DNA from: Clostridiales bacterium
Lineage (GTDB): Bacteria; Bacillota; Clostridia; Saccharofermentanales; Saccharofermentanaceae
DNA: 64,000 nt
Reading direction: 5' to 3'
Assembly: GCA_017451265.1 (NCBI GenBank)
Contig: JAFSPU010000012.1
Location: forward strand, 1-64,000
The position numbers and the translations under genes were made by a program. Positions 1 through 64,000 of this stretch are shown here, one piece after another. The notes beneath the pieces were generated by a model. It was not told the origin of the DNA and did no database searches. It was given only the letters and a program-made list of their open reading frames with translations. Every line of letters starts with the position of its first letter. Positions within the stretch are counted from its first letter, which is position 1.

Positions 1-1
1 G

Positions 2-169
2 ACCGGTCCTAATATGCCTGAATGTGAGAGACTTATCGGCAGCATAGAACATTTCTACGGACATCTCGAGATTGAGTGCGAAGGACATCTGGGTCTGACA
101 TCGCTCGAATACAGGGAACAAGTTGAATCCAGGAAACAGGAAATCCTGGACTTTTGTAAGAGCATTTAA
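2..169 (+). CDS. C-terminal fragment, possibly of an IS3-type transposase
   Basis: An open frame enters at the left edge and ends at TAA 167-169, giving 55 codons. The piece LGLTSLEYREQ resembles the closing LG-x-x-SP-x-EYR segment of IS3-family OrfB integrases, but the rest does not clearly follow that family and no catalytic residues lie in the window. The gene is cut by the window edge, so whether it is intact cannot be judged. A remnant is plausible because several decayed genes lie within the next 8 kb. It could also be an unrelated protein. Confidence 0.35.
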   Translation, partial: TGPNMPECERLIGSIEHFYGHLEIECEGHLGLTSLEYREQVESRKQEILDFCKSI

Positions 170-216
170 CGCTTAAGGTATTAGTAAGAATAATAAACAG
201 CAAATCAGGCTAAAAC

Positions 217-978
217 ATGAGTAAAACAACAAAACTGACGCTTTTTATACTGATTTCTTTTTTGTTGCCTATGGCAGCTTTGTTTTTTCAAAGCAGGATT
301 ACGAATGATACCGTCAACTTGTTGCTTTTCGGTGTGCAGGCGGCATCGCCTTCGATAGCTGCGTTTGCAGTTCTCTTGCTAAGTAAAGAAGTCCGGCCGC
401 ATTTTAAGGTTATCTTTCAAAAGGCACATATAACTGCTGTGATAGTTGTTCCGGTGCTGATAGCATCAATAACCATGCTGATCAGTAAATCCGTATATTG
501 TATAGTTTGGGGAAAAGAATTTTCTCTGGGAAATATATCCGTGACTAAATGGCTGATCTTACTGTGGGCGTTAGTTGCAGAAGAATTGGGATGGAGAGGA
601 TATCTTGAGCCGTTACTTCAGGAAATGAAGATCAAGAAATGGGTCATTCCCTGTGTAGTAGGCATTATATGGGGCCTTTGGCATTACCATTATTTTATTC
701 AAGGCAGAATTGATGTTCCCCTTCTGCTGTTTTGTGTCGGTTGTATAATCGAAAGCTATATATACAGCATATTGGTAAGCACCACGAAGAATGTACTATC
801 TGCTATGATCTATCATTTCTCATGGAATCTGATGGTTAATCTGTTCATGATCAATCCATCCGATAACGGCGGCAATATCATTCCTTACACTTTGGTGATC
901 ATATTGGAAACAGTGGGAATAATCATATATGGATTATACCGGTGGAATAAAGAAAGCTCTTCGGACATTGCTTTATAA
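217..978 (+). CDS. CPBP-family intramembrane metalloprotease
   Basis: A 253-residue polytopic membrane protein of the CPBP (Abi/CAAX protease-like) family, which cleaves or modifies membrane or prenylated substrates and is often linked to bacteriocin self-immunity. The catalytic signature is present: EELGWRGYLEP (EExxxR) near residue 122, the WGLWHYHYF histidine motif near 151, and HFSWN near 203. Hydrophobic segments cover most of the chain. The ribosome binding site is weak (aaaac before ATG 217). The next gene starts 51 nt downstream. The substrate is unknown. A remnant of a second CPBP gene lies at about 2.4-2.7 kb. Confidence 0.85.
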   Translation: MSKTTKLTLFILISFLLPMAALFFQSRITNDTVNLLLFGVQAASPSIAAFAVLLLSKEVRPHFKVIFQKAHITAVIVVPVLIASITMLISKSVYCIVWGKEFSLGNISVTKWLILLWALVAEELGWRGYLEPLLQEMKIKKWVIPCVVGIIWGLWHYHYFIQGRIDVPLLLFCVGCIIESYIYSILVSTTKNVLSAMIYHFSWNLMVNLFMINPSDNGGNIIPYTLVIILETVGIIIYGLYRWNKESSSDIAL

Positions 979-1029
979 TTAGATGAGAATATGAACAGAT
1001 TAGAGGTTTAAAGAAAGAGGAATATAGGT

Positions 1030-1440
1030 GTGTTAGTAGTAAAGCATGACGAATTAACGGCAGAAGAATTTATCTATATGTGGGAATCCGTATGGGGTGC
1101 AGGACCATCTCTCGAGCAGACGAGACTGGCGATGGATAAGACCTTATATAGAGTATCGATATTTGATGGCGATAAGATTGTTGCGATGGCAAGGGTTATA
1201 GGTGATATGGGCCTTTGTTATTACATCAAAGATGTTATAGTGTTGCCTGAATATCAGGGAAAAGGGATTGGTAGGATGCTGATCGCTGAATTGTTAAAGT
1301 TTATCAATGATCACGGTATTCCAGATACAGATATTTTTGTTGAGTTATGTGCAATGCCGGATAAGATTCCGTTTTATGAGAAATTCGGTTTCTCCGCTAA
1401 TGAGGCTCAGCGGTTGAGAATTATGCATCATGTAGATTAG
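1030..1440 (+). CDS. GNAT-family N-acetyltransferase
   Basis: A 136-residue single-domain Gcn5-related acetyltransferase, expected to transfer acetyl from acetyl-CoA to an amine. The acetyl-CoA pyrophosphate-binding motif is LPEYQGKGIGRMLI near residue 77, followed by motif B-like IPFYEKFGF near 117. The start is GTG 1030, with AGAGG about 9 nt upstream. It sits between a CPBP protease and a DUF3795 protein, and none of these neighbours indicates a substrate. Confidence 0.85.
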   Translation: MLVVKHDELTAEEFIYMWESVWGAGPSLEQTRLAMDKTLYRVSIFDGDKIVAMARVIGDMGLCYYIKDVIVLPEYQGKGIGRMLIAELLKFINDHGIPDTDIFVELCAMPDKIPFYEKFGFSANEAQRLRIMHHVD

Positions 1441-1497
1441 TTTCGAAGAGAATCAGGATATTTATCAAACTTCTTGGGGATAAAGGAGAGCATATTT

Positions 1498-1896
1498 ATG
1501 AAACGTGAACTGGGAATTGCAAGATGCGGATTGGCATGTTGCTTATGCTCGGAAAATGTGACATGTAAGGGGTGTAAAAGGGACGGATTCAAAGAACTGT
1601 CATGGTGCAAAGACGCTGAATGGTGTGAAGTGAGAAGATGCGGTATAGACAAGAATGTATCCGGATGTTATGAATGTGAGCCTGCAAACTGCCGTAAAGG
1701 GCTTTATGCAGATAAGATCAAAGCCCGTGCTTTCGCTGAGTTTGCAAAAAGGTATGGTGTAGAATCTCTTCTCGATTGCCTTGATAAGAACGAGAAGGCC
1801 GGCATCGTCTACCACCGTGAAGGGATCATGGGTGATTATGATGAATTTGATGATCTCGAAGATTTGATCGATTTCATCAAGACCGGCAGAAGATAA
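1498..1896 (+). CDS. DUF3795 cysteine-rich protein
   Basis: A protein of about 132 residues with 13 cysteines in its first half (RCGLACCLCSEN, CKGCKRDGF, WCKDAEWCEVRRCG, GCYECEPANC), the pattern of DUF3795. These are presumed zinc- or cluster-binding proteins of unknown function. The second half is helical and acidic. I place the start at ATG 1498 because AAAGGAGA lies 7 nt upstream; an in-frame TTG at 1474 has no ribosome binding site. It is monocistronic, followed by about 250 nt of AT-rich non-coding DNA. Confidence 0.75.
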   Translation: MKRELGIARCGLACCLCSENVTCKGCKRDGFKELSWCKDAEWCEVRRCGIDKNVSGCYECEPANCRKGLYADKIKARAFAEFAKRYGVESLLDCLDKNEKAGIVYHREGIMGDYDEFDDLEDLIDFIKTGRR

Positions 1897-1952
1897 AATC
1901 ATCAGGATAATAGATTAAGATAAATCAAAGTACTATCGCAAAGAAGTCCAAT

Positions 1953-1977
1953 GATTTGCGACAAATTTGCGACAAAA
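1953..1977 (+). repeat. Tandem direct repeat of TTTGCGACAAA
   Basis: The motif TTTGCGACAAA occurs twice back to back in the non-coding stretch between the DUF3795 gene and the gene-remnant zone. Nothing else is recognisable between 1897 and 2138. A direct protein-binding repeat is one reading and a two-copy slippage product is another; there is no adjacent promoter to decide. Confidence 0.5.
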
Positions 1978-2150
1978 TGCAGAAGATTTATAAATGCTGA
2001 CATAGACTTGTATTTTTAACGGATGGTCCGAAATGCTTGAAATATAGGCGTTTGCTGGCTTTCTGTTTTCCCGACTTTTTGCATATATCCGATAAGTCCG
2101 GCAATCTAATCCTGACTAATTCCTACTTATTTAGATGGTATAATAACCTC

Positions 2151-2472
2151 ATGGACCGGTTCTTGGATTTCTGCCGCACATATCAGACTAGTCTGATGCT
2201 CTTTTTGCAGGGAGTGTGCGTGGCGATTGCTTTCCTGACGATCTTCATGCGCTACCTCAAGCGCTCTCGTGATAATTCCGCTGATTTGTCTTTTCATAGA
2301 GCTTCCGGGATTGATCAAGTCTGTGAAGGTCTGCAAACAAATTGATGGAGACGAACCGTATAGTGTAAAAAGAAGAGGCGTCCGGTTTGTATTATTACAT
2401 GTGAGTGCGATGATATTTACTGTCTTGTGGTTGGTTTCTATGTTGTATATCACTTTGCAGTTCTTGCAATGA
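2151..2472 (+). pseudogene. Decayed membrane-protein gene, frameshifted
   Basis: ATG 2151 lies 6 nt after a perfect extended -10 (TGGTATAAT, 2137-2144). It opens a frame with a hydrophobic N-terminus (LMLFLQGVCVAIAFLTIF) of the kind found on membrane-anchored signalling proteins such as GGDEF cyclases of this group. Reading continues sensibly only after moving to another frame at about 2269, where two more hydrophobic segments follow (IIPLICLFIELP, FVLLHVSAMIFTVLWLVSM) before a stop at 2472. The parts may come from one frameshifted gene or from two joined remnants. No catalytic domain remains. Confidence 0.55.
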
Positions 2473-2669
2473 CAGGAGAACTTACCGCCCTGATACTGTT
2501 CAATGTCATGTTTATGATGCTCGATTGTTATAACTTTGGATTCTCTTTTGTTCTTGGTTTAATATGTATCTGGGCGTACAGGAAGACCGGGCATCTGATT
2601 GCCCCTATGATCGCTCACGGCGGTATCAACATCATAAGTCTTATATATTGGGTATTGATGAGCAGGTAA
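2427..2669 (+). pseudogene. CPBP protease C-terminal remnant
   Basis: An open frame without a ribosome binding site encodes the end of a CPBP-type membrane protease: FVLGLICIWAYRKTGHLIAP followed by MIAHGGIN, matching the usual G-x-x-xG-x-x-Y-x-x-TG-x-L-x-x-PIIxHxxxN ending. The EExxxR active-site half is missing, so this is a decayed gene. Its stop is directly followed by the Crp/Fnr gene. It overlaps the end of the preceding membrane remnant in another frame, which indicates deletion junctions in this stretch. Confidence 0.6.
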
Positions 2670-2671
2670 AT

Positions 2672-3268
2672 ATGGATAAGGCATATCTTATAAAACAGCT
2701 TAAGGCACTTACGGACGGGTTCAGTCTCGGCATCACTGAAGATACGATCTCCAAAGCTATCGGGTTCTCGAGATTCAAGGTTTATTCCAAGGGCGAGATC
2801 ATAGCCAGAACAGGCGATAAGGCGTCTTCTGCGGGGCTTGTTATAAGCGGTATGGTCAGAAGCTACTATGTTGACAGGGAAGGCAACGACATCACGCAGT
2901 ATTTCGCGGCTGAAGGAGGATGGTGCATCGATTCCGGGATGATCGGTTTTGAGGAGATGCAGGCTAACTGGGAAGCGATCGAGGATACTACGGTAATGCT
3001 TTTCGATGTGAGGGACATGAAGGAGCTCATCTGTAGTGACGAGCAGCTTAAGGATGCGTGGATCTCAGTATTGGAAAGCGGAATGCGGTACAAGGTCTAC
3101 AGGGAGAACGGCTTCCTTATGGAGAACGCCACAGAAAGGTATATATCTTTTCGAAAAAGATACCCCCGGCTGTCAGAGCGCATACAGCTGCGCTATATCG
3201 CGACATACCTCGGAGTTAAGCCTGAAAGTCTGAGCAGGATAAGAAGCTCCATGAAGGAAGACGCGTAG
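2672..3268 (+). CDS. Crp/Fnr-family transcriptional regulator
   Basis: A 198-residue regulator. An N-terminal cyclic-nucleotide-binding-like beta barrel (IIARTGDKASSAGLVISGMVRSYY region, residues 35-60) is followed by a long helix and a C-terminal winged helix near residue 170 (IATYLGVKPESLSRIRS) that matches the Crp-type recognition helix. No Fnr-type cysteine cluster is visible, so the ligand is probably not oxygen via an iron-sulfur cluster. I choose ATG 2672 because upstream in-frame codons belong to the decayed CPBP remnant in another frame; AGCAGG precedes it. Targets are unknown. It may once have served the neighbouring lost genes. Confidence 0.8.
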   Translation: MDKAYLIKQLKALTDGFSLGITEDTISKAIGFSRFKVYSKGEIIARTGDKASSAGLVISGMVRSYYVDREGNDITQYFAAEGGWCIDSGMIGFEEMQANWEAIEDTTVMLFDVRDMKELICSDEQLKDAWISVLESGMRYKVYRENGFLMENATERYISFRKRYPRLSERIQLRYIATYLGVKPESLSRIRSSMKEDA

Positions 3269-3482
3269 AAGTCGCCTGCAGTATTTCCCCGCTTAAGATT
3301 TTTTGGAAGCCTTGGCTATCATGTGGTTTCCTATTGTCAGCATGGGGATGACGTATCGAATAGATTTTATCGTTCACACTATTCCCAATCTGTTGAACTA
3401 TGCGCGTTATAAAGGTCTGTGTTCAAATATAATTCATTATTAAATAATATAAAATAAACTTTAGATGCCTTATAATCTTCTC
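3269..3482 (+). other. Non-coding stretch with a possible membrane-protein relic
   Basis: No intact gene is visible. One frame from 3297 stays open to TAA 3441-3443 and reads like a hydrophobic protein piece (for example MTYRIDFIVHTIPNLLNYAR) but has no start signal. AT-rich DNA follows and ends in a perfect -10 box TATAAT at 3471-3476, six bases before the ATG of the GGDEF remnant. Confidence 0.35.
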
Positions 3483-3609
3483 ATGGGCATGGATTATACG
3501 TGGTTTTATGTTGAAGTATATCAATGACCATTACGGTCATGTGGAAGGCGATCATGCTATCAAGAGAGCCGCTGATGCCTTGTATAAGGAGAAAGCCGCA
3601 CGGACATGA
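3483..3609 (+). pseudogene. Internally deleted GGDEF (diguanylate cyclase) gene
   Basis: The remnant begins with TATAAT-N6-ATG and a short typical cyclase N-terminus (MGMDYTWFYVEVYQ, then TGA 3525-3527). In another frame from 3508, a piece of GGDEF domain follows (LKYINDHYGHVEGDH), then AIKRAADALYKEKAA, ending at TGA 3607-3609. The N-K/LK-x-IND-x-YGH-x-x-GD string is diagnostic of the GGDEF fold just upstream of its active site. The membrane part and the GG(D/E)EF loop are gone. The surviving promoter now points at the hybrid kinase, whose ATG overlaps the remnant stop. Confidence 0.7.
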
Positions 3610-6143
3610 AGAAAGTCTTGATTATCATCATCAATGCGATTCTCATAGCCTCGATATTGGGGTTTGTTGTCCTCTACACGGGATTTACAAACAGGGAAGC
3701 GTACATGAGGCAGATTGAACACTTCGAGAGTACTACTGTCACCATGGAGCAGGTTACCCAGAATTACCTGGAAGGTGAGCAGGGGATCTGTGACGTCTGG
3801 GCCCGCTATATCAATAATCAGAACATGACTATGGAGGAAGCGGCTGAATATATACGTTCCTCTCATGTTCTCGCGAATACTTCGGCTCATCTGGTCTTCC
3901 TTGATACGCTCACCGGCCTTTCGACGCGCCCGAGGCAGGGAGCGGCTGATGACTATGAGGTCTCATATGAACGCGTAAGGATAATGGACAGCCTGAACCT
4001 AACGGACGCGACAGGAACTTCTATAAGGATCTCACGTGCCTACACTAATCCCATGAACGGCGAGCAGTCTCTGGCTTTCTGCAATGCCATTACGCTGTAC
4101 GATGAGAACGGAACTCCCCGTGATGCGGTTCTTCTAAGAATAATCCCAATCTCGGAGCTTGAGAAGAAATGGATCTTCCCGCAGTCGGAACTCGTGAATG
4201 CCGAGCTTGCCATGATAGACGCGGACGGCAACTATATTATCAAGGACCCCAACTTTAAGAATTCTAACTTCTTTGAATTCTATACATCCTATAATTCATC
4301 GGACCTCGAATCGACTAATCAGCTGTTCGACAGGATTACAACTTCGACAGGTTCAGTCTCGATGCTTAACTCACACGAGCAGGAATGTATCCTTGCCTTT
4401 GCTCCCGTAGATGCCACCTCGGGCTGGACTTTGATAAGCCTCGTTCCGGCAAGCGATCTTAAAGTGGATCAGAATGACTGGCCGCTGTTCAGCGTCGTCT
4501 CTGTGGGCCTTTTGATCCTGTTCCTGTGCGATTTGTTCTACGTGCTGGCACTTAACAAGAGGCTTCAGATCACGGCAAGGGAAGCAGAGCAAGCCAACAA
4601 GGCGAAAACAGACTTCCTCTCAACTATGTCACACGACATCCGCACGCCTATGAACGCGATCATAGGACTTACTGCCATCGCCGAGAAGAATCTCAGAGAC
4701 CGTGAGTCCACGGAAGAGAGCCTGAGGAAGATAAGCCTCGCCGGCAATCATCTTCTGACTCTGATCAACGATATTCTGGATATCTCCAAGGTGGAGAGCG
4801 GTAAGCTTAAGCTCAGTCCGCTGACTTTTTCTATCGTGGAGACTGTCGAGAATCTCGTAAATATCTCGCAGCCGATGATAAAGGAGAAGAATCTGGAATT
4901 CAGTTTCCATATCAACCGTATGGAGAAAGAATATCTGTATGCAGATCAGCTCCGCCTGAATCAGATATATATCAATATTCTCTCTAATGCCATCAAGTAT
5001 ACTGAACCCGGCGGGCGCATAAGTGTTGATATGACCGAAGAAGACAGTCCTGAATCAGGCTGTGTTCGTCTGGTCTATGTTGTGGCAGATACGGGTATCG
5101 GCATGAGTCCTGAATTCATAGAGACTATGTATCAGCCTTTCTCACGCCAGGTAGACAGCCGTGTCAACAGCATAAGAGGGACCGGACTCGGTCTTGCCAT
5201 TACCAAGCAGATGGTGGACCTTATGGGCGGTACTATCGAATGTCAAAGCGAGATGGGCAAGGGAACAACATTTACGGTTGTCCTGGATATCCCGGCAGCC
5301 GAGAGGCAGCGTGAGGAGATGAGACTTGATCCCATTGACGTGCTTATCGTTGATGACGATGAGGTTATGCTCGAGACAGCTGTCGATACGCTTGAGTCTC
5401 TGGGGGCTTCCACCGAACAGAGCAGAAGCGGTCTGGAAGCACTCGGTATGATAGAGCACAGGCATCAGGCGGGCAGGGATTACGACGTTATCATCGTCGA
5501 CTGGAAGATGCCTGATATTGACGGTATCGAGACTATCAGCCGAATCCGTTCGGAGGTAGATGCCAAGATCCCGATTCTTCTTATATCAGCTTATGACTGG
5601 TCGGATATCGAGGAGAAGGCAAAGGAAGCAGGCGTGAACGGATTCGTCAGCAAACCTCTGTTCCGCTCCAAGCTCTACGATAAGATCAACAACCTGATTG
5701 GCAAAGAACCGACCTCGATCGAGCCTGAAGAGGATTATTCGGACCTTCAGGGAATGAAGGTGCTTGTGGCAGAAGACAATGACATCAACTGGGAGATCGT
5801 CTCCGCTATGCTTAATATGTTCGGCATCACCTCAGAGCGTGCGGAGAACGGACAGGTCTGTGTTGATATGATCAGCTCGGCCGGAGCAGACGCCTACGAG
5901 ATGATCTTAATGGATGTACAGATGCCTCATATGAACGGACTTGATGCGACCAGGGCGATCCGCGCACTGCCCGATCCCCGTGTCTCTTCTATCCCGATCA
6001 TCGCCGTGACTGCGGATGCTTTCTCCGAGAATGTCACTGAGTGTCTGAACGCAGGTATGAACGGACATATATCAAAACCTATCGATATCAAATTAGTAAT
6101 TAAAGAGATCCGCAGGATCCGGGAAGAGAGGAAACAATCATGA
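3606..6143 (+). CDS. Hybrid sensor histidine kinase with two receiver domains
   Basis: An 845-residue membrane kinase. TM1 (residues 5-25) and TM2 (about 295-320) flank an extracytoplasmic sensor of about 265 residues, resembling a Cache-type fold. HisKA follows with the H-box STMSHDIRTPMNAI near 343, then HATPase with an N-box (NILSNAIKYTEPGG) and G-boxes (DTGIGM, GTGLGLAIT). Receiver 1 (VLIVDDDE, phospho-Asp in IIVDWKMPDIDG) and receiver 2 (VLVAEDND, phospho-Asp in ILMDVQMPHMNG) close the chain. No DNA-binding output is present, so phosphate probably passes to an unlinked Hpt protein or regulator. The next gene, a solute-binding lipoprotein, overlaps its stop by 4 nt and likely supplies the ligand signal. 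Confidence 0.9.
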   Translation: MKKVLIIIINAILIASILGFVVLYTGFTNREAYMRQIEHFESTTVTMEQVTQNYLEGEQGICDVWARYINNQNMTMEEAAEYIRSSHVLANTSAHLVFLDTLTGLSTRPRQGAADDYEVSYERVRIMDSLNLTDATGTSIRISRAYTNPMNGEQSLAFCNAITLYDENGTPRDAVLLRIIPISELEKKWIFPQSELVNAELAMIDADGNYIIKDPNFKNSNFFEFYTSYNSSDLESTNQLFDRITTSTGSVSMLNSHEQECILAFAPVDATSGWTLISLVPASDLKVDQNDWPLFSVVSVGLLILFLCDLFYVLALNKRLQITAREAEQANKAKTDFLSTMSHDIRTPMNAIIGLTAIAEKNLRDRESTEESLRKISLAGNHLLTLINDILDISKVESGKLKLSPLTFSIVETVENLVNISQPMIKEKNLEFSFHINRMEKEYLYADQLRLNQIYINILSNAIKYTEPGGRISVDMTEEDSPESGCVRLVYVVADTGIGMSPEFIETMYQPFSRQVDSRVNSIRGTGLGLAITKQMVDLMGGTIECQSEMGKGTTFTVVLDIPAAERQREEMRLDPIDVLIVDDDEVMLETAVDTLESLGASTEQSRSGLEALGMIEHRHQAGRDYDVIIVDWKMPDIDGIETISRIRSEVDAKIPILLISAYDWSDIEEKAKEAGVNGFVSKPLFRSKLYDKINNLIGKEPTSIEPEEDYSDLQGMKVLVAEDNDINWEIVSAMLNMFGITSERAENGQVCVDMISSAGADAYEMILMDVQMPHMNGLDATRAIRALPDPRVSSIPIIAVTADAFSENVTECLNAGMNGHISKPIDIKLVIKEIRRIREERKQS

Positions 6144-7435
6144 AGAAGATGACAAGTATTTTTTTATCGGCGCTGATGGTCTTGGAACTTGTCGCGTGCA
6201 GTACTGCGGTACAGGAAGAACCGGCTGCCAAAGTCTTCACGCCGTCTCTTGATGCTTCGATAAGCTGCCAGATCAATGTTGCCGGCGGTTATGATAACTT
6301 CGAGGCGCTGGAGGCCGAATTTGATCATTTCAATGATTTCTATCCCAATGTGGAACTTACTTACACGAAGATAGATGACTATAACAACATGATCGGCACG
6401 GTCCTTAACGGCAATGATGCTCCCGACATCTATGTAAATTATTCATGGATGTACGGCAGGGATCAGTACAGCTCTTCCATAGAGCACGCCGAGGATTTGT
6501 CAGACCCCGCTCTTGGGCTTGATCTGGAATGCATCCGCCCCAATATCATCTTGAATACTGCTGACGGTTCGCTTCCTATGGTGCCGGTGTTCTCGAACAC
6601 TTACGGGATGCTCGTAAATACTGACCTTTTTGAGAGAGAAGGGCTTACGGTACCTACTACTTACACTGAACTGGTGGAGGTGTGTGATGCACTGCGCGCG
6701 AAGGGTTACGACAGCCCGATAATGGGCTTCTCAAATGAAGAGACGACGTCGCTTTTCACACTGTCGGCTTACCCGTATTTCTGCGAAACTGTAGCAGGTG
6801 ATGCGCAGGCTGTGGCGGACTTCAACTCCCTTGATCCTTCTGCAGGTGAGTATATGCGCCCTGCACTTGAGAAGATAGAGCAGTTTGTTAACGACTGCGG
6901 TGTGGACCTTCAGGTCTGCGGTGAGATCGAGAATAACTATGATGCCGTTATCATGAGATTCTTCGAAGGCGATGTTCCCATGATGACTGCTTCGGGAGAT
7001 ACGGTCTCGGGTACAAGGAAGCGTGAGAGCCGCTCGGAGGCGTTTATAGCTAATCCCTTCGCTTATACTTTTGTTCCGATCCCCATGTCTGATGACGGCG
7101 CCACATTCCTTGATATGCCGAATCTTCAGTTCTCCGTCAATAAAGACAGTGAGAACCTCGAGATGGCTAACGAGTTTATGAGGTTCCTGATCACTTCCGC
7201 GGAACTTAACAACATGGCTCAGGAGAAGGGCCTTATGTCACCGACGCGTGATCTGTCCTTCAACAGCATGTACGCGGCATTCGGCAATATCCCTGAATCG
7301 CGTATCCTGTCTCCGGAAGAGATAGGCCTTACGGATGATGCCGTAATCCAGTTAAGACTGGCCGTTTACGGAGTAGGAACAGGAACGATGACGATAGACG
7401 AAGCTGTAGCAGGCTTCGGCACTTACGGGCAGTAG
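6140..7435 (+). CDS. Extracellular solute-binding lipoprotein paired with the kinase
   Basis: A 431-residue family-1-like (sugar/oligosaccharide type) ABC solute-binding protein. It has a signal peptide and lipobox LVAC with lipidated Cys near residue 20. The N-terminal lobe (INVAGGYDNFEALEAEF) and a typical hinge/C-lobe (DAPDIYVNYSWMYG) are readable. It overlaps the upstream hybrid kinase by ATGA, so translation is coupled. No permease or ATPase is encoded nearby, which suggests a sensory co-receptor for the kinase rather than a transporter part. The ligand is unknown; family membership suggests a carbohydrate. Confidence 0.85.
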   Translation: MKKMTSIFLSALMVLELVACSTAVQEEPAAKVFTPSLDASISCQINVAGGYDNFEALEAEFDHFNDFYPNVELTYTKIDDYNNMIGTVLNGNDAPDIYVNYSWMYGRDQYSSSIEHAEDLSDPALGLDLECIRPNIILNTADGSLPMVPVFSNTYGMLVNTDLFEREGLTVPTTYTELVEVCDALRAKGYDSPIMGFSNEETTSLFTLSAYPYFCETVAGDAQAVADFNSLDPSAGEYMRPALEKIEQFVNDCGVDLQVCGEIENNYDAVIMRFFEGDVPMMTASGDTVSGTRKRESRSEAFIANPFAYTFVPIPMSDDGATFLDMPNLQFSVNKDSENLEMANEFMRFLITSAELNNMAQEKGLMSPTRDLSFNSMYAAFGNIPESRILSPEEIGLTDDAVIQLRLAVYGVGTGTMTIDEAVAGFGTYGQ

Positions 7436-7518
7436 ACCGATTTGCCGGGCACATATAAGATTGGACTGTCAGAAGCGGCGCCGATGCTCCTTTTGTCTTT
7501 TAGTGAACCGGAGGATCT

Positions 7519-8010
7519 ATGAACACAGATTTTGATATAAGACTTGCAGATATGACGTATATTGATAGCTGTGTGGAGATCTTGCAGGATTCTGTGCTTG
7601 GGAAAGCATATTTCAGCGATCACAAAAAGGCAACTGACATGCTCTCATATGCAGTGGCACAAAACAACGTATATGTTGCGTTGGATGAAAATGGAAAATG
7701 TCTGGGGTTTATCTACTACATGACAAAAGGTGTCTTTGGAAGTTACCCGTATCTGCATATTATTGCAGTTAAAGAAGAATACAGAAGTCATGGCATCGGG
7801 AAACAGCTTATGAGATTTTTCGAGGATAATGCTTCTGATCAGCCTCGGGCTAAATACTTTTTAACTGTAGATGACTTTAATCCAAGAGCGAGGAAATTAT
7901 ATGAAAACCTGGGATATAAATGTGTTGGAGAACTTCCTGACTTTTATAAACAGGGGATCAATTGCTATCTGATGATGAAAACCAGAGGAATAGAAAATGA
8001 TCGAAACTAA
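7519..8010 (+). CDS. GNAT-family N-acetyltransferase
   Basis: A 163-residue acetyltransferase with the acetyl-CoA motif VKEEYRSHGIGKQLMRFF near residue 88 and a motif-B segment NPRARKLYENLGYKCVGE near 128. CGGAGGA precedes ATG 7519. Its last 14 nt overlap the start of a decayed second acetyltransferase gene (ATG 7997), which suggests a former two-gene unit. The substrate is unknown. Confidence 0.85.
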   Translation: MNTDFDIRLADMTYIDSCVEILQDSVLGKAYFSDHKKATDMLSYAVAQNNVYVALDENGKCLGFIYYMTKGVFGSYPYLHIIAVKEEYRSHGIGKQLMRFFEDNASDQPRAKYFLTVDDFNPRARKLYENLGYKCVGELPDFYKQGINCYLMMKTRGIENDRN

Positions 8011-8266
8011 GCGTTTGTTATTACGTGAATTTTAAGCATAGTATAGGATCATATGTGACGACAAAGTCTCCGGTGGTGTTGTAATCCATGTTGAAAAAGA
8101 CAGAGGCTTTCTCGATCTCCTGTTTACTTTGCCGGATGAACATAGCAAAGGGATCGGATTCCATAAAGGCCCTGATGAGCATATGGATCCCGGTGAAGAG
8201 GATTGTGGTGGCAGCGGAATGGATTTTCGCTTCGAAAAGGTGGTAAGGAAAGAGGTGTTGCTATGA
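7997..8266 (+). pseudogene. Decayed GNAT acetyltransferase
   Basis: The frame opens with MIETKRLLLREF, the classic start of RimJ/RimL-type acetyltransferases, and is then closed by TAA 8033-8035 and a TAG shortly after. In the same frame, from 8048, family sequence resumes: a motif-A relic (FTLPDEHSKGIGF) and a C-terminal end like others in the family (MDFRFEKVVRKEV), with TGA at 8264-8266. About 90 central residues are missing. This is a deletion plus nonsense remnant. From 8267 to 8440 I see no gene, only a TGGTATAAT box at 8337-8344. Confidence 0.7.
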
Positions 8267-8440
8267 CACGTAGACCAAGATGCCGTTGCATTAGTCAGTG
8301 ATCATGAAGAAAGCCATGAATGCGGTCACGGCGGATGGTATAATCAGCAGTAATGATTAATATGGGGATTAAGGAATGCAGGGATTACTGATGTGTGTAT
8401 TCAGTGAAAATAAGTCAGTGCACAAGGGAGGGATAAATTC

Positions 8441-9343
8441 ATGAAGATTTACAAGAGAAGTATTGCGTTGATTCTGGTTGCCGGCATGATGCTGGCATCT
8501 TCCTGCGGTAAGACCGCAGAAGAGACATCTGAGGCTGAGACAACAATCGTCGAGACTACGGCTGAAGAAACAACAGTGCAGACGACCGAAGAAACAACTG
8601 CGCAGACAGAAGAAACAGAAGAAACGGAAGAGTCCGAGGCTTTTGAAAGACCTGATGCCCTTGAATTCGACATCTCTGAATTCCCTTTTGAGATCAACGA
8701 ATCCACGTTCGTTGAGGCATCGGAGAATGTCGGCGGAACGATTTTGTACGGTACAGATGAATTTATGGGTTTTGTTTCCAGCTTACGAAGCGGTGAATCC
8801 AGCGCCATGGAGCAGTACATCTCCGGTATAGGAGTTGTTGTGAGCGGAGATGATGTTGATTCGCTGATTGAACAGTTTGGAGATGCGTCTGCCGGCATGG
8901 GTACAGGTATTGACGAACACCTGACAGATTTGGGCATATTCACGGCTGCCGATCCTTTGACACAGGATTATCAGATCGTCGTTATGTACTACAAGGTTGA
9001 TGACAGTGAGTGCCTCGCTGAGTGGTTTGATTCAGCATCGGAAGGTTATATAACCGGAATGCCAGAGCAGTTCTCGGAAAACGAAGACTTCCAGATGGAT
9101 ATGAATTGGTACACAGACGAAGACGGCGATGCATATGCATTGCTTTCCAGTTTTGTGTTAACGGATGACTCAGTTGCGGATACCGGTTATCCCGATCACT
9201 CCGGTGCATTTATCGGGATTTACGTTTCAGGCGACAACGGAATGTATATTTCCGTAACTGACTTCAGCAGCGATGCAACAGGTATCGATATGCTGGATGA
9301 ATTCTGCGATGTAATGGGCATCATTAGCCCGGTAACCGAGTAA
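8441..9343 (+). CDS. Secreted lipoprotein with Thr/Glu-rich linker
   Basis: A 300-residue lipoprotein: signal peptide, lipobox ASSC with Cys near residue 22, then a low-complexity linker of about 45 residues made almost only of Thr, Glu, Ala and Gln (TTEETTAQTEETEETEE), followed by a folded domain I do not recognise. The linker is probably a spacer that lifts the domain off the membrane. The start has GGGAGGG upstream. Its DNA (repeated GAAGAAACA) is prone to in-frame length change. A HAD phosphatase starts 8 nt downstream, so co-transcription is possible. Confidence 0.7.
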   Translation: MKIYKRSIALILVAGMMLASSCGKTAEETSEAETTIVETTAEETTVQTTEETTAQTEETEETEESEAFERPDALEFDISEFPFEINESTFVEASENVGGTILYGTDEFMGFVSSLRSGESSAMEQYISGIGVVVSGDDVDSLIEQFGDASAGMGTGIDEHLTDLGIFTAADPLTQDYQIVVMYYKVDDSECLAEWFDSASEGYITGMPEQFSENEDFQMDMNWYTDEDGDAYALLSSFVLTDDSVADTGYPDHSGAFIGIYVSGDNGMYISVTDFSSDATGIDMLDEFCDVMGIISPVTE

Positions 9344-9351
9344 GCGGTCAA

Positions 9352-9993
9352 ATGAATGTTTATGATTTTGACGGAACTATATTTTATTCTGATTGCTCAA
9401 TAGGCTTTGCTTTATGGTGCATGAAACGCCATCCCAAGCTTTGTTTTACATATCTTCCCATGATGATCAGGCATTTGATTCTCTATAAAAGAGGTAAGAT
9501 ACCGAATTATCTTCTGCAGCGTAAGATGTTCAGTTATCTGACAAAGGTTGACGATTTTGATGTTCAGATAGAAAAATACTGGGATAAATATGAGAAGAAG
9601 ATCTCTTCCTGGTATCTTGCCCAGAAGAAACCGGATGACCTGATAATAAGTGCGTCCCCGGCATGTATTATCGGACCTATAGCCAAAAGACTGGGCGTGA
9701 ATTATATGGCTACGGAATATGACCGGGAGCTGGGAGTCTTTGTAAATAATCTTATGTACGCCAAAGAAAAGGCAAGATATATGGTCGATCACGGGTTCCC
9801 GCTTATCGATAATTTCTATTCCGATTCACTGGCGGATTTTCCGTTGGCGTTGTGTGCCGAGAAGGCTCATTTGGTTACCGATAAGGCAACAACCGTAAAT
9901 GACTGGCCTGAACTTGATCCGGAAACTATGGAGAGAGTCAGCAGAAAGATCGATACCGGGTGGAACATTCATCTGAAAGAGGGTGATAAATAA
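9352..9993 (+). CDS. HAD-superfamily phosphatase (HAD-IB, SerB-like)
   Basis: A 213-residue phosphatase. Motif I is DFDGT at residues 4-8 (nucleophile Asp4), motif II is the SAS segment (DLIISASPACI, about 98-108), and motif III is the DNFYSDSLAD stretch near 158-167. The small all-helical cap is typical of HAD-IB enzymes that act on phosphoserine or small phosphorylated metabolites. Its stop overlaps the FGGY kinase start by one base, so the two are translationally coupled and may act on the same sugar or polyol phosphate. Confidence 0.8.
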   Translation: MNVYDFDGTIFYSDCSIGFALWCMKRHPKLCFTYLPMMIRHLILYKRGKIPNYLLQRKMFSYLTKVDDFDVQIEKYWDKYEKKISSWYLAQKKPDDLIISASPACIIGPIAKRLGVNYMATEYDRELGVFVNNLMYAKEKARYMVDHGFPLIDNFYSDSLADFPLALCAEKAHLVTDKATTVNDWPELDPETMERVSRKIDTGWNIHLKEGDK

Positions 9994-11585
9994 TGTATGT
10001 CATTATTTATGACTTTGGTACCAGCAGCTTAAAGACCTGTCTGTTTGATATAGATCAGGAAATCCGGTTGCTTACAAGTTCCACCGGTTCTTATGGTCTT
10101 TATTTCTCTGATGACGGCGGCGCCGAGCAGGACACCGAAGAATGGTGGGCGGCGTTATGTTCTACTACACATGATTTGTTTGCCAAATCAGATGTTAAAC
10201 CTGAGCAGATTGAGGGACTGGCATTCTGTGCGCAAATGCAGGGAACGGTTCTCGTTGATAAGGACGCTAATGCAGTCAGACGCCCGATGAACTACCTGGA
10301 TCAGAAGGGCTTCAAAGAATATAAGGAGTGCATGGGACGCGGAATAATCAAAGTTTCCGGCTGCAGCTTATATAAACTTGCAAGGAATCTGATAGTTAAT
10401 TATGCAGGCTCGACCAGTGCCAAAGATCCTGTCTGGAAGTATAAGTGGGTCGAGAATAACGAACCCGAAGTATATAAGAAGATCTATAAATGGCTTGATA
10501 TCAGTGATTATCTGGTTGCCCGCTGTACCGGCAGAATAATAAGGACTGCCGATACTGCATTCGCAACATTCCTTTATGACACCCGTAAAGGCAGGGAAGG
10601 CTGGAACAAAGGTCTTCTCAAGATGTATAAGGTTAATCCCGAACATATGCCGGAGATTATTGACAGTACAGATCTGGTCGGCGGTCTGACACAGAAAGCT
10701 GCGAATGATCTGGGGCTCGTGGAAGGGATCCCTGTTTTCGGTGGCGGAGGTGATACGACTTTTGTCAACATAGGAGCAGGATGTACCCGCCCCGGCGATA
10801 CCCATATTTATGTGGGAACATCCGGATGGGTCTCTACATATCTTGATTACCAGACGGTTGATATCAATGCGATGATTACCGGTGTACTGTCAGCGAAGCA
10901 CGGGTATTTCAATTACTATGCAGAATTAGAGACTGCCGGAAAGTGTTTCGAGTGGGTAATGGATCATCTGGCTCTTGATGAGGTGGGAATCTACCTGGAA
11001 CAGAAAAATGTTACTGATGATGTGGAAAGTAAATATACCAGCCTGTATGACTATCTTTCTGATGAAGTAAGCAAGGTCCCTCCGGGAGCAAACGGAGTGA
11101 TCTTTACCCCTTGGATGCATGGCAACCGCTGCCCGTTTGAGGATTCAAATGCTGCCGGTATGTTCTTCAATATTAAGATAGAAAACGGCAAAAGGGATAT
11201 GATCCGGGCAGTGCTTGAAGGAATCTGTTATCACCTGCGATGGCTTCTTGAAGCCCAAGAGACCAAGGTAAAGACATCTGAAACCATCAGATTTGTCGGC
11301 GGAGGTGCCCTGTCATCTGTTACATGCCAGATGCTGGCAGATATTACCGGCAGAACGATAGAGACTGTAAACAATACGCAGGAAGTGGGTGCGATCGGAA
11401 CGGCTCTTGTTGTAGCTGCAGGAATAAAAGGCGTTGATGTGTTGCAGCTTGCGCAGCAACTCGTTAAAACCAACCACATTTATATTCCGAATCCCGGGAA
11501 CAAAGATATATATGAACGTAACTATAAAGTGTTCAAGAAGCTTTATAAGACAAATGCCTCGAATTTCAGGCAGCTGAATCAATGA
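9993..11585 (+). CDS. FGGY-family carbohydrate kinase (xylulokinase-like)
   Basis: A 530-residue sugar kinase. The N-terminal phosphate-1 loop is YDFGTSSLKTCLFD; a substrate-domain segment is FCAQMQGTVLVD; the C-terminal nucleotide-binding part has GGGDTTFVNIGAG, VGTSGWVST and RFVGGGALSSVTCQMLADI. Family members phosphorylate xylulose, glycerol, ribulose or related polyols with ATP. It is most like the xylulokinase branch, but the exact sugar is not readable. It lies between a HAD phosphatase (1-nt overlap) and a DUF2809 protein (4-nt overlap), and no sugar isomerase is nearby. Confidence 0.85.
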   Translation: MYVIIYDFGTSSLKTCLFDIDQEIRLLTSSTGSYGLYFSDDGGAEQDTEEWWAALCSTTHDLFAKSDVKPEQIEGLAFCAQMQGTVLVDKDANAVRRPMNYLDQKGFKEYKECMGRGIIKVSGCSLYKLARNLIVNYAGSTSAKDPVWKYKWVENNEPEVYKKIYKWLDISDYLVARCTGRIIRTADTAFATFLYDTRKGREGWNKGLLKMYKVNPEHMPEIIDSTDLVGGLTQKAANDLGLVEGIPVFGGGGDTTFVNIGAGCTRPGDTHIYVGTSGWVSTYLDYQTVDINAMITGVLSAKHGYFNYYAELETAGKCFEWVMDHLALDEVGIYLEQKNVTDDVESKYTSLYDYLSDEVSKVPPGANGVIFTPWMHGNRCPFEDSNAAGMFFNIKIENGKRDMIRAVLEGICYHLRWLLEAQETKVKTSETIRFVGGGALSSVTCQMLADITGRTIETVNNTQEVGAIGTALVVAAGIKGVDVLQLAQQLVKTNHIYIPNPGNKDIYERNYKVFKKLYKTNASNFRQLNQ

Positions 11586-11971
11586 TGAATACCAACAGTA
11601 ACAAACGACTCATCTACGGTCTGGCTTCGCTTATTCTGTTAGGTATAGAGATACTTATAGGTCTTTATGCGCACGGATGGGTCAGAAGTTACCTCGGTGA
11701 TGTGTTGGTGGTAATCCTTCTGTATACCCTTTACAGGACCATAAGTCCGGACAGGCCCGCTAAATGGTTTGTTTTACCGACAGTCATCCTGATATTCTCA
11801 TTTGCAGTCGAGTTCCTTCAGCTGTGGGGGTTCTGTGACCGGTTCGGAATAACCAATAAACTGCTCCGCATCATTATCGGAACAGGCTTCTCATATATAG
11901 ATCTGATAAGTTATGCAGTCGGTATAATTCCCTGTTATATTATTGAGTTCGTGAGTAAAAAACAGATTTAG
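11582..11971 (+). CDS. DUF2809 small membrane protein
   Basis: A 129-residue protein with four predicted membrane helices and the DUF2809-type signature HGWVRSYLGDVLVVILLYTL. Its function is unknown. ATGA overlap with the FGGY kinase makes it the third gene of that operon. An inferred transport-related or anchoring role has no direct support. Confidence 0.7.
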   Translation: MMNTNSNKRLIYGLASLILLGIEILIGLYAHGWVRSYLGDVLVVILLYTLYRTISPDRPAKWFVLPTVILIFSFAVEFLQLWGFCDRFGITNKLLRIIIGTGFSYIDLISYAVGIIPCYIIEFVSKKQI

Positions 11972-12136
11972 AAAATTTTTCTTGAACCACGTCTTCGTAA
12001 TGAAGGCCTTTCTGATTGGTATAATGCTGATATCAGTAATTGCAACCGCCAGTTGACACATTTTCAAGTCGGCTTTCTGGTGTGCAACCGTGGTCGTTGG
12101 TATCGTAGGGCCATAAACTACGGAAAAGGAGTAGGA

Positions 12137-13132
12137 ATGAAAATGATACTTGCAGATAAGATCATTGATGAGAGAAAGAAGAACGGCTGGTCCCAGGAGG
12201 AGCTCGCGGAGAAGCTCGGCGTCTCCAGACAGTCTGTCAGCAAATGGGAAGGCGCGCAGAGCGTCCCCGACCTTCAGAGAATACTTGAGATGAGTAAGCT
12301 CTTCGGAGTAAGTACTGATTATCTTCTTAAGGACGACGAGACAGTAAGACCTGTAAGCGAAGTGGAGGAGGACACCGGCAAGGCCATCCGCAGAGTCAGC
12401 ATGGAGGAAGCCAATGCCTTCCTTAATGAGAACGGGAAGTTCGCGGTAAAGATCGCGACCGGCGTGCTGATTTCAGTTCTGTGCCCGGTACCGCTGCTTT
12501 TGCTTGAAGCTTCTAAGGAAGCTGGCCTGTTCGGCATAACAGACGCCATTGCGGGCGGCGCGGGAACGGTAGTGATTCTCCTGTTGATCGCGGCGGCACT
12601 TGTTTTCTTTATCCCCGCAGGCATCGCAGCTTCCAAGTGGGAGTGGCTCGAGAAGGAGATCTTCGACACTGAGTACGGGGTCGACGGCATGGTAAAGGAC
12701 AGGGCTGAGAAGTTCCAGCCTAAGTTTGTGACTGCGATCACGTCAGGAACGGTGCTCATCCTCCTGGGCGTAATCGGCGTTGTTGTCAGCGCAATGGTAG
12801 ACGGGCACGGCGATGCGCTTACTGTGGCAATGGTAGGCGTGATGCTCATGTGTATTGCCATAGCCTGCTTCATGATCGTTAACGCAGGAATAATCAAAGA
12901 CGGTCACTCTAAGCTTCTGCAGGAAGGCGATTACAACAAGACCGCTAAGACAAATTATGTTCTTAGGGCAGTAGCACCTGCTTACTGGCTGACTGTTACT
13001 GCAGGTTACCTTCTCTGGAGCTTCCTTACCATGAACTGGGGCTTCACCTGGGTTGTCTGGCCCGTCGCCGGTGTGCTGTACGGTGCGATCGCCGTCATAC
13101 TTAACGGCGTTCACGAAGCCAAGTATAAGTAA
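12137..13132 (+). CDS. XRE-family regulator with membrane domain
   Basis: 331 residues. An N-terminal HTH_3 domain (residues 7-62, WSQEELAEKLGVSRQSVSKW) is fused to a C-terminal region with about six hydrophobic helices from residue 105. Such HTH-membrane fusions are common in Clostridia and sense envelope stress or control adjacent exporters. I choose ATG 12137, preceded by AAGGAG; a longer upstream frame has no ribosome binding site. The MATE exporter starts 44 nt downstream on the same strand and is the likely target. Confidence 0.8.
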   Translation: MKMILADKIIDERKKNGWSQEELAEKLGVSRQSVSKWEGAQSVPDLQRILEMSKLFGVSTDYLLKDDETVRPVSEVEEDTGKAIRRVSMEEANAFLNENGKFAVKIATGVLISVLCPVPLLLLEASKEAGLFGITDAIAGGAGTVVILLLIAAALVFFIPAGIAASKWEWLEKEIFDTEYGVDGMVKDRAEKFQPKFVTAITSGTVLILLGVIGVVVSAMVDGHGDALTVAMVGVMLMCIAIACFMIVNAGIIKDGHSKLLQEGDYNKTAKTNYVLRAVAPAYWLTVTAGYLLWSFLTMNWGFTWVVWPVAGVLYGAIAVILNGVHEAKYK

Positions 13133-13176
13133 GAAACAATTTCAGAGCAGATAACCGAAGGTGATACAATATCGGT

Positions 13177-14550
13177 ATGCATACCGATAAGAATTACCTT
13201 TTCGAATCCGAGAGGCCCGGTAAGGCCCTGGCCGTAATGGCACTTCCGACGATCATAAGCCAGATGATCGTCCTCATTTATAATCTCGCAGACACATGGT
13301 ACATCGGACGCACCAACGATCCTAACATGGTTGGTGCGTCTTCGCTTGCCGTTACGCTTTATCTTGCCGTCGTGGCGCTGTCCAATGTTTTCGGCGTCGG
13401 CGGCGGTACTCTCATGGCAAGGCTTGAAGGAGAGAAGAAGATTGACGATGCCCGCAAGGTCGCTTCCTACAGCGTGGCAGTCGCGGCCTTAAGCACGCTT
13501 ATCTTTTCGCTCCTCATACTGATCTTTATCAATCCCATCCTGTACTTCCTGGGTGCCGATGCGGACACTGTTGTTTATGCCCGTCAGTATGTGCTCATGA
13601 CTTCGGTTATCGGCGGCGTTCCCACGGTGCTTTCCATGTGTATGCCCCAGCTCCTGCGCAATGCAGGTTACGCGAAGCAGGCAGGCTTCGGCGTCGGCAT
13701 GGGAAGCCTTCTTAATGTGGTGCTGGACCCGCTTTTCATGTTCGTCATCCTGCCCCGGGGCAAGGAGGTTTTAGGCGCAGGCATCGCGACCATGCTCTCC
13801 AATGTGTGCTCCATGGTCTACTTCATAGTTCTGTTCGTAAAGCTTAAGGATAAGACGGTCCTTTCCATCCCGACCAGGATAGAAAAGATCGGCCCCCGGA
13901 ACACCAAGGAGGTTTATTCTGTCGGCATCCCCGCGGCGTTCGCCATCTTCCTTTTCGATGTGGTGACGATAGCGCTTAACAAGCTCACGGTCTCTTACGG
14001 AAACATCCCGCTCGCGGCCATGGGAATCGTGCTGAAGGTGGAGCGCATCCCCATGTATATCGGCCTCGGAATCTGCCTGGGCATGGTGCCGCTAATCGCA
14101 TATAACTACGGCTCCGGCGACCGTGAGAGGATGAAAGAGATAAGCTCGGTTGCCAAGAAGTCGGTAATAATATCTTCATGCATATGCACGGTGCTCATGT
14201 ATATATTCGCAGGACAGATCGTCGGCATTTTTATCAAGGACGCGCAGACTATCGAGTACGGTATCGTATTCCTGAAGGCAAGAAGTCTCGCCATGCCGTT
14301 TATGGTAATAGGCAACTATATCGTTCACTACATGAATGCAGTAGGCAAGGGTAAAGTTTCGTTCAAGCTCGCAGTAATAAGGCATCTCGTTCTGATACTG
14401 CCCATAATGCTTATTATGAATATGTTCTTCGGACTTAACGGTCTTGTATGGTCGCAGCTTGTATCGGATGTTATCAACACGGGTGTCGCACTTATGATCT
14501 ACCGCCGCGTGGAAACATCCATAATGCAGGATGTTACTTCCGGCCGGTAA
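13177..14550 (+). CDS. MATE-family multidrug/metabolite exporter
   Basis: A 457-residue, 12-helix antiporter of the MATE (NorM/DinF-like) family, expected to use a sodium or proton gradient to export cationic compounds. Two homologous halves each begin with the typical GKALAVMALPTIISQMI and GIPAAFAIFLFDVVTIALN segments. The start ATG 13177 is exactly 6 nt after an extended -10 box (TGATACAAT 13162-13170), so the message may be leaderless; AAGGTGA at 13158-13164 is the only SD-like string and is rather far away. The 3' end overlaps the convergent response regulator by 17 nt. Confidence 0.88.
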   Translation: MHTDKNYLFESERPGKALAVMALPTIISQMIVLIYNLADTWYIGRTNDPNMVGASSLAVTLYLAVVALSNVFGVGGGTLMARLEGEKKIDDARKVASYSVAVAALSTLIFSLLILIFINPILYFLGADADTVVYARQYVLMTSVIGGVPTVLSMCMPQLLRNAGYAKQAGFGVGMGSLLNVVLDPLFMFVILPRGKEVLGAGIATMLSNVCSMVYFIVLFVKLKDKTVLSIPTRIEKIGPRNTKEVYSVGIPAAFAIFLFDVVTIALNKLTVSYGNIPLAAMGIVLKVERIPMYIGLGICLGMVPLIAYNYGSGDRERMKEISSVAKKSVIISSCICTVLMYIFAGQIVGIFIKDAQTIEYGIVFLKARSLAMPFMVIGNYIVHYMNAVGKGKVSFKLAVIRHLVLILPIMLIMNMFFGLNGLVWSQLVSDVINTGVALMIYRRVETSIMQDVTSGR

Positions 14551-15163
14551 GGTAATAGACTGCGAGCTGCGTGCGGTGCGCGAGGCCTTCTTTAAGAAGG
14601 ATATTGCTGATGTAGTTCTTAACCGTGCCCTCGGAGATGAACAGCTTCTCCGCGATCTCTTTGTTGGACAGACCTGACGCGACAGCCTCGATTATCTCGA
14701 TCTCACGCGCAGTGTACTTATCCTTATCGAAGTTGCTGTTCGGGCGTATGCCGGCATCCACGAACTTGTCGAAGACCTGCTCATCCATGACCTTGGCGCC
14801 CTGGTGAATAGAGCGGATCATCTGCTTTAGATCCTCAGGCTTGTGGTTCTTGATGAAGTAACCCTTGGCGCCTTCCGTGAGCGCTTTCTGCACCAGGTCA
14901 TCGTCATCGAAAGTCGTGAGTATCATGACCTTTCCGAGGTTCTCCGAAGTGAAGATGCGTGTCGCTTCTATGCCGTCCATCACGGGCATCTGGATGTCCA
15001 TGAGCACGACGTCACAGGGCGTCTTGCGCGCGATGTCGACCGCTTCCTTTCCGTTGCCTGCACACCCCACCACATCGAAGTCATCGTCTATGTCCAGAAT
15101 GATCTTCATGCCGTCTCTTACGAAATCGCTGTCATCTACAATAAGTACTCTGATGGGGTCCAT
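14534..15163 (-). CDS. LuxR/NarL-type response regulator
   Basis: 209 residues: a receiver domain (DD at 10-11, phospho-Asp in DVVLMDIQMPVMDG near 55, conserved Lys in GYFIKNHKPEDL) and a C-terminal LuxR HTH (YTAREIEIIEAVASGLSNKE). AAGGAGAG precedes ATG 15163, embedded in the end of the sensor kinase gene. It is the last gene of an operon that begins with an ABC exporter, so it most likely controls that operon in response to its kinase, in the manner of LiaRS/DesKR systems. Confidence 0.9.
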   Translation of the reverse strand: MDPIRVLIVDDSDFVRDGMKIILDIDDDFDVVGCAGNGKEAVDIARKTPCDVVLMDIQMPVMDGIEATRIFTSENLGKVMILTTFDDDDLVQKALTEGAKGYFIKNHKPEDLKQMIRSIHQGAKVMDEQVFDKFVDAGIRPNSNFDKDKYTAREIEIIEAVASGLSNKEIAEKLFISEGTVKNYISNILLKEGLAHRTQLAVYYLTGRK

Positions 15164-15164
15164 A

Positions 15165-16319
15165 TCAACTCTCCTTATTCTTCTGCTCGAGCGGCAGTAC
15201 CATGTTTATTGTAAACCCGCCAAGCGACTCAATGTCCAGGTAACCCTTTACCTTGCGCACGCGGGCTTTCATGCCCTGTATGCCCATGCCTTCCTCAATG
15301 CTGTCCGCGCCCTTGCCGTTATCGCTTATGGTGGCGCGTACCACCTCGCCGAGCACATTAATGCTGATTCTTATCTCATCGCACCCGGAGTACTTCAGCG
15401 CGTTCGTTACCGCCTCGAAGGTGTTGTCCAGGATTATCTCCCAGATGTTCTCGGGGATGGTGCGGCCGTTCTCGTTAACCTCGAGCGAAGTCCTTATGCC
15501 GTACTCCTCCTCGCACTCGCCGAGAAGCGCCTGCAGTGACTTTAATGCCATGCGCGACTTGTCAGGGCGCTCGTTCCTTATGATGACGCGGATCTCGTCC
15601 ATGCTGCCGCGCAGGTTGTCGATGACTTCCTGCAGGATGCCGGTGCTCTTCGCGGGGTCTTTTTCCACCAGCACTTTTGCCGCCTCGAGTTTATAAAGCG
15701 AGCCGTTAATGCTGTGGCCGAGCTTGTCGTGCAGTGCCTGCGAGATCCTGCCCTTCTCCTCCAGAAGCTCGTTCTCATGCTGGAGCCTTGACTTGTAAAG
15801 CTCGTTCCTGTGCGCTTCCTTGCTGTGCTCAATGTCTGACTTGAGCTTGGACTCCTCCTCCAGGTTGTCCTCGGTGGCCTTGGCGTACCAGCCGATGACT
15901 TTGTTGTGCTGGTAGTAGATGAGCACGAGCAGCACCATGACCACAAAGTAGTACTTGAGGTCCAGCCCGAACTTCCACGCCAGCGGCAGTATGTACATGA
16001 CGCCGAGGTAAGAGGGCGTGGGAAGTGAGCTCACGAGGTCGAGATACGTTATGGCCGTGAAGCAGATCCCCACGGAAGGAAAAAGGAACAGCGCCGCAAT
16101 TGACGCTGCTCCTTCGCCTATTATCCAAATTTTACGCGGAACCTTTACGGGCTCGGTCTCGGGCATCACTGCGAAAAGCAGAAACACCGCACTTATGAGT
16201 AACGTTAAGCCGCCGGCTGACGGGTCGTCCAGGAAAGAAAACACACCTTCGAATGCGAGGGCGATTATGCCCAGGGCCTTAACAAAAACAAAGTAGTTGT
16301 TTCTTATCCGGCTTTCCAA
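15165..16319 (-). CDS. Sensor histidine kinase (HisKA_3, LiaS/DesK-like)
   Basis: 384 residues. Four to five N-terminal hydrophobic helices (1-145) without a large extracellular domain are followed by a coiled coil (about 150-195), a HisKA_3 dimerisation segment with phospho-acceptor His in ALHDKLGHSINGSLYKLE, and an HATPase domain (EAVTNALKYS, DNGKGADS, GIQGMKARV). This layout is that of intramembrane-sensing kinases that detect envelope stress or transporter state. The start appears to be TTG 16319. It is coupled to the response regulator downstream and to the ABC exporter genes upstream. Confidence 0.88.
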   Translation of the reverse strand: MESRIRNNYFVFVKALGIIALAFEGVFSFLDDPSAGGLTLLISAVFLLFAVMPETEPVKVPRKIWIIGEGAASIAALFLFPSVGICFTAITYLDLVSSLPTPSYLGVMYILPLAWKFGLDLKYYFVVMVLLVLIYYQHNKVIGWYAKATEDNLEEESKLKSDIEHSKEAHRNELYKSRLQHENELLEEKGRISQALHDKLGHSINGSLYKLEAAKVLVEKDPAKSTGILQEVIDNLRGSMDEIRVIIRNERPDKSRMALKSLQALLGECEEEYGIRTSLEVNENGRTIPENIWEIILDNTFEAVTNALKYSGCDEIRISINVLGEVVRATISDNGKGADSIEEGMGIQGMKARVRKVKGYLDIESLGGFTINMVLPLEQKNKES

Positions 16320-16334
16320 GATCCCGTTACTTCC

Positions 16335-17486
16335 TTAATCCTGCTCACGTACGCGGAGCCCCATGACTCCTATGACGAATATTATAACCAAATACGCTGC
16401 CGTTACACAAAGCATCAGGGTGTAGCCGGAGGAGTCGCCGTTCATGAAGCGGTTGATCGTAAACATCGCCCATCTCTGGGGCATCAGGAGGGATGCTTTC
16501 TTATAAAGCTCGCTCGCACCGCTGATGTCAAAGTACGTGCCCGCAATGAGTGCGGAGATCGCCCAGATTACGAAGGCGAGGATCGCTGCAGGTGCCATGG
16601 TGTCGAAGTACAGTCCTGCGCACAGGCTCATCAGGTCGAAAATAAGACCCGTGAGGAAGATGACCGCGAAGAACTGCAGGGGTGTGATGCCGATGTCACT
16701 CTTTATGAAGAGGATGAAGCTTACAGTCATGAGAACTGCCTGCGTGAGCGCGATGGTAACCGACAGGAGTATCTTGGACAGAAGATAGCTCGCCCTGCTT
16801 GCCCTGGTGAGAAGGATCCTGCTGTAGACGTGGTCCTTCTTTTCTGAGAACACCGTGTTCAGGATAAGAACGCCGCCGAAGACGAATGCCAGGGAAGAGA
16901 TGGCCACGCAGAAGGAGACGTTTCTTGTCTTGTAGTAATCCACCTCATCACCGCCGCCGGAGACGAATGTTACCTCGGGCATTTCATATGTGTTTCCGAT
17001 GCCTGCAAGCTCGTTTTCAAGGCTCGTCTTAAGCAGGTCGAATCTCTCGTCTTCACCTACAGAATACAGCTCGGTTTCTTCTGCGTTTTCACGCAGCACG
17101 ATTACCGCACTTACATGGTCTTCGTTAGCCGTGTATTCAGCGTTCCCGCGGATCTGATCATCTGTCAGGGAGGACGCGTCAGCGCGGAAGATCTGGAACA
17201 GTCCCGAAGCGTTTAAGTTGCTGCAGATGCGCTCGGAATCTTCATCCATCACAGTGTCGTAGACCTTAACCGGGTACCTGTAGTAATCGACGTTATAAGC
17301 CATCTGCTCATCGTAAGTCGCGAGGTTATGAACGTCGTCCGACAAGTCGGCTGCCGGCATCCTGTACCACAGATCCATGAGGAGTGTGGACAGCACGGGG
17401 ATCAGGATCCCGATGATGATAAAAGCTTTATTACGAAGGATGAGTTTTCCTGAAGATTTTGCCATCCTTAATGCGGAACTAAACAT
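16335..17486 (-). CDS. ABC-2 type permease (second of pair)
   Basis: A 383-residue ABC-2 permease with the classic layout: one N-terminal TM (residues 19-38), a long extracytoplasmic domain (about 40-175), then five TM helices. It pairs with the preceding permease and the ATPase to form an exporter, probably of a drug, peptide or lipid. It lies 3 nt downstream of the first permease. Confidence 0.85.
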   Translation of the reverse strand: MFSSALRMAKSSGKLILRNKAFIIIGILIPVLSTLLMDLWYRMPAADLSDDVHNLATYDEQMAYNVDYYRYPVKVYDTVMDEDSERICSNLNASGLFQIFRADASSLTDDQIRGNAEYTANEDHVSAVIVLRENAEETELYSVGEDERFDLLKTSLENELAGIGNTYEMPEVTFVSGGGDEVDYYKTRNVSFCVAISSLAFVFGGVLILNTVFSEKKDHVYSRILLTRASRASYLLSKILLSVTIALTQAVLMTVSFILFIKSDIGITPLQFFAVIFLTGLIFDLMSLCAGLYFDTMAPAAILAFVIWAISALIAGTYFDISGASELYKKASLLMPQRWAMFTINRFMNGDSSGYTLMLCVTAAYLVIIFVIGVMGLRVREQD

Positions 17487-17489
17487 AAC

Positions 17490-18554
17490 TTAAACCTCTT
17501 TCTTCTTGGCTGTGATGAACATACCCAGGCCGATGCTGACAACTGTCATGAAAGTGAGCACTGCGAGGCACGGCTTAAGGTAATCGCTGCTGCCGTTGAC
17601 CGAGAGCTCCACGAGTGTTCTGTTGACGTAGTACAGGGGGGAGAGCTGCTTAACTGTCTGTGACACGGAGCTGAGCATATAAGTCTCGAAGCAGCCGCCG
17701 ACGTAACCCCAGAACCAGATGACTACGAACAGCAGTCCGATCGATGCGGCGGTGTTCCTGAAGATGATGAAGAACAGCATGCCGAATGCGATGAAAGCCA
17801 GTGTGGTGAACAGCATGATGGCCACGCTTAAGACGGGGTGTCCCAGCTTGATGTCAAACAGGAACAGCACGAGTCCTCCTGTGATGAGCACCATCGAAAG
17901 CCATGTGGTGAGCGCGCATGCGATAAGCTTGCCGAGGTAAGTGTGCACGCCGCTTGCCGTGGAGCTTCTGAAGCGGATGCCGATGTTCTGTCTTCTTTCG
18001 GTGATGTAGATCAGGCACAGGAACACGGAGCACAGCGAGGCAAAATACATCGTCTGCACAATGCAGTAGTATGTGTCCGCATCCGCCTGCTCGGCGGCTT
18101 CTATGCTTCCTGTGTTTACGCTTATGCTTGCGGTGTCGCCGTTCATTATGTGGTCGACATTATACAGGACGTACTGCACGATCCTCGCGTCGATCTCGGC
18201 GTTGCTTCTTCCCATGATGCTGTATGAGTCCTCGCCGAAGTCTATGAAGACATCGATGCTGCCGTCTCTTATGAGCTTCTCCGGGTCTGCGTTATCGTAC
18301 TTTACGACAGTCAGCCCCTCGTCCTCGAAGCCTTCCTTTATGTACTCTTCAGCGTAGCTGTACTTGCTGTCTTCGCTCATCTCGTAGCCGATGGTGAAGT
18401 CCTCGCCCGTCTCGGCCTGGTCAAGCAGAGTGTGGAAGACATTCGTGAGTGCCGCTATTACGACCAACGCACCCACGATGGTGATGATTATCACGGACTT
18501 GGCCCTGAAGATGAGCTTCAGGTAATTCTTAGTTAATGTGAAAATCCTGCTCAT
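17490..18554 (-). CDS. ABC-2 type permease (first of pair)
   Basis: A 354-residue ABC-2 permease: one N-terminal TM (19-40), an extracytoplasmic domain of about 120 residues, and five to six C-terminal TM helices. It begins 4 nt after the ATPase gene. The two permeases share layout but differ in sequence, indicating a heterodimeric exporter under the linked LuxR-type two-component system. Confidence 0.85.
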   Translation of the reverse strand: MSRIFTLTKNYLKLIFRAKSVIIITIVGALVVIAALTNVFHTLLDQAETGEDFTIGYEMSEDSKYSYAEEYIKEGFEDEGLTVVKYDNADPEKLIRDGSIDVFIDFGEDSYSIMGRSNAEIDARIVQYVLYNVDHIMNGDTASISVNTGSIEAAEQADADTYYCIVQTMYFASLCSVFLCLIYITERRQNIGIRFRSSTASGVHTYLGKLIACALTTWLSMVLITGGLVLFLFDIKLGHPVLSVAIMLFTTLAFIAFGMLFFIIFRNTAASIGLLFVVIWFWGYVGGCFETYMLSSVSQTVKQLSPLYYVNRTLVELSVNGSSDYLKPCLAVLTFMTVVSIGLGMFITAKKKEV

Positions 18555-18558
18555 GTTA

Positions 18559-19323
18559 TCAACCTTCCGTGTAATCTCTTAACTTCTTGCCTGTGAGTGT
18601 GAGGAAGACTTCCTCGAGCGAGATCTCCTCGTTCTTGTCCTTCCTTACCATGTCCTTAAGTTCTTCTTTGGTGCCGATGGCGATTATCTTGCCGTTGTCC
18701 ATGATGGCGATGCGTGTGCAGATGGCTTCCACCTCTTCCATGTAGTGGCTGGTGTAGATGACCGTGGCGCCTTTTTTGTTCGCGGTCTTGATGCTCTCCA
18801 GGATGAAGTTTCTTGACTGGGGATCGATGCCTACCGTGGGCTCGTCGAAGATAAGAAGCTTCGGGCTGTGTCCCAGTGCGCATGCAATGTTAAGTCTTCT
18901 CTTCATGCCTCCCGAGAAGGTCTTCGCAAAGGCGTTGCGTTTGTCGTTAAGCTTAACGAAATCGAGGGACTCGTCGATGGCATCCTTAAGTGCCTGCCCC
19001 CTGATGCCGTACAGGGAAGTGAAGAGCTCCACATTCTCCCATGCCTTGAGGTTATCGTAGATGGCGAGGTCCTGAGGGATGTAGCCGATCAGCGGCTTGA
19101 TCCTGTTTATGTCTTTTCTGTTGTTGTAACCGAAGACCTCGATCGTTCCTGCAGTGGGCTTGAGAAGTGAGCAGACCATGTTCATGGTGGTGGACTTGCC
19201 GGCTCCGTTAGGACCCAGAAGTCCGAAGATCTCTCCTTCGCGGATCTCCAGTGACAGGCCGTCTACTACAGCCTTGTTGTCATATTTCTTGATAAGTCCG
19301 TCCAGCTTTACTACCGTTTCCAT
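18559..19323 (-). CDS. ABC transporter ATP-binding protein
   Basis: A 254-residue ATPase: Walker A LLGPNGAGKSTTMNM, Q-loop IPQDLAIYD, signature TFSGGMKRRLNIA, Walker B LLIFDEPTVGIDP, H-loop YTSHYMEE. It energises the ABC-2 permease pair encoded immediately after it. I use ATG 19323, with AAGGAG upstream; a longer in-frame extension to 19446 has no ribosome binding site. It is the first gene of the five-gene minus-strand operon (ATPase, permease, permease, kinase, regulator). Confidence 0.9.
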   Translation of the reverse strand: METVVKLDGLIKKYDNKAVVDGLSLEIREGEIFGLLGPNGAGKSTTMNMVCSLLKPTAGTIEVFGYNNRKDINRIKPLIGYIPQDLAIYDNLKAWENVELFTSLYGIRGQALKDAIDESLDFVKLNDKRNAFAKTFSGGMKRRLNIACALGHSPKLLIFDEPTVGIDPQSRNFILESIKTANKKGATVIYTSHYMEEVEAICTRIAIMDNGKIIAIGTKEELKDMVRKDKNEEISLEEVFLTLTGKKLRDYTEG

Positions 19324-19482
19324 TTCTCTATTCTCCTTAATCTTCGCGCCCCTTAGCGCCTTTTCTGATGCTATTCTACGAAACCCCTGATTTCTGCGGT
19401 AATGCCAAAAGACAGTTTCTGATATGACTTTAGTCACATTGCGCACGTGACTGCAGATATGAACGATGTATAATCAATTCAT

Positions 19483-20238
19483 ATGTCATATCTGTACGAG
19501 ACACATCTTCATACTTGCGAAGGAAGCGCCTGCGGTGAGGTAAGCGGGCCGGATTATATCGATTACCTGATCGGTAAGGGTTATAACGGCATGGTCGTTA
19601 CGGACCACTTCTTTACCGGCAACTGCGCCGTGGACAGGACATTGCCCTGGAAGGAAAGGGTAGAGCTTTATTGCGAGGGCTTCCGCAAGGCAAAGGAGGC
19701 CTCCGAGGGAAGAGACTTCGATGTCATCTTCGGCATGGAGTATAACTTCGACGGGGACGAGTTTCTGATCTACGGCCTTAACAGGCAGTGGCTGCTTAAT
19801 AACCCTGACGTTATGACGCTCGACAGGCACGGCCTGTATAAGCTTGTGAAGCAGTCCGGTGGCATAATGGTGCACGCTCACCCTTTCAGAGAGAGGAACT
19901 ACCTTAAAGATATCAAGCTCACGCCTGACGTGTGCGACGGCATCGAGGTCTATAATGCCGCCAATACGCCTAATCAGAATGCACTTGCTTACAAGTACGC
20001 CCTGCAGCTCAAGCTGCCTATGACCGGCGGCTCCGACATCCATTATTTCCATGACAAGGAGATGGGCGGGGTGCTGTCACCTAACAGGATCACAAGTACA
20101 GTAGAGTTCAAGGATGCGCTTCTGGCGGGGCTTTTGACGCCTGTAAGCGTCTTTGAAGGCAGGATTACGCCCGTAGATCAGATCCCGGAGCAGATAAATC
20201 CTGCAGGAAATCCCACATTTCCCGTCTTATTAACATAA
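19483..20238 (+). CDS. PHP-domain metal-dependent phosphoesterase
   Basis: 251 residues. PHP-fold metal ligands are readable: HLHT at 8-11, VTDHFF at 39-44, E in FGMEY near 86, HAHP near 127 and GSDIHY near 186. Family members hydrolyse phosphoesters such as histidinol phosphate or nucleotides. It lacks the extra HisK segments, so the substrate is open. The -10 TATAAT at 19469-19474 ends 8 nt before the ATG and there is no Shine-Dalgarno sequence, so the transcript is probably leaderless or nearly so. Confidence 0.8.
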   Translation: MSYLYETHLHTCEGSACGEVSGPDYIDYLIGKGYNGMVVTDHFFTGNCAVDRTLPWKERVELYCEGFRKAKEASEGRDFDVIFGMEYNFDGDEFLIYGLNRQWLLNNPDVMTLDRHGLYKLVKQSGGIMVHAHPFRERNYLKDIKLTPDVCDGIEVYNAANTPNQNALAYKYALQLKLPMTGGSDIHYFHDKEMGGVLSPNRITSTVEFKDALLAGLLTPVSVFEGRITPVDQIPEQINPAGNPTFPVLLT

Positions 20239-20309
20239 AATTTTCTTTATAAACTCCCGCGCGTATATATAATAAGAGTACGCCTTGTTTTGGGGAGGTA
20301 TTTTTAGGT

Positions 20310-21848
20310 ATGAAAAAGATTATCGGCCGAGTGCTGATGGTACTGCCGCCGATCGCACTGCAGGTTATCTGGTACTATCTGGCTTTCGTTTTGCTGGAGA
20401 AGATCTTTAACGGGCATCTTTCGGATGTCGTCACGGTGGTATTTACCGTACTGGCAGTCCTGTTCGTAGTCGGAATCGTGGCCAAGAGAGACGAGAGCTC
20501 TTATAAGCTTTTATGGGCCATCGTTATCGTAGGTTTCCCGATCCTGGGTGCGATGCTGTATCTGACTCTCGGACATAAGAGCACAGGCGCCAAGCTTAAG
20601 AAGAAGCTTAATGCCACTTCGAAACAGCTCATAGAAGGAAAAGAGATCAAGGCTGACAGTCTGATCTCCGAGATTAAGAATGATGACATGCGCATCGGCC
20701 AGACGCTCGATTTCATCAACGATTCCACAGGCTTCCCGGTCTATAAGAACGGCACATCCAAGTACTATCCTTTCGGCGAGGATATGTTCGCCGATATGTG
20801 CGAGGACCTGAAGAAAGCGCAGAAGTTCGTATACATCGAATACTTCATCATCCAGCGCGGCAAGTTCTGGGATACCATGGTCGATATCCTCGCAGAGCGT
20901 GCGGCTCACGGCGTAGATGTCAGAGTAATGTACGATGACCTGGGAAGCATCGCCACTTATTCTGTTAAGGACATTCTCGATCTTAAGAAAAGAGGGATCA
21001 TGTGTATTCCGTTTAATCCCTTCTTCCTGATCAAGTCCCAGCTTAACAACAGAGACCACAGGAAGATCATGGTCATCGACGGACAGGTCGCTTACAGCGG
21101 CGGTGTTAACCTCGCTGATGAGTACATCAATGAGATCCATCCCTACGGCAAGTGGAAGGACATCGGCTTCCGTATCACGGGTGATGCCGTTAAGTCCTAC
21201 ACATACATGTTCGTGGAGTTCTGGAATGCATTCGTAAAAGAAGAAGACAAGAAGATCGATGCATTCCTCATCAAGTTCCCTGAAGTTACATATGAGAAGG
21301 ATAACGGCTACATCCTTCCTTACTACGACTCACCCATGCGTGACGAGCACACCAGCAATATCCTATTCTGCGAGATGCTCTCCGCGGCCACAGATTATGT
21401 GTGGTTCTACACGCCTTACCTCATGCTCGGCGATGCCCTGTTTGACGCTTTCATAAGAGCTGCCAGAAGAGGCGTGGACGTCAGGATCATCATGCCGGGC
21501 ATTCCGGATAAGAAGCTTGTTTACAGGCTATCCCGCAGCTACTACGAGGACCTCGTTAAGGCCGGCGTAAAGATCTACGAGTACACTCCGGGCTTCGTTC
21601 ATGCCAAGGCATTCATCGCTGATGACAAGGTCTGCGGCATCGGAACAGTAAACCTCGATTACAGAAGCTTATTCCTGCACTTCGAGTGTAATTCCGTTTA
21701 CTACAAAGCTGATATCCTTAACGACCTCAAGCAGGATTATCTGAACTCGCTCGAAGAGTGCGCAGAGGTTAAGTACGAGAACATTAAGAAGGGTTTCTTC
21801 CACAAGTTTATAGACAGTCTTCTCAGAGTTGCAGCACCGCTGCTGTAA
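20310..21848 (+). CDS. cls: Cardiolipin synthase
   Basis: A 512-residue membrane phospholipase-D-family enzyme that joins two phosphatidylglycerols into cardiolipin. Two N-terminal TM helices (11-32, 38-55 and a further hydrophobic stretch 70-88) precede two PLD domains. The HKD motifs are HRKIMVIDGQVAYSGGVN near 250 and HAKAFIADDKVCGIGTVN near 430. GGGGAGG lies upstream of ATG 20310. The formate dehydrogenase gene run begins only 15 nt after its stop with no terminator, so cls may be the first gene of that long transcript. Confidence 0.9.
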   Translation: MKKIIGRVLMVLPPIALQVIWYYLAFVLLEKIFNGHLSDVVTVVFTVLAVLFVVGIVAKRDESSYKLLWAIVIVGFPILGAMLYLTLGHKSTGAKLKKKLNATSKQLIEGKEIKADSLISEIKNDDMRIGQTLDFINDSTGFPVYKNGTSKYYPFGEDMFADMCEDLKKAQKFVYIEYFIIQRGKFWDTMVDILAERAAHGVDVRVMYDDLGSIATYSVKDILDLKKRGIMCIPFNPFFLIKSQLNNRDHRKIMVIDGQVAYSGGVNLADEYINEIHPYGKWKDIGFRITGDAVKSYTYMFVEFWNAFVKEEDKKIDAFLIKFPEVTYEKDNGYILPYYDSPMRDEHTSNILFCEMLSAATDYVWFYTPYLMLGDALFDAFIRAARRGVDVRIIMPGIPDKKLVYRLSRSYYEDLVKAGVKIYEYTPGFVHAKAFIADDKVCGIGTVNLDYRSLFLHFECNSVYYKADILNDLKQDYLNSLEECAEVKYENIKKGFFHKFIDSLLRVAAPLL

Positions 21849-21863
21849 AGGTAGGTACATTTT

Positions 21864-23705
21864 ATGAGACAACTAACACCCAGGGGCAACATGAACGACC
21901 GTATGGATGTTGCCATCAACAAATTCAGATCAAGAATGACATCATATCCGCCCGGAATGTGTCCGCTTGTCATGTACAGGACCATCCTTCAGATGTCGAT
22001 GAACCAGTCCTGCGGCAAGTGTATTCCGTGCCGTGACGGCCTCGTGGAGGCAGAGCGCATCCTTAAGACGATCATCGAAGGTGATGCAGGCATCGAAGCT
22101 CTCGATAAGCTTAAGGAAGTGTGCGAGATGATCTCCGAGACCGCTGACTGCGCGGTAGGCGTGGTGGCTGCAAACACAGTTCTCGACAGCCTTAAGGAGT
22201 TCCCTGACGAGTACGAAAGTCACATTAAGAACAAGCGCTGCGTGGAGAACGTTAACCAGACGGTTCCGTGCATCACGCTGTGTCCTGCACATGTAGATGT
22301 TCCGGGTTACGTGGCTCTCATTAACAAGGGTGATTACGCAGGAGCCATCAACATCATAAGAGACCGTAACCCTCTTCCCACGGCATGCGCCATGGTCTGC
22401 GAGCACCCGTGTGAGAGAAAGTGCAGAAGATCCATCATCGATCACCCGATCAACATCAGGGGCCTTAAAAAGTTTGCTGTGGATCAGATCACTGCAGACA
22501 AGGTAAAGACACCCGAGCCTAATGTGGCCACCGGCAAGAAGATCGCCGTGGTAGGCGGAGGCCCTTCCGGTCTTACAGCCGCTTATTTCTTAAGCCTCAT
22601 GGGTCACTCGGTCGACATCTACGACGAGCACGAGAAGCTCGGAGGCATGCTGCGTTACGGTATCCCCGAGTACAGACTTCCCAAGGCAAGGCTCGATGAG
22701 GACATCACAGCCATCCTTAATGCCGGTGACATCACAGTTCACACGGGCACCAAGATCGGCCGAGACGTCACGGTGGAGGAGCTCGATGAGAAGTTCGATG
22801 CAGTTTACTTAGGCCTCGGCGCTCAGCTCGGCAACAGAATGCCGGTAGCTAATGCTGACTGCGCTAACGTTATCCCTGCGGCAGATTTCCTGCAGGCAGT
22901 GGCAAGGGGCGAGGCTCCTGATCTTACGGGCAAGCGCGTGGCACTTATCGGAGGCGGTAACGTTGCCATGGATGCGGCGCGCACAGCAGTGAGACTTAAC
23001 GCCGAGTCCGTTAACGTTTTTACCAGAAAGAGAGACGACTACACCGCGCTCGCATCTGAGATTGAGAGCGCAATGCAGGAGGGAGTTTCTTTCACGACAC
23101 TGCTGTCGTTCATGCACCTTGAGGCCGACAAGAACAACCCCGGAAACATTTCCGCTGTATGGCTCCAGCCCGAGTACGTTGCCGAGTACGATTCGATGGG
23201 CCTGGTTACGACCGAGCACTCGATCACCAAGTACCCTTACAGATTCAAGTGTGACTACCTGATCCTCGGCGTAGGCCAGAGGTGTGATGTCGAAGTCTTC
23301 GACAAGGCGGGCATCCCCACCAACAGGGGAAGGATCCTCGCGGATACTGCCTGCATGATCGAGGGCAAGGAGAAGTTCTTCTCCGGCGGCGACTGCGTTA
23401 CAGGTCCTTCCACGGCTATCAATGCCATTGCGGCGGGCCAGGTGGCAGCGCATAACATCGATGAGTTCTTAGGCTATCACCACAAGCTCTACTGCGATTC
23501 CAAGGCACCTACCCCGATGCCTAACAAGTGCATCCCGACAGGCCGCGCAGAGATCGAGGAGAGACCTCCTTATGAGCGCAAGAAGGATTTTCTGCATGTG
23601 GAGGAGCAGATGACTCCCGAGGAAGCCTTGAGAGAATCCGGCAGATGCTTAAGATGTGATTACTACGGCTGCGGCTGTATGGAAGGAGGCAGAGCGCCAT
23701 GGTAA
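21864..23705 (+). CDS. NuoF-C-terminal / GltD-like flavoprotein fusion, formate dehydrogenase partner
   Basis: 613 residues. Residues 30-125 correspond to the C-terminal 4Fe-4S domain of NuoF (ligands SCGKCIPC at 49-56 and Cys96), but the FMN/NADH-binding body of NuoF is absent. From about 130 the chain is a glutamate-synthase-small-chain (GltD/NfnB-like) module: iron-sulfur ligands (CITLCPAHVDVP, MVCEHPCERKC), FAD loop GGGPSGLTAAYF at 231, NAD(P)H loop GGGNVAMDAAR near 360, and a Cys-rich tail (RCLRCDYYGCGC). It overlaps the formate dehydrogenase gene by 7 nt. I infer it carries electrons between the catalytic subunit and NAD(P)H. Confidence 0.8.
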   Translation: MRQLTPRGNMNDRMDVAINKFRSRMTSYPPGMCPLVMYRTILQMSMNQSCGKCIPCRDGLVEAERILKTIIEGDAGIEALDKLKEVCEMISETADCAVGVVAANTVLDSLKEFPDEYESHIKNKRCVENVNQTVPCITLCPAHVDVPGYVALINKGDYAGAINIIRDRNPLPTACAMVCEHPCERKCRRSIIDHPINIRGLKKFAVDQITADKVKTPEPNVATGKKIAVVGGGPSGLTAAYFLSLMGHSVDIYDEHEKLGGMLRYGIPEYRLPKARLDEDITAILNAGDITVHTGTKIGRDVTVEELDEKFDAVYLGLGAQLGNRMPVANADCANVIPAADFLQAVARGEAPDLTGKRVALIGGGNVAMDAARTAVRLNAESVNVFTRKRDDYTALASEIESAMQEGVSFTTLLSFMHLEADKNNPGNISAVWLQPEYVAEYDSMGLVTTEHSITKYPYRFKCDYLILGVGQRCDVEVFDKAGIPTNRGRILADTACMIEGKEKFFSGGDCVTGPSTAINAIAAGQVAAHNIDEFLGYHHKLYCDSKAPTPMPNKCIPTGRAEIEERPPYERKKDFLHVEEQMTPEEALRESGRCLRCDYYGCGCMEGGRAPW

Positions 23706-26401
23706 ACATTACTGTCAACGGCAAAGCCTTAAGTGTAAACGAGAACAGCACGATCCTCGAGGCGTGCTCTGCAAACAGGATCAGGATCCCCACTCTGTGC
23801 TATTTAAAGCAGATCAACGAGATCGGTTCCTGCCGTATCTGCATGGTGGAGATCGAAGGGTATAAGAACCTTTTTGCCGCGTGCAGAACGAAGGTTGAAG
23901 AAGGCATGGTGATCACCACCGAGTCCGAGAAGATCACGAGCTACAGGAAGCACATGCTTGAGCTCATCCTTTCGAACCACAAGGTCGACTGCCTTAACTG
24001 CGCACGTAACGGCAAGTGTCAGCTCCAGGAGCTGTGCAATGAATACGACATCAAGGACACCGAGATCAAGGGCTCCAGAAGACACATCGAGAACAAGCTG
24101 CCGAGACTCGACAGCAACCCGTATCTGTCTTACGACCCGAGCAAATGTATTCACTGCATGCGCTGCATCAGCATGTGTAACAGAGCTGCTGTAAACGGCG
24201 CACTGCAGACGGGCAGAAGCGGTCTGTTTAAGACCATCGAGGCACCTTTCGGCGAGAACTGGAAGTCCACCATCTGCGAGTCCTGCGGCAACTGCGCCAC
24301 CGCATGTCCCACAGGTGCGCTCACTGTTAAAAGAAAGCGCAAGTACAGAAGGTGGGAGACCAAGAAGGTCCTCACCACATGTCCTCACTGCGCCACGGGC
24401 TGCCAGTTCTACCTCGTGGTCAGAGACAACAAGATAGTCGACGTTGAGGCTGCAGACGGCCCTTCCAACCACGGCCTGCTGTGCGTAAAGGGAAGAAACG
24501 GAAGCTTCGACTTCGTACACTCTCCCGACCGTATCACCACGCCTCTCATCAAGAATAAGGAGACGGGCAAGTTCGAGCCTGCTTCATGGGAAGAGGCCAT
24601 CTCCTATACGGCCAAGAGACTCATGGAGATCAAGGAGAAGTACGGCAATGAGTCCCTCGCGGGCTTCGCATGCTCGAGATCCGCTAACGAGGACGTCTAC
24701 ATGGTACAGAAGATGGTAAGAACGTGCTTCGGTAACAACAATACCGATAACTGCGCACGTGTCTGCCACTCCGCAACTGTTGCGGGCCTCGCCAAGACGT
24801 TAGGCTCCGGCGCCATGACGAACCCCATCTACGACATCACACATGATGTCGACACCATCCTCCTCGTAGGTTCCAACCCCGAGGAAGCGCACCCTGTCGT
24901 AGGCATGCAGATCCGTCAGGCTGTAAAGAACGGAACCAGACTTATCGTAGTCGATCCGAGATCCATCGGACTTACAAAGTATGCTGATATCCACCTTAAG
25001 CTGCGCCCCGGTACGAACGTCGCATTTGTCAACGGCATGATGCATGTCATCATAAAGGAAGGCCTCGTGGACCAGAAGTACATTGAGGAGAATGCAGAGG
25101 GCTTCGAGCAGCTTAAGGAACTCGTTAAGGATTACACTCCCGAGAAGGTCGGCGAGATCTGTCACATCGATCCCGAGAAGCTCGTGGAGGCTGCACGCAT
25201 GTATGCCAAGGCCGACAAGGCGCCGATCATCTACTGCTTGGGCGTAACCGAGCATTCCACAGGTACAGAGGGCGTTATGTCACTTTCGAACCTCGCGGTA
25301 ATCACGGGCAAGATCGGAAGATCCGGCTGCGGCGTTAATCCTCTCAGAGGTCAGAACAACGTTCAGGGCGCGTGCGATATGGGTGCGCTCCCGACTGATT
25401 ATCCCGGCTACCAGAAGGTAGATAACGACGAAGTAAGGGCCAAGTTTGAGAAGGCATGGGGCGTTTCCCTTAACCCGAAGCCCGGACTTAAGGCCACGGA
25501 TGTTTTCCCTGCGGCAATTAAGGGTGACATCAAGGGTCTGTACATCTGCGGTGAGGATCCGGTCGTAACCGATCCTGACACAGAGCACATCAAGAAGGCT
25601 CTGACGAGCCTCGACTTCTTCGTTATCCAGGAGCTGTTCATGACGAAGACTGCAGAGTATGCAGACGTTATCCTTCCGGGTACGAGCTACACCGAGAAGG
25701 AGGGTACTTTCACAAATACTGAAAGACGAGTACAGCGTATCCGCACTGCAGTTAAGCTCGAAGGTGACATGAGACTTGATACAGACATCATCACGGATCT
25801 CATGAATGCCATGGGTTATCCCCAGCCGCGTCTTACGGCAGCGCAGATCATGGATGAGATCTCATCCGTGACACCGAGCTTTGCAGGTATCTCCTTCGAG
25901 AGACTTGATAACGGCGAGAGTCTGCAGTGGCCTTGTAAGGACAAGACTACCTGCGGTACGCCGATCATGCATGTGGGTCATCCTGCGCGCGGAAAGGCTT
26001 TGCTGTATCCGGCTGAGTTTAAGCCCGCAAATGAGCTTCCTGATGAGGAATATCCTTTCATCCTTACGACAGGACGAATCCTCTATCAGTACAATGCAGC
26101 TGCCATGACCTCCAGGTCCGCAGGACTTGTGGAGATCGCAGGCGAGGGCTTCATCGAAGTTAACTTCAAGGATGCTGAAAGACTCGGCATTCAGAACGGC
26201 GAGAAGATCGAAGTATCCAGCCGCAGAGGTAAGATCACTGCCACTGCAAGAGTAGGACGTAAGGTGTCACAGGGCGAGACATGGATGCCTTTCCATTTCC
26301 CCGATTCACCTGTAAACGTGCTCACGAATGCAGCGCTTGATGACTTCGCGCGTATACCTGAGTACAAGGTCTGCGCAGTTAACATAAGCAGGATTAAATG
26401 A
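23699..26401 (+). CDS. fdhA: Formate dehydrogenase alpha subunit (Mo/W, cysteine type)
   Basis: A 900-residue molybdopterin enzyme oxidising formate to CO2 or the reverse. N-terminal [2Fe-2S] ferredoxin domain (Cys34, 45, 48, 62), His-Cys cluster as in NuoG (H94, C98, C101, C107), two 4Fe-4S ferredoxin motifs (CIHCMRCISMC at 150-160; CESCGNCATAC at 193-203), then the catalytic domain with its own cluster (CPHCATGC at 228-235). The metal ligand is Cys356 in CARVCHSATVAGL, where many homologues have selenocysteine. The C-terminal dinucleotide-binding domain is intact. No signal peptide, so cytosolic. Partner flavoprotein lies upstream and cofactor genes downstream. Confidence 0.92.
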   Translation: MVNITVNGKALSVNENSTILEACSANRIRIPTLCYLKQINEIGSCRICMVEIEGYKNLFAACRTKVEEGMVITTESEKITSYRKHMLELILSNHKVDCLNCARNGKCQLQELCNEYDIKDTEIKGSRRHIENKLPRLDSNPYLSYDPSKCIHCMRCISMCNRAAVNGALQTGRSGLFKTIEAPFGENWKSTICESCGNCATACPTGALTVKRKRKYRRWETKKVLTTCPHCATGCQFYLVVRDNKIVDVEAADGPSNHGLLCVKGRNGSFDFVHSPDRITTPLIKNKETGKFEPASWEEAISYTAKRLMEIKEKYGNESLAGFACSRSANEDVYMVQKMVRTCFGNNNTDNCARVCHSATVAGLAKTLGSGAMTNPIYDITHDVDTILLVGSNPEEAHPVVGMQIRQAVKNGTRLIVVDPRSIGLTKYADIHLKLRPGTNVAFVNGMMHVIIKEGLVDQKYIEENAEGFEQLKELVKDYTPEKVGEICHIDPEKLVEAARMYAKADKAPIIYCLGVTEHSTGTEGVMSLSNLAVITGKIGRSGCGVNPLRGQNNVQGACDMGALPTDYPGYQKVDNDEVRAKFEKAWGVSLNPKPGLKATDVFPAAIKGDIKGLYICGEDPVVTDPDTEHIKKALTSLDFFVIQELFMTKTAEYADVILPGTSYTEKEGTFTNTERRVQRIRTAVKLEGDMRLDTDIITDLMNAMGYPQPRLTAAQIMDEISSVTPSFAGISFERLDNGESLQWPCKDKTTCGTPIMHVGHPARGKALLYPAEFKPANELPDEEYPFILTTGRILYQYNAAAMTSRSAGLVEIAGEGFIEVNFKDAERLGIQNGEKIEVSSRRGKITATARVGRKVSQGETWMPFHFPDSPVNVLTNAALDDFARIPEYKVCAVNISRIK

Positions 26402-27621
26402 TGCAGATAGAAGATGCTGTAAGTGCGCTTGTCGATCAGATCAATCCCCTCACTTCCTGTGAGGTCTGTTCGCTTATAAATGCCGCGGGAAGGATACTCG
26501 GCGAGGACATAACCGCCGGTATCTCCGTGCCGTCTTTTCCGAAGTCAGCCATGGACGGTTATGCCGTGCGCTCTTCGGACATTGCGCGCGCATCCGCGGA
26601 AAAGCCCGTTAAGCTTCAGGTTTTAGACTGTCTCTATGCAGGCGACAAGGTTCCCGAGGCGCTCATTCAGATGCGCTCGCTCGAGGGCTGTGCCGTGCGC
26701 ATCATGACGGGCGCTGCTGTGCCCGAGGGCTTCGACACTGTCGTTAAGCAGGAGGACACGGACCTTGGTGAAGACACCGTAAGCATCTGTAAGCCGCAGA
26801 AGCCTTTCATGAATTACTGCAAGGTGGGCGAGGATATCGCTGAAGGTACGCTTGTGCTTAAAAGAGGCATGTTCATCGGAAGGTCAGAGATCGGTGTCCT
26901 CGCAAGCCTCGGCGTGCCGGAAGTGCGCGTGGTAAGAAAGCTTCGCATTGCGATCATTTCCACGGGCTCCGAGCTTGTCGATGTAGGCTGGAAACTGGAT
27001 GAGGCCCAGATATATAACAGCATTGAGTACACGCTGGCGGCGGCGCTTAACAAGCCCGCGTTTGAAGCCGTTTTCATGTCCGTGCCTGATGACGAGGATG
27101 AGATCAGAAACACGCTTAAAAAGGCTGAGGAGACATCGGATATCATCATCACCACGGGCGGCGTTTCCGTGGGTGAGAGAGACCTTTTGCCGAAGGTGCT
27201 GGAGAAGCTCGGCGCGCAGGTTGTTTTCTCCGGAGTTAATGTGAAGCCCGGTTCCCCTACGGTCGGTGCCGTGCTTAACGGCAAGGTGCTCCTGTGCCTG
27301 TCCGGAAACCCGTATGCGGCGGTGGCGAACTTTGACCTTTATATGGGACACATCATTGCGGCCAAGACCGGGTGCCTGGCGTTCGTTCCCGTGAGGGAAA
27401 AGGCAGTGCTCGAGTCTGAGTTTAACAAGCCCGCCAATGTCAGAAGACTTGTCAGGGCACGCGTAAGCTCGGGCAGGGTAACGATACTTAATAAGAACCA
27501 GATGTCGTCGGTGCTTTCCAGCTTTATCGGCGCCAATTGCTATATAGATTTCCCGCAGGATTTTACAGTAAGCAAGGGCGATGAAGTAGATATCATTCGC
27601 ATCCCGGAGGCGCTGCAGTGA
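26398..27621 (+). CDS. moeA: Molybdopterin molybdotransferase MoeA
   Basis: A 407-residue MoeA, which inserts molybdate (or tungstate) into adenylated molybdopterin. Signatures: SAMDGYAV near 50, the central TGAAVPEGFD, the MPT-binding loop TTGGVSVGERDLLPKVLE near 255, and PGSPTVGAVLNG-x-x-x-LCLSGNP. It starts inside the last codons of fdhA (ATGA overlap) and overlaps the next gene by 4 nt. Its position ties the cofactor pathway directly to formate dehydrogenase. Confidence 0.92.
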   Translation: MMQIEDAVSALVDQINPLTSCEVCSLINAAGRILGEDITAGISVPSFPKSAMDGYAVRSSDIARASAEKPVKLQVLDCLYAGDKVPEALIQMRSLEGCAVRIMTGAAVPEGFDTVVKQEDTDLGEDTVSICKPQKPFMNYCKVGEDIAEGTLVLKRGMFIGRSEIGVLASLGVPEVRVVRKLRIAIISTGSELVDVGWKLDEAQIYNSIEYTLAAALNKPAFEAVFMSVPDDEDEIRNTLKKAEETSDIIITTGGVSVGERDLLPKVLEKLGAQVVFSGVNVKPGSPTVGAVLNGKVLLCLSGNPYAAVANFDLYMGHIIAAKTGCLAFVPVREKAVLESEFNKPANVRRLVRARVSSGRVTILNKNQMSSVLSSFIGANCYIDFPQDFTVSKGDEVDIIRIPEALQ

Positions 27622-28652
27622 ACACCTCGCTTAAGGCATATTCAGTAGGAATACTCGCGGGCGGCAAGAGTTCGCGCATGGGCAAGAACAAGGCCCTGCT
27701 CGAGTTTGAGTCGGATACGTTTATCGGCCATGCGGTGAAGGAGTTTTCCGGGCACGAGATAATCATCTCGGCTTCCGGTCAGAAGGAGTATGAGAAGCTC
27801 CCCGCGAAGATCGTAACCGATGAGAATAAGGACATCGGCCCCATCGAAGGTATAAGGCAGATCCTTAAGGCCGCGTCTGAAGATTATGTTTTCATATGCG
27901 CGTGTGACATGCCTTTCATCACGGACAGGATCGCGGATTATATCGCGGAGTTTATCTCGTCTGATTACGACTGCTATGTCATCACAGACGAAGACCGCAT
28001 GCACCCCCTGTGTGCCATCTACAGCAAGCGCGTGCTGCCGGTCATCGAGAAGCTGATCGCAGAAGGTGAGCATAAGTTAAGGCTGATCCTGGAGAATTCC
28101 CGAACGAAGTTTATAAGTCTCGAGAACACGAATTTCGAGAAGAAGATAGTTAGAAACGTAAATACCAAGGAAGAATACCGCGAGCTTAAAAAGCCCGTAA
28201 TATTTGCGGTTTCCGGTTACAAGGACTCAGGCAAGACGTGGCTGATCGCGGAGCTGATTAACGAGTTTATCAAGGACGGTTTTTCTGTCGGTGTTGTTAA
28301 GCATGACGGACATGACTGCATTGCCGAAGCCGAGGGCACGGATACGTATAAGTATGCTGCTGCAGGCGCTCAAGTCACGGCGGTCTATTCGGATTCGAAG
28401 TATGTGATAAGCGGCACGGGAAAGGCTGATCCTGAGGATCTTATCGATCACATGAGAGGCTCTGTTAACCCGCCTCAGATCATAATACTCGAGGGCTTCA
28501 AGTCTTCTTCCTATCCCAAGCTCGTGCTCGGCAAAGACGGGGTGTTCCCGCCCGTGGACGAGTCAACTGTCATTCTTAAGATCCCCGGCAGATGCGATGC
28601 AGGCGAAGTCGCAGGCATCTGCGATGCAGTGAAGAAATACTTAGATCTTTAA
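27618..28652 (+). CDS. mobAB: MobA-MobB fusion (molybdopterin dinucleotide biosynthesis)
   Basis: 344 residues. The N-terminal half is MobA: nucleotidyltransferase signature LAGGKSSRMGKNKALLEF at 14-31, CDMPF near 96; it joins GMP from GTP to the molybdenum cofactor. The C-terminal half, from about 190, is MobB, a P-loop GTP-binding partner (VSGYKDSGKTWLIAELI near 197, then VKHDGHD). These are usually separate proteins in E. coli. The product, bis-MGD, is the cofactor form used by formate dehydrogenases. Confidence 0.9.
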   Translation: MNTSLKAYSVGILAGGKSSRMGKNKALLEFESDTFIGHAVKEFSGHEIIISASGQKEYEKLPAKIVTDENKDIGPIEGIRQILKAASEDYVFICACDMPFITDRIADYIAEFISSDYDCYVITDEDRMHPLCAIYSKRVLPVIEKLIAEGEHKLRLILENSRTKFISLENTNFEKKIVRNVNTKEEYRELKKPVIFAVSGYKDSGKTWLIAELINEFIKDGFSVGVVKHDGHDCIAEAEGTDTYKYAAAGAQVTAVYSDSKYVISGTGKADPEDLIDHMRGSVNPPQIIILEGFKSSSYPKLVLGKDGVFPPVDESTVILKIPGRCDAGEVAGICDAVKKYLDL

Positions 28653-28666
28653 GAAGCAGGTAATCT

Positions 28667-29704
28667 ATGAAACTCATAAATACAGTCGATGCTGTCGGGC
28701 ATGTGCTTTGCCATGACATGACGCGCATAATTCCCGGGCAGGAGACGGGCCCTGTCTTTCGCAAAGGACACGTGGTGACGGAAGCTGATATTCCGGTGCT
28801 GCTGTCCATCGGCAAGGAGCACCTTTATGTGTGGGAGATGAACGACGACATGCTGCACGAGGACGAGGCAGCTGCGGTCCTGCGCGGCATCTGCACAGGC
28901 GGCTCTGCCATGTTCGAGACTACTTCCCCGAAGGAAGGCAAGATCGAGATCCTCGCGGCATGTGACGGGCTTCTTAAGATCGACCGCGTCAAGCTAAATG
29001 CCATCAACTCTTTAGGCGAGATGATGATCGCCACCGTGCACGGCGACTTCCCTGTCAAGAAGGGGGACAAGCTTGCCGGTACGCGCGTGATCCCGCTCGT
29101 GATCGAGAAGTCCAAGATGAATGAGGCCAGGGCTGCCGCAGGTGAAGAACCTGTGCTGCGCCTGCTTCCGATCAGGCCTTTAAACTACGGCATCGTCACC
29201 ACCGGTTCCGAAGTGTACAAAGGACTCATCGAGGACAAGTTCGGCCCCGTGCTGAAGCGTAAGATGGATGAGTATAACTGCAGGTTTGTGCGGCAGGTCA
29301 TCATAGGGGACGACAAGGAGCAGATCACTCAGGCGATACTTGAGCTTGCAGGTGAAGACGGCTGCGATGTGGTGCTCGTAAGCGGCGGCATGAGCGTCGA
29401 TCCCGACGACAGGACCCCTGCTGCGATCCGTGACACAGGGGCCGACATCGTGACTTACGGCGCACCTGTTCTGCCGGGCGCCATGTTCCTGCTGTCGTAC
29501 CTTAATGTGAACGGCAGGACCGTGCCTGTTATGGGCCTTCCGGGTTGCATCATGTATGCGGCAAGGACCGTCTTCGACCTTGCGCTGCCGCGTGTGCTCG
29601 CGGGCGAGAGACTCACTGCTAAAGACATAAGCGCCTACGGTGAGGGAGGGCTGTGCCTTAACTGCGGCATATGTCACTTCCCGAACTGCGGCTTCGGAAA
29701 ATAA
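28667..29704 (+). CDS. MoeA/MogA-like molybdopterin-binding protein with Cys-rich tail
   Basis: 345 residues. The C-terminal half carries the MoCF-biosynthesis fold (TTGSEVYKGLIEDKFGP, LVSGGMSVDPDDRTPAAIR, MGLPGCIMYAARTVFDLALP) and ends in LCLNCGICHFPNCGFGK, a C-x2-C-x2-C-x4-C pattern. The N-terminal domain is unlike canonical MoeA. Relatives accompany molybdenum hydroxylases in Clostridia and are annotated only as molybdopterin-binding proteins. With true moeA two genes upstream, this is a second metal-insertion or sulfuration-type factor. Its role is inferred. Confidence 0.75.
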   Translation: MKLINTVDAVGHVLCHDMTRIIPGQETGPVFRKGHVVTEADIPVLLSIGKEHLYVWEMNDDMLHEDEAAAVLRGICTGGSAMFETTSPKEGKIEILAACDGLLKIDRVKLNAINSLGEMMIATVHGDFPVKKGDKLAGTRVIPLVIEKSKMNEARAAAGEEPVLRLLPIRPLNYGIVTTGSEVYKGLIEDKFGPVLKRKMDEYNCRFVRQVIIGDDKEQITQAILELAGEDGCDVVLVSGGMSVDPDDRTPAAIRDTGADIVTYGAPVLPGAMFLLSYLNVNGRTVPVMGLPGCIMYAARTVFDLALPRVLAGERLTAKDISAYGEGGLCLNCGICHFPNCGFGK

Positions 29705-29716
29705 GGAGGAAACAAC

Positions 29717-30199
29717 ATGAACTTTTTCAGTCACTTGGACGAAAACGGCGACGCACGCATGGTGGATATTTCAGCTAAGGATGTCACCGCGAGGATGGCA
29801 GTTGCCTCAGGAAAGATCAGCATGAGTCCCGAGTGTTTTACGATGCTTCTGGGAGGAACGATTCCGAAGGGTGATGTGCTTTCCACGGCCCGCATCGCAG
29901 GCATTATGGCGGCCAAGAAGACCTCGGATCTTATCCCGATGTGTCACACGCTGCTGCTTGAAAAGGTGAAGATTGTTTTCGAGCCTGATGAGTCTTCTTA
30001 TTCGGTCGGGGCGCGCTGCGAGGTGCGCCTCACGGGTAAGACGGGCGCTGAAATGGAAGCGCTTACAGGTGTTTCCGTCGCGCTGCTGACTGTCTATGAC
30101 ATGTGCAAGGCAGTCGATAAGAATATGGTCATTTCCGATATCTGTCTTCAGGAGAAAGACGGCGGAAAGACCGGACATTATGAAAGAAAAGAGAATTGA
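29717..30199 (+). CDS. moaC: Cyclic pyranopterin monophosphate synthase MoaC
   Basis: A 160-residue MoaC, which with MoaA turns GTP into cyclic pyranopterin monophosphate. Family landmarks: MVDISAKDVTARMAVASG near residue 16, KKTSDLIPMCHTLLLEKVKI near 70, GKTGAEMEALTGVSVALLTVYDMCKA near 108. AAGGAGG precedes ATG 29717. Length is standard. MoaA is encoded three genes downstream. Confidence 0.93.
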   Translation: MNFFSHLDENGDARMVDISAKDVTARMAVASGKISMSPECFTMLLGGTIPKGDVLSTARIAGIMAAKKTSDLIPMCHTLLLEKVKIVFEPDESSYSVGARCEVRLTGKTGAEMEALTGVSVALLTVYDMCKAVDKNMVISDICLQEKDGGKTGHYERKEN

Positions 30200-30200
30200 G

Positions 30201-30995
30201 ATGAAAAGATTGTTAGCGATTTTAATGGCGGTATGCATGGGGGCATTCGTGTTCGGATGCTCTGCGGAGACGGCGGAGACTGCGCAAGCTGCTGACGGGA
30301 ATAAGACGATCAATGTTCTTGCTGCTGCGTCTTTGACGGATGTAATGCGTGATCTGGAGCTCGGTTATGAAGCGGATCATCCGGGCATCGACATGGTGTT
30401 CTCGTTTGCAAGTTCCGGTGCACTCCAGACACAGATCGAGGAAGGCGCGCCTGCTGATGTTTTTATCAGTGCCGCAAGCAAGCAGATGGATGCGCTTAAT
30501 GAAGAAAGCCTCATGGACAGCGCAAGCATCAGAGACCTGCTGCTTAACAGGGTAGTGCTTATCGTTCCGAACGGCAGTGAGCTCGGCCTGACATCATTCG
30601 AAGATGTAGTTAACGACGATGTGTTTGTTATCGCGCTCGGTGAGCCTGAGTCAGTTCCCGCAGGTAAGTATGCACAGCAGGTTTTCGAGTTCCTCGGCAT
30701 CTGGGATGAGGTGCAGGAGAGGACGAACTTCGGAACAGACGTGCGCACGGTTCTTACCTGGGTTGAGATGGGTGAAGTAGACTGCGGTGTAGTTTATGCC
30801 ACTGACGCGTATACTTCCGATCAGGTTACTATCGTAGCCGAGGCGCCGGAAGGCTCGTGTGATCGTGTTGTATATCCCGCTGGCGTTGTTGCAAATTCCG
30901 CGGTAAGTGCAGAGGCTGAGCAGTTCCTGCAGTATCTTGAGAGCGCTGAGGCTGCAGCAGTATTCGAGTCCTACGGATTCACCATGGCAGGTTAA
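30201..30995 (+). CDS. modA: Molybdate ABC transporter substrate-binding lipoprotein ModA
   Basis: 264 residues. Signal peptide and lipobox VFGC (Cys near 20), then the ModA fold (INVLAAASLTDVMRDLE, FSFASSGALQTQIEEGAPAD, SAASKQMDAL, FGTDVRTVLTWVEMGEVDCG-type segments). It binds molybdate or tungstate outside the membrane. The start could also be ATG 30180, inside moaC; I prefer 30201, which gives a typical lipoprotein N-terminus. modB follows after 2 nt. Confidence 0.9.
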   Translation: MKRLLAILMAVCMGAFVFGCSAETAETAQAADGNKTINVLAAASLTDVMRDLELGYEADHPGIDMVFSFASSGALQTQIEEGAPADVFISAASKQMDALNEESLMDSASIRDLLLNRVVLIVPNGSELGLTSFEDVVNDDVFVIALGEPESVPAGKYAQQVFEFLGIWDEVQERTNFGTDVRTVLTWVEMGEVDCGVVYATDAYTSDQVTIVAEAPEGSCDRVVYPAGVVANSAVSAEAEQFLQYLESAEAAAVFESYGFTMAG

Positions 30996-30997
30996 AG

Positions 30998-31657
30998 ATG
31001 GATCTGTCTCCTTTATGGATAACGTTTAAGATCTCCCTCGCGGCCACGGTCTTCGTCTTTGTGACGGGACTGCTGCTCGCGTGGGGTGTTACGAATTTGA
31101 AGAGGGGCAGGGCGGTGATCGATGCCGTCCTGTCGCTCCCTCTTGTTTTGCCGCCGACTGTCATGGGCTTTCTGATCCTGATCTCGGTCGGTTCTAATTC
31201 TTTTATCGGTAAGATTCTGGATTCGTTCGGTGCGCGGCTGGTGTTCACCTGGCAGGGCGCCGCGGTGGCTGCTGCAGTAGTATCTTTCCCCGTCATGTAC
31301 CGCGGGATAAGGGGTGCGCTTGAGCAGGTGGATATTAATGTGATCCGGGCGGGACGCACGCTGGGATTAGGGGAGTTTAAGATACTGCGGCGTGTTATGC
31401 TACCGATGGCTGCCCCGGGAATACTTGCGTCTGTTGTGTTGTCTTTTGCAAGGTGTCTGGGCGAGTTCGGCGCCACGCTGATGGTGGCCGGAAATATACC
31501 CGGTAAGACACAGACTATGTCGGTCGCAGTCTATACTGCTATGCAGGGCGGTGACCGCGAACTCGCGTATAAATGGGTGGCAATTATCGTCGCATATTCT
31601 TTGATAATTCTGGTGGGCCTTAACTGCCTTCCTTCATTAAGGAGGAGCAGAAGATGA
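30998..31657 (+). CDS. modB: Molybdate ABC transporter permease ModB
   Basis: 219 residues with five to six TM helices and the ABC permease EAA-type loop (RAGRTLGLGEFKILRRVMLP near 120). The family hallmark SLPLVLPPTVMGFLIL near 47 and the end segment CLGEFGATLMVAGNIPGKTQ are typical of ModB. It partners ModC (4-nt overlap) and ModA. Confidence 0.92.
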   Translation: MDLSPLWITFKISLAATVFVFVTGLLLAWGVTNLKRGRAVIDAVLSLPLVLPPTVMGFLILISVGSNSFIGKILDSFGARLVFTWQGAAVAAAVVSFPVMYRGIRGALEQVDINVIRAGRTLGLGEFKILRRVMLPMAAPGILASVVLSFARCLGEFGATLMVAGNIPGKTQTMSVAVYTAMQGGDRELAYKWVAIIVAYSLIILVGLNCLPSLRRSRR

Positions 31658-32679
31658 AGACCTTAAAAGTTGATATAAAGAAGCGCTGCGGCGAGTTTAT
31701 TTTGAGTGTTAAGTTCGAGACTTCTTCTGATCGTTTTGCTTTGCTCGGCGCGTCCGGCTCGGGCAAGTCCATGACATTAAAATGCATTGCGGGAATAGAG
31801 AAGCCGGATGAAGGTTTTATCTGCCTCGGTGACCGCGTGCTGTTTGATTCATCTAAGAAGATTAATGTGCTGTGCCGCGAGCGTAAGGTGGGATATCTGT
31901 TCCAGGATTATGCGCTGTTTCCGAACATGACCGCGTTCGAGAATATCAATCTCATCTGCCGTGATAATGCGCGCACTGAGGAGCTTTTGAAGAAGTTTAA
32001 TATCGAGGGCTGTTCTGCTTTGAAACCCGCTAAGATGTCGGGCGGTCAGTGCCAGCGTGTGGCACTTGCGCGTATGCTCGCGTCCGACCCTGAAGTGATA
32101 CTTCTCGATGAGCCTTTCTCGGCTCTTGATAACTACATGCATACGATTATTGAGAGGGAGATCATGGATGTCCTGTCAGGCTTTGACGGACCGTCGGTTC
32201 TCGTTTCCCATGACCGTAATGAGGTCTACCGTATGTGCGGTACGATCGGCGTGATGGATAACGGCAGCCTGATCGATGTGCAGGATAAGATGGGGTTCTT
32301 CGAGCACCCCGCGACTGTGGTGTCTGCGCGCCTTACGGGATGTAAGAATATAACTGCTTTGACTGCGGACGGGTTTGCTTCCGACTGGGGCATTCAGCTT
32401 GAGTTGCCTTCCGGATGCAGTGCGAAGTTTGCGGGTTACCGTGCACACTTTTTCGAGATGGTTGGTGCGGAGCAGAAGGGGAAGCCGAATGTGTTCGAGG
32501 TGGAGGTAGAGCGCGTGATAGAGGATACTTTCTCTCGCGTGATCTGCTTCAGACAGAAGGGAAATAAGAGTGAGTCGCCCGATTCGCTTTTGACTTATAT
32601 TACGGGAAAGGATACGGATGCCGGTGACGTTAAGTTTTTGAGGCTTGATCCTTCCCGGCTGATTTTACTGGAGAGATAA
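31654..32679 (+). CDS. modC: Molybdate ABC transporter ATPase ModC
   Basis: 341 residues. Walker A LLGASGSGKSMTLKCIAG near 31, Q-loop LFQDYALFPNM, signature KMSGGQCQRVALARM, Walker B VILLDEPFSALD, H-loop VLVSHDRNE. The C-terminal about 110 residues would include the TOBE/Mop-like regulatory region but are divergent. It drives uptake through ModAB. Confidence 0.92.
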   Translation: MKTLKVDIKKRCGEFILSVKFETSSDRFALLGASGSGKSMTLKCIAGIEKPDEGFICLGDRVLFDSSKKINVLCRERKVGYLFQDYALFPNMTAFENINLICRDNARTEELLKKFNIEGCSALKPAKMSGGQCQRVALARMLASDPEVILLDEPFSALDNYMHTIIEREIMDVLSGFDGPSVLVSHDRNEVYRMCGTIGVMDNGSLIDVQDKMGFFEHPATVVSARLTGCKNITALTADGFASDWGIQLELPSGCSAKFAGYRAHFFEMVGAEQKGKPNVFEVEVERVIEDTFSRVICFRQKGNKSESPDSLLTYITGKDTDAGDVKFLRLDPSRLILLER

Positions 32680-32680
32680 G

Positions 32681-33640
32681 ATGCTTACTGACGGATGCGG
32701 AAGAGAGATTAATTACCTGCGTGTATCGCTGACGGACAAGTGCAATCTGCGCTGTAAATACTGCGTGCCGCCTGAAGGTGTGCAGAGGCTTGATCACGCA
32801 GATATCCTGACGCTCGAGGAAGTACTGCGAGTGATTTCCATAATGACTTCGCTGGGTGTAAACAGAGTGCGTTTTACGGGCGGAGAACCTCTGGTGCGTA
32901 AGAATGTGATAAGTCTTATCCAGAAGGTGTCGAAGCTTGAGAATGCGCCGCGTATGGGAATTACGACCAATGGCGTGTTATTGGATGATTATATCGAGTA
33001 TCTTATCTTTTCGAATGTGCGGGATATTAATATAAGCCTGGATACTTTGGACCCTGAGGTTTACGAATCGCTCACGGGTCAGGATGCTCTTTCTTCCGTT
33101 ATGAGAAGCATCCAGGCGTGTCTGGTGAATGAAGTTAATCTTAAGCTTAATGTTGTCCCGATAAAGGGGATTAATGAAGAGGATATTGTTTCGCTGGCGG
33201 CGCTGGCAAGAGATTATAAAGTGGCGGTCAGATTCATTGAGCTGATGCCGGTCGGATGCGCCTGTTCTTATGAAGGGCTGTCGAATGATGAAGTTCGGAA
33301 GAAGCTTAATGAAGTTTACGGAGCGGAGACTGTATGTGAGGTGGAAGGCGGCGGACCGGCAACTTATGTTACGTATCCCGGGTTTGTCGGACGGGTCGGT
33401 TTTATAAGTCCGATGACGCATGCATTCTGTTCGGCGTGTAACCGTGTTCGGCTGACGTGTGACGGTAAGTTAAAGCTGTGTCTGGCGTCTCCCGAGTGTC
33501 TGGATGTTAAGAGCTTAATTCGTTCCGGTGCGAGTGATGCGCAGATTGCTGATGAGATTAAAGCTGCGGTCTTGAAGAAGCCCGCGGAGCACGGCCTGAA
33601 GTTTACTGACGGCCGGAATATGATAGGTATCGGAGGCTGA
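32681..33640 (+). CDS. moaA: GTP 3',8-cyclase MoaA
   Basis: A 319-residue radical SAM enzyme that starts molybdopterin synthesis from GTP. N-terminal cluster motif CNLRCKYC at 21-28, GITTNGVLL near 92, the C-terminal second cluster (FCSACNRVRLTCDGKLKLC near 249-267) and the obligatory C-terminal Gly-Gly (GIGG), needed for activity in the family. It starts one base after modC. The gene set gives MoaA and MoaC but not MoaD/MoaE, which must be elsewhere. Confidence 0.94.
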   Translation: MLTDGCGREINYLRVSLTDKCNLRCKYCVPPEGVQRLDHADILTLEEVLRVISIMTSLGVNRVRFTGGEPLVRKNVISLIQKVSKLENAPRMGITTNGVLLDDYIEYLIFSNVRDINISLDTLDPEVYESLTGQDALSSVMRSIQACLVNEVNLKLNVVPIKGINEEDIVSLAALARDYKVAVRFIELMPVGCACSYEGLSNDEVRKKLNEVYGAETVCEVEGGGPATYVTYPGFVGRVGFISPMTHAFCSACNRVRLTCDGKLKLCLASPECLDVKSLIRSGASDAQIADEIKAAVLKKPAEHGLKFTDGRNMIGIGG

Positions 33641-33641
33641 T

Positions 33642-34562
33642 ATGGGTAAGGTTATCGCTGTATGTATAAGTGAGAAGAAAGGTACAGTTAAGACGGATGT
33701 TGGAAGCTGCCGAATCATTCGTGATCACGGACTTGAAGGTGATGCACATGCAGGGTCGGAAAGACAGGTTAGTCTTCTGTCTTATGAAGCTTTCGAAGAG
33801 TTCAGAAAGCTGAATGAAGGACGCGTGGATATCGTTCCGGGTGTGTTCGGTGAGAACCTGCTGGTTGAAGGAATTGATTTTAAGTCTTTGCCTCTGGGTA
33901 CGCGCTTTAAGTGCGGTGATTGTGTTCTCGAGCTGATGCAGATCGGAAAGAAGTGCCATACCGGATGTGAGATATCGAAGATCGCCGGTAAGTGCATAAT
34001 GCCTGTTGAAGGTGTGTTCGCACGCGTTATTGAAGAGGGTGTGGTGAGTGCCGGTGATGAGATGGTTATTGTTCCGGCGCCGTTCCGGGCCGGTGTGATT
34101 ACGGCGAGTGACCGTTCGTATAATGGTGAACGTGAGGATCTGTCTGGTCCGAAGATCATGGAGATCCTCAAAGAGAACGGATATGATGTCGTCACTTCCG
34201 CATTATTGCCGGATGATGAGTTGGTTCTGACTGATGCGCTGATCAAGATGTGCGATGTGGTAAAACCGGATATTATATTTACCACCGGCGGAACCGGTAT
34301 GTCACCCAGAGATCATATGCCCGAAGCGACTATGAGAGTTTCAAATCGTGACGTTCCCGGTATTGCAGAATATATGAGGATGAAGAGTATGGAGATCACT
34401 CCGAACGCCATGTTGTCACGTGGAGTGTCTGTGATACGTAATAATACTCTGATTATTAACCTCCCCGGCTCTCCGAAGGCCGTAAGTGAATGTCTGTCGT
34501 TCATTTTACCGACCCTCAATCACGGTCTCGGCCTCCTCCGCGGCGCCAAACTGGATAAATAG
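33642..34562 (+). CDS. MOSC domain-MogA fusion
   Basis: 306 residues. Residues 1-145 are a MOSC domain, the molybdenum-cofactor sulfurase C-terminal type (GLEGDAHAGSERQVSLL, PGVFGENLLVEG, GKKCHTGCEI with a conserved Cys). Residues 150-306 are MogA/MoaB, the molybdopterin adenylyltransferase (GVITASDRSYNGEREDLSGP, TTGGTGMSPRDHMPEAT, NLPGSPKAVSECLSFILP). The fusion could hand adenylated cofactor to a sulfur-transfer step. It is the last gene of the cluster; no clear terminator follows, only the repeat-rich segment. Confidence 0.88.
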   Translation: MGKVIAVCISEKKGTVKTDVGSCRIIRDHGLEGDAHAGSERQVSLLSYEAFEEFRKLNEGRVDIVPGVFGENLLVEGIDFKSLPLGTRFKCGDCVLELMQIGKKCHTGCEISKIAGKCIMPVEGVFARVIEEGVVSAGDEMVIVPAPFRAGVITASDRSYNGEREDLSGPKIMEILKENGYDVVTSALLPDDELVLTDALIKMCDVVKPDIIFTTGGTGMSPRDHMPEATMRVSNRDVPGIAEYMRMKSMEITPNAMLSRGVSVIRNNTLIINLPGSPKAVSECLSFILPTLNHGLGLLRGAKLDK

Positions 34563-34725
34563 GGCCTCCTGTCTACCCATACGTCGATATTTAACGAAAA
34601 CTGTCGACATGTCTGCAGACTTTGACAGATATTCGACATTCATGTCTACCTTTTTGAATTTAGGTTGACTCAGGTGTCGACAGCTTTGTCGTTTTTTGTC
34701 GTTTTTTGTCGAAAATTGTCGGTCT
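34563..34725 (+). repeat. GTCG/TGTC-rich segment with helically phased repeats
   Basis: Four GTCG motifs start exactly 10 bp apart (34688, 34698, 34708, 34718), twice as the unit GTCGTTTTTT. Upstream lie two TGTCGACA palindromes (34602-34609 and 34675-34682), a palindrome GTCTGCAGAC (34611-34620), two TGTCTACC copies (34570 and 34643) and further TGTC/GACA words. The density is far above that of the neighbouring coding DNA. One helical turn between copies suggests several protein subunits binding one DNA face. It lies directly upstream of the nuclease-like gene. Confidence 0.7.
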
Positions 34726-34756
34726 ATTCTGTTTTGCCATCACATATATTGGAGGT

Positions 34757-35500
34757 ATGAGCAAATTAAGTCTATTACCACCGATGTTTCTCAACGCCAG
34801 ATTGAAGCTGATTGAGAATAAATTAGAGCAGATACCGGAGACGTATACCGGCTATCACAGGGACCGGTTGGTCGTAAGACGGTATTATCATTCGAACGGA
34901 AGACGGAAAGTGCGTGAAGCGGATGCGAACAGCGAGATTGGAAAGGACTGGCTGGACAAGTTGGAGACCCGGAAACAGCTGATCAAGTTCAAGAAGCAGC
35001 TGGAGGCCATCCTCATTGATAAACCGGACATGCCGCCGATCGATCCTTCCAGGGTTAATACTGTCTACAACAAAGAATACTGGGACAACATAGTAGTTAG
35101 AGTACAGATGGAGACGAAGTCAGATGGTTATGAATACCGCGGGATGAAGATGGATTCCAGGGCGGAGATGATCGTGGCACAGACGCTCGATGAAATGGGT
35201 CTTCAGTACAAGTATGAGCCGATGCTTATCATCGGAGATGAGATATATTACCCCGATTTCATCGTCTATCTACCCGAGTTTGGAAGATGCTTCTTCATTG
35301 AGTTCATGGGCAGGCTCGACAGCGACAAATATATAAGCAGAAACGAATTCAAACTTATGGACTACCTAAACGACGGAATGGTTCTAAACAGAGACCTCCT
35401 TATCTTCTGTGGATATGAAAGCAGCATGATCACCGCTGATGAGATGGCTGCAGATATTGTGGCGCTGATAGAAAAATACTGCAGGATTTACTCAATTTGA
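34757..35500 (+). CDS. PD-(D/E)XK-like nuclease-fold protein
   Basis: 247 residues. The C-terminal half carries a PD-(D/E)XK arrangement: SRAE at 134-137 (E137), YPDF at 165-168 (D167), then FFIEFMGRLDSDKY (E182) in place of the usual E-x-K, as in a clostridial subfamily with a WEH-x-G-x-x-D-x-x-Y string. The first half is basic and helical (RLKLIE, TRKQLIKFKKQL) and may bind DNA. I prefer ATG 34757, although GGAGG sits only 1 nt before it; a TTG at 34706 is the alternative. TTA, ATA and CGG codons are commoner than in the flanking genes, hinting at transfer. Confidence 0.6.
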   Translation: MSKLSLLPPMFLNARLKLIENKLEQIPETYTGYHRDRLVVRRYYHSNGRRKVREADANSEIGKDWLDKLETRKQLIKFKKQLEAILIDKPDMPPIDPSRVNTVYNKEYWDNIVVRVQMETKSDGYEYRGMKMDSRAEMIVAQTLDEMGLQYKYEPMLIIGDEIYYPDFIVYLPEFGRCFFIEFMGRLDSDKYISRNEFKLMDYLNDGMVLNRDLLIFCGYESSMITADEMAADIVALIEKYCRIYSI

Positions 35501-35551
35501 TAGATGCTCCGTGTTATGTTTATATGTAATGGATACTCGGAGGATAGATAT

Positions 35552-37216
35552 ATGAGATTTAAGAAGATCATAGCTTCAGTGCTTACATTGTCAGTTATCG
35601 CGGCGTCAGCAGGCTGCGCTTCGAAGGATGAAAAGAACACAGAAATAATCCAGCAGGTAACTACGGATTTCTTCGACGCTTTGGTAAATGAAGATACCGA
35701 TCGTATCGAAGAACTGACCGACGGTCTGGAGTTCGAATCAAGCCTTGAACTTATGAGAGATTACCTGGGCGATAACTATGACATCTTCCAGCGTTTCTTA
35801 AGCTATACGGAAGTCGTTGAGATGGACGAAGTCGAGTTCGATTACGATCACGGAGAAGCGGAGATGAAGACAACATTCAGCTTCCTTAATATTATCGGAC
35901 TCTACGATTACATCGAAGCCGATAGCTGCACACACGACGAACTCATGGAGCTGATCGACGAACACGGTGAATGTCAGAACAAGACCTTCAACCTCGAGTT
36001 CGAGTATGACGAAGACAGCGGCGAATGGTATATGACCAAGAAATCCGCCGAGAAGGTAATCAACTTCCTGGGCACCAAGGTAAACAGTTTCCCGACCATA
36101 GTCAACATCTCACAGTCAGACGCAAGAGCGATGTTCGAAGACTTCCTTAACACTCTCGCCGAGACCGGAACATACGATGACGTGATGGTCGATCTCGATG
36201 CCGAGAATTTCAGAGTTTACGAGAATGTCGTAGACAGAGGCGAAGGCCCCAATACACAGGAAGCCATCGATGAATTCGTCGCGGCATATGTTTCATACAT
36301 TCTCTCCCACGATTACACGATCGACGAGCCGATCCCGTACCATTACATTCTCACGGGAAGCGCACCTTCGGCCGATGACATCTATGAACAGCTCAGTGCG
36401 CCGGAATTCTTCTATGCGTACTACAGAGAGGATCTCAGATACTCATACCTGGACGAGTCCTACGAAGATATGTGGGACAACAAGTCTGCGCACCTTTATA
36501 ACTGGCTTACGCAGGCCATCACATTTGCAGGTCCGGAGGATTATATCCTGTCGGCCAACGTCAATCCTTTCGGAGTTGAGGGCGGTGTGTTGACCATTTC
36601 AAGTGACCTCATCACAGAGCCTGACAGAGGCCTTTATGAGGCGGAGCACGGCCTTGCCTGGGATGATTTCGAAGCGGTTATGAGCGCGGCGGCCGAGAGC
36701 CTTCACCTTGACGGTGAGATGAGTGACGACATCTACGATGCATTTATAGACGGACTTACGCCTGAGAATTACGGATACGCATCGAGCGGAGCGGACAGTT
36801 CTTCCGGCCACCCGAACCAGGCTGTCGGAACATACGAACAGGTGCCTTCATGGTGCGAGGACGGAAGCCTCGTTTACGGTTACTCGAATCCCGACGAGAA
36901 CGGCTTCTGGATGTTTTACAGCAAGGAGCCGGGCTACCTCGATACAGTCGGTTACTACATCGGAGACGGCGGAATCTGGATCACCAACTACTACGACTGC
37001 GAGTTTAACAGCGGTGACATTCTCGAAGTCGACTGGTGGGTCGACGGCGTTCAGGTCATTGATGCGCTGACTGTAAACATACGAGAAGACGGCACAACGG
37101 AGGTCGAAGTATGCCTTCCTGTCGATAACATCGACGACATCTCGGAAATCGAGATGCGTCTGTGGGAAGAAGGCCACCAGCACGTTATCTCTTACGTCAC
37201 GCTGACGCACAACTGA
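35552..37216 (+). CDS. Large secreted lipoprotein of unknown function
   Basis: 554 residues. Signal peptide and lipobox SAGC (Cys near residue 22), then a long acidic chain rich in Asp, Glu and Tyr. Residues 30-180 resemble the generic DUF-type lipoprotein fold (TTDFFDALVNEDTDRIEELT) also seen in the minus-strand lipoprotein at 61-62 kb. A beta-rich C-terminal domain (about 420-554, WMFYSKEPGYLDTVGYYIGD) may bind a ligand. No catalytic motif is recognised. GGAGGA precedes ATG 35552. A strong hairpin terminator follows. Confidence 0.7.
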   Translation: MRFKKIIASVLTLSVIAASAGCASKDEKNTEIIQQVTTDFFDALVNEDTDRIEELTDGLEFESSLELMRDYLGDNYDIFQRFLSYTEVVEMDEVEFDYDHGEAEMKTTFSFLNIIGLYDYIEADSCTHDELMELIDEHGECQNKTFNLEFEYDEDSGEWYMTKKSAEKVINFLGTKVNSFPTIVNISQSDARAMFEDFLNTLAETGTYDDVMVDLDAENFRVYENVVDRGEGPNTQEAIDEFVAAYVSYILSHDYTIDEPIPYHYILTGSAPSADDIYEQLSAPEFFYAYYREDLRYSYLDESYEDMWDNKSAHLYNWLTQAITFAGPEDYILSANVNPFGVEGGVLTISSDLITEPDRGLYEAEHGLAWDDFEAVMSAAAESLHLDGEMSDDIYDAFIDGLTPENYGYASSGADSSSGHPNQAVGTYEQVPSWCEDGSLVYGYSNPDENGFWMFYSKEPGYLDTVGYYIGDGGIWITNYYDCEFNSGDILEVDWWVDGVQVIDALTVNIREDGTTEVEVCLPVDNIDDISEIEMRLWEEGHQHVISYVTLTHN

Positions 37217-37256
37217 AGGCGCGGTCAGTCACACACAAAATTAAAACAAGCACATT

Positions 37257-37285
37257 AAAACCCCGCCGTTAAGCGGGGTTCTTTT
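37257..37285 (+). terminator. Rho-independent terminator
   Basis: Stem AACCCCGC / GCGGGGTT with a CGTTAA loop, preceded by A-rich and followed by T-rich sequence (CTTTTC). It ends the lipoprotein gene and, read from the other strand, can also stop transcripts of the small minus-strand gene. Confidence 0.85.
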
Positions 37286-37303
37286 CACCTGAAATATCAA
37301 GGC

Positions 37304-37471
37304 TTACTTGATCATCTTCTTGATGCCGTCTACGTCAGGAAGGTCAACCTTTACTTTCTTCTCTACTTCGTTGATAGCCTGGTTGGCAACCTTCTTGGCG
37401 TTCTCGTCCTTGGAGAGCTTCTCCACTGCATCCTGTGCGATGTCTTTTGCCTTGTTAAGATCTATATCCAT
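37304..37471 (-). CDS. 55-residue charged helical protein
   Basis: A small gene reading ATG 37471 to TAA 37304 with a perfect CGGAGG 6-7 nt upstream. The product starts MDIDLNKAKDIAQDAVEKLS and is rich in Lys, Asp and Val, without hydrophobic membrane segments or cysteines. Its pattern (repeated helical K-x-x-D, then VDLPDVDGIKKMIK) is reminiscent of small helical antitoxin-like or stress proteins, but I do not recognise a family. It ends just before the shared terminator and lies downstream of the helicase genes on the same strand. Confidence 0.7.
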   Translation of the reverse strand: MDIDLNKAKDIAQDAVEKLSKDENAKKVANQAINEVEKKVKVDLPDVDGIKKMIK

Positions 37472-37507
37472 CTTAAACCTCCGTTTTAAAACTGTAACTG
37501 CATTATA

Positions 37508-38044
37508 TCACTTGATCATGTGATCGCCTTCAGTGAGCTCCCCGAGGCCGACCGCGTACTCGATGGCATTCTCGCACATGAGCTTCACCTTGGGCGTGCT
37601 CGTTTTAAATCCGAGAGCTTTTCCTGTCTCGCTTACAAGGGCGTCACGCGGCATACCGAACTGTGTGCGCGCAAGCCAGATTGCAGCGCAGGCAGCTTCT
37701 TCCACCGGCACCTGATCCGCCTCTCTGTCCCCGTCACAGCGGAATGTCTCCGCTATCCTCCAGGGGGCGCGTGTGTCTTTCCAGATGAACCCCCTGTCGC
37801 AGTCCGGCGCCTTGTTCAGCGTGATGTTCTGGATGGTGACGGGGTACTTAAGAAGCTTGAGAAGATAGTCAATGCGCTCCTTCACGGGCGGCGTCTTGCG
37901 CTTGATCCCGCACGCCTCGCAAAGCCTGTCAGTCAGCACCTCAACGCACACGGGAGCCTCAGCCTCCACGATGGCCTTCACGGCCTGCTTAAGCACATCG
38001 ATATTGATGGGGTCAACGAACTGCGCCGCAGTAAGCACGGGCAA
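37508..38044 (-). CDS. DUF3320 C-terminal module of the split helicase
   Basis: 178 residues corresponding to the DUF3320 domain that normally ends DUF4011/SF1-helicase proteins (VEAEAPVCVEVLTDRLCEACGI, then a winged-helix-like end). As a separate gene it would have to start at TTG 38044 with no ribosome binding site. Extending upstream in the same frame gives continuous, sensible protein (QDNPAVPYKKAQITLPVL) as far back as the A9 run that ends the helicase frame, so this is the missing tail of that protein. Confidence 0.75.
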   Translation of the reverse strand: MPVLTAAQFVDPINIDVLKQAVKAIVEAEAPVCVEVLTDRLCEACGIKRKTPPVKERIDYLLKLLKYPVTIQNITLNKAPDCDRGFIWKDTRAPWRIAETFRCDGDREADQVPVEEAACAAIWLARTQFGMPRDALVSETGKALGFKTSTPKVKLMCENAIEYAVGLGELTEGDHMIK

Positions 38045-38072
38045 CGTAATCTGCGCTTTTTTGTAAGGGACG

Positions 38073-38107
38073 GCAGGGTTATCCTGCAGAATTATCCGTT
38101 TTTTTTT
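38073..38107 (-). other. A9 slippery run with downstream hairpin, candidate frameshift or slippage site
   Basis: On the minus strand the helicase frame reads GCA AAA AAA AAC GGA TAA (A run at 38107-38099). The A-AAA-AAA heptamer is a classic bacterial -1 slip site, and runs of nine A also allow RNA polymerase slippage. Eleven bases further on, GCAGG-ATAAC-CCTGC can form a 5-bp hairpin (38087-38073). A -1 shift fuses the helicase to DUF3320. A plain frameshift mutation or a homopolymer error would look the same. Confidence 0.5.
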
Positions 38108-41100
38108 GCGTCACCGGCGGGCTGCTCGGGAACTTCGGGTGCTGTGTTGTCATCGGCCGGGGCCTTTTGCAAAGCCGCTTCAGCAGGCTCGGGCTCTTCT
38201 GCTTGCAAACCCTCCCCCTCGCGGATCTTATCGAGTATCGCCTTCATCACGGCATCCTTATCTTCCCACCAGTCTATGGACCAGATCTTGATCACATTCC
38301 AGCCCAGGCCCTTAAGTATCGAGGGCTGGGACACCTCGCGTGCGGTGGCAGTCGTGTGGCTGCCGGATGCGGAACCGTCTATCAAAATACCGAGGCAGTA
38401 GCTGTCGGAGCCCTTCTGCCTTACTCCGATATCTACCTTGAAGCCGGACTTGCCGACTGACTTGCACGTCTCGAAGCCCTCTTGCGCAAGGCGGACACAC
38501 ATGCTGTCGATGATGCCCGTGGAAGTCTTGTGAGCGGTCTCGGCAGACGCTGCAGCCTCCTTTAAGTCCTCGCACCAAAGCGAGTTGCCCTCGGCGTACA
38601 TGAGGAAGCGGCGGAAAGCCTTAACGCCCTCGGGGGTCGCCTCAGAGACTTTGATCTGCTCGGGCTCGAGGGAAGAGAAGACCTTCATCTCGCACCTGGA
38701 TCTCGTGACGGCAACGTTAAGTCTGCGCCAGCCGCCGTCCCTGTTAAGCGGGCCGAAATTCATCGACACTTTGCCTTCGGGATCGGGACCGTAGCTTACC
38801 GAGAACAGGATCACATCGCGCTCGTCACCCTGAACGTTCTCGAGGTTCTTAATGAAGATAGGCTCCTCGCTTCCGAAGGCCCATTTCTCGAAGTCCGCGT
38901 CAGTCCTGCAGACCTCGTCGATCATGTCCTCGATCAGGTTCTGCTGCTGGATATTAAACGTCACGATACCGTGCGTGAGCTTGGAGTTAACTGCGTCCTT
39001 GGAGCGCGCGACAAGCTCATCTACCACGGCACGTGCCTCGACCTCATTCGTGCGTGTCTTGCCGCTGTCGAAGGTGCCCTGGCACTTAACAAGGTTTACG
39101 CGGGACGTGATGTCATCGACTGACGGGAAAGTATATAGCTTGCTGTCGTAGAAAGCGCGGTTAGAGAATGTGATGAGGCTCTCATGGCGGCTTCTGTAGT
39201 GCCACAGCAGGCGGCTCTCGGGCATGCCGACCGCGAGACAGTCATCTAGGATGCTCTCCAGGTCTTCGACATCGTAATTCTCGTCATCGAAGGTCTGCTC
39301 CTTGAAGAAGGAGGTAGGCGGCATCTGGTTCGGGTCGCCTACTACGACGGCATCCTTACCGCGTGCGAGGACGCCGACAGCCTTACATGTAGGCAGCTGG
39401 CTCGCCTCATCGAAGATAACCAGGTCAAACATCGGCTCAGAAGAAGGCTCAATAAACTGCGCGGCTGACATCGGGCTCATGAGCACACAGGGAGTGAGCT
39501 CGAGCACCACCTCGGAGACCTCTCTCATGAGGCTCCTTATGGATATGCCGCGGCCGTGGCTCTTGATGGCGCGCTGAAGCTTGCCTAAAGCCGAGTCTTT
39601 ATTTGCAGTCTCGATGTTCGGCAGCATGGAGCGCTGCGCAAGCTTAAGGCAGATCTCCTGCCTGGTGACACTTTCAAATTCGTCGCTGAGGCTCTTAAGC
39701 TTTTTAACCTTGTCGTCAAAGATGCTGCCGCTAAATGTCCTTAAGATCTCGGCCTCATCGATCGTCCTGCAGATAAGAAGCTTGCTCCAGGCTTTCATGA
39801 AGGCGGGGAGGAGCGTGTCTTCGTTGACAACACCCTTGCCGAAAGCCTCGATCAGCGCGTTAAGCTTAAGCGCACCGCACTTGGCGGAGGCGCCGTTAAG
39901 TATGATCTTAGGCCTGATGGAGCTCTCGTTGGCGGTTATGTCGTCTATTATGCTTCTGACTGAGTTGAAGTCAGCCGAAGTCGTACCGGGCTCCAGGATC
40001 TTTATGCCCAGCCTGTTTACGACGGCTGAGCGCGCCGCATCGAACTCCTGATGAGCCTGCTTAAACTCGCCGAGCACAGCAGGAACGACGGCAGCCGGGT
40101 CAAAGCCCATGGCCGAGAACTCGTTCTTATATGTAAGCAATGCATCCAGGTGTTTTCCGAGTTCGGGCTCGGCATTTCCGGATTTATCGTAAGATTTAAC
40201 AATGTTATAAACCTTCTTCAAAGCCCCGCCGCGCAAGGGTCCCCACTTGTTGGCAGCGGCCTCGTAAGAAGCCTTAAGGGAAGAAGCGTCCTGCGCCAGG
40301 AATTCCAGGCTCCAGGTCTTAAGTATCTGTGTGCGTGCCCCGAGGAAGCGGTCGATCTTGGCAGCCGTGCGGTCCGCAGAAGCGAGGTCAGCGCCGCCCT
40401 CCAGCGAAGGGAAAGAAGCCTTCACGGCATTAAAAGCGCCCTCATATTTGTCTGCGGCGGCCTTAAAAGCGGCAAGCTCCGCGCCGAGCTTTATCTTGGT
40501 GTCCTGGCTGTATTCGGTGGCCTTGATATAAGGCAGCTTCCCTGCAAGACCTCTTCCCGCGGCAAGGTACTCGCTTAAAGCCGTAACGGAAGCGTTTATG
40601 CGCTCTTCCGTAAGCCCTTCCTCGAAGCCGTTCTCCAGGAGGACATCAGGCGCGCTCTCGTTTTCCGCGTAGATGTTAAGCATCTCGTAAAGCGTGTAGC
40701 CGCAGGGTCTTACCGCGGACAGCTCGCCTGCATAGGCATTAAGCTCCCCGCGCCTGGTGCGGATGTCTGCCTGTGCCTTCTCGTAATCCGGGTCAGTTAC
40801 CGTGTTATGGCGCACCTCGTAGGCTTCCTTGAGCTGGTCGAGGACGTAACCCTTGCGCACCTTGTTGGAGTGCAGCTCGAGGCAGAACGGAGCCAGGCCG
40901 ATCCTGCTTAAGCGCGCGTAAACCACATCGAGAGCGGCCTTCTTCTCCGCCGCAAAGAGCACTTTCTGCCCGTTTGCGACAGCGTTGGCAATGATGGACG
41001 TGATCGTCTGTGACTTACCGGTTCCCGGAGGGCCGTGCAGCACAAAGCTCGAGCTTACCGCGTTGCCGTCCCCGTCCTTGTGCGAGGCCTTGTAGATAGC

Positions 41101-42045
41101 ATAAAGCTGGGAGGAGTCAGCGGAGATAGGAAGGTAGACCTTTGACTCGTCGCTGAAGCCTTTCCCTTCACGCTCCATGTCCTCGTAGTCCCAGGTGAGG
41201 CGGCCTTCTATGAGGCTGTTTACGATCTTGTTGGAAGCGATCTGCTCACGGTAGTTATGCATGTCATGCCACATAACGAACTGCGAGAACTTGAACATGC
41301 CGAGCACGCACGCGTCGATTATCTCCCAGCCGGGCTTGCTTACGAGCGCGCCCTTCAAAGTGTCGAAGACGCCCTGCACATTGATGCCGTGCTCATCGGG
41401 AGGCACTTCCCCCTCAAGCTCGGGCACCAGGATATCGAAGTCCTGCTTGAGCTTCTCGAGGAGCGTGATGTTAACGACTGCATCGTCATCGATCTTGCGC
41501 ATGACGTAGCGGCCCACGCCGAACTTTCTCACGAGCTCCACCGGCACCAGAACTATAGGTGCGTAGCAGTCGGATTCCTTCTTATCGTCGGTCCACTTAA
41601 GGAAGCCGCACGCCAGGAAAAGTGTGCCCGCGCCGTCCTCATCGAGAGCGTTGCGGGATTCCCTGTAGAGCTTCTTAAGGCGGTCCTCGAGCTCCTGTGT
41701 GGGCAGGGCAGAGTAGATCTTTTTGTCTTCGCTGCCTTTTACGAGGACTTCGCTGAAGCTTTCTGTGTCCGCAAGGTCCGTGAGCTCATATTCCTTAGCG
41801 GGGATGGCGGGCTGCTTCTCGCCGCTTTCCGTCACCTTTTCACCCGCTTCCATGCGCGATATTACTGAGTATTCCTTGTCGTCCGAGATGTCGTCCTCGA
41901 TGCTGCAGGAGGATGTCACCAGGAGCGGCACCGTGCTGCCTTTCATCTTCACGTTAAGAAGTGCGTTGCGCGTGGTGAGGTCAAGAAGCTTGCGCTCCCA
42001 CAGATCGAACTTGTCCTTGCTTCTGGAAGATGTGTTCTCAGACAT
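38092..42045 (-). CDS. DUF4011 / SF1 helicase / Vsr-like nuclease protein (Hhe-like defence)
   Basis: 1317 residues. DUF4011 N-terminus (FDLWERKLLDLTTRNALLNV at 13-32), Walker A GPPGTGKS at 338-345, Walker B DLVIFDEASQLP, SF1 motifs GDPNQMPP, WHYRSRHESLI, NVQGDERDVILFSVSYG and NVAVTRSR, then a Vsr/MTES_1575-type endonuclease-like domain (KVDIGVRQKGSDSYCLGILI, SILKGLGWNVIKIWSIDWWE). The order matches the single-protein anti-phage family I recall as Hhe. In the zero frame it ends GDAKKNG after a run of nine A, losing DUF3320; one extra A or a -1 slip gives a 1512-residue protein. AAGGAGAA precedes ATG 42045. Confidence 0.85.
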   Translation of the reverse strand: MSENTSSRSKDKFDLWERKLLDLTTRNALLNVKMKGSTVPLLVTSSCSIEDDISDDKEYSVISRMEAGEKVTESGEKQPAIPAKEYELTDLADTESFSEVLVKGSEDKKIYSALPTQELEDRLKKLYRESRNALDEDGAGTLFLACGFLKWTDDKKESDCYAPIVLVPVELVRKFGVGRYVMRKIDDDAVVNITLLEKLKQDFDILVPELEGEVPPDEHGINVQGVFDTLKGALVSKPGWEIIDACVLGMFKFSQFVMWHDMHNYREQIASNKIVNSLIEGRLTWDYEDMEREGKGFSDESKVYLPISADSSQLYAIYKASHKDGDGNAVSSSFVLHGPPGTGKSQTITSIIANAVANGQKVLFAAEKKAALDVVYARLSRIGLAPFCLELHSNKVRKGYVLDQLKEAYEVRHNTVTDPDYEKAQADIRTRRGELNAYAGELSAVRPCGYTLYEMLNIYAENESAPDVLLENGFEEGLTEERINASVTALSEYLAAGRGLAGKLPYIKATEYSQDTKIKLGAELAAFKAAADKYEGAFNAVKASFPSLEGGADLASADRTAAKIDRFLGARTQILKTWSLEFLAQDASSLKASYEAAANKWGPLRGGALKKVYNIVKSYDKSGNAEPELGKHLDALLTYKNEFSAMGFDPAAVVPAVLGEFKQAHQEFDAARSAVVNRLGIKILEPGTTSADFNSVRSIIDDITANESSIRPKIILNGASAKCGALKLNALIEAFGKGVVNEDTLLPAFMKAWSKLLICRTIDEAEILRTFSGSIFDDKVKKLKSLSDEFESVTRQEICLKLAQRSMLPNIETANKDSALGKLQRAIKSHGRGISIRSLMREVSEVVLELTPCVLMSPMSAAQFIEPSSEPMFDLVIFDEASQLPTCKAVGVLARGKDAVVVGDPNQMPPTSFFKEQTFDDENYDVEDLESILDDCLAVGMPESRLLWHYRSRHESLITFSNRAFYDSKLYTFPSVDDITSRVNLVKCQGTFDSGKTRTNEVEARAVVDELVARSKDAVNSKLTHGIVTFNIQQQNLIEDMIDEVCRTDADFEKWAFGSEEPIFIKNLENVQGDERDVILFSVSYGPDPEGKVSMNFGPLNRDGGWRRLNVAVTRSRCEMKVFSSLEPEQIKVSEATPEGVKAFRRFLMYAEGNSLWCEDLKEAAASAETAHKTSTGIIDSMCVRLAQEGFETCKSVGKSGFKVDIGVRQKGSDSYCLGILIDGSASGSHTTATAREVSQPSILKGLGWNVIKIWSIDWWEDKDAVMKAILDKIREGEGLQAEEPEPAEAALQKAPADDNTAPEVPEQPAGDAKKNG

Positions 42046-42062
42046 AGTCTTTCTCCTTATTC

Positions 42063-42089
42063 CACTTAAGTGAGCAGTTCCATTATAAT
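42063..42089. promoter_or_regulatory. Divergent promoter region with CACTTAAGTG palindrome
   Basis: The 75-nt gap between the divergent helicase and HAD genes holds a perfect 10-bp palindrome (42063-42072) and TATAAT on the plus strand (42084-42089), overlapped by ATTATA at 42082-42087, a TATAAT on the minus strand. A shared regulator could bind the palindrome. The -35 boxes are not clear. Confidence 0.5.
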
Positions 42090-42120
42090 ATAAAAACTAC
42101 TTTCTTTAACGGGAGTGCAT

Positions 42121-42828
42121 GTGGCAGAGCGGATGACGGGCCTTGTTTTCGACATTGACGACACACTTTACAGCAGGCAGGATCTGTTCGTTAAGGCGGC
42201 GCAGAATGTGCTCGGGGTTACCGTGCAAGACCCAAGCGAGTTCGTGCGCATTTTCTATGCCAAGAGTGACTTAAATACAGCCGAGCTTGAGGCGGGGCTC
42301 ATCACCACCCGCGAGTGCAACGGCTGGCGCTTCGAGGAGACTTTCCGCGAGCTGGGGCTGCCCTTTACTGCGGGCACCGGCGTGCTTGCTGCCGATGCTT
42401 ACCTTGAACTTCAAAGTCACATGAGCCTTACGGATGACATGAAGGCGCTGCTTTCTTCTCTTGCTGCTCGCGATGGTATTGTGCTCGGCGTGCTTACGGC
42501 AGGCGAGTCGGCACATCAGTGGAACAAGGTCGATATGCTGGGGTTGTGCTCATGGATCCCGCGCGGGAATGTGATCGTGGCGGGCGATGTGGGCGTGAGC
42601 AAGCCTGACGTGAAGATCTTCCGCCTGATGGAGGAGCGGCTGGGGCTTAAGGCTTCCGACATGTGGATGATAGGCGACTCGTATAGGCATGATATCAAGG
42701 GCGCGCTTGATGCCGGCTGGCATGCGGTGTGGCTTAACCGCCGCGGTTTGTCTGTCGACGGCCCGGTGCCGGACTACGAGGTCCTTACTGATGAGGCGCT
42801 CGTCGGTATATTAAGGAGGGAGTTTTAA
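42121..42828 (+). CDS. HAD-superfamily hydrolase (HAD-IA)
   Basis: About 235 residues. Motif I VFDIDDTLYS, motif II VLTAGES, Lys in VSKPDVKIFRLMEERLG, motif IV MIGDSYRHDIKGALDAGW: a complete haloacid-dehalogenase-like phosphatase of the subfamily that acts on sugar phosphates or nucleotides. GGGAG lies 5 nt before GTG 42121; starts at GTG 42115 or ATG 42133 are possible. The 71-residue gene follows directly. Confidence 0.82.
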   Translation: MAERMTGLVFDIDDTLYSRQDLFVKAAQNVLGVTVQDPSEFVRIFYAKSDLNTAELEAGLITTRECNGWRFEETFRELGLPFTAGTGVLAADAYLELQSHMSLTDDMKALLSSLAARDGIVLGVLTAGESAHQWNKVDMLGLCSWIPRGNVIVAGDVGVSKPDVKIFRLMEERLGLKASDMWMIGDSYRHDIKGALDAGWHAVWLNRRGLSVDGPVPDYEVLTDEALVGILRREF

Positions 42829-43044
42829 GTGATTTTCGGTAAGAAGAAAGACAACGCGCCCTCTTATGACAAAGAGCATGAGGTCCCCGCACTTAAGAGC
42901 AGCATCTGCACAGGCGAGCAGACCGCGGGCTTTCTTAACCTCGAGACCAATAAATACCGCGATGTAATGCTGATCAAAACCCCCGCAGATCTTGAGGTCT
43001 TCAAGCGCACTTACGGCGTGGATGAGCTGAAGAAGATCTACTGA
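42829..43044 (+). CDS. Small protein of unknown function
   Basis: A 71-residue soluble protein starting at GTG 42829 with GGAGGGAG upstream, its start adjoining the HAD stop. It has a basic N-terminus (FGKKKDNAPSYDKEHEVPAL) and a helical end (LEVFKRTYGVDELKKIY); one conserved-looking Cys (SSICTGEQTAGFL). I do not recognise a family. Its 3' end overlaps the convergent Cys-rich peptide gene by 7 nt. Confidence 0.65.
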   Translation: MIFGKKKDNAPSYDKEHEVPALKSSICTGEQTAGFLNLETNKYRDVMLIKTPADLEVFKRTYGVDELKKIY

Positions 43045-43190
43045 TCTTTTGTTGTGCACGAATCGCAGTACGGGCAGGAAGAACACGAGCTGTGGCAGCC
43101 GCCTTTCTTCTTGGATTTAATTATGCTTAAGATCGCGAGTACTACGCAGGCTGCAATGGCCGCGATTATTATGAGATCCCAGATATTCAT
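43038..43190 (-). CDS. FeoB-associated Cys-rich membrane protein
   Basis: A 50-residue gene (ATG 43190 to TAG 43038). One TM helix (IIIAAIAACVVLAILSIIK) is followed by a cysteine cluster GGCHSSCSSCPYCDSC. This is the layout of the small FeoB-associated peptides of Firmicutes, thought to assist FeoB as FeoC does in enterics. It starts 7 nt after the FeoA-FeoB fusion gene, last in that operon. The plus-strand operon has its own version at 48975. Confidence 0.8.
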   Translation of the reverse strand: MNIWDLIIIAAIAACVVLAILSIIKSKKKGGCHSSCSSCPYCDSCTTKDQ

Positions 43191-43197
43191 AAGCGTA

Positions 43198-45558
43198 TCA
43201 GCCGAGTCCGCATAAGATGCAGATCATTCTTGCGATGAACGCCATCACCCATGCCAGAGTGCACTGGAAGATGACGACTGACAGTGCCCACTTGCGGCCC
43301 ATCTCGCGGCGGATGGCTGCGACTGCTGCCACGCAGGGCGTGTAGATCAGTGAGAACACGAGCATCGATACCGCAGCGGTAGTGCCGAGGGATACCAGGC
43401 TGTCACCGAACATGGATGTCATTACTGCGACGACGCTTTCCTTGGCCATGAAGCCGGAGATGAGTGACGTGATGATGCGCCAGTCTCCGAGGCCTATCGG
43501 CGCCATGACGGGCTCGAGTATTCCCGCGATGCTTGCGAGCATGCTGTCGTGAGGGCTCTGTGTCAGGTTAAGACCGAAGTCGAAGTGTGACAGGAACCAG
43601 ACCACGATGGTCGCGATCAGGATTACCGAGAACGCGCGCTGGATGAAGTCCTTGCTCTTCTCCCACATGAGCTGCGTGACATTGCGCGCGCCGGGGAGAC
43701 GGTAGTTCGGAAGCTCCATTACGAAAGGCACGGCTTCACCCTTGAAGATGGTGTGCTTGAAGCCAGTGGCCGCGAGTATTCCCGTGAGTATGCCGAGCAG
43801 GTAGATCAGCGTGATAATAAGCCAGCTGTAGCCGGGGAAGAAAACGCTTACGAAGAAGCCGTAGATGGGAAGCTTTGCCGTACATGACATGAAGGGCGTG
43901 AGCAGGATCGTCATCTTACGGTCGCGCTCGGAAGGGAGTGTGCGCGAGCTCATTACGGCGGGAACCGTGCAGCCGAAGCCGATCAGCATGGGCACAATGC
44001 TCCTGCCGGAAAGGCCGATCTTTCTTAAAAGCTTATCCATTACGAAAGCCACACGCGCGATGTAACCGCTGTCTTCAAGCAGTGAAAGGAAGAAGAACAG
44101 CAGGATAACGATAGGGAGGAAGCTGACGACTGTGCCTACGCCCTCGAAGATACCGTCCAGCACGAGGCTTTGGATGGCCTCCGTGACGTTGGCGGCTTCC
44201 ATGCCTTTCTGCACTATGCTGCCGAGCAGCTCGATTCCCGAGGCGAGCAGGTCCTGGAAGAAAGGTCCTATCAGGAAGAATGTCAGGTAGAACACGAGGC
44301 CCATGATGAGAATGAACATGGGGATCGCGGTGAAGCGGCCTGTGAGGACCGTATCAATCTTGCGGCTTCTTATGTGCTCGCGGCTCTCGTGCGGCTTGAT
44401 GACGCACTCTTCGCACAGCTTCTTGATGAAGTCGAATCTCATCTCCGCCATGGCAGCGCTGTGGTCGAGGCCGCGCTCGTTCTCCATCTGGAGGATTATG
44501 TGCTCGAGCATCTCCTGCTCGTTCTTATCAAGCTTAAGCATCTCCACGAAAGACATGTCACCCTCAAGGAGCTTGGCTGCCGCAAATCTGAAAGGGATGC
44601 CCTCACGCTTGCCGTGGTCTTCTATGAGGTGGCTTACCGCGTGGAAAGCTCTGTGTACTGCGCCGCCGTGGTCTTCAGGGTCACAGTAGTCGTATCTGAC
44701 AGGCCTTTCCTGGTACTTGGCAATGTGCACTGCGTGGCGCACGAGTTCGTCTACACCTTCGTTCTTGGCAGCTGAGATCGGGACTACCGGCACGCCGAGC
44801 ATGGCCTCCATGGAGTTTACGTCGACGGTGCCGCCGTTGCCGCGCAGCTCGTCCATCATATTAAGAGCCACTACCATGGGCATGTTCAGCTCCAGAAGTT
44901 GCATCGTAAGGTAAAGGTTACGCTCGATGTTGGTGGCGTCCACGATGTTGATGATGGCCTTGGGCTTCTCGTTAAGTACGAAGTTTCTGGAGACCATCTC
45001 CTCGCTTGAGAACGGGGACATGGAGTAGATGCCGGGAAGGTCTGTGATGAGGGTGTTTTCTTGCCCCCTTATCTGGCCGTCCTTACGGTCGACCGTGACG
45101 CCCGGGAAGTTTCCGACATGCTGGTTGGAGCCTGTGAGCTGGTTAAACAGCGTTGTCTTGCCGCAGTTCTGGTTGCCTACGAGCGCGAAAGTAAGGAGCG
45201 TTCCCTCAGGAAGCGGATCTCCGTCCCCCTCACGGTGAAAACGGCCTTCCTCACCGAGACCAGGGTGTTCTGCCGTCTTGCGGTCGGACAGGGTCTTCTT
45301 GTTGACTGATGCCTTCTCGGGCTCCTTGCCGGGTTCGATCTGTTCTATACCGATCTGCTCGGCCTCCGCGAGCCTTAAGGTAAGCTCGTAGCCGTGTATG
45401 CGGAGCTCCATGGGGTCGCCCATAGGAGCGAACTTGATTACCGTTACTTCGGCACCGGGTATCATACCCATATCAAGGAAATGCTGTCGTAGTGCGCCCT
45501 CACCGCCGACTTCCGTAATGCGGGCGGACTGACCGGGTTTTAATGTATTAAGTTTCAT
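43198..45558 (-). CDS. feoB: FeoA-FeoB fusion, ferrous iron transporter
   Basis: 786 residues. A FeoA SH3-like domain (1-75, MIPGAEVTVIKFAPMGDP) is joined through a charged linker to FeoB: GTPase G1 GNQNCGKTT (128-136), G3 DLPGIYSMSPFSSEE, G4 NMMDEL region, then the GDI helices and a membrane domain with two Gate motifs and the FeoB core (FGCTVPAVMSSRTLPSERDR). It imports Fe2+ using GTP. The gene lies 2 nt after the DtxR/MntR-type repressor and is followed by the Cys-rich peptide, so regulator, transporter and peptide form one operon. Confidence 0.92.
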   Translation of the reverse strand: MKLNTLKPGQSARITEVGGEGALRQHFLDMGMIPGAEVTVIKFAPMGDPMELRIHGYELTLRLAEAEQIGIEQIEPGKEPEKASVNKKTLSDRKTAEHPGLGEEGRFHREGDGDPLPEGTLLTFALVGNQNCGKTTLFNQLTGSNQHVGNFPGVTVDRKDGQIRGQENTLITDLPGIYSMSPFSSEEMVSRNFVLNEKPKAIINIVDATNIERNLYLTMQLLELNMPMVVALNMMDELRGNGGTVDVNSMEAMLGVPVVPISAAKNEGVDELVRHAVHIAKYQERPVRYDYCDPEDHGGAVHRAFHAVSHLIEDHGKREGIPFRFAAAKLLEGDMSFVEMLKLDKNEQEMLEHIILQMENERGLDHSAAMAEMRFDFIKKLCEECVIKPHESREHIRSRKIDTVLTGRFTAIPMFILIMGLVFYLTFFLIGPFFQDLLASGIELLGSIVQKGMEAANVTEAIQSLVLDGIFEGVGTVVSFLPIVILLFFFLSLLEDSGYIARVAFVMDKLLRKIGLSGRSIVPMLIGFGCTVPAVMSSRTLPSERDRKMTILLTPFMSCTAKLPIYGFFVSVFFPGYSWLIITLIYLLGILTGILAATGFKHTIFKGEAVPFVMELPNYRLPGARNVTQLMWEKSKDFIQRAFSVILIATIVVWFLSHFDFGLNLTQSPHDSMLASIAGILEPVMAPIGLGDWRIITSLISGFMAKESVVAVMTSMFGDSLVSLGTTAAVSMLVFSLIYTPCVAAVAAIRREMGRKWALSVVIFQCTLAWVMAFIARMICILCGLG

Positions 45559-45560
45559 GA

Positions 45561-45926
45561 TTACTTCTTATGCTGCTCCTGATGCGCTTTGATCGCATTG
45601 AAGGTCTTGTCGCTTATGTAGTGCTCGATGCGGCAAGCGTCTTCGGAAGCTGTTTTCTCGTCGACCCCGATGCTGATGAGCATTTCGGTGAGAACTACAT
45701 GACGCTCGTAGATCTTCTTGGCCTTAGCTGCGCCCTTGCGCGTGAGCTTGAGAGAACCGTCTTCTCCGACCTTGACCATGTCTTCTTCCTTGAGGATGCC
45801 GAGTGCGCGGCTTACGGAGGGCTTGCTGAAGCCCATGTGGTTGCCGACGTCGATGGCGCGGACATTAGGGTTTTCCCGGGAAAGAACATATATAGTCTCG
45901 AGATACATCTCGCCTGATTCCTGCAT
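45561..45926 (-). CDS. DtxR/MntR-family metal-dependent repressor
   Basis: 121 residues. An N-terminal winged helix (YLETIYVLSRE, VGNHMGFSKPSVSRALGILK) is followed by a short metal-binding dimerisation part (RHVVLTEMLISIG, EDACRIEHYISD). Fe2+ or Mn2+ bound at the His/Glu/Asp ligands would trigger DNA binding. It lacks the C-terminal SH3-like domain of IdeR/DtxR, like the short MntR group. GAGGAG lies 7 nt before ATG 45926. Its context (feoAB fusion downstream, GTTAGC palindromes upstream) points to autoregulated iron control. Confidence 0.88.
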   Translation of the reverse strand: MQESGEMYLETIYVLSRENPNVRAIDVGNHMGFSKPSVSRALGILKEEDMVKVGEDGSLKLTRKGAAKAKKIYERHVVLTEMLISIGVDEKTASEDACRIEHYISDKTFNAIKAHQEQHKK

Positions 45927-45959
45927 AGTGACGCTCCTCTTATATTATTAATATACGCG

Positions 45960-46091
45960 GTTAGCTTATCACAACTGCCGGGAAACCGCCACCTGAAAAT
46001 CTCTATTGACAAGTTAGCGAACGGTAACTACAATGTGTGCGGTTAGCCTTGCCTAACTAATATATATAAGTACTGGTTAGCGGAAGCTAAC
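45960..46091. promoter_or_regulatory. Iron-repressor operators and divergent feo promoters
   Basis: A consensus promoter TTGACA (46006-46011), 17-bp spacer, TACAAT (46029-46034) drives the plus-strand feo operon. Operator 1, GTTAGCGAACGGTAAC (46013-46028), fills the spacer. Operator 2, GTTAGCCTTGCCTAAC (46042-46057), covers the start-site region, and operator 3, GTTAGCGGAAGCTAAC (46076-46091), a perfect 6-4-6 palindrome, lies in the leader. A weaker half-site (GTTAGC at 45960-45965) faces the repressor gene. This GTTAGC-N4-GCTAAC form fits DtxR-family sites. Confidence 0.85.
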
Positions 46092-46105
46092 GTATGGAGG
46101 AGACA

Positions 46106-46318
46106 ATGATGCCGCTTAATCTTGCAGATGTAGGTGAACCCCAAATCATAAAGAAACTGGGCGGAAGCCCTGAAGTGAAGAAGCATTTGGAGGACATGGG
46201 CTTTAACGTAGGCGGTGAAATAAGCGTTGTCAGCACTCTTAACGGCAACCTGATCGTTAAGGTCAAGGAGAGCCGTGTGGCGGTAAGTGAAGAGCTTGCC
46301 CGAAGGATCATGATCTAA
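46106..46318 (+). CDS. feoA: FeoA-domain protein (first copy)
   Basis: A 70-residue FeoA, an SH3-like accessory factor that binds FeoB and supports ferrous iron uptake (MMPLNLADVGEPQIIKKLGG, then ISVVSTLNGNLIVKVKESRVA). I prefer ATG 46106, 5 nt after GGAGGAG, over ATG 46094, which lies inside the ribosome binding region and next to operator 3. A second FeoA gene follows after 17 nt. Confidence 0.85.
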   Translation: MMPLNLADVGEPQIIKKLGGSPEVKKHLEDMGFNVGGEISVVSTLNGNLIVKVKESRVAVSEELARRIMI

Positions 46319-46335
46319 AAACAGGAGGGAAATAT

Positions 46336-46557
46336 ATGAAAACACTGAAGGACGTAAAGATCGGTCAGACGGTTACGGTGGTGAAGCTCCACGGTGAAGG
46401 TGCCGTTAAGCGCCGCATCATGGACATGGGTATCACCAAGGGCACATCGGTTTATGTGCGTAAGGTAGCTCCCCTGGGAGACCCGGTCGAAGTAACTGTT
46501 AGAAACTATGAGCTTTCGCTTCGTAAGGCTGATGCCGAGATGATCGAAGTGGAGTAA
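46336..46557 (+). CDS. feoA: FeoA-domain protein (second copy)
   Basis: A 73-residue FeoA with the classic pattern LKDVKIGQTVTVVKLHGEG, MDMGITKGTSVYVRKVAPLG, ELSLRKADAEMIEVE. Tandem feoA genes before feoB are common in Clostridia; the two differ strongly and probably act as a pair. AGGAGGG lies upstream; feoB starts 21 nt later. Confidence 0.9.
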   Translation: MKTLKDVKIGQTVTVVKLHGEGAVKRRIMDMGITKGTSVYVRKVAPLGDPVEVTVRNYELSLRKADAEMIEVE

Positions 46558-46578
46558 TGAAGGAAAGGAATCGGAGTA

Positions 46579-48969
46579 ATGAGTACAGTAATAGCCTTAG
46601 CAGGTAACCCGAACAGCGGTAAGACGACCCTGTTCAATTCGCTGACCGGATCCAACCAGTTCGTAGGTAACTGGCCCGGCGTAACGGTAGAGAAGAAGGA
46701 AGGTAAGCTTAAGAAGCACGATGATGTAACCATCACGGACCTTCCCGGTATCTACTCACTTTCCCCGTATACACTCGAGGAAGTAGTTGCGAGAAACTAC
46801 CTGATCAATGAGCGTCCTGATGCCATCCTTAACATCATCGACGGTACTAACCTCGAGCGTAACCTTTATCTGACAACACAGCTTACCGAGCTCGGTATCC
46901 CTGTAGTAGTCGCTGTAAACATGATGGATATCGTGGAGAAGAACGGCGACAAGATCAATACAGAAGAGCTTTCAAGACAGCTCGGCTGTAAGGTGGTTAA
47001 CATCTCCGCCCTGAAGGGTGACGGTGTCATCTCCGCTGCTGAGGCTGCTATCGAAGCGGCCAAGAACGGCAAGACAGTTCCGATGCATACATTCTCAGGC
47101 CCCGTTGAGCATGCGCTTGCACATATCGAGGAGGCTGCGGTTCACGGTCTTCCGGAGGAGAGACAGAGATGGTATGCGATCAAGATCTTCGAGAGAGACG
47201 ACAAGGTCTTAGAGCAGCTTAATATTGCTCCCGAGACGATGAAGCATATAGAGAGTGACATCGCTGCTGCCGAGAAGGAACTCGATGACGATGCAGAGAG
47301 CATTATCACAAATGAGCGTTATATCTATATCGCAGAAGTCATCAAGGCCTGCTACAAGAAGAAAAATGCAGGCGGACTTACAACATCCGATAAGATCGAT
47401 AAGATCGTAACTAACAGATGGCTCGGTCTTCCTATATTCGCAGTGATCATGTACCTTGTTTACTGGATTGCGATGGTTGGTGTCGGTGCTCCTGCCACAG
47501 ACTTTACCAACGACTGCATCTTCGGTGACGGATTCCACCTTTTCGGCATGGACGGCGGTTACGGTGAGATCGCAGAAGAATATGCGGGTGCATCCGCTAT
47601 CGTTGACGGTTACGACGCTTATGTCGAAGAGAACGGTGAGGCTCCCGCAGTTGAGTTTACTTACGAAGTAGAAGACGAGGAGACACTCGAGATTACAGAG
47701 GAGACAGCAACTATCGCAGAGTACGAAGACGCAGCTGCTTTCCTTGATGAGATCGGTGACGAGCCTGATCCTGCCGATTACGGCACATGGGTTCCCGGCA
47801 TCCCGGCTCTTGTAGAGAGCGGCCTTGATGCAGCTAATGCTTCTGACTGGCTCAAGGGTCTTATCCTTGACGGTATCGTAGCAGGTGTCGGCGCTGTTCT
47901 GGGCTTCGTTCCCCAGATGCTCGTACTCTTCCTGATGCTCGCTTTCCTCGAGGCTTGCGGTTACATGGCTCGTATCGCATTCGTACTTGACCGTATCTTC
48001 AGAAAGTTCGGTCTCTCCGGTAAGTCCTTCATTCCTATGCTCGTAGGCGTAGGCTGCGGCGTTCCCGGCATCATGGCGAGCCGTACGATAGAGAATGAGC
48101 GTGACAGAAGAATGACTATCATGACGACGACGTTCATTCCCTGCGGCGCTAAGCTTCCTTTCATCGGAATGGTCGTAGGTGCCATCTTCGGCGGTAACGC
48201 TTGGATCTCTGCTTCCGCTTACTTCATCGGTATGGCTGCCATCATCATCTCCGGTATCATGCTCAAGAAGACAAAGATGTTCTCAGGTCAGCCTGCTCCT
48301 TTCGTAATGGAGCTCCCGGCTTACCACATGCCTACACTCGGCAATGTTCTGAGATCCATGTGGGAGCGCGGCTGGTCCTTCATCAAGAAGGCAGGAACTA
48401 TCATCCTTCTTTCCACTATCGTTGTATGGTTCACAAGCTTCTTCGGCTTCACTGACGAGGGCTTCCGTATGCTCTCTGAGGACGAGCTCGATCTTTCCTT
48501 GCTTGCTACAATCGGTAACGCCATCGCATGGATCTTCATCCCTCTTGGCTGGGGTAACTGGCAGGCAACTGTCGCTTCCATCACAGGCCTCGTAGCTAAG
48601 GAAAATATCGTAGGTACTATGGGTATCCTCTACGGCGGCGGAGAGCTTACAGCGTGGCAGACACTTGCTCAGAACTTCAACGGCGTAACAGGTATGTCCT
48701 TCCTCGTATTCAACCTCTTGTGCGCACCCTGCTTCGCAGCTATCGGTGCTATCAAGCGTGAGATGAATAACGCTAAGTGGACATGGTTCGCCATCGCATA
48801 TCAGTGTGGTTTCGCTTATGTGATCTCACTCATGATCAACCAGTTCGGCGGTCTGTTTACAGGTAACGTAAATGTTATCGGTCTTATCTTCGCAGTGGCA
48901 GCACTCGGATTTATCATCTACATGCTGTTTATCAAGAAGTATAAGGAAGCAGACAAACTTAAGGTATAA
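46579..48969 (+). CDS. feoB: Ferrous iron transporter FeoB with acidic loop
   Basis: 796 residues. G1 GNPNSGKTTLFN at 9-20, G3 DLPGIYSLSPYTLEE, G4 NMMDIVEKNG, then GDI and a membrane domain (GCGVPGIMASRTIENERDRR, AKENIVGTMGILYGGGE). Between the first two membrane helices it has an insertion of roughly 110 residues, rich in Glu and Asp (FTYEVEDEETLEITEETATI), predicted outside the cell. The minus-strand FeoB lacks it. The acidic loop could hold Fe2+ near the entrance. No FeoA domain is fused; two feoA genes precede it. Confidence 0.92.
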   Translation: MSTVIALAGNPNSGKTTLFNSLTGSNQFVGNWPGVTVEKKEGKLKKHDDVTITDLPGIYSLSPYTLEEVVARNYLINERPDAILNIIDGTNLERNLYLTTQLTELGIPVVVAVNMMDIVEKNGDKINTEELSRQLGCKVVNISALKGDGVISAAEAAIEAAKNGKTVPMHTFSGPVEHALAHIEEAAVHGLPEERQRWYAIKIFERDDKVLEQLNIAPETMKHIESDIAAAEKELDDDAESIITNERYIYIAEVIKACYKKKNAGGLTTSDKIDKIVTNRWLGLPIFAVIMYLVYWIAMVGVGAPATDFTNDCIFGDGFHLFGMDGGYGEIAEEYAGASAIVDGYDAYVEENGEAPAVEFTYEVEDEETLEITEETATIAEYEDAAAFLDEIGDEPDPADYGTWVPGIPALVESGLDAANASDWLKGLILDGIVAGVGAVLGFVPQMLVLFLMLAFLEACGYMARIAFVLDRIFRKFGLSGKSFIPMLVGVGCGVPGIMASRTIENERDRRMTIMTTTFIPCGAKLPFIGMVVGAIFGGNAWISASAYFIGMAAIIISGIMLKKTKMFSGQPAPFVMELPAYHMPTLGNVLRSMWERGWSFIKKAGTIILLSTIVVWFTSFFGFTDEGFRMLSEDELDLSLLATIGNAIAWIFIPLGWGNWQATVASITGLVAKENIVGTMGILYGGGELTAWQTLAQNFNGVTGMSFLVFNLLCAPCFAAIGAIKREMNNAKWTWFAIAYQCGFAYVISLMINQFGGLFTGNVNVIGLIFAVAALGFIIYMLFIKKYKEADKLKV

Positions 48970-48974
48970 GGACT

Positions 48975-49157
48975 ATGCAGTGGATCGCAGATAATATCGG
49001 AAATATCGTGATAATACTCCTTCTGATCCTGATGGTGATCGGAATAATAGTGAAGCTTGTCAAAGATAAGCGTAAGGGAAGATCACCCTGCGGATGCAAC
49101 TGCAGCCACTGTGCCATGTCCGGTGCTTGTCACTACAAAGGTGACAGTAAAAACTGA
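48975..49157 (+). CDS. FeoB-associated Cys-rich membrane protein
   Basis: 60 residues: one TM helix (IGNIVIILLLILMVIGIIV) followed by a basic stretch and a cysteine cluster CGCNCSHCAMSGACHY. It is the counterpart of the 50-residue peptide on the minus strand and starts 5 nt after feoB. Its presumed role is assembly or regulation of FeoB. Confidence 0.85.
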   Translation: MQWIADNIGNIVIILLLILMVIGIIVKLVKDKRKGRSPCGCNCSHCAMSGACHYKGDSKN

Positions 49158-49189
49158 TTATACGAGTACCTCCGTATAAAAACTGCGCA

Positions 49190-49217
49190 ACCCCGTACCT
49201 TGCTCATGGTGCGGGGT
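49190..49217 (+). terminator. Hairpin terminator after the feo operon
   Basis: A 10-bp stem ACCCCGTACC / GGTGCGGGGT (one G-T pair) with an 8-nt loop. The T-tract after it is weak (ATTGTTC). A smaller inverted repeat (TATACG...CGTATA) at 49160-49179 precedes it. Confidence 0.65.
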
Positions 49218-49324
49218 ATTGTTCGGAGGGAAGGGGATAAGAATCGGAAATGATTTTGATGATGAAGAGTGAGAGAATTAAGACGAGGCAGAGTTAGCCT
49301 GAAGATAAAGCAGCAAAAAGACAT

Positions 49325-49945
49325 ATGGCTATAACGAAGGTTACAGGATTAACAGAAGAAGAACTTAACAGGATACGGTCGCTGATCGGCGAGTCGTTCG
49401 TGACTAACGAGCTTTTCCATAACTGGGGTTCTCTCGAACAACGCCGAGATGATGTCATGTGTTATATGAGCATCTATACCGATTTTGTCTATGAAGCGGG
49501 AGAACTGTATTCGAATGAAGACGGGACCGGATTTATCGGCCTCGAAGATTCCGCGCATGCTGCCAAATGGCCTCAGATAAGGATGCTGTGCCGCATGCTG
49601 GTCCGTATCAGGTTCTCGAAGATTAAGTCACTGATGAAGTTCATAAAGCAGATTGAAGGCTCGAATGCGAAGTATGCCAAGCAGCGTCACATAGATGCGC
49701 TGATGGTCTGCGTTGATAAGGATCATCAGGGTAAAGGTATCGCGACGGAACTTATTAACTTCGCCAAGGACATGGCGAAGAAGGAAGGCGTGCCGCTGCT
49801 TTTCGACACGGATATGGAAGCATATGCGAATATGTACCGGCACTTCGGGTGCGAACTGTATAACACTGTAACCGCGGATAACGGCGTGACACGCTACAGT
49901 CTGTGCTATATAGGGGAGGGAGATGATGATGCACGTGAGCGATAA
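49325..49945 (+). CDS. GNAT-family N-acetyltransferase
   Basis: 206 residues. Acetyl-CoA motif VDKDHQGKGIATELINFA near residue 137, followed by PLLFDTDMEAYANMYRHFGC. The N-terminal region is longer than in simple GNATs and resembles antibiotic/puromycin-type acetyltransferases, but the substrate is not readable. No strong ribosome binding site is visible before ATG 49325. Confidence 0.82.
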   Translation: MAITKVTGLTEEELNRIRSLIGESFVTNELFHNWGSLEQRRDDVMCYMSIYTDFVYEAGELYSNEDGTGFIGLEDSAHAAKWPQIRMLCRMLVRIRFSKIKSLMKFIKQIEGSNAKYAKQRHIDALMVCVDKDHQGKGIATELINFAKDMAKKEGVPLLFDTDMEAYANMYRHFGCELYNTVTADNGVTRYSLCYIGEGDDDARER

Positions 49946-50011
49946 CAACCTTTATGGCAAGGCGGTATTACTTGTACTATTGTGGTGAGTACGGAATCAT
50001 AAGGATAGCAA

Positions 50012-50749
50012 ATGAGATTTATTACACACGGTGACCGTAATAATAAAGCGTTGATGCTCATTCACGGGATGGGTAACACTTCCGATCTGTTTGATCCTGT
50101 CCTGAAGTATCTGCAGGATTACTGTGTCATCGTCTGCGATCTCGACGGGCATTCGGCTTCGGAGGACAGTACCTTTATAAGTGTAGAGGATTCCTGCGGG
50201 AAGATAGAAGAGTATGTAATCCGCGAGTTTAACGGTGAGCTTTACGGGCTTCTCGGGTTCTCGCTCGGAGGGACGACTGCGGTGGAGCTCATCTCGCGAG
50301 GGCAGATAAAGGTCGAAAGAACGATCCTTGATGCTGCGTTTATTATCCGCATGGGAGCGATGACATATCCATATAAGTGGCTGTTCCAGATCTCCATCTG
50401 GTTTGTGAAGAAGGATATCCGCCTGCCGCGAGGTCTTGTCGAGAGCATCATGGGTAAGGGTAATGCCGATATCATCGATACGCTCTACAAAGGAGTAAGG
50501 TTAAAGTCTATAGGCAATGCCTGCCTGTCTGCGTATAAATACGACATGAAGGATTCGATCCGCGAATATAAGAACCTTATTGTGTTCTGGCACGGCTCGA
50601 ACGAGCCCTACCCGGTTAAGAGTGCTGCACTTCTGAAGCAGTATCTGCCCCAGCTTGAAGTACGCGTGTTCGATAACATGGGTCACGGCCAGCTTCTGCA
50701 TCAGCACCCGGAAGAATACGCACGGCTGATGGTAGGTTTTCTGGGCTGA
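50012..50749 (+). CDS. Alpha/beta-hydrolase
   Basis: 245 residues. Oxyanion-hole HGMGNTSDLF at 18, nucleophile elbow GFSLGGTTAV (Ser near 88), acid Asp or Glu region (FWHGSNEPYP), and catalytic His in FDNMGHGQLLHQ near 230: a complete hydrolase triad. The substrate is unknown. AAGGA lies upstream of ATG 50012. It is separated from the next operon by a strong promoter and does not appear to be part of it. Confidence 0.82.
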   Translation: MRFITHGDRNNKALMLIHGMGNTSDLFDPVLKYLQDYCVIVCDLDGHSASEDSTFISVEDSCGKIEEYVIREFNGELYGLLGFSLGGTTAVELISRGQIKVERTILDAAFIIRMGAMTYPYKWLFQISIWFVKKDIRLPRGLVESIMGKGNADIIDTLYKGVRLKSIGNACLSAYKYDMKDSIREYKNLIVFWHGSNEPYPVKSAALLKQYLPQLEVRVFDNMGHGQLLHQHPEEYARLMVGFLG

Positions 50750-50792
50750 CAATATCACTTAGAACCGTCCCCGGTGGCTTAGGGGAATAAAG

Positions 50793-50851
50793 TTGACAAT
50801 GCAAGAGCAGGCTTCTATAATACATATGAACAAATGCTCATGTGTTCATAT
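50793..50851 (+). promoter_or_regulatory. Consensus promoter with ArsR/SmtB-like inverted repeat
   Basis: TTGACA (50793-50798), 17-bp spacer, TATAAT (50816-50821). From 50824 a perfect inverted repeat ATATGAACA-N10-TGTTCATAT (arms 50824-50832 and 50843-50851) covers the start-site region; the centre contains a related ATGCTCAT word. TGAACA...TGTTCA arms resemble sites of ArsR/SmtB repressors. No such repressor gene lies in the window. GGAGGAGG follows before GTG 50869. Confidence 0.8.
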
Positions 50852-50868
50852 GATGGAGGAGGAAGTAC

Positions 50869-51642
50869 GTGAGTTCCATTACGTTATACCAGGTCATCGC
50901 TAAGTTTTATGATCTTCTGGATGTAACTTACTTCAGAGATTATGAGAATAGTCCGCGTAAGGCTGTGCTTGAGCGCATCGGCGAAGAGGATACTGTACTC
51001 GATCTTTGCACGGGAACTGCGACCAACGCCGTCAATATCGCGAAGGCTAAGCCCTCCGTCGAGATCACGGGCATCGATCTTTCTGACAAGATGCTCGAGG
51101 TTGGCAAGTCTAAGGCCCGTAAAGCACATCTTAACAATGTTACATTAAGACAGATGGACGCGACGGAGCTTGAGTTTAAGGCAGGTTTCTTCGACACGGT
51201 ACTTATCTCGCTCGTTCTTCACGAACTCGAGGAAAATCTCGCGGGAAGGCTCATCCTGGAGGCAAAGCGTGTCCTCAATGATAACGGCAGTATTATCGTG
51301 ACGGAGTGGGAGCGCCCATCTAAAAGCTCACGGCGGGTGCTTTTCGCGCCGGTAGCGCTACTGGAGCCGAAGCCTTACAAGAGCTTTATAAAGAAGGATA
51401 TGTACAGTTATTTCGACGCTTACGGGCTTCGTGTAGACGAGTACGTGCACTGTGATTACTCGCGTGTGCTGGTGCTTCGCAAGGCGGAGGAGAAGGAGCT
51501 TGATATGGAGCTTGCGCCTTACCTCGAACAGACGAAGATGCTCCTGGAACACCATCAGGAGACGGGTATCATCAAGACCTTTATTTACAGGCATATTGGC
51601 AGGCATCTTATGAACCGTAATGTGAAGAAGGTAAGAGGATGA
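50869..51642 (+). CDS. Class I SAM-dependent methyltransferase
   Basis: 257 residues. SAM-binding motif I VLDLCTGTATNAVNIA near 44, acidic loop VEITGIDLSDKMLEVGKSKA near 64, motif with DTVLISLVLHELEE near 109. It resembles the UbiE/MenG-like family; it does not show the three-cysteine pattern of ArsM. Start GTG 50869 with GGAGGAGG upstream. It overlaps the metallo-hydrolase by 4 nt and is first in a five-gene operon. Confidence 0.85.
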   Translation: MSSITLYQVIAKFYDLLDVTYFRDYENSPRKAVLERIGEEDTVLDLCTGTATNAVNIAKAKPSVEITGIDLSDKMLEVGKSKARKAHLNNVTLRQMDATELEFKAGFFDTVLISLVLHELEENLAGRLILEAKRVLNDNGSIIVTEWERPSKSSRRVLFAPVALLEPKPYKSFIKKDMYSYFDAYGLRVDEYVHCDYSRVLVLRKAEEKELDMELAPYLEQTKMLLEHHQETGIIKTFIYRHIGRHLMNRNVKKVRG

Positions 51643-52457
51643 GAACGAAGATAACTGTGGGTATTGATAACATTGCTTCTCCGGGACTGAAGGGTGAGTG
51701 GGGACTGTCACTGCTTATCGAATATGGCGACAAGAAGCTCCTTCTTGATACCGGCGGTTCGGAGTTGTTTATCAGTAACTATAAAAAGCTCGGACTTGAT
51801 GTTGCCGATGTTGATTACGGTGTGTTAAGTCACGCCCACTGCGATCATGCGAACGGCATCCCAGCGTTCTTCGAACACAATAATAAAGCGAAGTTCTATG
51901 TAAGTGAGAATACAGCTCCTGACTGTTACGGGAAGATACTCTTCGTACGCTTCTATTCAGGTATCCCGAAGACCATGATGAGTGATTATAAAGACCGCAT
52001 CGTTAAGATATCGGGTGTAAGTGAGATCGCGGACGGAGTGTATATAGTACCTCACCGTGCAGGAGGATATCCTGAGCTTGGGAAGAAGGCACATATGCTT
52101 CGTAAGACCTCAGAAGGGTTTAAGCCCGATGGTTTCTGTCATGAACAGAGTCTGGTCATAGATTCCGATAAGGGACTTCTAATCTTCAACTCCTGTTCTC
52201 ACAGCGGACCTGAGATCATCATTTCCGAGGTAAGAGAGGCGTTCCCTGATAAGGAGATATACGGTTATCTCGGAGGCCTGCACCTGTGGGACAGACCGGA
52301 GAGTGATATCCGCGAGGCGGCGCGTGCATTCAACGAGTCTGGCATCGAATATATCGCGACCGGCCATTGCACCAAGAACAGGGCGTACAATATCCTTAAG
52401 GAAGAACTCGGAGACAGGATAGAACAGTTCCGAACAGGACTGAAGATAGAGGTGTAA
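51639..52457 (+). CDS. MBL-fold metallo-hydrolase (DHPS-like, COG1237 type)
   Basis: 272 residues. Metal ligands SHAHCDHANG near 66, a second histidine motif in FNSCSHSGPE near 187, GGLHLWD near 207 and ATGHCTKNRA near 233. The layout is that of the 7,8-dihydropterin-6-yl-methyl-(ribofuranosyl)aminobenzene-phosphate synthase-like branch of the beta-lactamase fold. The true substrate in bacteria is unknown. It is translationally coupled to the methyltransferase. Confidence 0.85.
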   Translation: MRTKITVGIDNIASPGLKGEWGLSLLIEYGDKKLLLDTGGSELFISNYKKLGLDVADVDYGVLSHAHCDHANGIPAFFEHNNKAKFYVSENTAPDCYGKILFVRFYSGIPKTMMSDYKDRIVKISGVSEIADGVYIVPHRAGGYPELGKKAHMLRKTSEGFKPDGFCHEQSLVIDSDKGLLIFNSCSHSGPEIIISEVREAFPDKEIYGYLGGLHLWDRPESDIREAARAFNESGIEYIATGHCTKNRAYNILKEELGDRIEQFRTGLKIEV

Positions 52458-52464
52458 AAACTGT

Positions 52465-53082
52465 ATGTTAAGACTTACATTAATCCTTGCTTTAGTAGGG
52501 CACATATTATGCGGAATCTGTGACTGCCTGCTGTCATATACACCTAATGGCAGGATCGATCTTACTTGCATAAAAGATTCCGAGAAAATGCGTAAAGAAT
52601 TCGAGCACATGCCTCTGTCTTATCCTCTTACTTCGGTGGTCTTAGGGACATTCGCGATACTGGCGTTCTCGTTCGGTTATCTCGGCTTAAGCAGATGGAT
52701 GTACGGGCAGGCTCCGATGAACGGGATCATCATGCTTATCGCATCTATGGTATTCATAGTTCCAATAGTCTCGCATCACATAATCTGCGGCTTCGTCGAG
52801 TGGTTCTACGTGAAGATGGAACGCACGGATGAAGCGGGGAAGGCAGTGCTTACTTTCCAGAAACAGACTATATCCACGATGGTCGTCGGATACTTAGGGC
52901 TTCTCGCTTTTGCCGTTACTTTACTGGTGACTATTGCGTGCGGAAAAACAGAACTCCCGTGGTGGACATGCTTCATTAACACCCTGCCTTTGTTTATAGT
53001 CATGGCACCGACCAAGATCCCGGCCAAGGGCAATGTCGCAGGTGCTTTGATGTTTGCGGGACTTCTTATACTATTGTGGTGA
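52465..53082 (+). CDS. DUF6796-like polytopic membrane protein
   Basis: 205 residues with about six TM helices. The opening GHILCGICDCLLSYTPNGRI and the central SHHIICGFVEWFYVKMER (two adjacent His) match my recollection of DUF6796 proteins of Clostridia. Function unknown. It begins 7 nt after the metallo-hydrolase. Its position among a methyltransferase and a metal transporter suggests transport or sensing of the shared substrate. Confidence 0.7.
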   Translation: MLRLTLILALVGHILCGICDCLLSYTPNGRIDLTCIKDSEKMRKEFEHMPLSYPLTSVVLGTFAILAFSFGYLGLSRWMYGQAPMNGIIMLIASMVFIVPIVSHHIICGFVEWFYVKMERTDEAGKAVLTFQKQTISTMVVGYLGLLAFAVTLLVTIACGKTELPWWTCFINTLPLFIVMAPTKIPAKGNVAGALMFAGLLILLW

Positions 53083-53088
53083 CAGATC

Positions 53089-53793
53089 ATGAACGCAGAA
53101 CATATTACATTAGAAAAGCTCTCTTACACTCCCAAGGTCAAGGCATGGATTAATGACCGTTATGGCAAAGAAGAAGGTGCGGTTATTTGGAAGCAGGTCG
53201 AGAAAAACTACAATGCATATCTCGAAGGCTGTCCTGAATACGGCGGCAAGAAGAACGGCCACGGAGAAGGAATCTACGGCGGAATGCTTATATTCGCACT
53301 TTATCCTGCGCTTCCCGATCAGCCGCCTGTAGAGGAATTGTCAGAGTTTGTCAGCGGGCTTTTTATGGAGCCGTTCCGAAAGCTCGGCAAAGTGTTCAAT
53401 CTTAACCGCAGCCGCGATATGTGGATCATCGAGAAGGTGTTTAAGAAGGTCGCAAGGCGCGATGCCAAAGATATAAAGAAATACCCTGCAGGATTCATTA
53501 CTGTGCCCGAGCCCTACGATAAGGAGCATCACGTAGCGAGATATCATTTCGAGCAGTGCCCGAATGCTGACTTCGCCAGGAGACACGGTCTTCTTCACGT
53601 GCTGCCGCTGCTTTGTAACTCCGATTTCACGGGGATAGATCTGATTCACGGCAAGCTTATACGCTGCGGTACTTGCGGCAATTCTGATAAGTGCGATTAT
53701 ATGATCATGGGGGATGAGAATCCTCTTGCTTCTAATTGCGAACTGGTTGCCGACGAAGGAGGTTTTCTTGTAAGCCGGCGTAAGGAGAAATGA
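53089..53793 (+). CDS. ATC-hydrolase-like protein (L-2-aminothiazoline-4-carboxylate hydrolase family)
   Basis: 234 residues. The family core is visible in the second half: FEQCPNADFARRHGLLHVLP, LLCNSDF, and RCGTCGNSDKCDY with conserved Cys, His and Asp. The named member hydrolyses a thiazoline on the route to L-cysteine, but most relatives are uncharacterised and often sit beside methyltransferases. It is the fourth gene of the operon, 6 nt after the DUF6796 gene. Confidence 0.75.
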   Translation: MNAEHITLEKLSYTPKVKAWINDRYGKEEGAVIWKQVEKNYNAYLEGCPEYGGKKNGHGEGIYGGMLIFALYPALPDQPPVEELSEFVSGLFMEPFRKLGKVFNLNRSRDMWIIEKVFKKVARRDAKDIKKYPAGFITVPEPYDKEHHVARYHFEQCPNADFARRHGLLHVLPLLCNSDFTGIDLIHGKLIRCGTCGNSDKCDYMIMGDENPLASNCELVADEGGFLVSRRKEK

Positions 53794-53796
53794 CAT

Positions 53797-54576
53797 ATGA
53801 CTATTGATGTTTGGATCGGGTTACTTATACCGTTTATCGGAACTTCGCTTGGCGCCGGCTGCGTGTTCTTCCTGAAGAACGCGATCGGTGAGAAGGCCGA
53901 GCGTGCACTGCTTGGGTTCGCGTCCGGCGTCATGGTGTCGGCGTCTTTCTTCAGCTTGTTGATGCCGGCTCTTGAGCAAAGCGAAGACAAAGGCGCGTTA
54001 GCATTCCTGCCCGCATCCATCGGATTTGTCATAGGCATGCTCTTCCTTCTCGTACTCGACAAACTCGTGCCGCACACCCATATGGACAACAGCGAAGAAG
54101 GTGTGCGCTCCGGTCTTAAGAAGACGACCAAGCTCATCCTCGCTGTTACGATCCACAATATCCCCGAGGGAATGGCGGTCGGCGTTATCTACGCGGGCTG
54201 GATGTACGGCAATGCGGGTATAACTCTTGCAGGCGCACTCGCACTCTCCGCAGGTATCGCGATACAGAACTTCCCCGAGGGGGCCATCGTCTCCATGCCT
54301 CTTCGTGCTGAGGGTATGTCTAAGGGTAAGACTTTTCTCTACGGTGTCCTCTCGGGTGCAGTAGAACCTGTGGGTGCCCTGGCAGTGATACTTGCAGCAA
54401 GTATTTTCGTGCCGGTAATGCCTTACTTCTTAAGCTTCGCGGCAGGTGCCATGATGTATGTAGTTGTTGAAGAACTGATCCCCGAGATGAGTGAGGGTGA
54501 ACATTCGAATATCGGCACGATCTGTTTTGCTATCGGATTCACGATAATGATGGCGCTCGACGTGGCGTTGGGTTAA
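53797..54576 (+). CDS. ZIP-family metal transporter
   Basis: 259 residues, eight TM helices. The two metal-binding helices carry HNIPEG near 127 and QNFPEG near 160; a His-rich cytoplasmic loop (VPHTHMDNSEEGVRSG) lies before them. ZIP proteins move Zn2+ or other divalent metals into the cytoplasm. It starts 3 nt after the ATC-hydrolase gene and closes the operon, which fits the metal-regulator-like operator at its promoter. Confidence 0.88.
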   Translation: MTIDVWIGLLIPFIGTSLGAGCVFFLKNAIGEKAERALLGFASGVMVSASFFSLLMPALEQSEDKGALAFLPASIGFVIGMLFLLVLDKLVPHTHMDNSEEGVRSGLKKTTKLILAVTIHNIPEGMAVGVIYAGWMYGNAGITLAGALALSAGIAIQNFPEGAIVSMPLRAEGMSKGKTFLYGVLSGAVEPVGALAVILAASIFVPVMPYFLSFAAGAMMYVVVEELIPEMSEGEHSNIGTICFAIGFTIMMALDVALG

Positions 54577-54615
54577 TCTACTAATTCCCGCATAACTCCT
54601 CCTCTTTTATTAGAA

Positions 54616-54631
54616 GTTAGCATACGCTAAC
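54616..54631. promoter_or_regulatory. Fourth iron-repressor operator (GTTAGC-N4-GCTAAC)
   Basis: GTTAGCATACGCTAAC is a perfect 6-4-6 palindrome with the same half-sites as the three operators at the feo promoters, 8.5 kb away. It lies 48 nt upstream of the -35 of the peroxidase promoter, so it either acts from a distance or covers a weaker unseen start. Confidence 0.8.
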
Positions 54632-54678
54632 CGACAGAAATATACCAACCATGTATGCGGATGTCAAGAAAAGAACTA

Positions 54679-54707
54679 TTGACGCTGTACGAAGTATTTG
54701 ATACAAT
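54679..54707 (+). promoter_or_regulatory. Promoter of the peroxidase-flavodoxin operon
   Basis: TTGACG (54679-54684), 17-bp spacer, TACAAT (54702-54707). AAAGGAG precedes ATG 54738. The iron-repressor palindrome lies just upstream. Confidence 0.75.
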
Positions 54708-54737
54708 ATAATTGCATAAACGGAAAGGAGATTTGCT

Positions 54738-55283
54738 ATGAGTACAGTCTATGATTTTACGGTAAAGGATCGTAAGGGTAATGAGGTAAGCCTCAAGCAG
54801 TATCAGGGCAAGGTTTTCCTGATCGTTAATACAGCAACAGGATGCGGCTTCACACCGCACTATGATCCGCTCGAGGCGATGTACAAAGAGTTTAAGGATC
54901 AGGGCTTCGAGATCTTAGACTTCCCTTGCAACCAGTTTGCTAACCAGGCTCCCGGCGATGCCGATGAGATCCACGAGTTCTGCACGCTGAAGTTCGGAAC
55001 CGAGTTCCCGCAGTTTGCGAAGATCGATGTTAACGGAGAGGATGCGGATCCGCTTTTCGCTTTCCTTGCACAGCAGAAGCCTTTCGAAGGTTTTGGCAAA
55101 GGCCTTAAGAACGCGGCTCTTAACAAGTTCACTGAGGCCAACAACAAGAAGTACGGAGACAAGGCTTACATCAAGTGGAACTTCACGAAGTTCCTTATTG
55201 ACCGCGAAGGCAAGGTTATCGCGAGATTCGAGCCCACGGTCGACATGAAGGAAGTAAGAGAAGCAGTTAAGGCTGCACTGTAA
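54738..55283 (+). CDS. Glutathione/thioredoxin peroxidase
   Basis: A 181-residue Gpx-fold peroxidase. Peroxidatic Cys in TATGCGFTPHYDPLEAMY near residue 37 (Cys form, no selenocysteine), Gln in DFPCNQFANQ near 72, Trp in IKWNFTKFLIDREG near 150. Bacterial forms usually use thioredoxin as reductant. It lies behind an iron-repressor site and before flavodoxin, fitting oxidative or iron stress. Confidence 0.9.
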   Translation: MSTVYDFTVKDRKGNEVSLKQYQGKVFLIVNTATGCGFTPHYDPLEAMYKEFKDQGFEILDFPCNQFANQAPGDADEIHEFCTLKFGTEFPQFAKIDVNGEDADPLFAFLAQQKPFEGFGKGLKNAALNKFTEANNKKYGDKAYIKWNFTKFLIDREGKVIARFEPTVDMKEVREAVKAAL

Positions 55284-55295
55284 GGAGATAAGAAG

Positions 55296-55709
55296 ATGAA
55301 TTACGCAGTAAGATACTATACGAAGACAGGTAATACCAAGAAGCTTGCAGACGCTGTCGCGAAGGCAGTCGGAGTTGAAGCTCTGCCGATAAGTTCTCCT
55401 GTTGATGAGAAGGTCGATATCCTCTTCCTCGGCAACTCATATTATGCTTTCAACATCGATCCCGAGGTGCGAGATTTTATAAGATCGCTCGATCGCAAGA
55501 AGGTGGGATGCATCGTTAACTTCGGTTCCGCCGCGATGCTTAATTCGACTTATAAGAAGGTCAAGGCCGAAGCCGATAAGGTCGGTATAAAGATGGATGA
55601 GCGTGAGTTCCATTGTAAAGGTGAATTCAAGGGAGTGCACAAGGGAAGACCGAATGAGGATGACCTCAAGGCTGCGGCAGAATTTGCGAAAGCGGTTGCA
55701 AAGATCTGA
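55296..55709 (+). CDS. Flavodoxin
   Basis: A 137-residue flavodoxin: FMN phosphate loop RYYTKTGNTKKLADAVAKAV at the N-terminus and later binding loops (GNSYYAFNIDPE; NFGSAAMLNSTYKKV). It replaces ferredoxin as electron carrier when iron is short. It lies 12 nt after the peroxidase. A terminator follows. Confidence 0.85.
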   Translation: MNYAVRYYTKTGNTKKLADAVAKAVGVEALPISSPVDEKVDILFLGNSYYAFNIDPEVRDFIRSLDRKKVGCIVNFGSAAMLNSTYKKVKAEADKVGIKMDEREFHCKGEFKGVHKGRPNEDDLKAAAEFAKAVAKI

Positions 55710-55725
55710 AAAGAGGAATAAGAAA

Positions 55726-55754
55726 GGGCTGTGAGTTGGTTCACAGTCCTTTTT
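55726..55754 (+). terminator. Rho-independent terminator after flavodoxin
   Basis: Stem GGGCTGTGA / TCACAGTCC (one G-T pair) with a 6-nt loop, followed by TTTTT. The A-rich 5' side may let it also serve the convergent ABC permease gene. Confidence 0.8.
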
Positions 55755-55785
55755 GGTGGCGGAAATCTCGAGTCAGGAATTAAGA

Positions 55786-58479
55786 TCAATCCATATTCTT
55801 CAACGCTACATCCATCGGGATCTTCTTGATCCTTATAAAGTCGATCACCGATACGAATGCATATCCGATGAGAAGATACAGAGCAGAAAGCGCGAGCGAT
55901 ATGGGCTTCATATAGAATGCGAAGTAGCCGTCCATCTGATACATGAATACCTTGAAGATATAGATCATCAGTAAGTATCCGACAACAAGACTTATAAGCG
56001 TAACAACCGTTACAATGATTGCGGTCGGCAATATATACAGAGACCCGATCTCGCCGTTATGAAATCCCAGGATCTTAACCATCGAGATCGCATTCTCATT
56101 CTTCTCGATGATGATCTTCGCGAGCAGATAGATCAGTGCGGCCGCGAGTACGATCAGAACATACTGGAACACTTCCATCATGTCACCCATCGAGTGCATA
56201 AGCTGCGTGGTTACTTTGACGATGTCCTTAACCGTGATCACAACGGCGATGTTCTGCTCATCGATGTCAGCGATCTCATTACGTGAGAAGAAGCCCGAGA
56301 AGTCCCCCTCGTCCATACCGAACACGCGGTTGAAATTATCATTCGGCATGAACACCGCGATGCCTCCTTCGTAATCAACAACGCCGACAATGGTAAACTC
56401 ATAAGACTTGTTCTCGTACTCCTCGTGAAGCGTGATTACATCTCCTTCATCAGTTCCGAATTTCGCCGCGAAAGCACTCGATACAAATACACAGCCGTCA
56501 TCGACCGAACTGTCGATATCGACATAAGCGCTGTCATCGATGATGCCGTAAACAGTAACACCCTCATCGCCGCCGCTTCCGAAGCCCTGCATCGCACCCG
56601 ACAGATCCTTCGGATACATAAGACCCTTAGCACTGAAGATCTCGGCGGTGGGCTCAGAAGATGTGATATATTCTCCGTCGTCATTCTTAGAATTCATCAG
56701 CATATACTGATAATCAGCGATAGTCATATTGGGCGCTTCATCAGCATAGTGAGTAAGTGAATCGGGAAGACCGAACGCGAAACACAGCATCAGCTCGATG
56801 AAGATTACGCCGAATACAAGCACAGCGTAATTAGGCATGTTCTGCAGCACGATCCTTAATCTGAACCTTCCGAGGAAAGACCATGAGGGTATCCTTCTCG
56901 CTTTAGACTTACGCGACTTACTGAGATCGTGTCTTAAGAAACGAAGCGGGCTGATCTGAAGCTTCGTCACGATAACAAACAGATTGATGAAGAACATCAG
57001 GACAAGCGGTATTACAGTCGTCTTCACAAGCGCGTCAACACTAAAAACAGCATTGCATGTCGGGAGGCTGTAGCTGTTGTAATACAGGTCTTTGGCTACT
57101 CCCATAAACCATGTGTAACCGATAAGATTACCAAGCAGGGCACCTACAAGAGTAACGATCAGAGGCATCGACATGTAGTGCACTATAAGCTCGCCCTTGG
57201 AGTAGCCTGAAGCGCGCAGAGTGCCAATAACGGACGCCTCTTTCTCGATAGTGGTGTTGATAGTGATAGCAAATATAAAAGCGATGACGGCGATCAGGAT
57301 ATAGCACAGGATGGTCGTGCCTGCCGTGTCGTGTCCGATGTCTTCAGGCGCGAAGTTAGAAGCCTGGCGAAGGTACTCGGGAAGGTAGTCCTCGATGTCG
57401 TTGTCGTACACCACAGACTGCGAGATCAGCACCTTGAGCATGTTGTCAGCGAAGTTTGCTTCAGCATTCCTGTCGGCAGGCGCCTCATCATAGAAGTATG
57501 CATAACTGTAGTGCAGTCTCGCATTAAGCTCCTCGAAAGCCTCCGGCGTCACCATTCCGACATCGAAGCTAAAGGCGTTGAACATCATGTCTGTGTTGTT
57601 CTCGTGGAGTGTCAGGTAGTTAACGTATGAGATGAGGCCGACGATCTCGAACTCTTTGCCTCCGACCGTGATCCGGTCGCCGATGCCTACGCCTACGTTA
57701 TCTGCGTGCATTCTGTCTATCGCAATCTCATTCGATGCTTCGGGCGCACGGCCCTCGTTGAAGTTTGCCATATCGACTTCGGAGTCGCTTCTGTAGATCC
57801 TGACGGTGCCGTCCTCAACGCCGTCGTTATCATCGTCCTCAGACTCGTTACGGAAGAAGTGCTCATAGACAGTTACAGGCACCGGCACGAAACCATCTTC
57901 ATTAAGCCCGTAATCATCTGCGATCTCGTCCCATTCCTCATCAATTGCATCGATGACAGCCTGGTGTGCCTCCGCATAAGCTTCATCGACAGCTTCGAGG
58001 TATTCGTCTGACTCGCGTGCCTCAGCAAGGGCATCCTCGAAGTTCTCTTCCATGGCAGTATCGATCTGCGTCTGGATCATCTCCTCGTCGGTGATGCCGT
58101 AAGCCTCGCACTGGGCGCGTACACCGTCCTCGATCGCTGTCGTGACCTGATTGTTAAGTTCTTCTTCGATAGCTTCGGCTACCTCTTCGTCAGCTTCCTT
58201 CATGCCTTCATCGATGAAGTACTGTCTGACATCAGCCATCTCGCCTGACTCGAGCGCCGCGAGCATCTCCTCGGAGGCTTCGGAAGACAGCTCGAAAGAC
58301 CCGTGCTCAAGCTTTAGCAGGTCTACATTACGGTCTATAGCGGCAAGCATACTGTCGTGACCGACATACATGCCTGAGATAAGTCCGATCATCATTACCA
58401 TAAAGATGATGATTACCGCATACTTATGCCAGTCCGAACGAAGCTCCTTCGGAATCCTTTTGATAAGAGGGTTTCTCAT
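55786..58479 (-). CDS. FtsX-type ABC permease with acidic helical extracytoplasmic region
   Basis: 897 residues. TM1 (about 20-42), then an extracytoplasmic region whose first 140 residues are very rich in Glu, Asp and Ala and probably coiled coil (EADEEVAEAIEEELNNQVTT), a globular part to about 385, three TM helices, a second long extracytoplasmic domain (about 555-760), and three final TM helices, each set an FtsX domain. It pairs with the ATPase upstream (12-nt gap). Such permeases act mechanically on envelope substrates (lipoprotein, drug or peptidoglycan-related). The acidic helical region is unusually long. Confidence 0.85.
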   Translation of the reverse strand: MRNPLIKRIPKELRSDWHKYAVIIIFMVMMIGLISGMYVGHDSMLAAIDRNVDLLKLEHGSFELSSEASEEMLAALESGEMADVRQYFIDEGMKEADEEVAEAIEEELNNQVTTAIEDGVRAQCEAYGITDEEMIQTQIDTAMEENFEDALAEARESDEYLEAVDEAYAEAHQAVIDAIDEEWDEIADDYGLNEDGFVPVPVTVYEHFFRNESEDDDNDGVEDGTVRIYRSDSEVDMANFNEGRAPEASNEIAIDRMHADNVGVGIGDRITVGGKEFEIVGLISYVNYLTLHENNTDMMFNAFSFDVGMVTPEAFEELNARLHYSYAYFYDEAPADRNAEANFADNMLKVLISQSVVYDNDIEDYLPEYLRQASNFAPEDIGHDTAGTTILCYILIAVIAFIFAITINTTIEKEASVIGTLRASGYSKGELIVHYMSMPLIVTLVGALLGNLIGYTWFMGVAKDLYYNSYSLPTCNAVFSVDALVKTTVIPLVLMFFINLFVIVTKLQISPLRFLRHDLSKSRKSKARRIPSWSFLGRFRLRIVLQNMPNYAVLVFGVIFIELMLCFAFGLPDSLTHYADEAPNMTIADYQYMLMNSKNDDGEYITSSEPTAEIFSAKGLMYPKDLSGAMQGFGSGGDEGVTVYGIIDDSAYVDIDSSVDDGCVFVSSAFAAKFGTDEGDVITLHEEYENKSYEFTIVGVVDYEGGIAVFMPNDNFNRVFGMDEGDFSGFFSRNEIADIDEQNIAVVITVKDIVKVTTQLMHSMGDMMEVFQYVLIVLAAALIYLLAKIIIEKNENAISMVKILGFHNGEIGSLYILPTAIIVTVVTLISLVVGYLLMIYIFKVFMYQMDGYFAFYMKPISLALSALYLLIGYAFVSVIDFIRIKKIPMDVALKNMD

Positions 58480-58491
58480 AGCGATACCTCC

Positions 58492-59199
58492 TTACCATTC
58501 AAGCTCTGAAGCCGGGATCTTCTTGTCATTGATGTCGTTATGACGGACGACACCGTCTCTTAATTTGACTACGTGATCTGCCATGTACTTGATGGCTTCG
58601 TTATGGGTAACCATGATGATCGTGGTGCCGTACTTCTGATTGCAGTCCTCGATCAGCGCCAGGATCTCCTTGGAAGTCTTATAGTCCAGAGCTCCTGTAG
58701 GCTCATCACACATCAGGATATCGGGGTTCTTAACGACAGCTCTTCCGATGGATACTCTCTGCTGCTGTCCTCCTGAGAGCTGATTGGGATACTTATACTT
58801 GTGGTCCTGAAGACCAAGAGTGGTCAATACTTCTTCCACATCGAGCGGTTTGTCGGAAAGATATGCGCCGACCTCGATGTTCTCTTTAACATTCAGGTTA
58901 GGGATCAGATTGTACATCTGGAAGACATAACCGAGATGCTTCCTTCGATAAGTCGTAAGCTGCTTCTCGTCCATGTCTTCGAGCTTGTCACCTGCGATGC
59001 TGACGTAACCCGAATCCGGTGTGTCGATACCTCCGATGATGTTCAGAAGTGTCGACTTGCCTGAGCCTGACGGTCCTAACAGTACACAGAACTCACCCTT
59101 GCCGACGGTGAAGTCCATGCCTCTAAGGACGTCCTGTCTTGCTTCGCCTGTACCGAAGCTCTTCCGTAAGTCTTTGATCTCCAAGAAATTTTCTGCCAT
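58492..59199 (-). CDS. LolD/MacB-like ABC ATPase
   Basis: A 235-residue ATPase: Walker A LLGPSGSGKSTLLNIIGG near 37, Q-loop FQMYNLIPNL, signature QLSGGQQQRVSIGRAV, Walker B ILMCDEPTGALD, H-loop MVTHNE. It powers the large FtsX permease encoded next. GGAGGAGAG lies before ATG 59199. An inverted repeat and a hairpin in the leader may control the pair. Confidence 0.92.
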   Translation of the reverse strand: MAENFLEIKDLRKSFGTGEARQDVLRGMDFTVGKGEFCVLLGPSGSGKSTLLNIIGGIDTPDSGYVSIAGDKLEDMDEKQLTTYRRKHLGYVFQMYNLIPNLNVKENIEVGAYLSDKPLDVEEVLTTLGLQDHKYKYPNQLSGGQQQRVSIGRAVVKNPDILMCDEPTGALDYKTSKEILALIEDCNQKYGTTIIMVTHNEAIKYMADHVVKLRDGVVRHNDINDKKIPASELEW

Positions 59200-59255
59200 T
59201 TTTCTCTCCTCCCGGCATTAGTTTTCTTGAATTCCCTGAATCTTTCCAAACAAAA

Positions 59256-59338
59256 GACCCAAGCACAGCCGAACTACACTTGGGTCATAATCAATCAAAA
59301 AGTATAACATCATGTATAGTTCGTTAAAGCTATACATG
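59256..59338 (-). promoter_or_regulatory. Leader hairpin and operator-like inverted repeat of the ABC operon
   Basis: Read on the minus strand: a perfect repeat CATGTATAG-N10-CTATACATG (59338-59311), overlapping a likely promoter (TTTAAC, 16 bp, TATACT), then 25 nt later an 8-bp hairpin GACCCAAG-N15-CTTGGGTC followed by TTTTGTTT (59286-59245). The first looks like a repressor site, the second like an attenuator or early terminator before the ATPase gene. No regulator gene lies beside it. Confidence 0.6.
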
Positions 59339-59485
59339 AGTCTCGCGATTTAAAACAAGCCAGACGGTTAGGTCAGGATGTTGACTTGCTACGCTTGAAG
59401 CGCTCGCTACTCCCCCATGGGAATTACGTGGTGAATTTATCATATGTTTCCCAATATGTCAATTTTGGTGTGTATAATTAGAAAT

Positions 59486-60589
59486 ATGAGCAGCACAGCC
59501 GTCCAACAAACCAAAGATACATTCGGTAAGTTATTTGAATTTCTTATCAAGAACAGCTTCTCGTTTACCGTAGGAGTTATGTGTTTTGTGCACGCGGGCC
59601 TGCTGCTTTTCATGGGAATAACCGGCGTAATGCCGCTGTTCTTCTTTAACATCTTAAGCGTTGTCGTTTACATATTCTGCTTTATACTGTGCAGGTTCAG
59701 GCTCATCATGCCGGCTTATGTAAGTATCATTCTTGAGGTTACGATCTACACCGTCATCTCCACCTACTATGTCGGACTGAAGTGCGGCACATACTGCTTC
59801 CTGTTCTCGATCATTCCGATAATAATCTACTTCGGAAGTTACCTTTTTAAGGGTTCCAAGAGGCTCAGCATAGCGATCATGCTCCTGCTGAATTTTGTTG
59901 TTTTCATCGCGCTTTATCTGAGGTTCGGAAACTCGGAGCCGATATACGATCTTGCTCCTGCCGCGCGGTTGTTTCTCGTTTTTTATTCAGCCTTCGCAAT
60001 GGTGTTCTCGGTAATCTTCTACAACGCCATGTACATTTACATGAGTGAGCACGAGGTTACCACTCTTGAGCAGAAGAACAGGCAGCTGTCGACGGACGCA
60101 ACGGAGGATGCGCTGACGAGCCTTCTTAACAGAAGAGGATTCCTGCCCCTTGTTGATGAACTGATGAAGGACGAGGGTTCAAGCAAGTTCTGCGTAGCCT
60201 TCTGCGACATTGATAACTTCAAGCACGTTAACGACTCTTACGGTCACGAGGCCGGTGACGAAGTACTCAAGCACATAACGCTTCTCATCCGTAAGGAGAT
60301 GAATGGCAGCGAAGTGTGCAGGTGGGGAGGAGAAGAGATCGTCATCCTTATGAAGGACAGCGATATCGAGCAAGCCCGCGAGAGGATGGAGCACTTAAGA
60401 AAGAGTGTTGAAGTAACGCCAACACTTTTCTTTAACAAGGTGCTGTATGTGACTATCACCATCGGAGTGGCTCAGAACAATGAGATATATAAGGATCCCG
60501 AGGATGTGATCAAGACCGCAGACCGGAGGATGTATTACGGTAAGCAGCACGGCAAGAATGTGGTGGTCTACGAGGATAATAAAGACTAA
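59486..60589 (+). CDS. Membrane-bound diguanylate cyclase (GGDEF)
   Basis: About 367 residues. Six hydrophobic helices in the first 190 residues (a 5-6 TM sensor), a short coiled coil (VTTLEQKNRQL), then a full GGDEF domain: DALTSLLNRRGF, CDIDNFKHVNDSYGHEAGDE, active loop RWGGEEIVILM. It makes c-di-GMP from GTP. There is no RxxD inhibitory site five residues before the loop. I choose ATG 59486; TATAAT (59473-59478) ends 7 nt before it, so the mRNA is probably leaderless. An upstream in-frame ATG at 59444 would lie ahead of that promoter. Confidence 0.88.
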   Translation: MSSTAVQQTKDTFGKLFEFLIKNSFSFTVGVMCFVHAGLLLFMGITGVMPLFFFNILSVVVYIFCFILCRFRLIMPAYVSIILEVTIYTVISTYYVGLKCGTYCFLFSIIPIIIYFGSYLFKGSKRLSIAIMLLLNFVVFIALYLRFGNSEPIYDLAPAARLFLVFYSAFAMVFSVIFYNAMYIYMSEHEVTTLEQKNRQLSTDATEDALTSLLNRRGFLPLVDELMKDEGSSKFCVAFCDIDNFKHVNDSYGHEAGDEVLKHITLLIRKEMNGSEVCRWGGEEIVILMKDSDIEQARERMEHLRKSVEVTPTLFFNKVLYVTITIGVAQNNEIYKDPEDVIKTADRRMYYGKQHGKNVVVYEDNKD

Positions 60590-60590
60590 C

Positions 60591-60621
60591 AAAAAAGGCA
60601 GTTCATTACGAACTGCCTTTT
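60591..60621. terminator. Bidirectional terminator
   Basis: Perfect 8-bp stem GGCAGTTC-ATTAC-GAACTGCC flanked by AAAAAA and TTTTAT. It ends both the GGDEF gene and the convergent DUF1858 gene. Confidence 0.92.
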
Positions 60622-60642
60622 ATCATGCCTTAAAACTTAAGA

Positions 60643-60855
60643 TTAAGCCTTAGCTGCGAGGAACTCGTTTACCTCAGCTACAGTAGTGTCTACATCCTCG
60701 GGTGTGAAGCCGTGAACGTACATAGCCTGCTCGAGGCTCTCACCGCTTGCTGCCATGCAGCCGATGCAGTGCATTCCCTTCTGCATGAGGATCTGAGCGA
60801 TCTCCATGTCCTGATCGAGAATATCTGTAATAAGCATATCCTTTGTAATAGCCAT
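60643..60855 (-). CDS. DUF1858 domain protein
   Basis: 70 residues, DUF1858: ITKDMLITDILDQD, then MQKGMHCIGCMAASGESLEQ with a CIGC pair, then a helical end. These small proteins are usually found near redox or hybrid-cluster enzymes; their CxxC may bind a cluster or act in redox. I choose ATG 60855 with AAGGAGAG upstream; a start at 60894 would overlap the -10 box. Monocistronic. Confidence 0.8.
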   Translation of the reverse strand: MAITKDMLITDILDQDMEIAQILMQKGMHCIGCMAASGESLEQAMYVHGFTPEDVDTTVAEVNEFLAAKA

Positions 60856-60937
60856 AATTAATCTCTCCTTCTCTTTTGGATTTACCTCAGTCATTATATA
60901 ACGGTGTTATATTTTTGTGAAGAGGGCAAATAATCCA

Positions 60938-62086
60938 TCAGAAAAGATCTGTTCCCGTAATCTGCTCGATGTTTGACAGTTGATCGAGAGTTATGCGTCC
61001 TTCGCTGAGAAGACGCGTTACGGCGGGAATGATGTATTCCGTGCGCTCTGTAAGATCAGGGATCTCAAGGTCGAGTCCCAGGCCGCTTACAGGTTCAAGC
61101 AGCAGGTTTCCGTTCTCGTCGGCCGTAACCTTGAATACTGTTTCCATAGGACCGACTTCAGCCTGAGCCGTCTCTTGTGCAAGCGCGCCGAAAAGCTCGG
61201 AGGCAATCGACATGTAGCTAAGAGTGTCGCCGTTTAGCATGGACTCGATATAGTCAGCATAAATAGGTACCATGACGTCTTCGTTATCAAGCACGTTATT
61301 AAGAATAGTCTGCATGTCCGGTCCGGTACCCGTTGCAGTCACGATAATGTAGTCGTCTGTGATCTCTGTGGCCTCTGCTACATAATCGACTCTGGAGAAA
61401 TATCCTGACAAAACATCTCCGAAACCGCCCATCGTACCTGCTAACTGTGCATAAGAAGCGAGCTGACTGTCAGGGTCGCTTAACATGGCTGCCGCTGCAT
61501 CGATGTTGCCTGCGGAAAGATCGGTCATGAATGTGTTTACAAGCTCCAGCGCATTCTCTTCGGTAAGCGCTGAGAAGTTCAGATCTGCTATGAGATCCAT
61601 GAGATGATTATAGTAATCCTCAGTGGAATCAGCTTCGATGAGCCATGCCTCATCCATTTTGTTAAGCTCGTATTCAAATGTCTCATCCTCAGTAGCCTCG
61701 AGATCTGCAAGGGCTGCGAGGAATTCTTCATATGAATAACCTTCGTCGGCGATGGATTCGATATCAGGAAGAGTGATCGTAACTTCCGCTGAGGCGGTTC
61801 CGTCTCCCATTTCGATGTTTCTAATTTCATATTCTGATGCGCCTAAGATGGCTGCGATCAGTTCGGCCTCGGTATCACTCATCTGCGCTGTGAAGAAAGC
61901 ATCCTGTCCGTCTTCTACGATCCTGCTCGCATATTCGTAATCGGCATCATGAAGTGCTTCCATATAATCCGTGAGTGCCTCATGTGCGTGGGGCTTCTCA
62001 ATTTCAGAAAGCACACTGCAGCTTGCCAAGGTGCCCATGATCATGGCTGAAGCTGTAATAACACTAAATATTTTCTTTGTGTGCAT
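60938..62086 (-). CDS. Secreted lipoprotein of unknown function
   Basis: 382 residues. Signal peptide and lipobox LASC (Cys near residue 23), then two repeats of a DUF-like fold resembling the lipoprotein at 35.5 kb (EALTDYMEALHDADYEYASR and ALELVNTFMTDLSAGNIDAA). Very acidic and helical. No catalytic motif. GGGAAGGGG lies 6 nt before ATG 62086 and is part of a long inverted repeat. Confidence 0.75.
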   Translation of the reverse strand: MHTKKIFSVITASAMIMGTLASCSVLSEIEKPHAHEALTDYMEALHDADYEYASRIVEDGQDAFFTAQMSDTEAELIAAILGASEYEIRNIEMGDGTASAEVTITLPDIESIADEGYSYEEFLAALADLEATEDETFEYELNKMDEAWLIEADSTEDYYNHLMDLIADLNFSALTEENALELVNTFMTDLSAGNIDAAAAMLSDPDSQLASYAQLAGTMGGFGDVLSGYFSRVDYVAEATEITDDYIIVTATGTGPDMQTILNNVLDNEDVMVPIYADYIESMLNGDTLSYMSIASELFGALAQETAQAEVGPMETVFKVTADENGNLLLEPVSGLGLDLEIPDLTERTEYIIPAVTRLLSEGRITLDQLSNIEQITGTDLF

Positions 62087-62092
62087 AAAAAT

Positions 62093-62142
62093 CCCCTTCC
62101 CGATTAGTCTCTATAAATTATAAAGCATATAAGGGGAAGGGG
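62093..62142 (-). promoter_or_regulatory. Promoter inside an inverted repeat that includes the ribosome binding site
   Basis: Between trpA and the lipoprotein gene, CCCCTTCCC and GGGAAGGGG arms (plus-strand 62093-62101 and 62134-62142) flank a 32-nt loop that contains TATAAT for the minus strand (62122-62117). The arm nearer the lipoprotein is its Shine-Dalgarno sequence. Read-through from trpA would carry both arms and could hide that site; the promoter in the loop would not. Confidence 0.5.
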
Positions 62143-62153
62143 TAAATTGCAGT

Positions 62154-62924
62154 TTATCTGATGGCGTCCTTCATGGACTTAACGTACTCGCCCACGTAAG
62201 GTGCGGCTTCCTTGCCGTACTGAGCAAGGATCTTGATGATGGCGGAGCCTACGATGGCACCGTCGGAGATGCCGGCCATTTTCGCTGCCTGCTCGGGAGT
62301 GGAGATGCCGAAGCCGATGGCTACCGGTGTGGATGTATTCGCGCGGATGACGTCAACGATGGACGCGAGGTCAGTCTTGATCTCGGAGCGCACGCCTGTA
62401 ACGCCGAGGGAGGATACGAGGTAGATGAAGCCCTCAGCCTCCTTCGCAATCATCGCGATGCGGTTCTCGGATGTGGGTGCGATCAGCGAGATGAGGTCCA
62501 CGTCATACTTATGGCAGATGGGCAGGAACTCTTCCTTCTCCTCGTAAGGGAGGTCGGGAAGGATAAGGCCGTCGATGCCGATCTCGTTGCATGTGCTGAT
62601 GAATCTCTCAGCGCCGTAAGAGAAAACCACATTGGCATATGTCATGAAGACCATGGGGACCGTGACGTCAGTTCTGAGCTCACGCACGAGGTCGAACACC
62701 TTATCCGTGGTAACGCCGCCCTCAAGTGCACGCAGGTTCGCGCCCTGGATGACAGGTCCTTCTGCAGTAGGGTCTGAGAAGGGGATACCGAGCTCGATCA
62801 GGTCTGCGCCGTTCTTAACAGCCTCACGCACAACAGCGGCAGTAGTCTTAAGGTCGGGGTCTCCGCAAGTGATGAAAGGGATGAACGCTTTACCGTTCTT
62901 AAATGCTTCTGCGATCTTACTCAT
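62154..62924 (-). CDS. trpA: Tryptophan synthase alpha chain
   Basis: 256 residues. It cleaves indole-3-glycerol phosphate to indole, passed to TrpB. Catalytic Glu in [19 protein letters not shown] near 49 and Asp in [14 protein letters not shown] near 60-130; phosphate-binding GFGISTPEQ and GAIVGSAI. I use ATG 62924, preceded by GGGGAGGACA; its start overlaps the trpB stop by 8 nt, so the two are coupled. Last gene of the visible trp operon. Confidence 0.94.
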
Positions 62925-64000
62925 GGATGTCCTCCCCTCTGTAGCGGGCGATGGCCGCACAGTCCTTATCACCTCTGCCTGAGATGGTGATGACGATAAT
63001 CTGGTCCTTGCTCATGGTAGGTGCGAGCTTGCGTGCATATGCCACTGCATGTGCAGACTCGATCGCAGGGATGATGCCCTCCGTCTTGGCAAGGTACTCG
63101 AAGGCGCATACAGCCTCCTCGTCCGTAACAGGCACATACTCAGCGCGTCCGATGTCATGCAGGTATGCGTGCTCGGGGCCGACACCGGGGTAGTCCAGGC
63201 CTGCTGAGATGGAATATACAGGTGCGATCTGGCCGTACTCGTCCTGGCAGAAATAAGACTTCATTCCGTGGAAGATTCCGACTCTTCCCGTGTTAACTGT
63301 GGCCGCGGTCTCGAAGGTATCAATGCCTCTGCCTGCAGCCTCGCAGCCGATGAGTCTTACGTCCTTGTCCTCGATGAAATTATAGAAAGTTCCGATGGCG
63401 TTGGAGCCGCCGCCTACGCACGCGATGACTGCATCCGGCAGGCGACCTTCCTTCTGCATCATCTGCTCCTTGATCTCCTTGCTGATAACAGCCTGGAAGT
63501 CACGCACGATGGTAGGGAAGGGGTGAGGTCCCATAACGGAACCCAAGCAGTAATGTGTGTCGGAGATGCGGGAAGTCCACTCGCGCATTGCCTCGGAAAC
63601 GGCGTCCTTCAGTGTGCGCGTTCCGGACTTGACCGGGATTACTTCAGCACCGAGAAGCCTCATGCGGTAAACGTTCAGGGCCTGCCTGATCGTATCCTCT
63701 TCACCCATGAAGACCACGCACTCCATTCCGAAAAGTGCGGCTGCAGTAGCAGTGGCCACACCGTGCTGACCTGCGCCCGTCTCTGCGATGAGACGTGTCT
63801 TGCCCATCTTCTTGGCAAGCAGTGCCTGTCCCAGTACGTTGTTAACTTTATGTGCGCCTGTGTGGTTAAGGTCCTCTCTTTTAAGATAGATCTTGGCGCC
63901 GCCTAAATCCTTCGTCATCTTCTCTGCATAATACAGACGTGAAGGCCTTCCTGCGTATTCGTTAAAAAGCTCCGAGAGCTCCGCCTGGAACTCGGGATCA
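62917..64000 (-). CDS. trpB: Tryptophan synthase beta chain, 5' end beyond window
   Basis: About 361 residues are visible; the start lies past the right edge, where the frame continues as [15 protein letters not shown]. TrpB joins indole and serine with PLP. The PLP lysine is in [14 protein letters not shown], the phosphate loop is [14 protein letters not shown], and the C-terminal [10 protein letters not shown] is typical. Nothing suggests a broken gene. Confidence 0.94.

Follow-up and report, generated by a model that had tools for sequence, protein, structure and literature searches.

A conserved run of nine adenines at a frame junction suggests programmed slippage in a bacterial helicase-nuclease gene

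Introduction

A large gene, whose product combines a helicase with a nuclease, carries nine consecutive A residues (A9) just before its C-terminal module. In the window analysed here (64,000 nts of contig JAFSPU010000012.1 from a Clostridiales bacterium), this module continues past the run in another reading frame. Across the genus, the run, nearby stops in the frames that do not lead into the tail and an open tail frame are conserved, and the tail is under selection. The gene probably undergoes programmed slippage, mainly by RNA polymerase as in Thermus dnaX, which would yield a short and a long form of the helicase-nuclease. That slippage occurs, its level and ratio and the roles of both forms are what we infer from comparison of the genes.

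Results

Organization of the locus

All features of the gene lie on the reverse strand. The head frame (38092..42045; ORF, Pfam, PADLOC and NCBIfam), which by itself would give the short product of 1317 aa, comprises a DUF4011 domain (PF13195, 41449..41991), an SF1 helicase region extending from AAA_11 to AAA_12 (Pfam, 38674..41118), a MTES_1575/Vsr-like nuclease domain (REase_MTES_1575, PF18741, 38224..38499) and an acidic linker. HGPPGTGKS and DEAS, which we take to be the helicase motifs, are invariant across 14 aligned relatives. As the original prediction had it, the 1317-residue protein ends just after nine A residues: the run occupies 38099..38107 and the frame-0 stop, TAA at 38092..38094, is located 4 nts past it. 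The prediction that a DUF3320 tail continues in the next frame without a stop also proved correct. This tail, carrying DUF3320 and a second domain (37508..38104; ORF, Pfam and predicted structure), is open in the -1 frame from within the run down to its stop at 37508–37510. The third frame, +1, is closed by a TAA 17 nts past the run (38079..38081). A 55-aa ORF lies beyond the tail (37304..37471, reverse strand); by eye, its ATG is situated 36 nts past the tail stop and is preceded by GGAGG.

The window's genome (1.96 Mb, 15 contigs, 69.5% complete) contains A9 three times. By our own reading of the sequence the two non-junction copies are outside genes, one between open frames and the other about 30 nts upstream of a start codon with GGAGG. 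The placement of A9 at the junction thus appears to be more than chance.

The run is conserved in the genus and in several frames

The tail was used as query against 85 genomes of the genus, and 69 gave a match. The junction was read in all 69, in 68 of them through fetched stretches and in one (G007) separately. Exactly nine A were found in 57, seven in three and ten in one, the remaining eight having no run. The tail is in frame 0 in 36 of the 57 A9 genes and in the -1 frame in 21, window included. All three A7 genes carry it in the -1 frame together with a strong hairpin, and the single A10 gene (L047, from genome G065) in the +1 frame; the closest relatives of the latter, G024 and G070, are A9 genes with tails in frames 0 and -1. 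The eight run-less genes, one clade of seven plus that of G007, are all in one frame. In G034 a stop in the head leaves only 269 open codons ahead of the run, so this copy may be broken or misassembled.

An unbroken frame without an A run in close relatives had been named beforehand as evidence against the original prediction. Such genes do exist, in the seven-genome clade and in G007 only, and the 36 unbroken-frame A9 relatives all keep the run. That eight genomes do without it nevertheless counts against our main reading.

The run is observed in all three codon phases. AAA accounts for 20% of the Lys codons of these genes, and an AAA in one aligned row was opposite another AAA in 26% of 1639 comparisons; the run is thus kept as DNA and not for its lysines. 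Upstream of it, the 191,694 nts of head coding sequence from the 61 run-bearing genes (window included, some genes partial) contain no A run of nine or more, one of eight and two of seven. In a whole-genome scan of 83 genomes, at least one A9 was present in 81. Three genomes (G059, G026 and G076) have a single A9 genome-wide, as many as stand at the junction, and two without a run at the junction (G057 and G036) have none at all. Outside the genus, the run was absent from the fetched stretches of 5/5 order relatives and 20/20 class relatives, and from 68 of the 69 named loci examined.

Both non-tail frames are closed shortly after the run

All 36 frame-0 A9 genes have a -1 stop 1–4 nts and a +1 stop 9–18 nts past the run. 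Similarly, among the 21 A9 genes with a -1 tail the frame-0 stop lies within 27 nts in 20 and at 63 nts in the other, and the +1 stop within 17 nts in all. Expected values were obtained by shuffling synonymous codons of the tail frame. Both non-tail frames were stopped within 18 nts in 36/36 frame-0 genes versus 6.7 expected, and within 27 nts in 20/21 -1 genes versus 3.9 expected; with limits of 12, 18, 21, 27 and 30 nts the counts were 34, 36, 36, 36 and 36 of 36 frame-0 genes (6.3–8.9 expected) and 7, 11, 18, 20 and 20 of 21 -1 genes (1.0–4.0 expected), all these figures being contrasts and not probabilities, since relatives are not independent samples and the excess is overstated. In 30 of the 36 frame-0 genes, the codon overlapped by the +1 stop is ATA, GTA or TTA. 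Where the overlapped codon is Leu it is TTA in 8/8, a codon that otherwise makes up 5% of Leu usage. In the three A7 genes the frame-0 stop is found at 36 nts and the +1 stop at 43, 43 and 73 nts, i.e. not close.

A guarded +1 frame is in keeping with a polymerase that slips by varying amounts, and not with -1 ribosomal slippage alone. Taken together, the stops in both frames, the length of nine and the A10 gene point to the polymerase as the level at which slippage would take place.

Downstream structure, upstream motif and the ribosomal alternative

Every run of seven or more contains the slippery heptamer A_AAA_AAA, so that -1 slippage of the ribosome is possible in every run-bearing gene, A9 genes included. 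We then considered whether ribosomal -1 frameshifting alone, in the manner of E. coli dnaX, explains the locus: the slip would give the short form in frame-0 genes and the long form in -1 genes, and one -1 event would supply a second product in 60 of the 61 run-bearing genes. We regard this as unlikely, with evidence on both sides.

The A7 genes speak for it. In 3/3 an 8-bp hairpin begins 5 nts past the run (MFE about -17 kcal/mol for 45 nts) and a GAGG is located 10–13 nts upstream, and this clade seems to use ribosomal -1 frameshifting. The 57 A9 genes have no common downstream structure (median z -0.3, z below -2 in 9), which speaks against a ribosomal mechanism on its own. In the window, a GCAGG/CCTGC hairpin is indeed present 11 nts past the run, as predicted (38073..38087), but folding is weak: the 45-nt stretch has an MFE of -9.1 kcal/mol and a z of -1.5. 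Its core occurs within 60 nts past the run in 6/61 genes, namely the window, its closest relatives G032 and G025, and the three A7 genes. This recurrence in the A7 clade favours the ribosomal alternative; the role of the weak window hairpin is doubtful, though in view of the recurrence it may have a small stimulating effect.

A Shine-Dalgarno-like GAGG/GGAG within 18 nts upstream of the run was found in 17/21 -1 A9 genes, 3/3 A7 genes, 2/36 frame-0 genes and 0/1 A10 gene, against a background of 20–28% in blocks further upstream. The motif is thus more frequent than background in -1 genes and less frequent in frame-0 genes, as ribosomal frameshifting would have it, a contrast that is not significant over 6 independent pairs (median p 0.125). 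Every GAGG/GGAG lies within 4 nts of the run in 7 of the 17 motif-bearing -1 A9 genes, and the window has none within 18 nts. In view of this upstream motif, some of the product in the -1 class may come from ribosomal slippage as well. Acting alone, it leaves unexplained why +1-frame stops are kept, why the length is nine when seven would suffice and why the A10 gene has its tail in +1.

Frame changes, selection on the tail and the case against a broken gene

Two trees of the head were built, a quick one with 68 fragments and a careful one with 65 (G033, G034 and G066 being dropped as short or odd). The seven run-less genes form one clade on the trees. On both, the encoded frame of the tail changed at least 7 times with A9 retained, and the codon phase of the run changed at least 9 times (quick tree) or at least 8 times (careful tree). 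Two A9 genes, those of G055 and G050, group with the three A7 genes and yet lack the A7-type hairpin.

We examined selection in 13 pairs of genes with an off-frame tail. Tail dN/dS ranged from 0.04 to 0.15 in 10/13, dS being saturated in 3/13, and head dN/dS from 0.015 to 0.13 in the same pairs. By these ratios the off-frame tail is constrained in its own frame by purifying selection, and evolves somewhat faster than the head.

These results bear on an explanation to which we give very little weight, namely that the run varies by replication slippage (phase variation) or that, in the window, the gene is simply broken or misassembled. Poly-A tracts are named as phase switches elsewhere (PMC3711429, PMC9187656), and A10 in one genome (L047) and the head stop of G034, 269 codons before the run, would be in keeping with it. 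However, the length is nine in 57/61 runs and A9 accompanies a tail in frame 0 or in -1 alike, so run length does not set the state; we rejected phase variation on this constancy. Purifying selection on the off-frame tail and an identical run in 57 separate genomes also speak against this explanation. The original prediction had also offered recent mutation as an alternative; this too was discarded, as the run and the open tail frame are conserved across the genus and the tail is under purifying selection.

Start codons after the run

Synthesis of two separate proteins, the tail being restarted by reinitiation past the head stop, is highly improbable and was rejected as the main route: an in-frame ATG does occur within 75 nts past the run in 19/25 off-frame genes, but only one of these 19 (G050) has a Shine-Dalgarno-like motif before it, no ATG, GTG or TTG turned up in the part of the tail frame searched in two split relatives (G025 and G062), the same Met lies within the protein in at least 15/36 frame-0 genes by a rough motif, and in an alignment, where no start is needed, and reinitiation explains neither A9 nor its presence in frame-0 genes. 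In the window, the first start codon of the tail frame is a TTG 54 nts past the run, and no ribosome binding site was found there, in agreement with the original prediction. A GTG 147 nts past the run has a GGAGG, but sits within the DUF3320 match.

A slippage model

With programmed slippage as the favoured reading, RNA polymerase would slip on A9 and produce transcripts with varying numbers of A, the frame past the run being scrambled. One frame would lead into the DUF3320 tail and give the long form, in which a flexible acidic linker would carry two winged-helix-like domains; in the other two, translation would end a few codons on, leaving the short helicase-nuclease. Since slippage would feed all frames, the frame encoded in the DNA would matter little. 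This frame has changed between 0, -1 and +1, and both the run and the two stops have persisted. In the A7 clade, ribosomal -1 frameshifting would do the same job, with the hairpin 5 nts downstream and the upstream GAGG. That slippage yields a short and a full-length form was already part of the original prediction, and is strongly supported by the conserved run and the open tail frame across the genus.

A further step, for which we put the chances at about even, is that the gene is 'frame-agnostic': stuttering on A9 would make the genomic frame of the C-terminal module nearly neutral, free to drift among all three frames, with selection keeping the run and the stops in the two non-tail frames.

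Predicted products and family membership

The structure model of the tail (mean pLDDT 94.9) suggests two winged-helix domains in tandem, the first at 37769..38023, containing the DUF3320 match (37880–38023), and the second at 37511..37726. For a natural one-frame relative the C-terminal 420 residues were modelled as well (mean pLDDT 76.3, pTM 0.49), and the linker between nuclease and tail came out with low confidence. As modelled, the long form would consist of the helicase-nuclease plus two apparent winged-helix domains, a domain type that often binds nucleic acid or partners. In the long form, a helicase-nuclease with anti-phage relatives would probably gain the ability to bind DNA or a partner.

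The best NCBIfam match is ProA (NF058533, 'anti-phage protein ProA'), with 1272.2 bits for the head and 57 bits for the tail. The tail aligns to the C-terminal end of the ProA model, but the scores stay below the curated equivalog cut-off of 1500 for this model of 1903 positions: the head reaches 1272.2 and the natural one-frame relative L037 1332.9. In PADLOC the best match is the candidate PDC-S37 (head 924 bits, tail 52 bits; profile of 1550 positions, cut-off not given). The original prediction had recognized the layout of an Hhe defence protein. Matches to Hhe (NCBIfam NF042953 and PADLOC Hhe) do span the helicase and nuclease region, but the NF042953 score of 693.4 bits lies far below the curated cut-off of 2000 and both ProA and PDC-S37 score higher; membership of Hhe was thus rejected. 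A defence role of the gene is suggested by its relatives only.

Neighbourhood of the gene

We compared the loci of 22 relatives, about 20 kb each. A YgjP-like metallopeptidase is encoded near the gene in 16/22 loci, and in none of the six loci of the window's subgroup. Within that subgroup, L211 and L212 share the window's HAD-like and FeoB-like neighbours (named by eye). The gene looks more like a resident chromosomal gene than part of a mobile defence island, the window's subgroup being outside the YgjP set; it has probably long resided in the chromosome and moved in this subgroup. Likewise, part of PMC10250203 describes a large DUF4011 gene of Pseudomonas aeruginosa as core and flanking a defence hotspot.

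Other observations were made at these loci. In L223, a 194-aa protein without Pfam match (5994–6572, reverse strand) is encoded about 30 nts downstream of the helicase and is a possible partner; its cluster has members in 10/22 loci. In the window, translations read by eye show a FeoA-FeoB fusion, a small metalloregulator-like gene and a divergent second FeoB-like gene with a long acidic insertion, adjacent to one another (43198–48969). Also by eye, MOSC-like and MogA-like parts are seemingly fused in a 306-aa protein (33642–34562) beside a moaA-like gene.

Discussion

According to parts of PMC1088944 and PMC5009743, dnaX, insertion elements and type III secretion genes are the main cases in which programmed slippage has been described in bacteria. 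Among the matches listed from the open-licence PMC literature, no paper linked slippage or programmed frameshifting to a defence helicase. If slippage is confirmed here, an apparent frameshifted pseudogene would turn out to be functional and to encode two products, both of them forms of a helicase-nuclease from a defence-related family. If the frame-agnostic reading holds, this would be the first programmed recoding in an anti-phage-type helicase-nuclease, with isoforms differing by a tandem winged-helix module. Since the genus offers 61 natural variants of this one site, which include frame switches and what appears to be a change of mechanism, whether recoding is transcriptional or ribosomal can be tested directly.

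A close parallel is Thermus thermophilus dnaX. In the accounts given in parts of PMC1088944 and PMC5009743, its nine A lead to transcripts in every frame, both frames other than the full-length one soon reach a stop, and the short form makes up about 50% of the product. The likeness (PMC1088944, PMC5009743) extends to an A9 late in the gene, full length in one frame, nearby stops in the others and two products, the latter presumed in our case. Similarly, part of PMC5574713 reports for E. coli that transcript insertions at A/T runs, most of them of a single base, rise exponentially with length up to 9. There are differences from Thermus dnaX: the product there is a clamp loader and here a helicase-nuclease, the encoded frame here switches among 0, -1 and +1 within one genus, and one clade changes to A7 plus a hairpin. 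As for dnaX of this genus itself, no A run of seven or more was found in 13/13 fetched stretches.

In E. coli dnaX, ribosomal -1 frameshifting operates and the slip makes the short form. The A7 clade resembles it in its A7 slip site, the purine-rich motif before this site and the hairpin 5 nts after it, but in this gene it is the long form that would depend on the slip. Finally, part of PMC3711429 describes a two-ORF dnaX with 10 A in Chlorobi, another gene with a poly-A run that some species encode off-frame and others in a single frame. In that case, however, the contrast is between phyla, whereas the helicase-nuclease gene switches frame inside a single genus and keeps a run length of nine.
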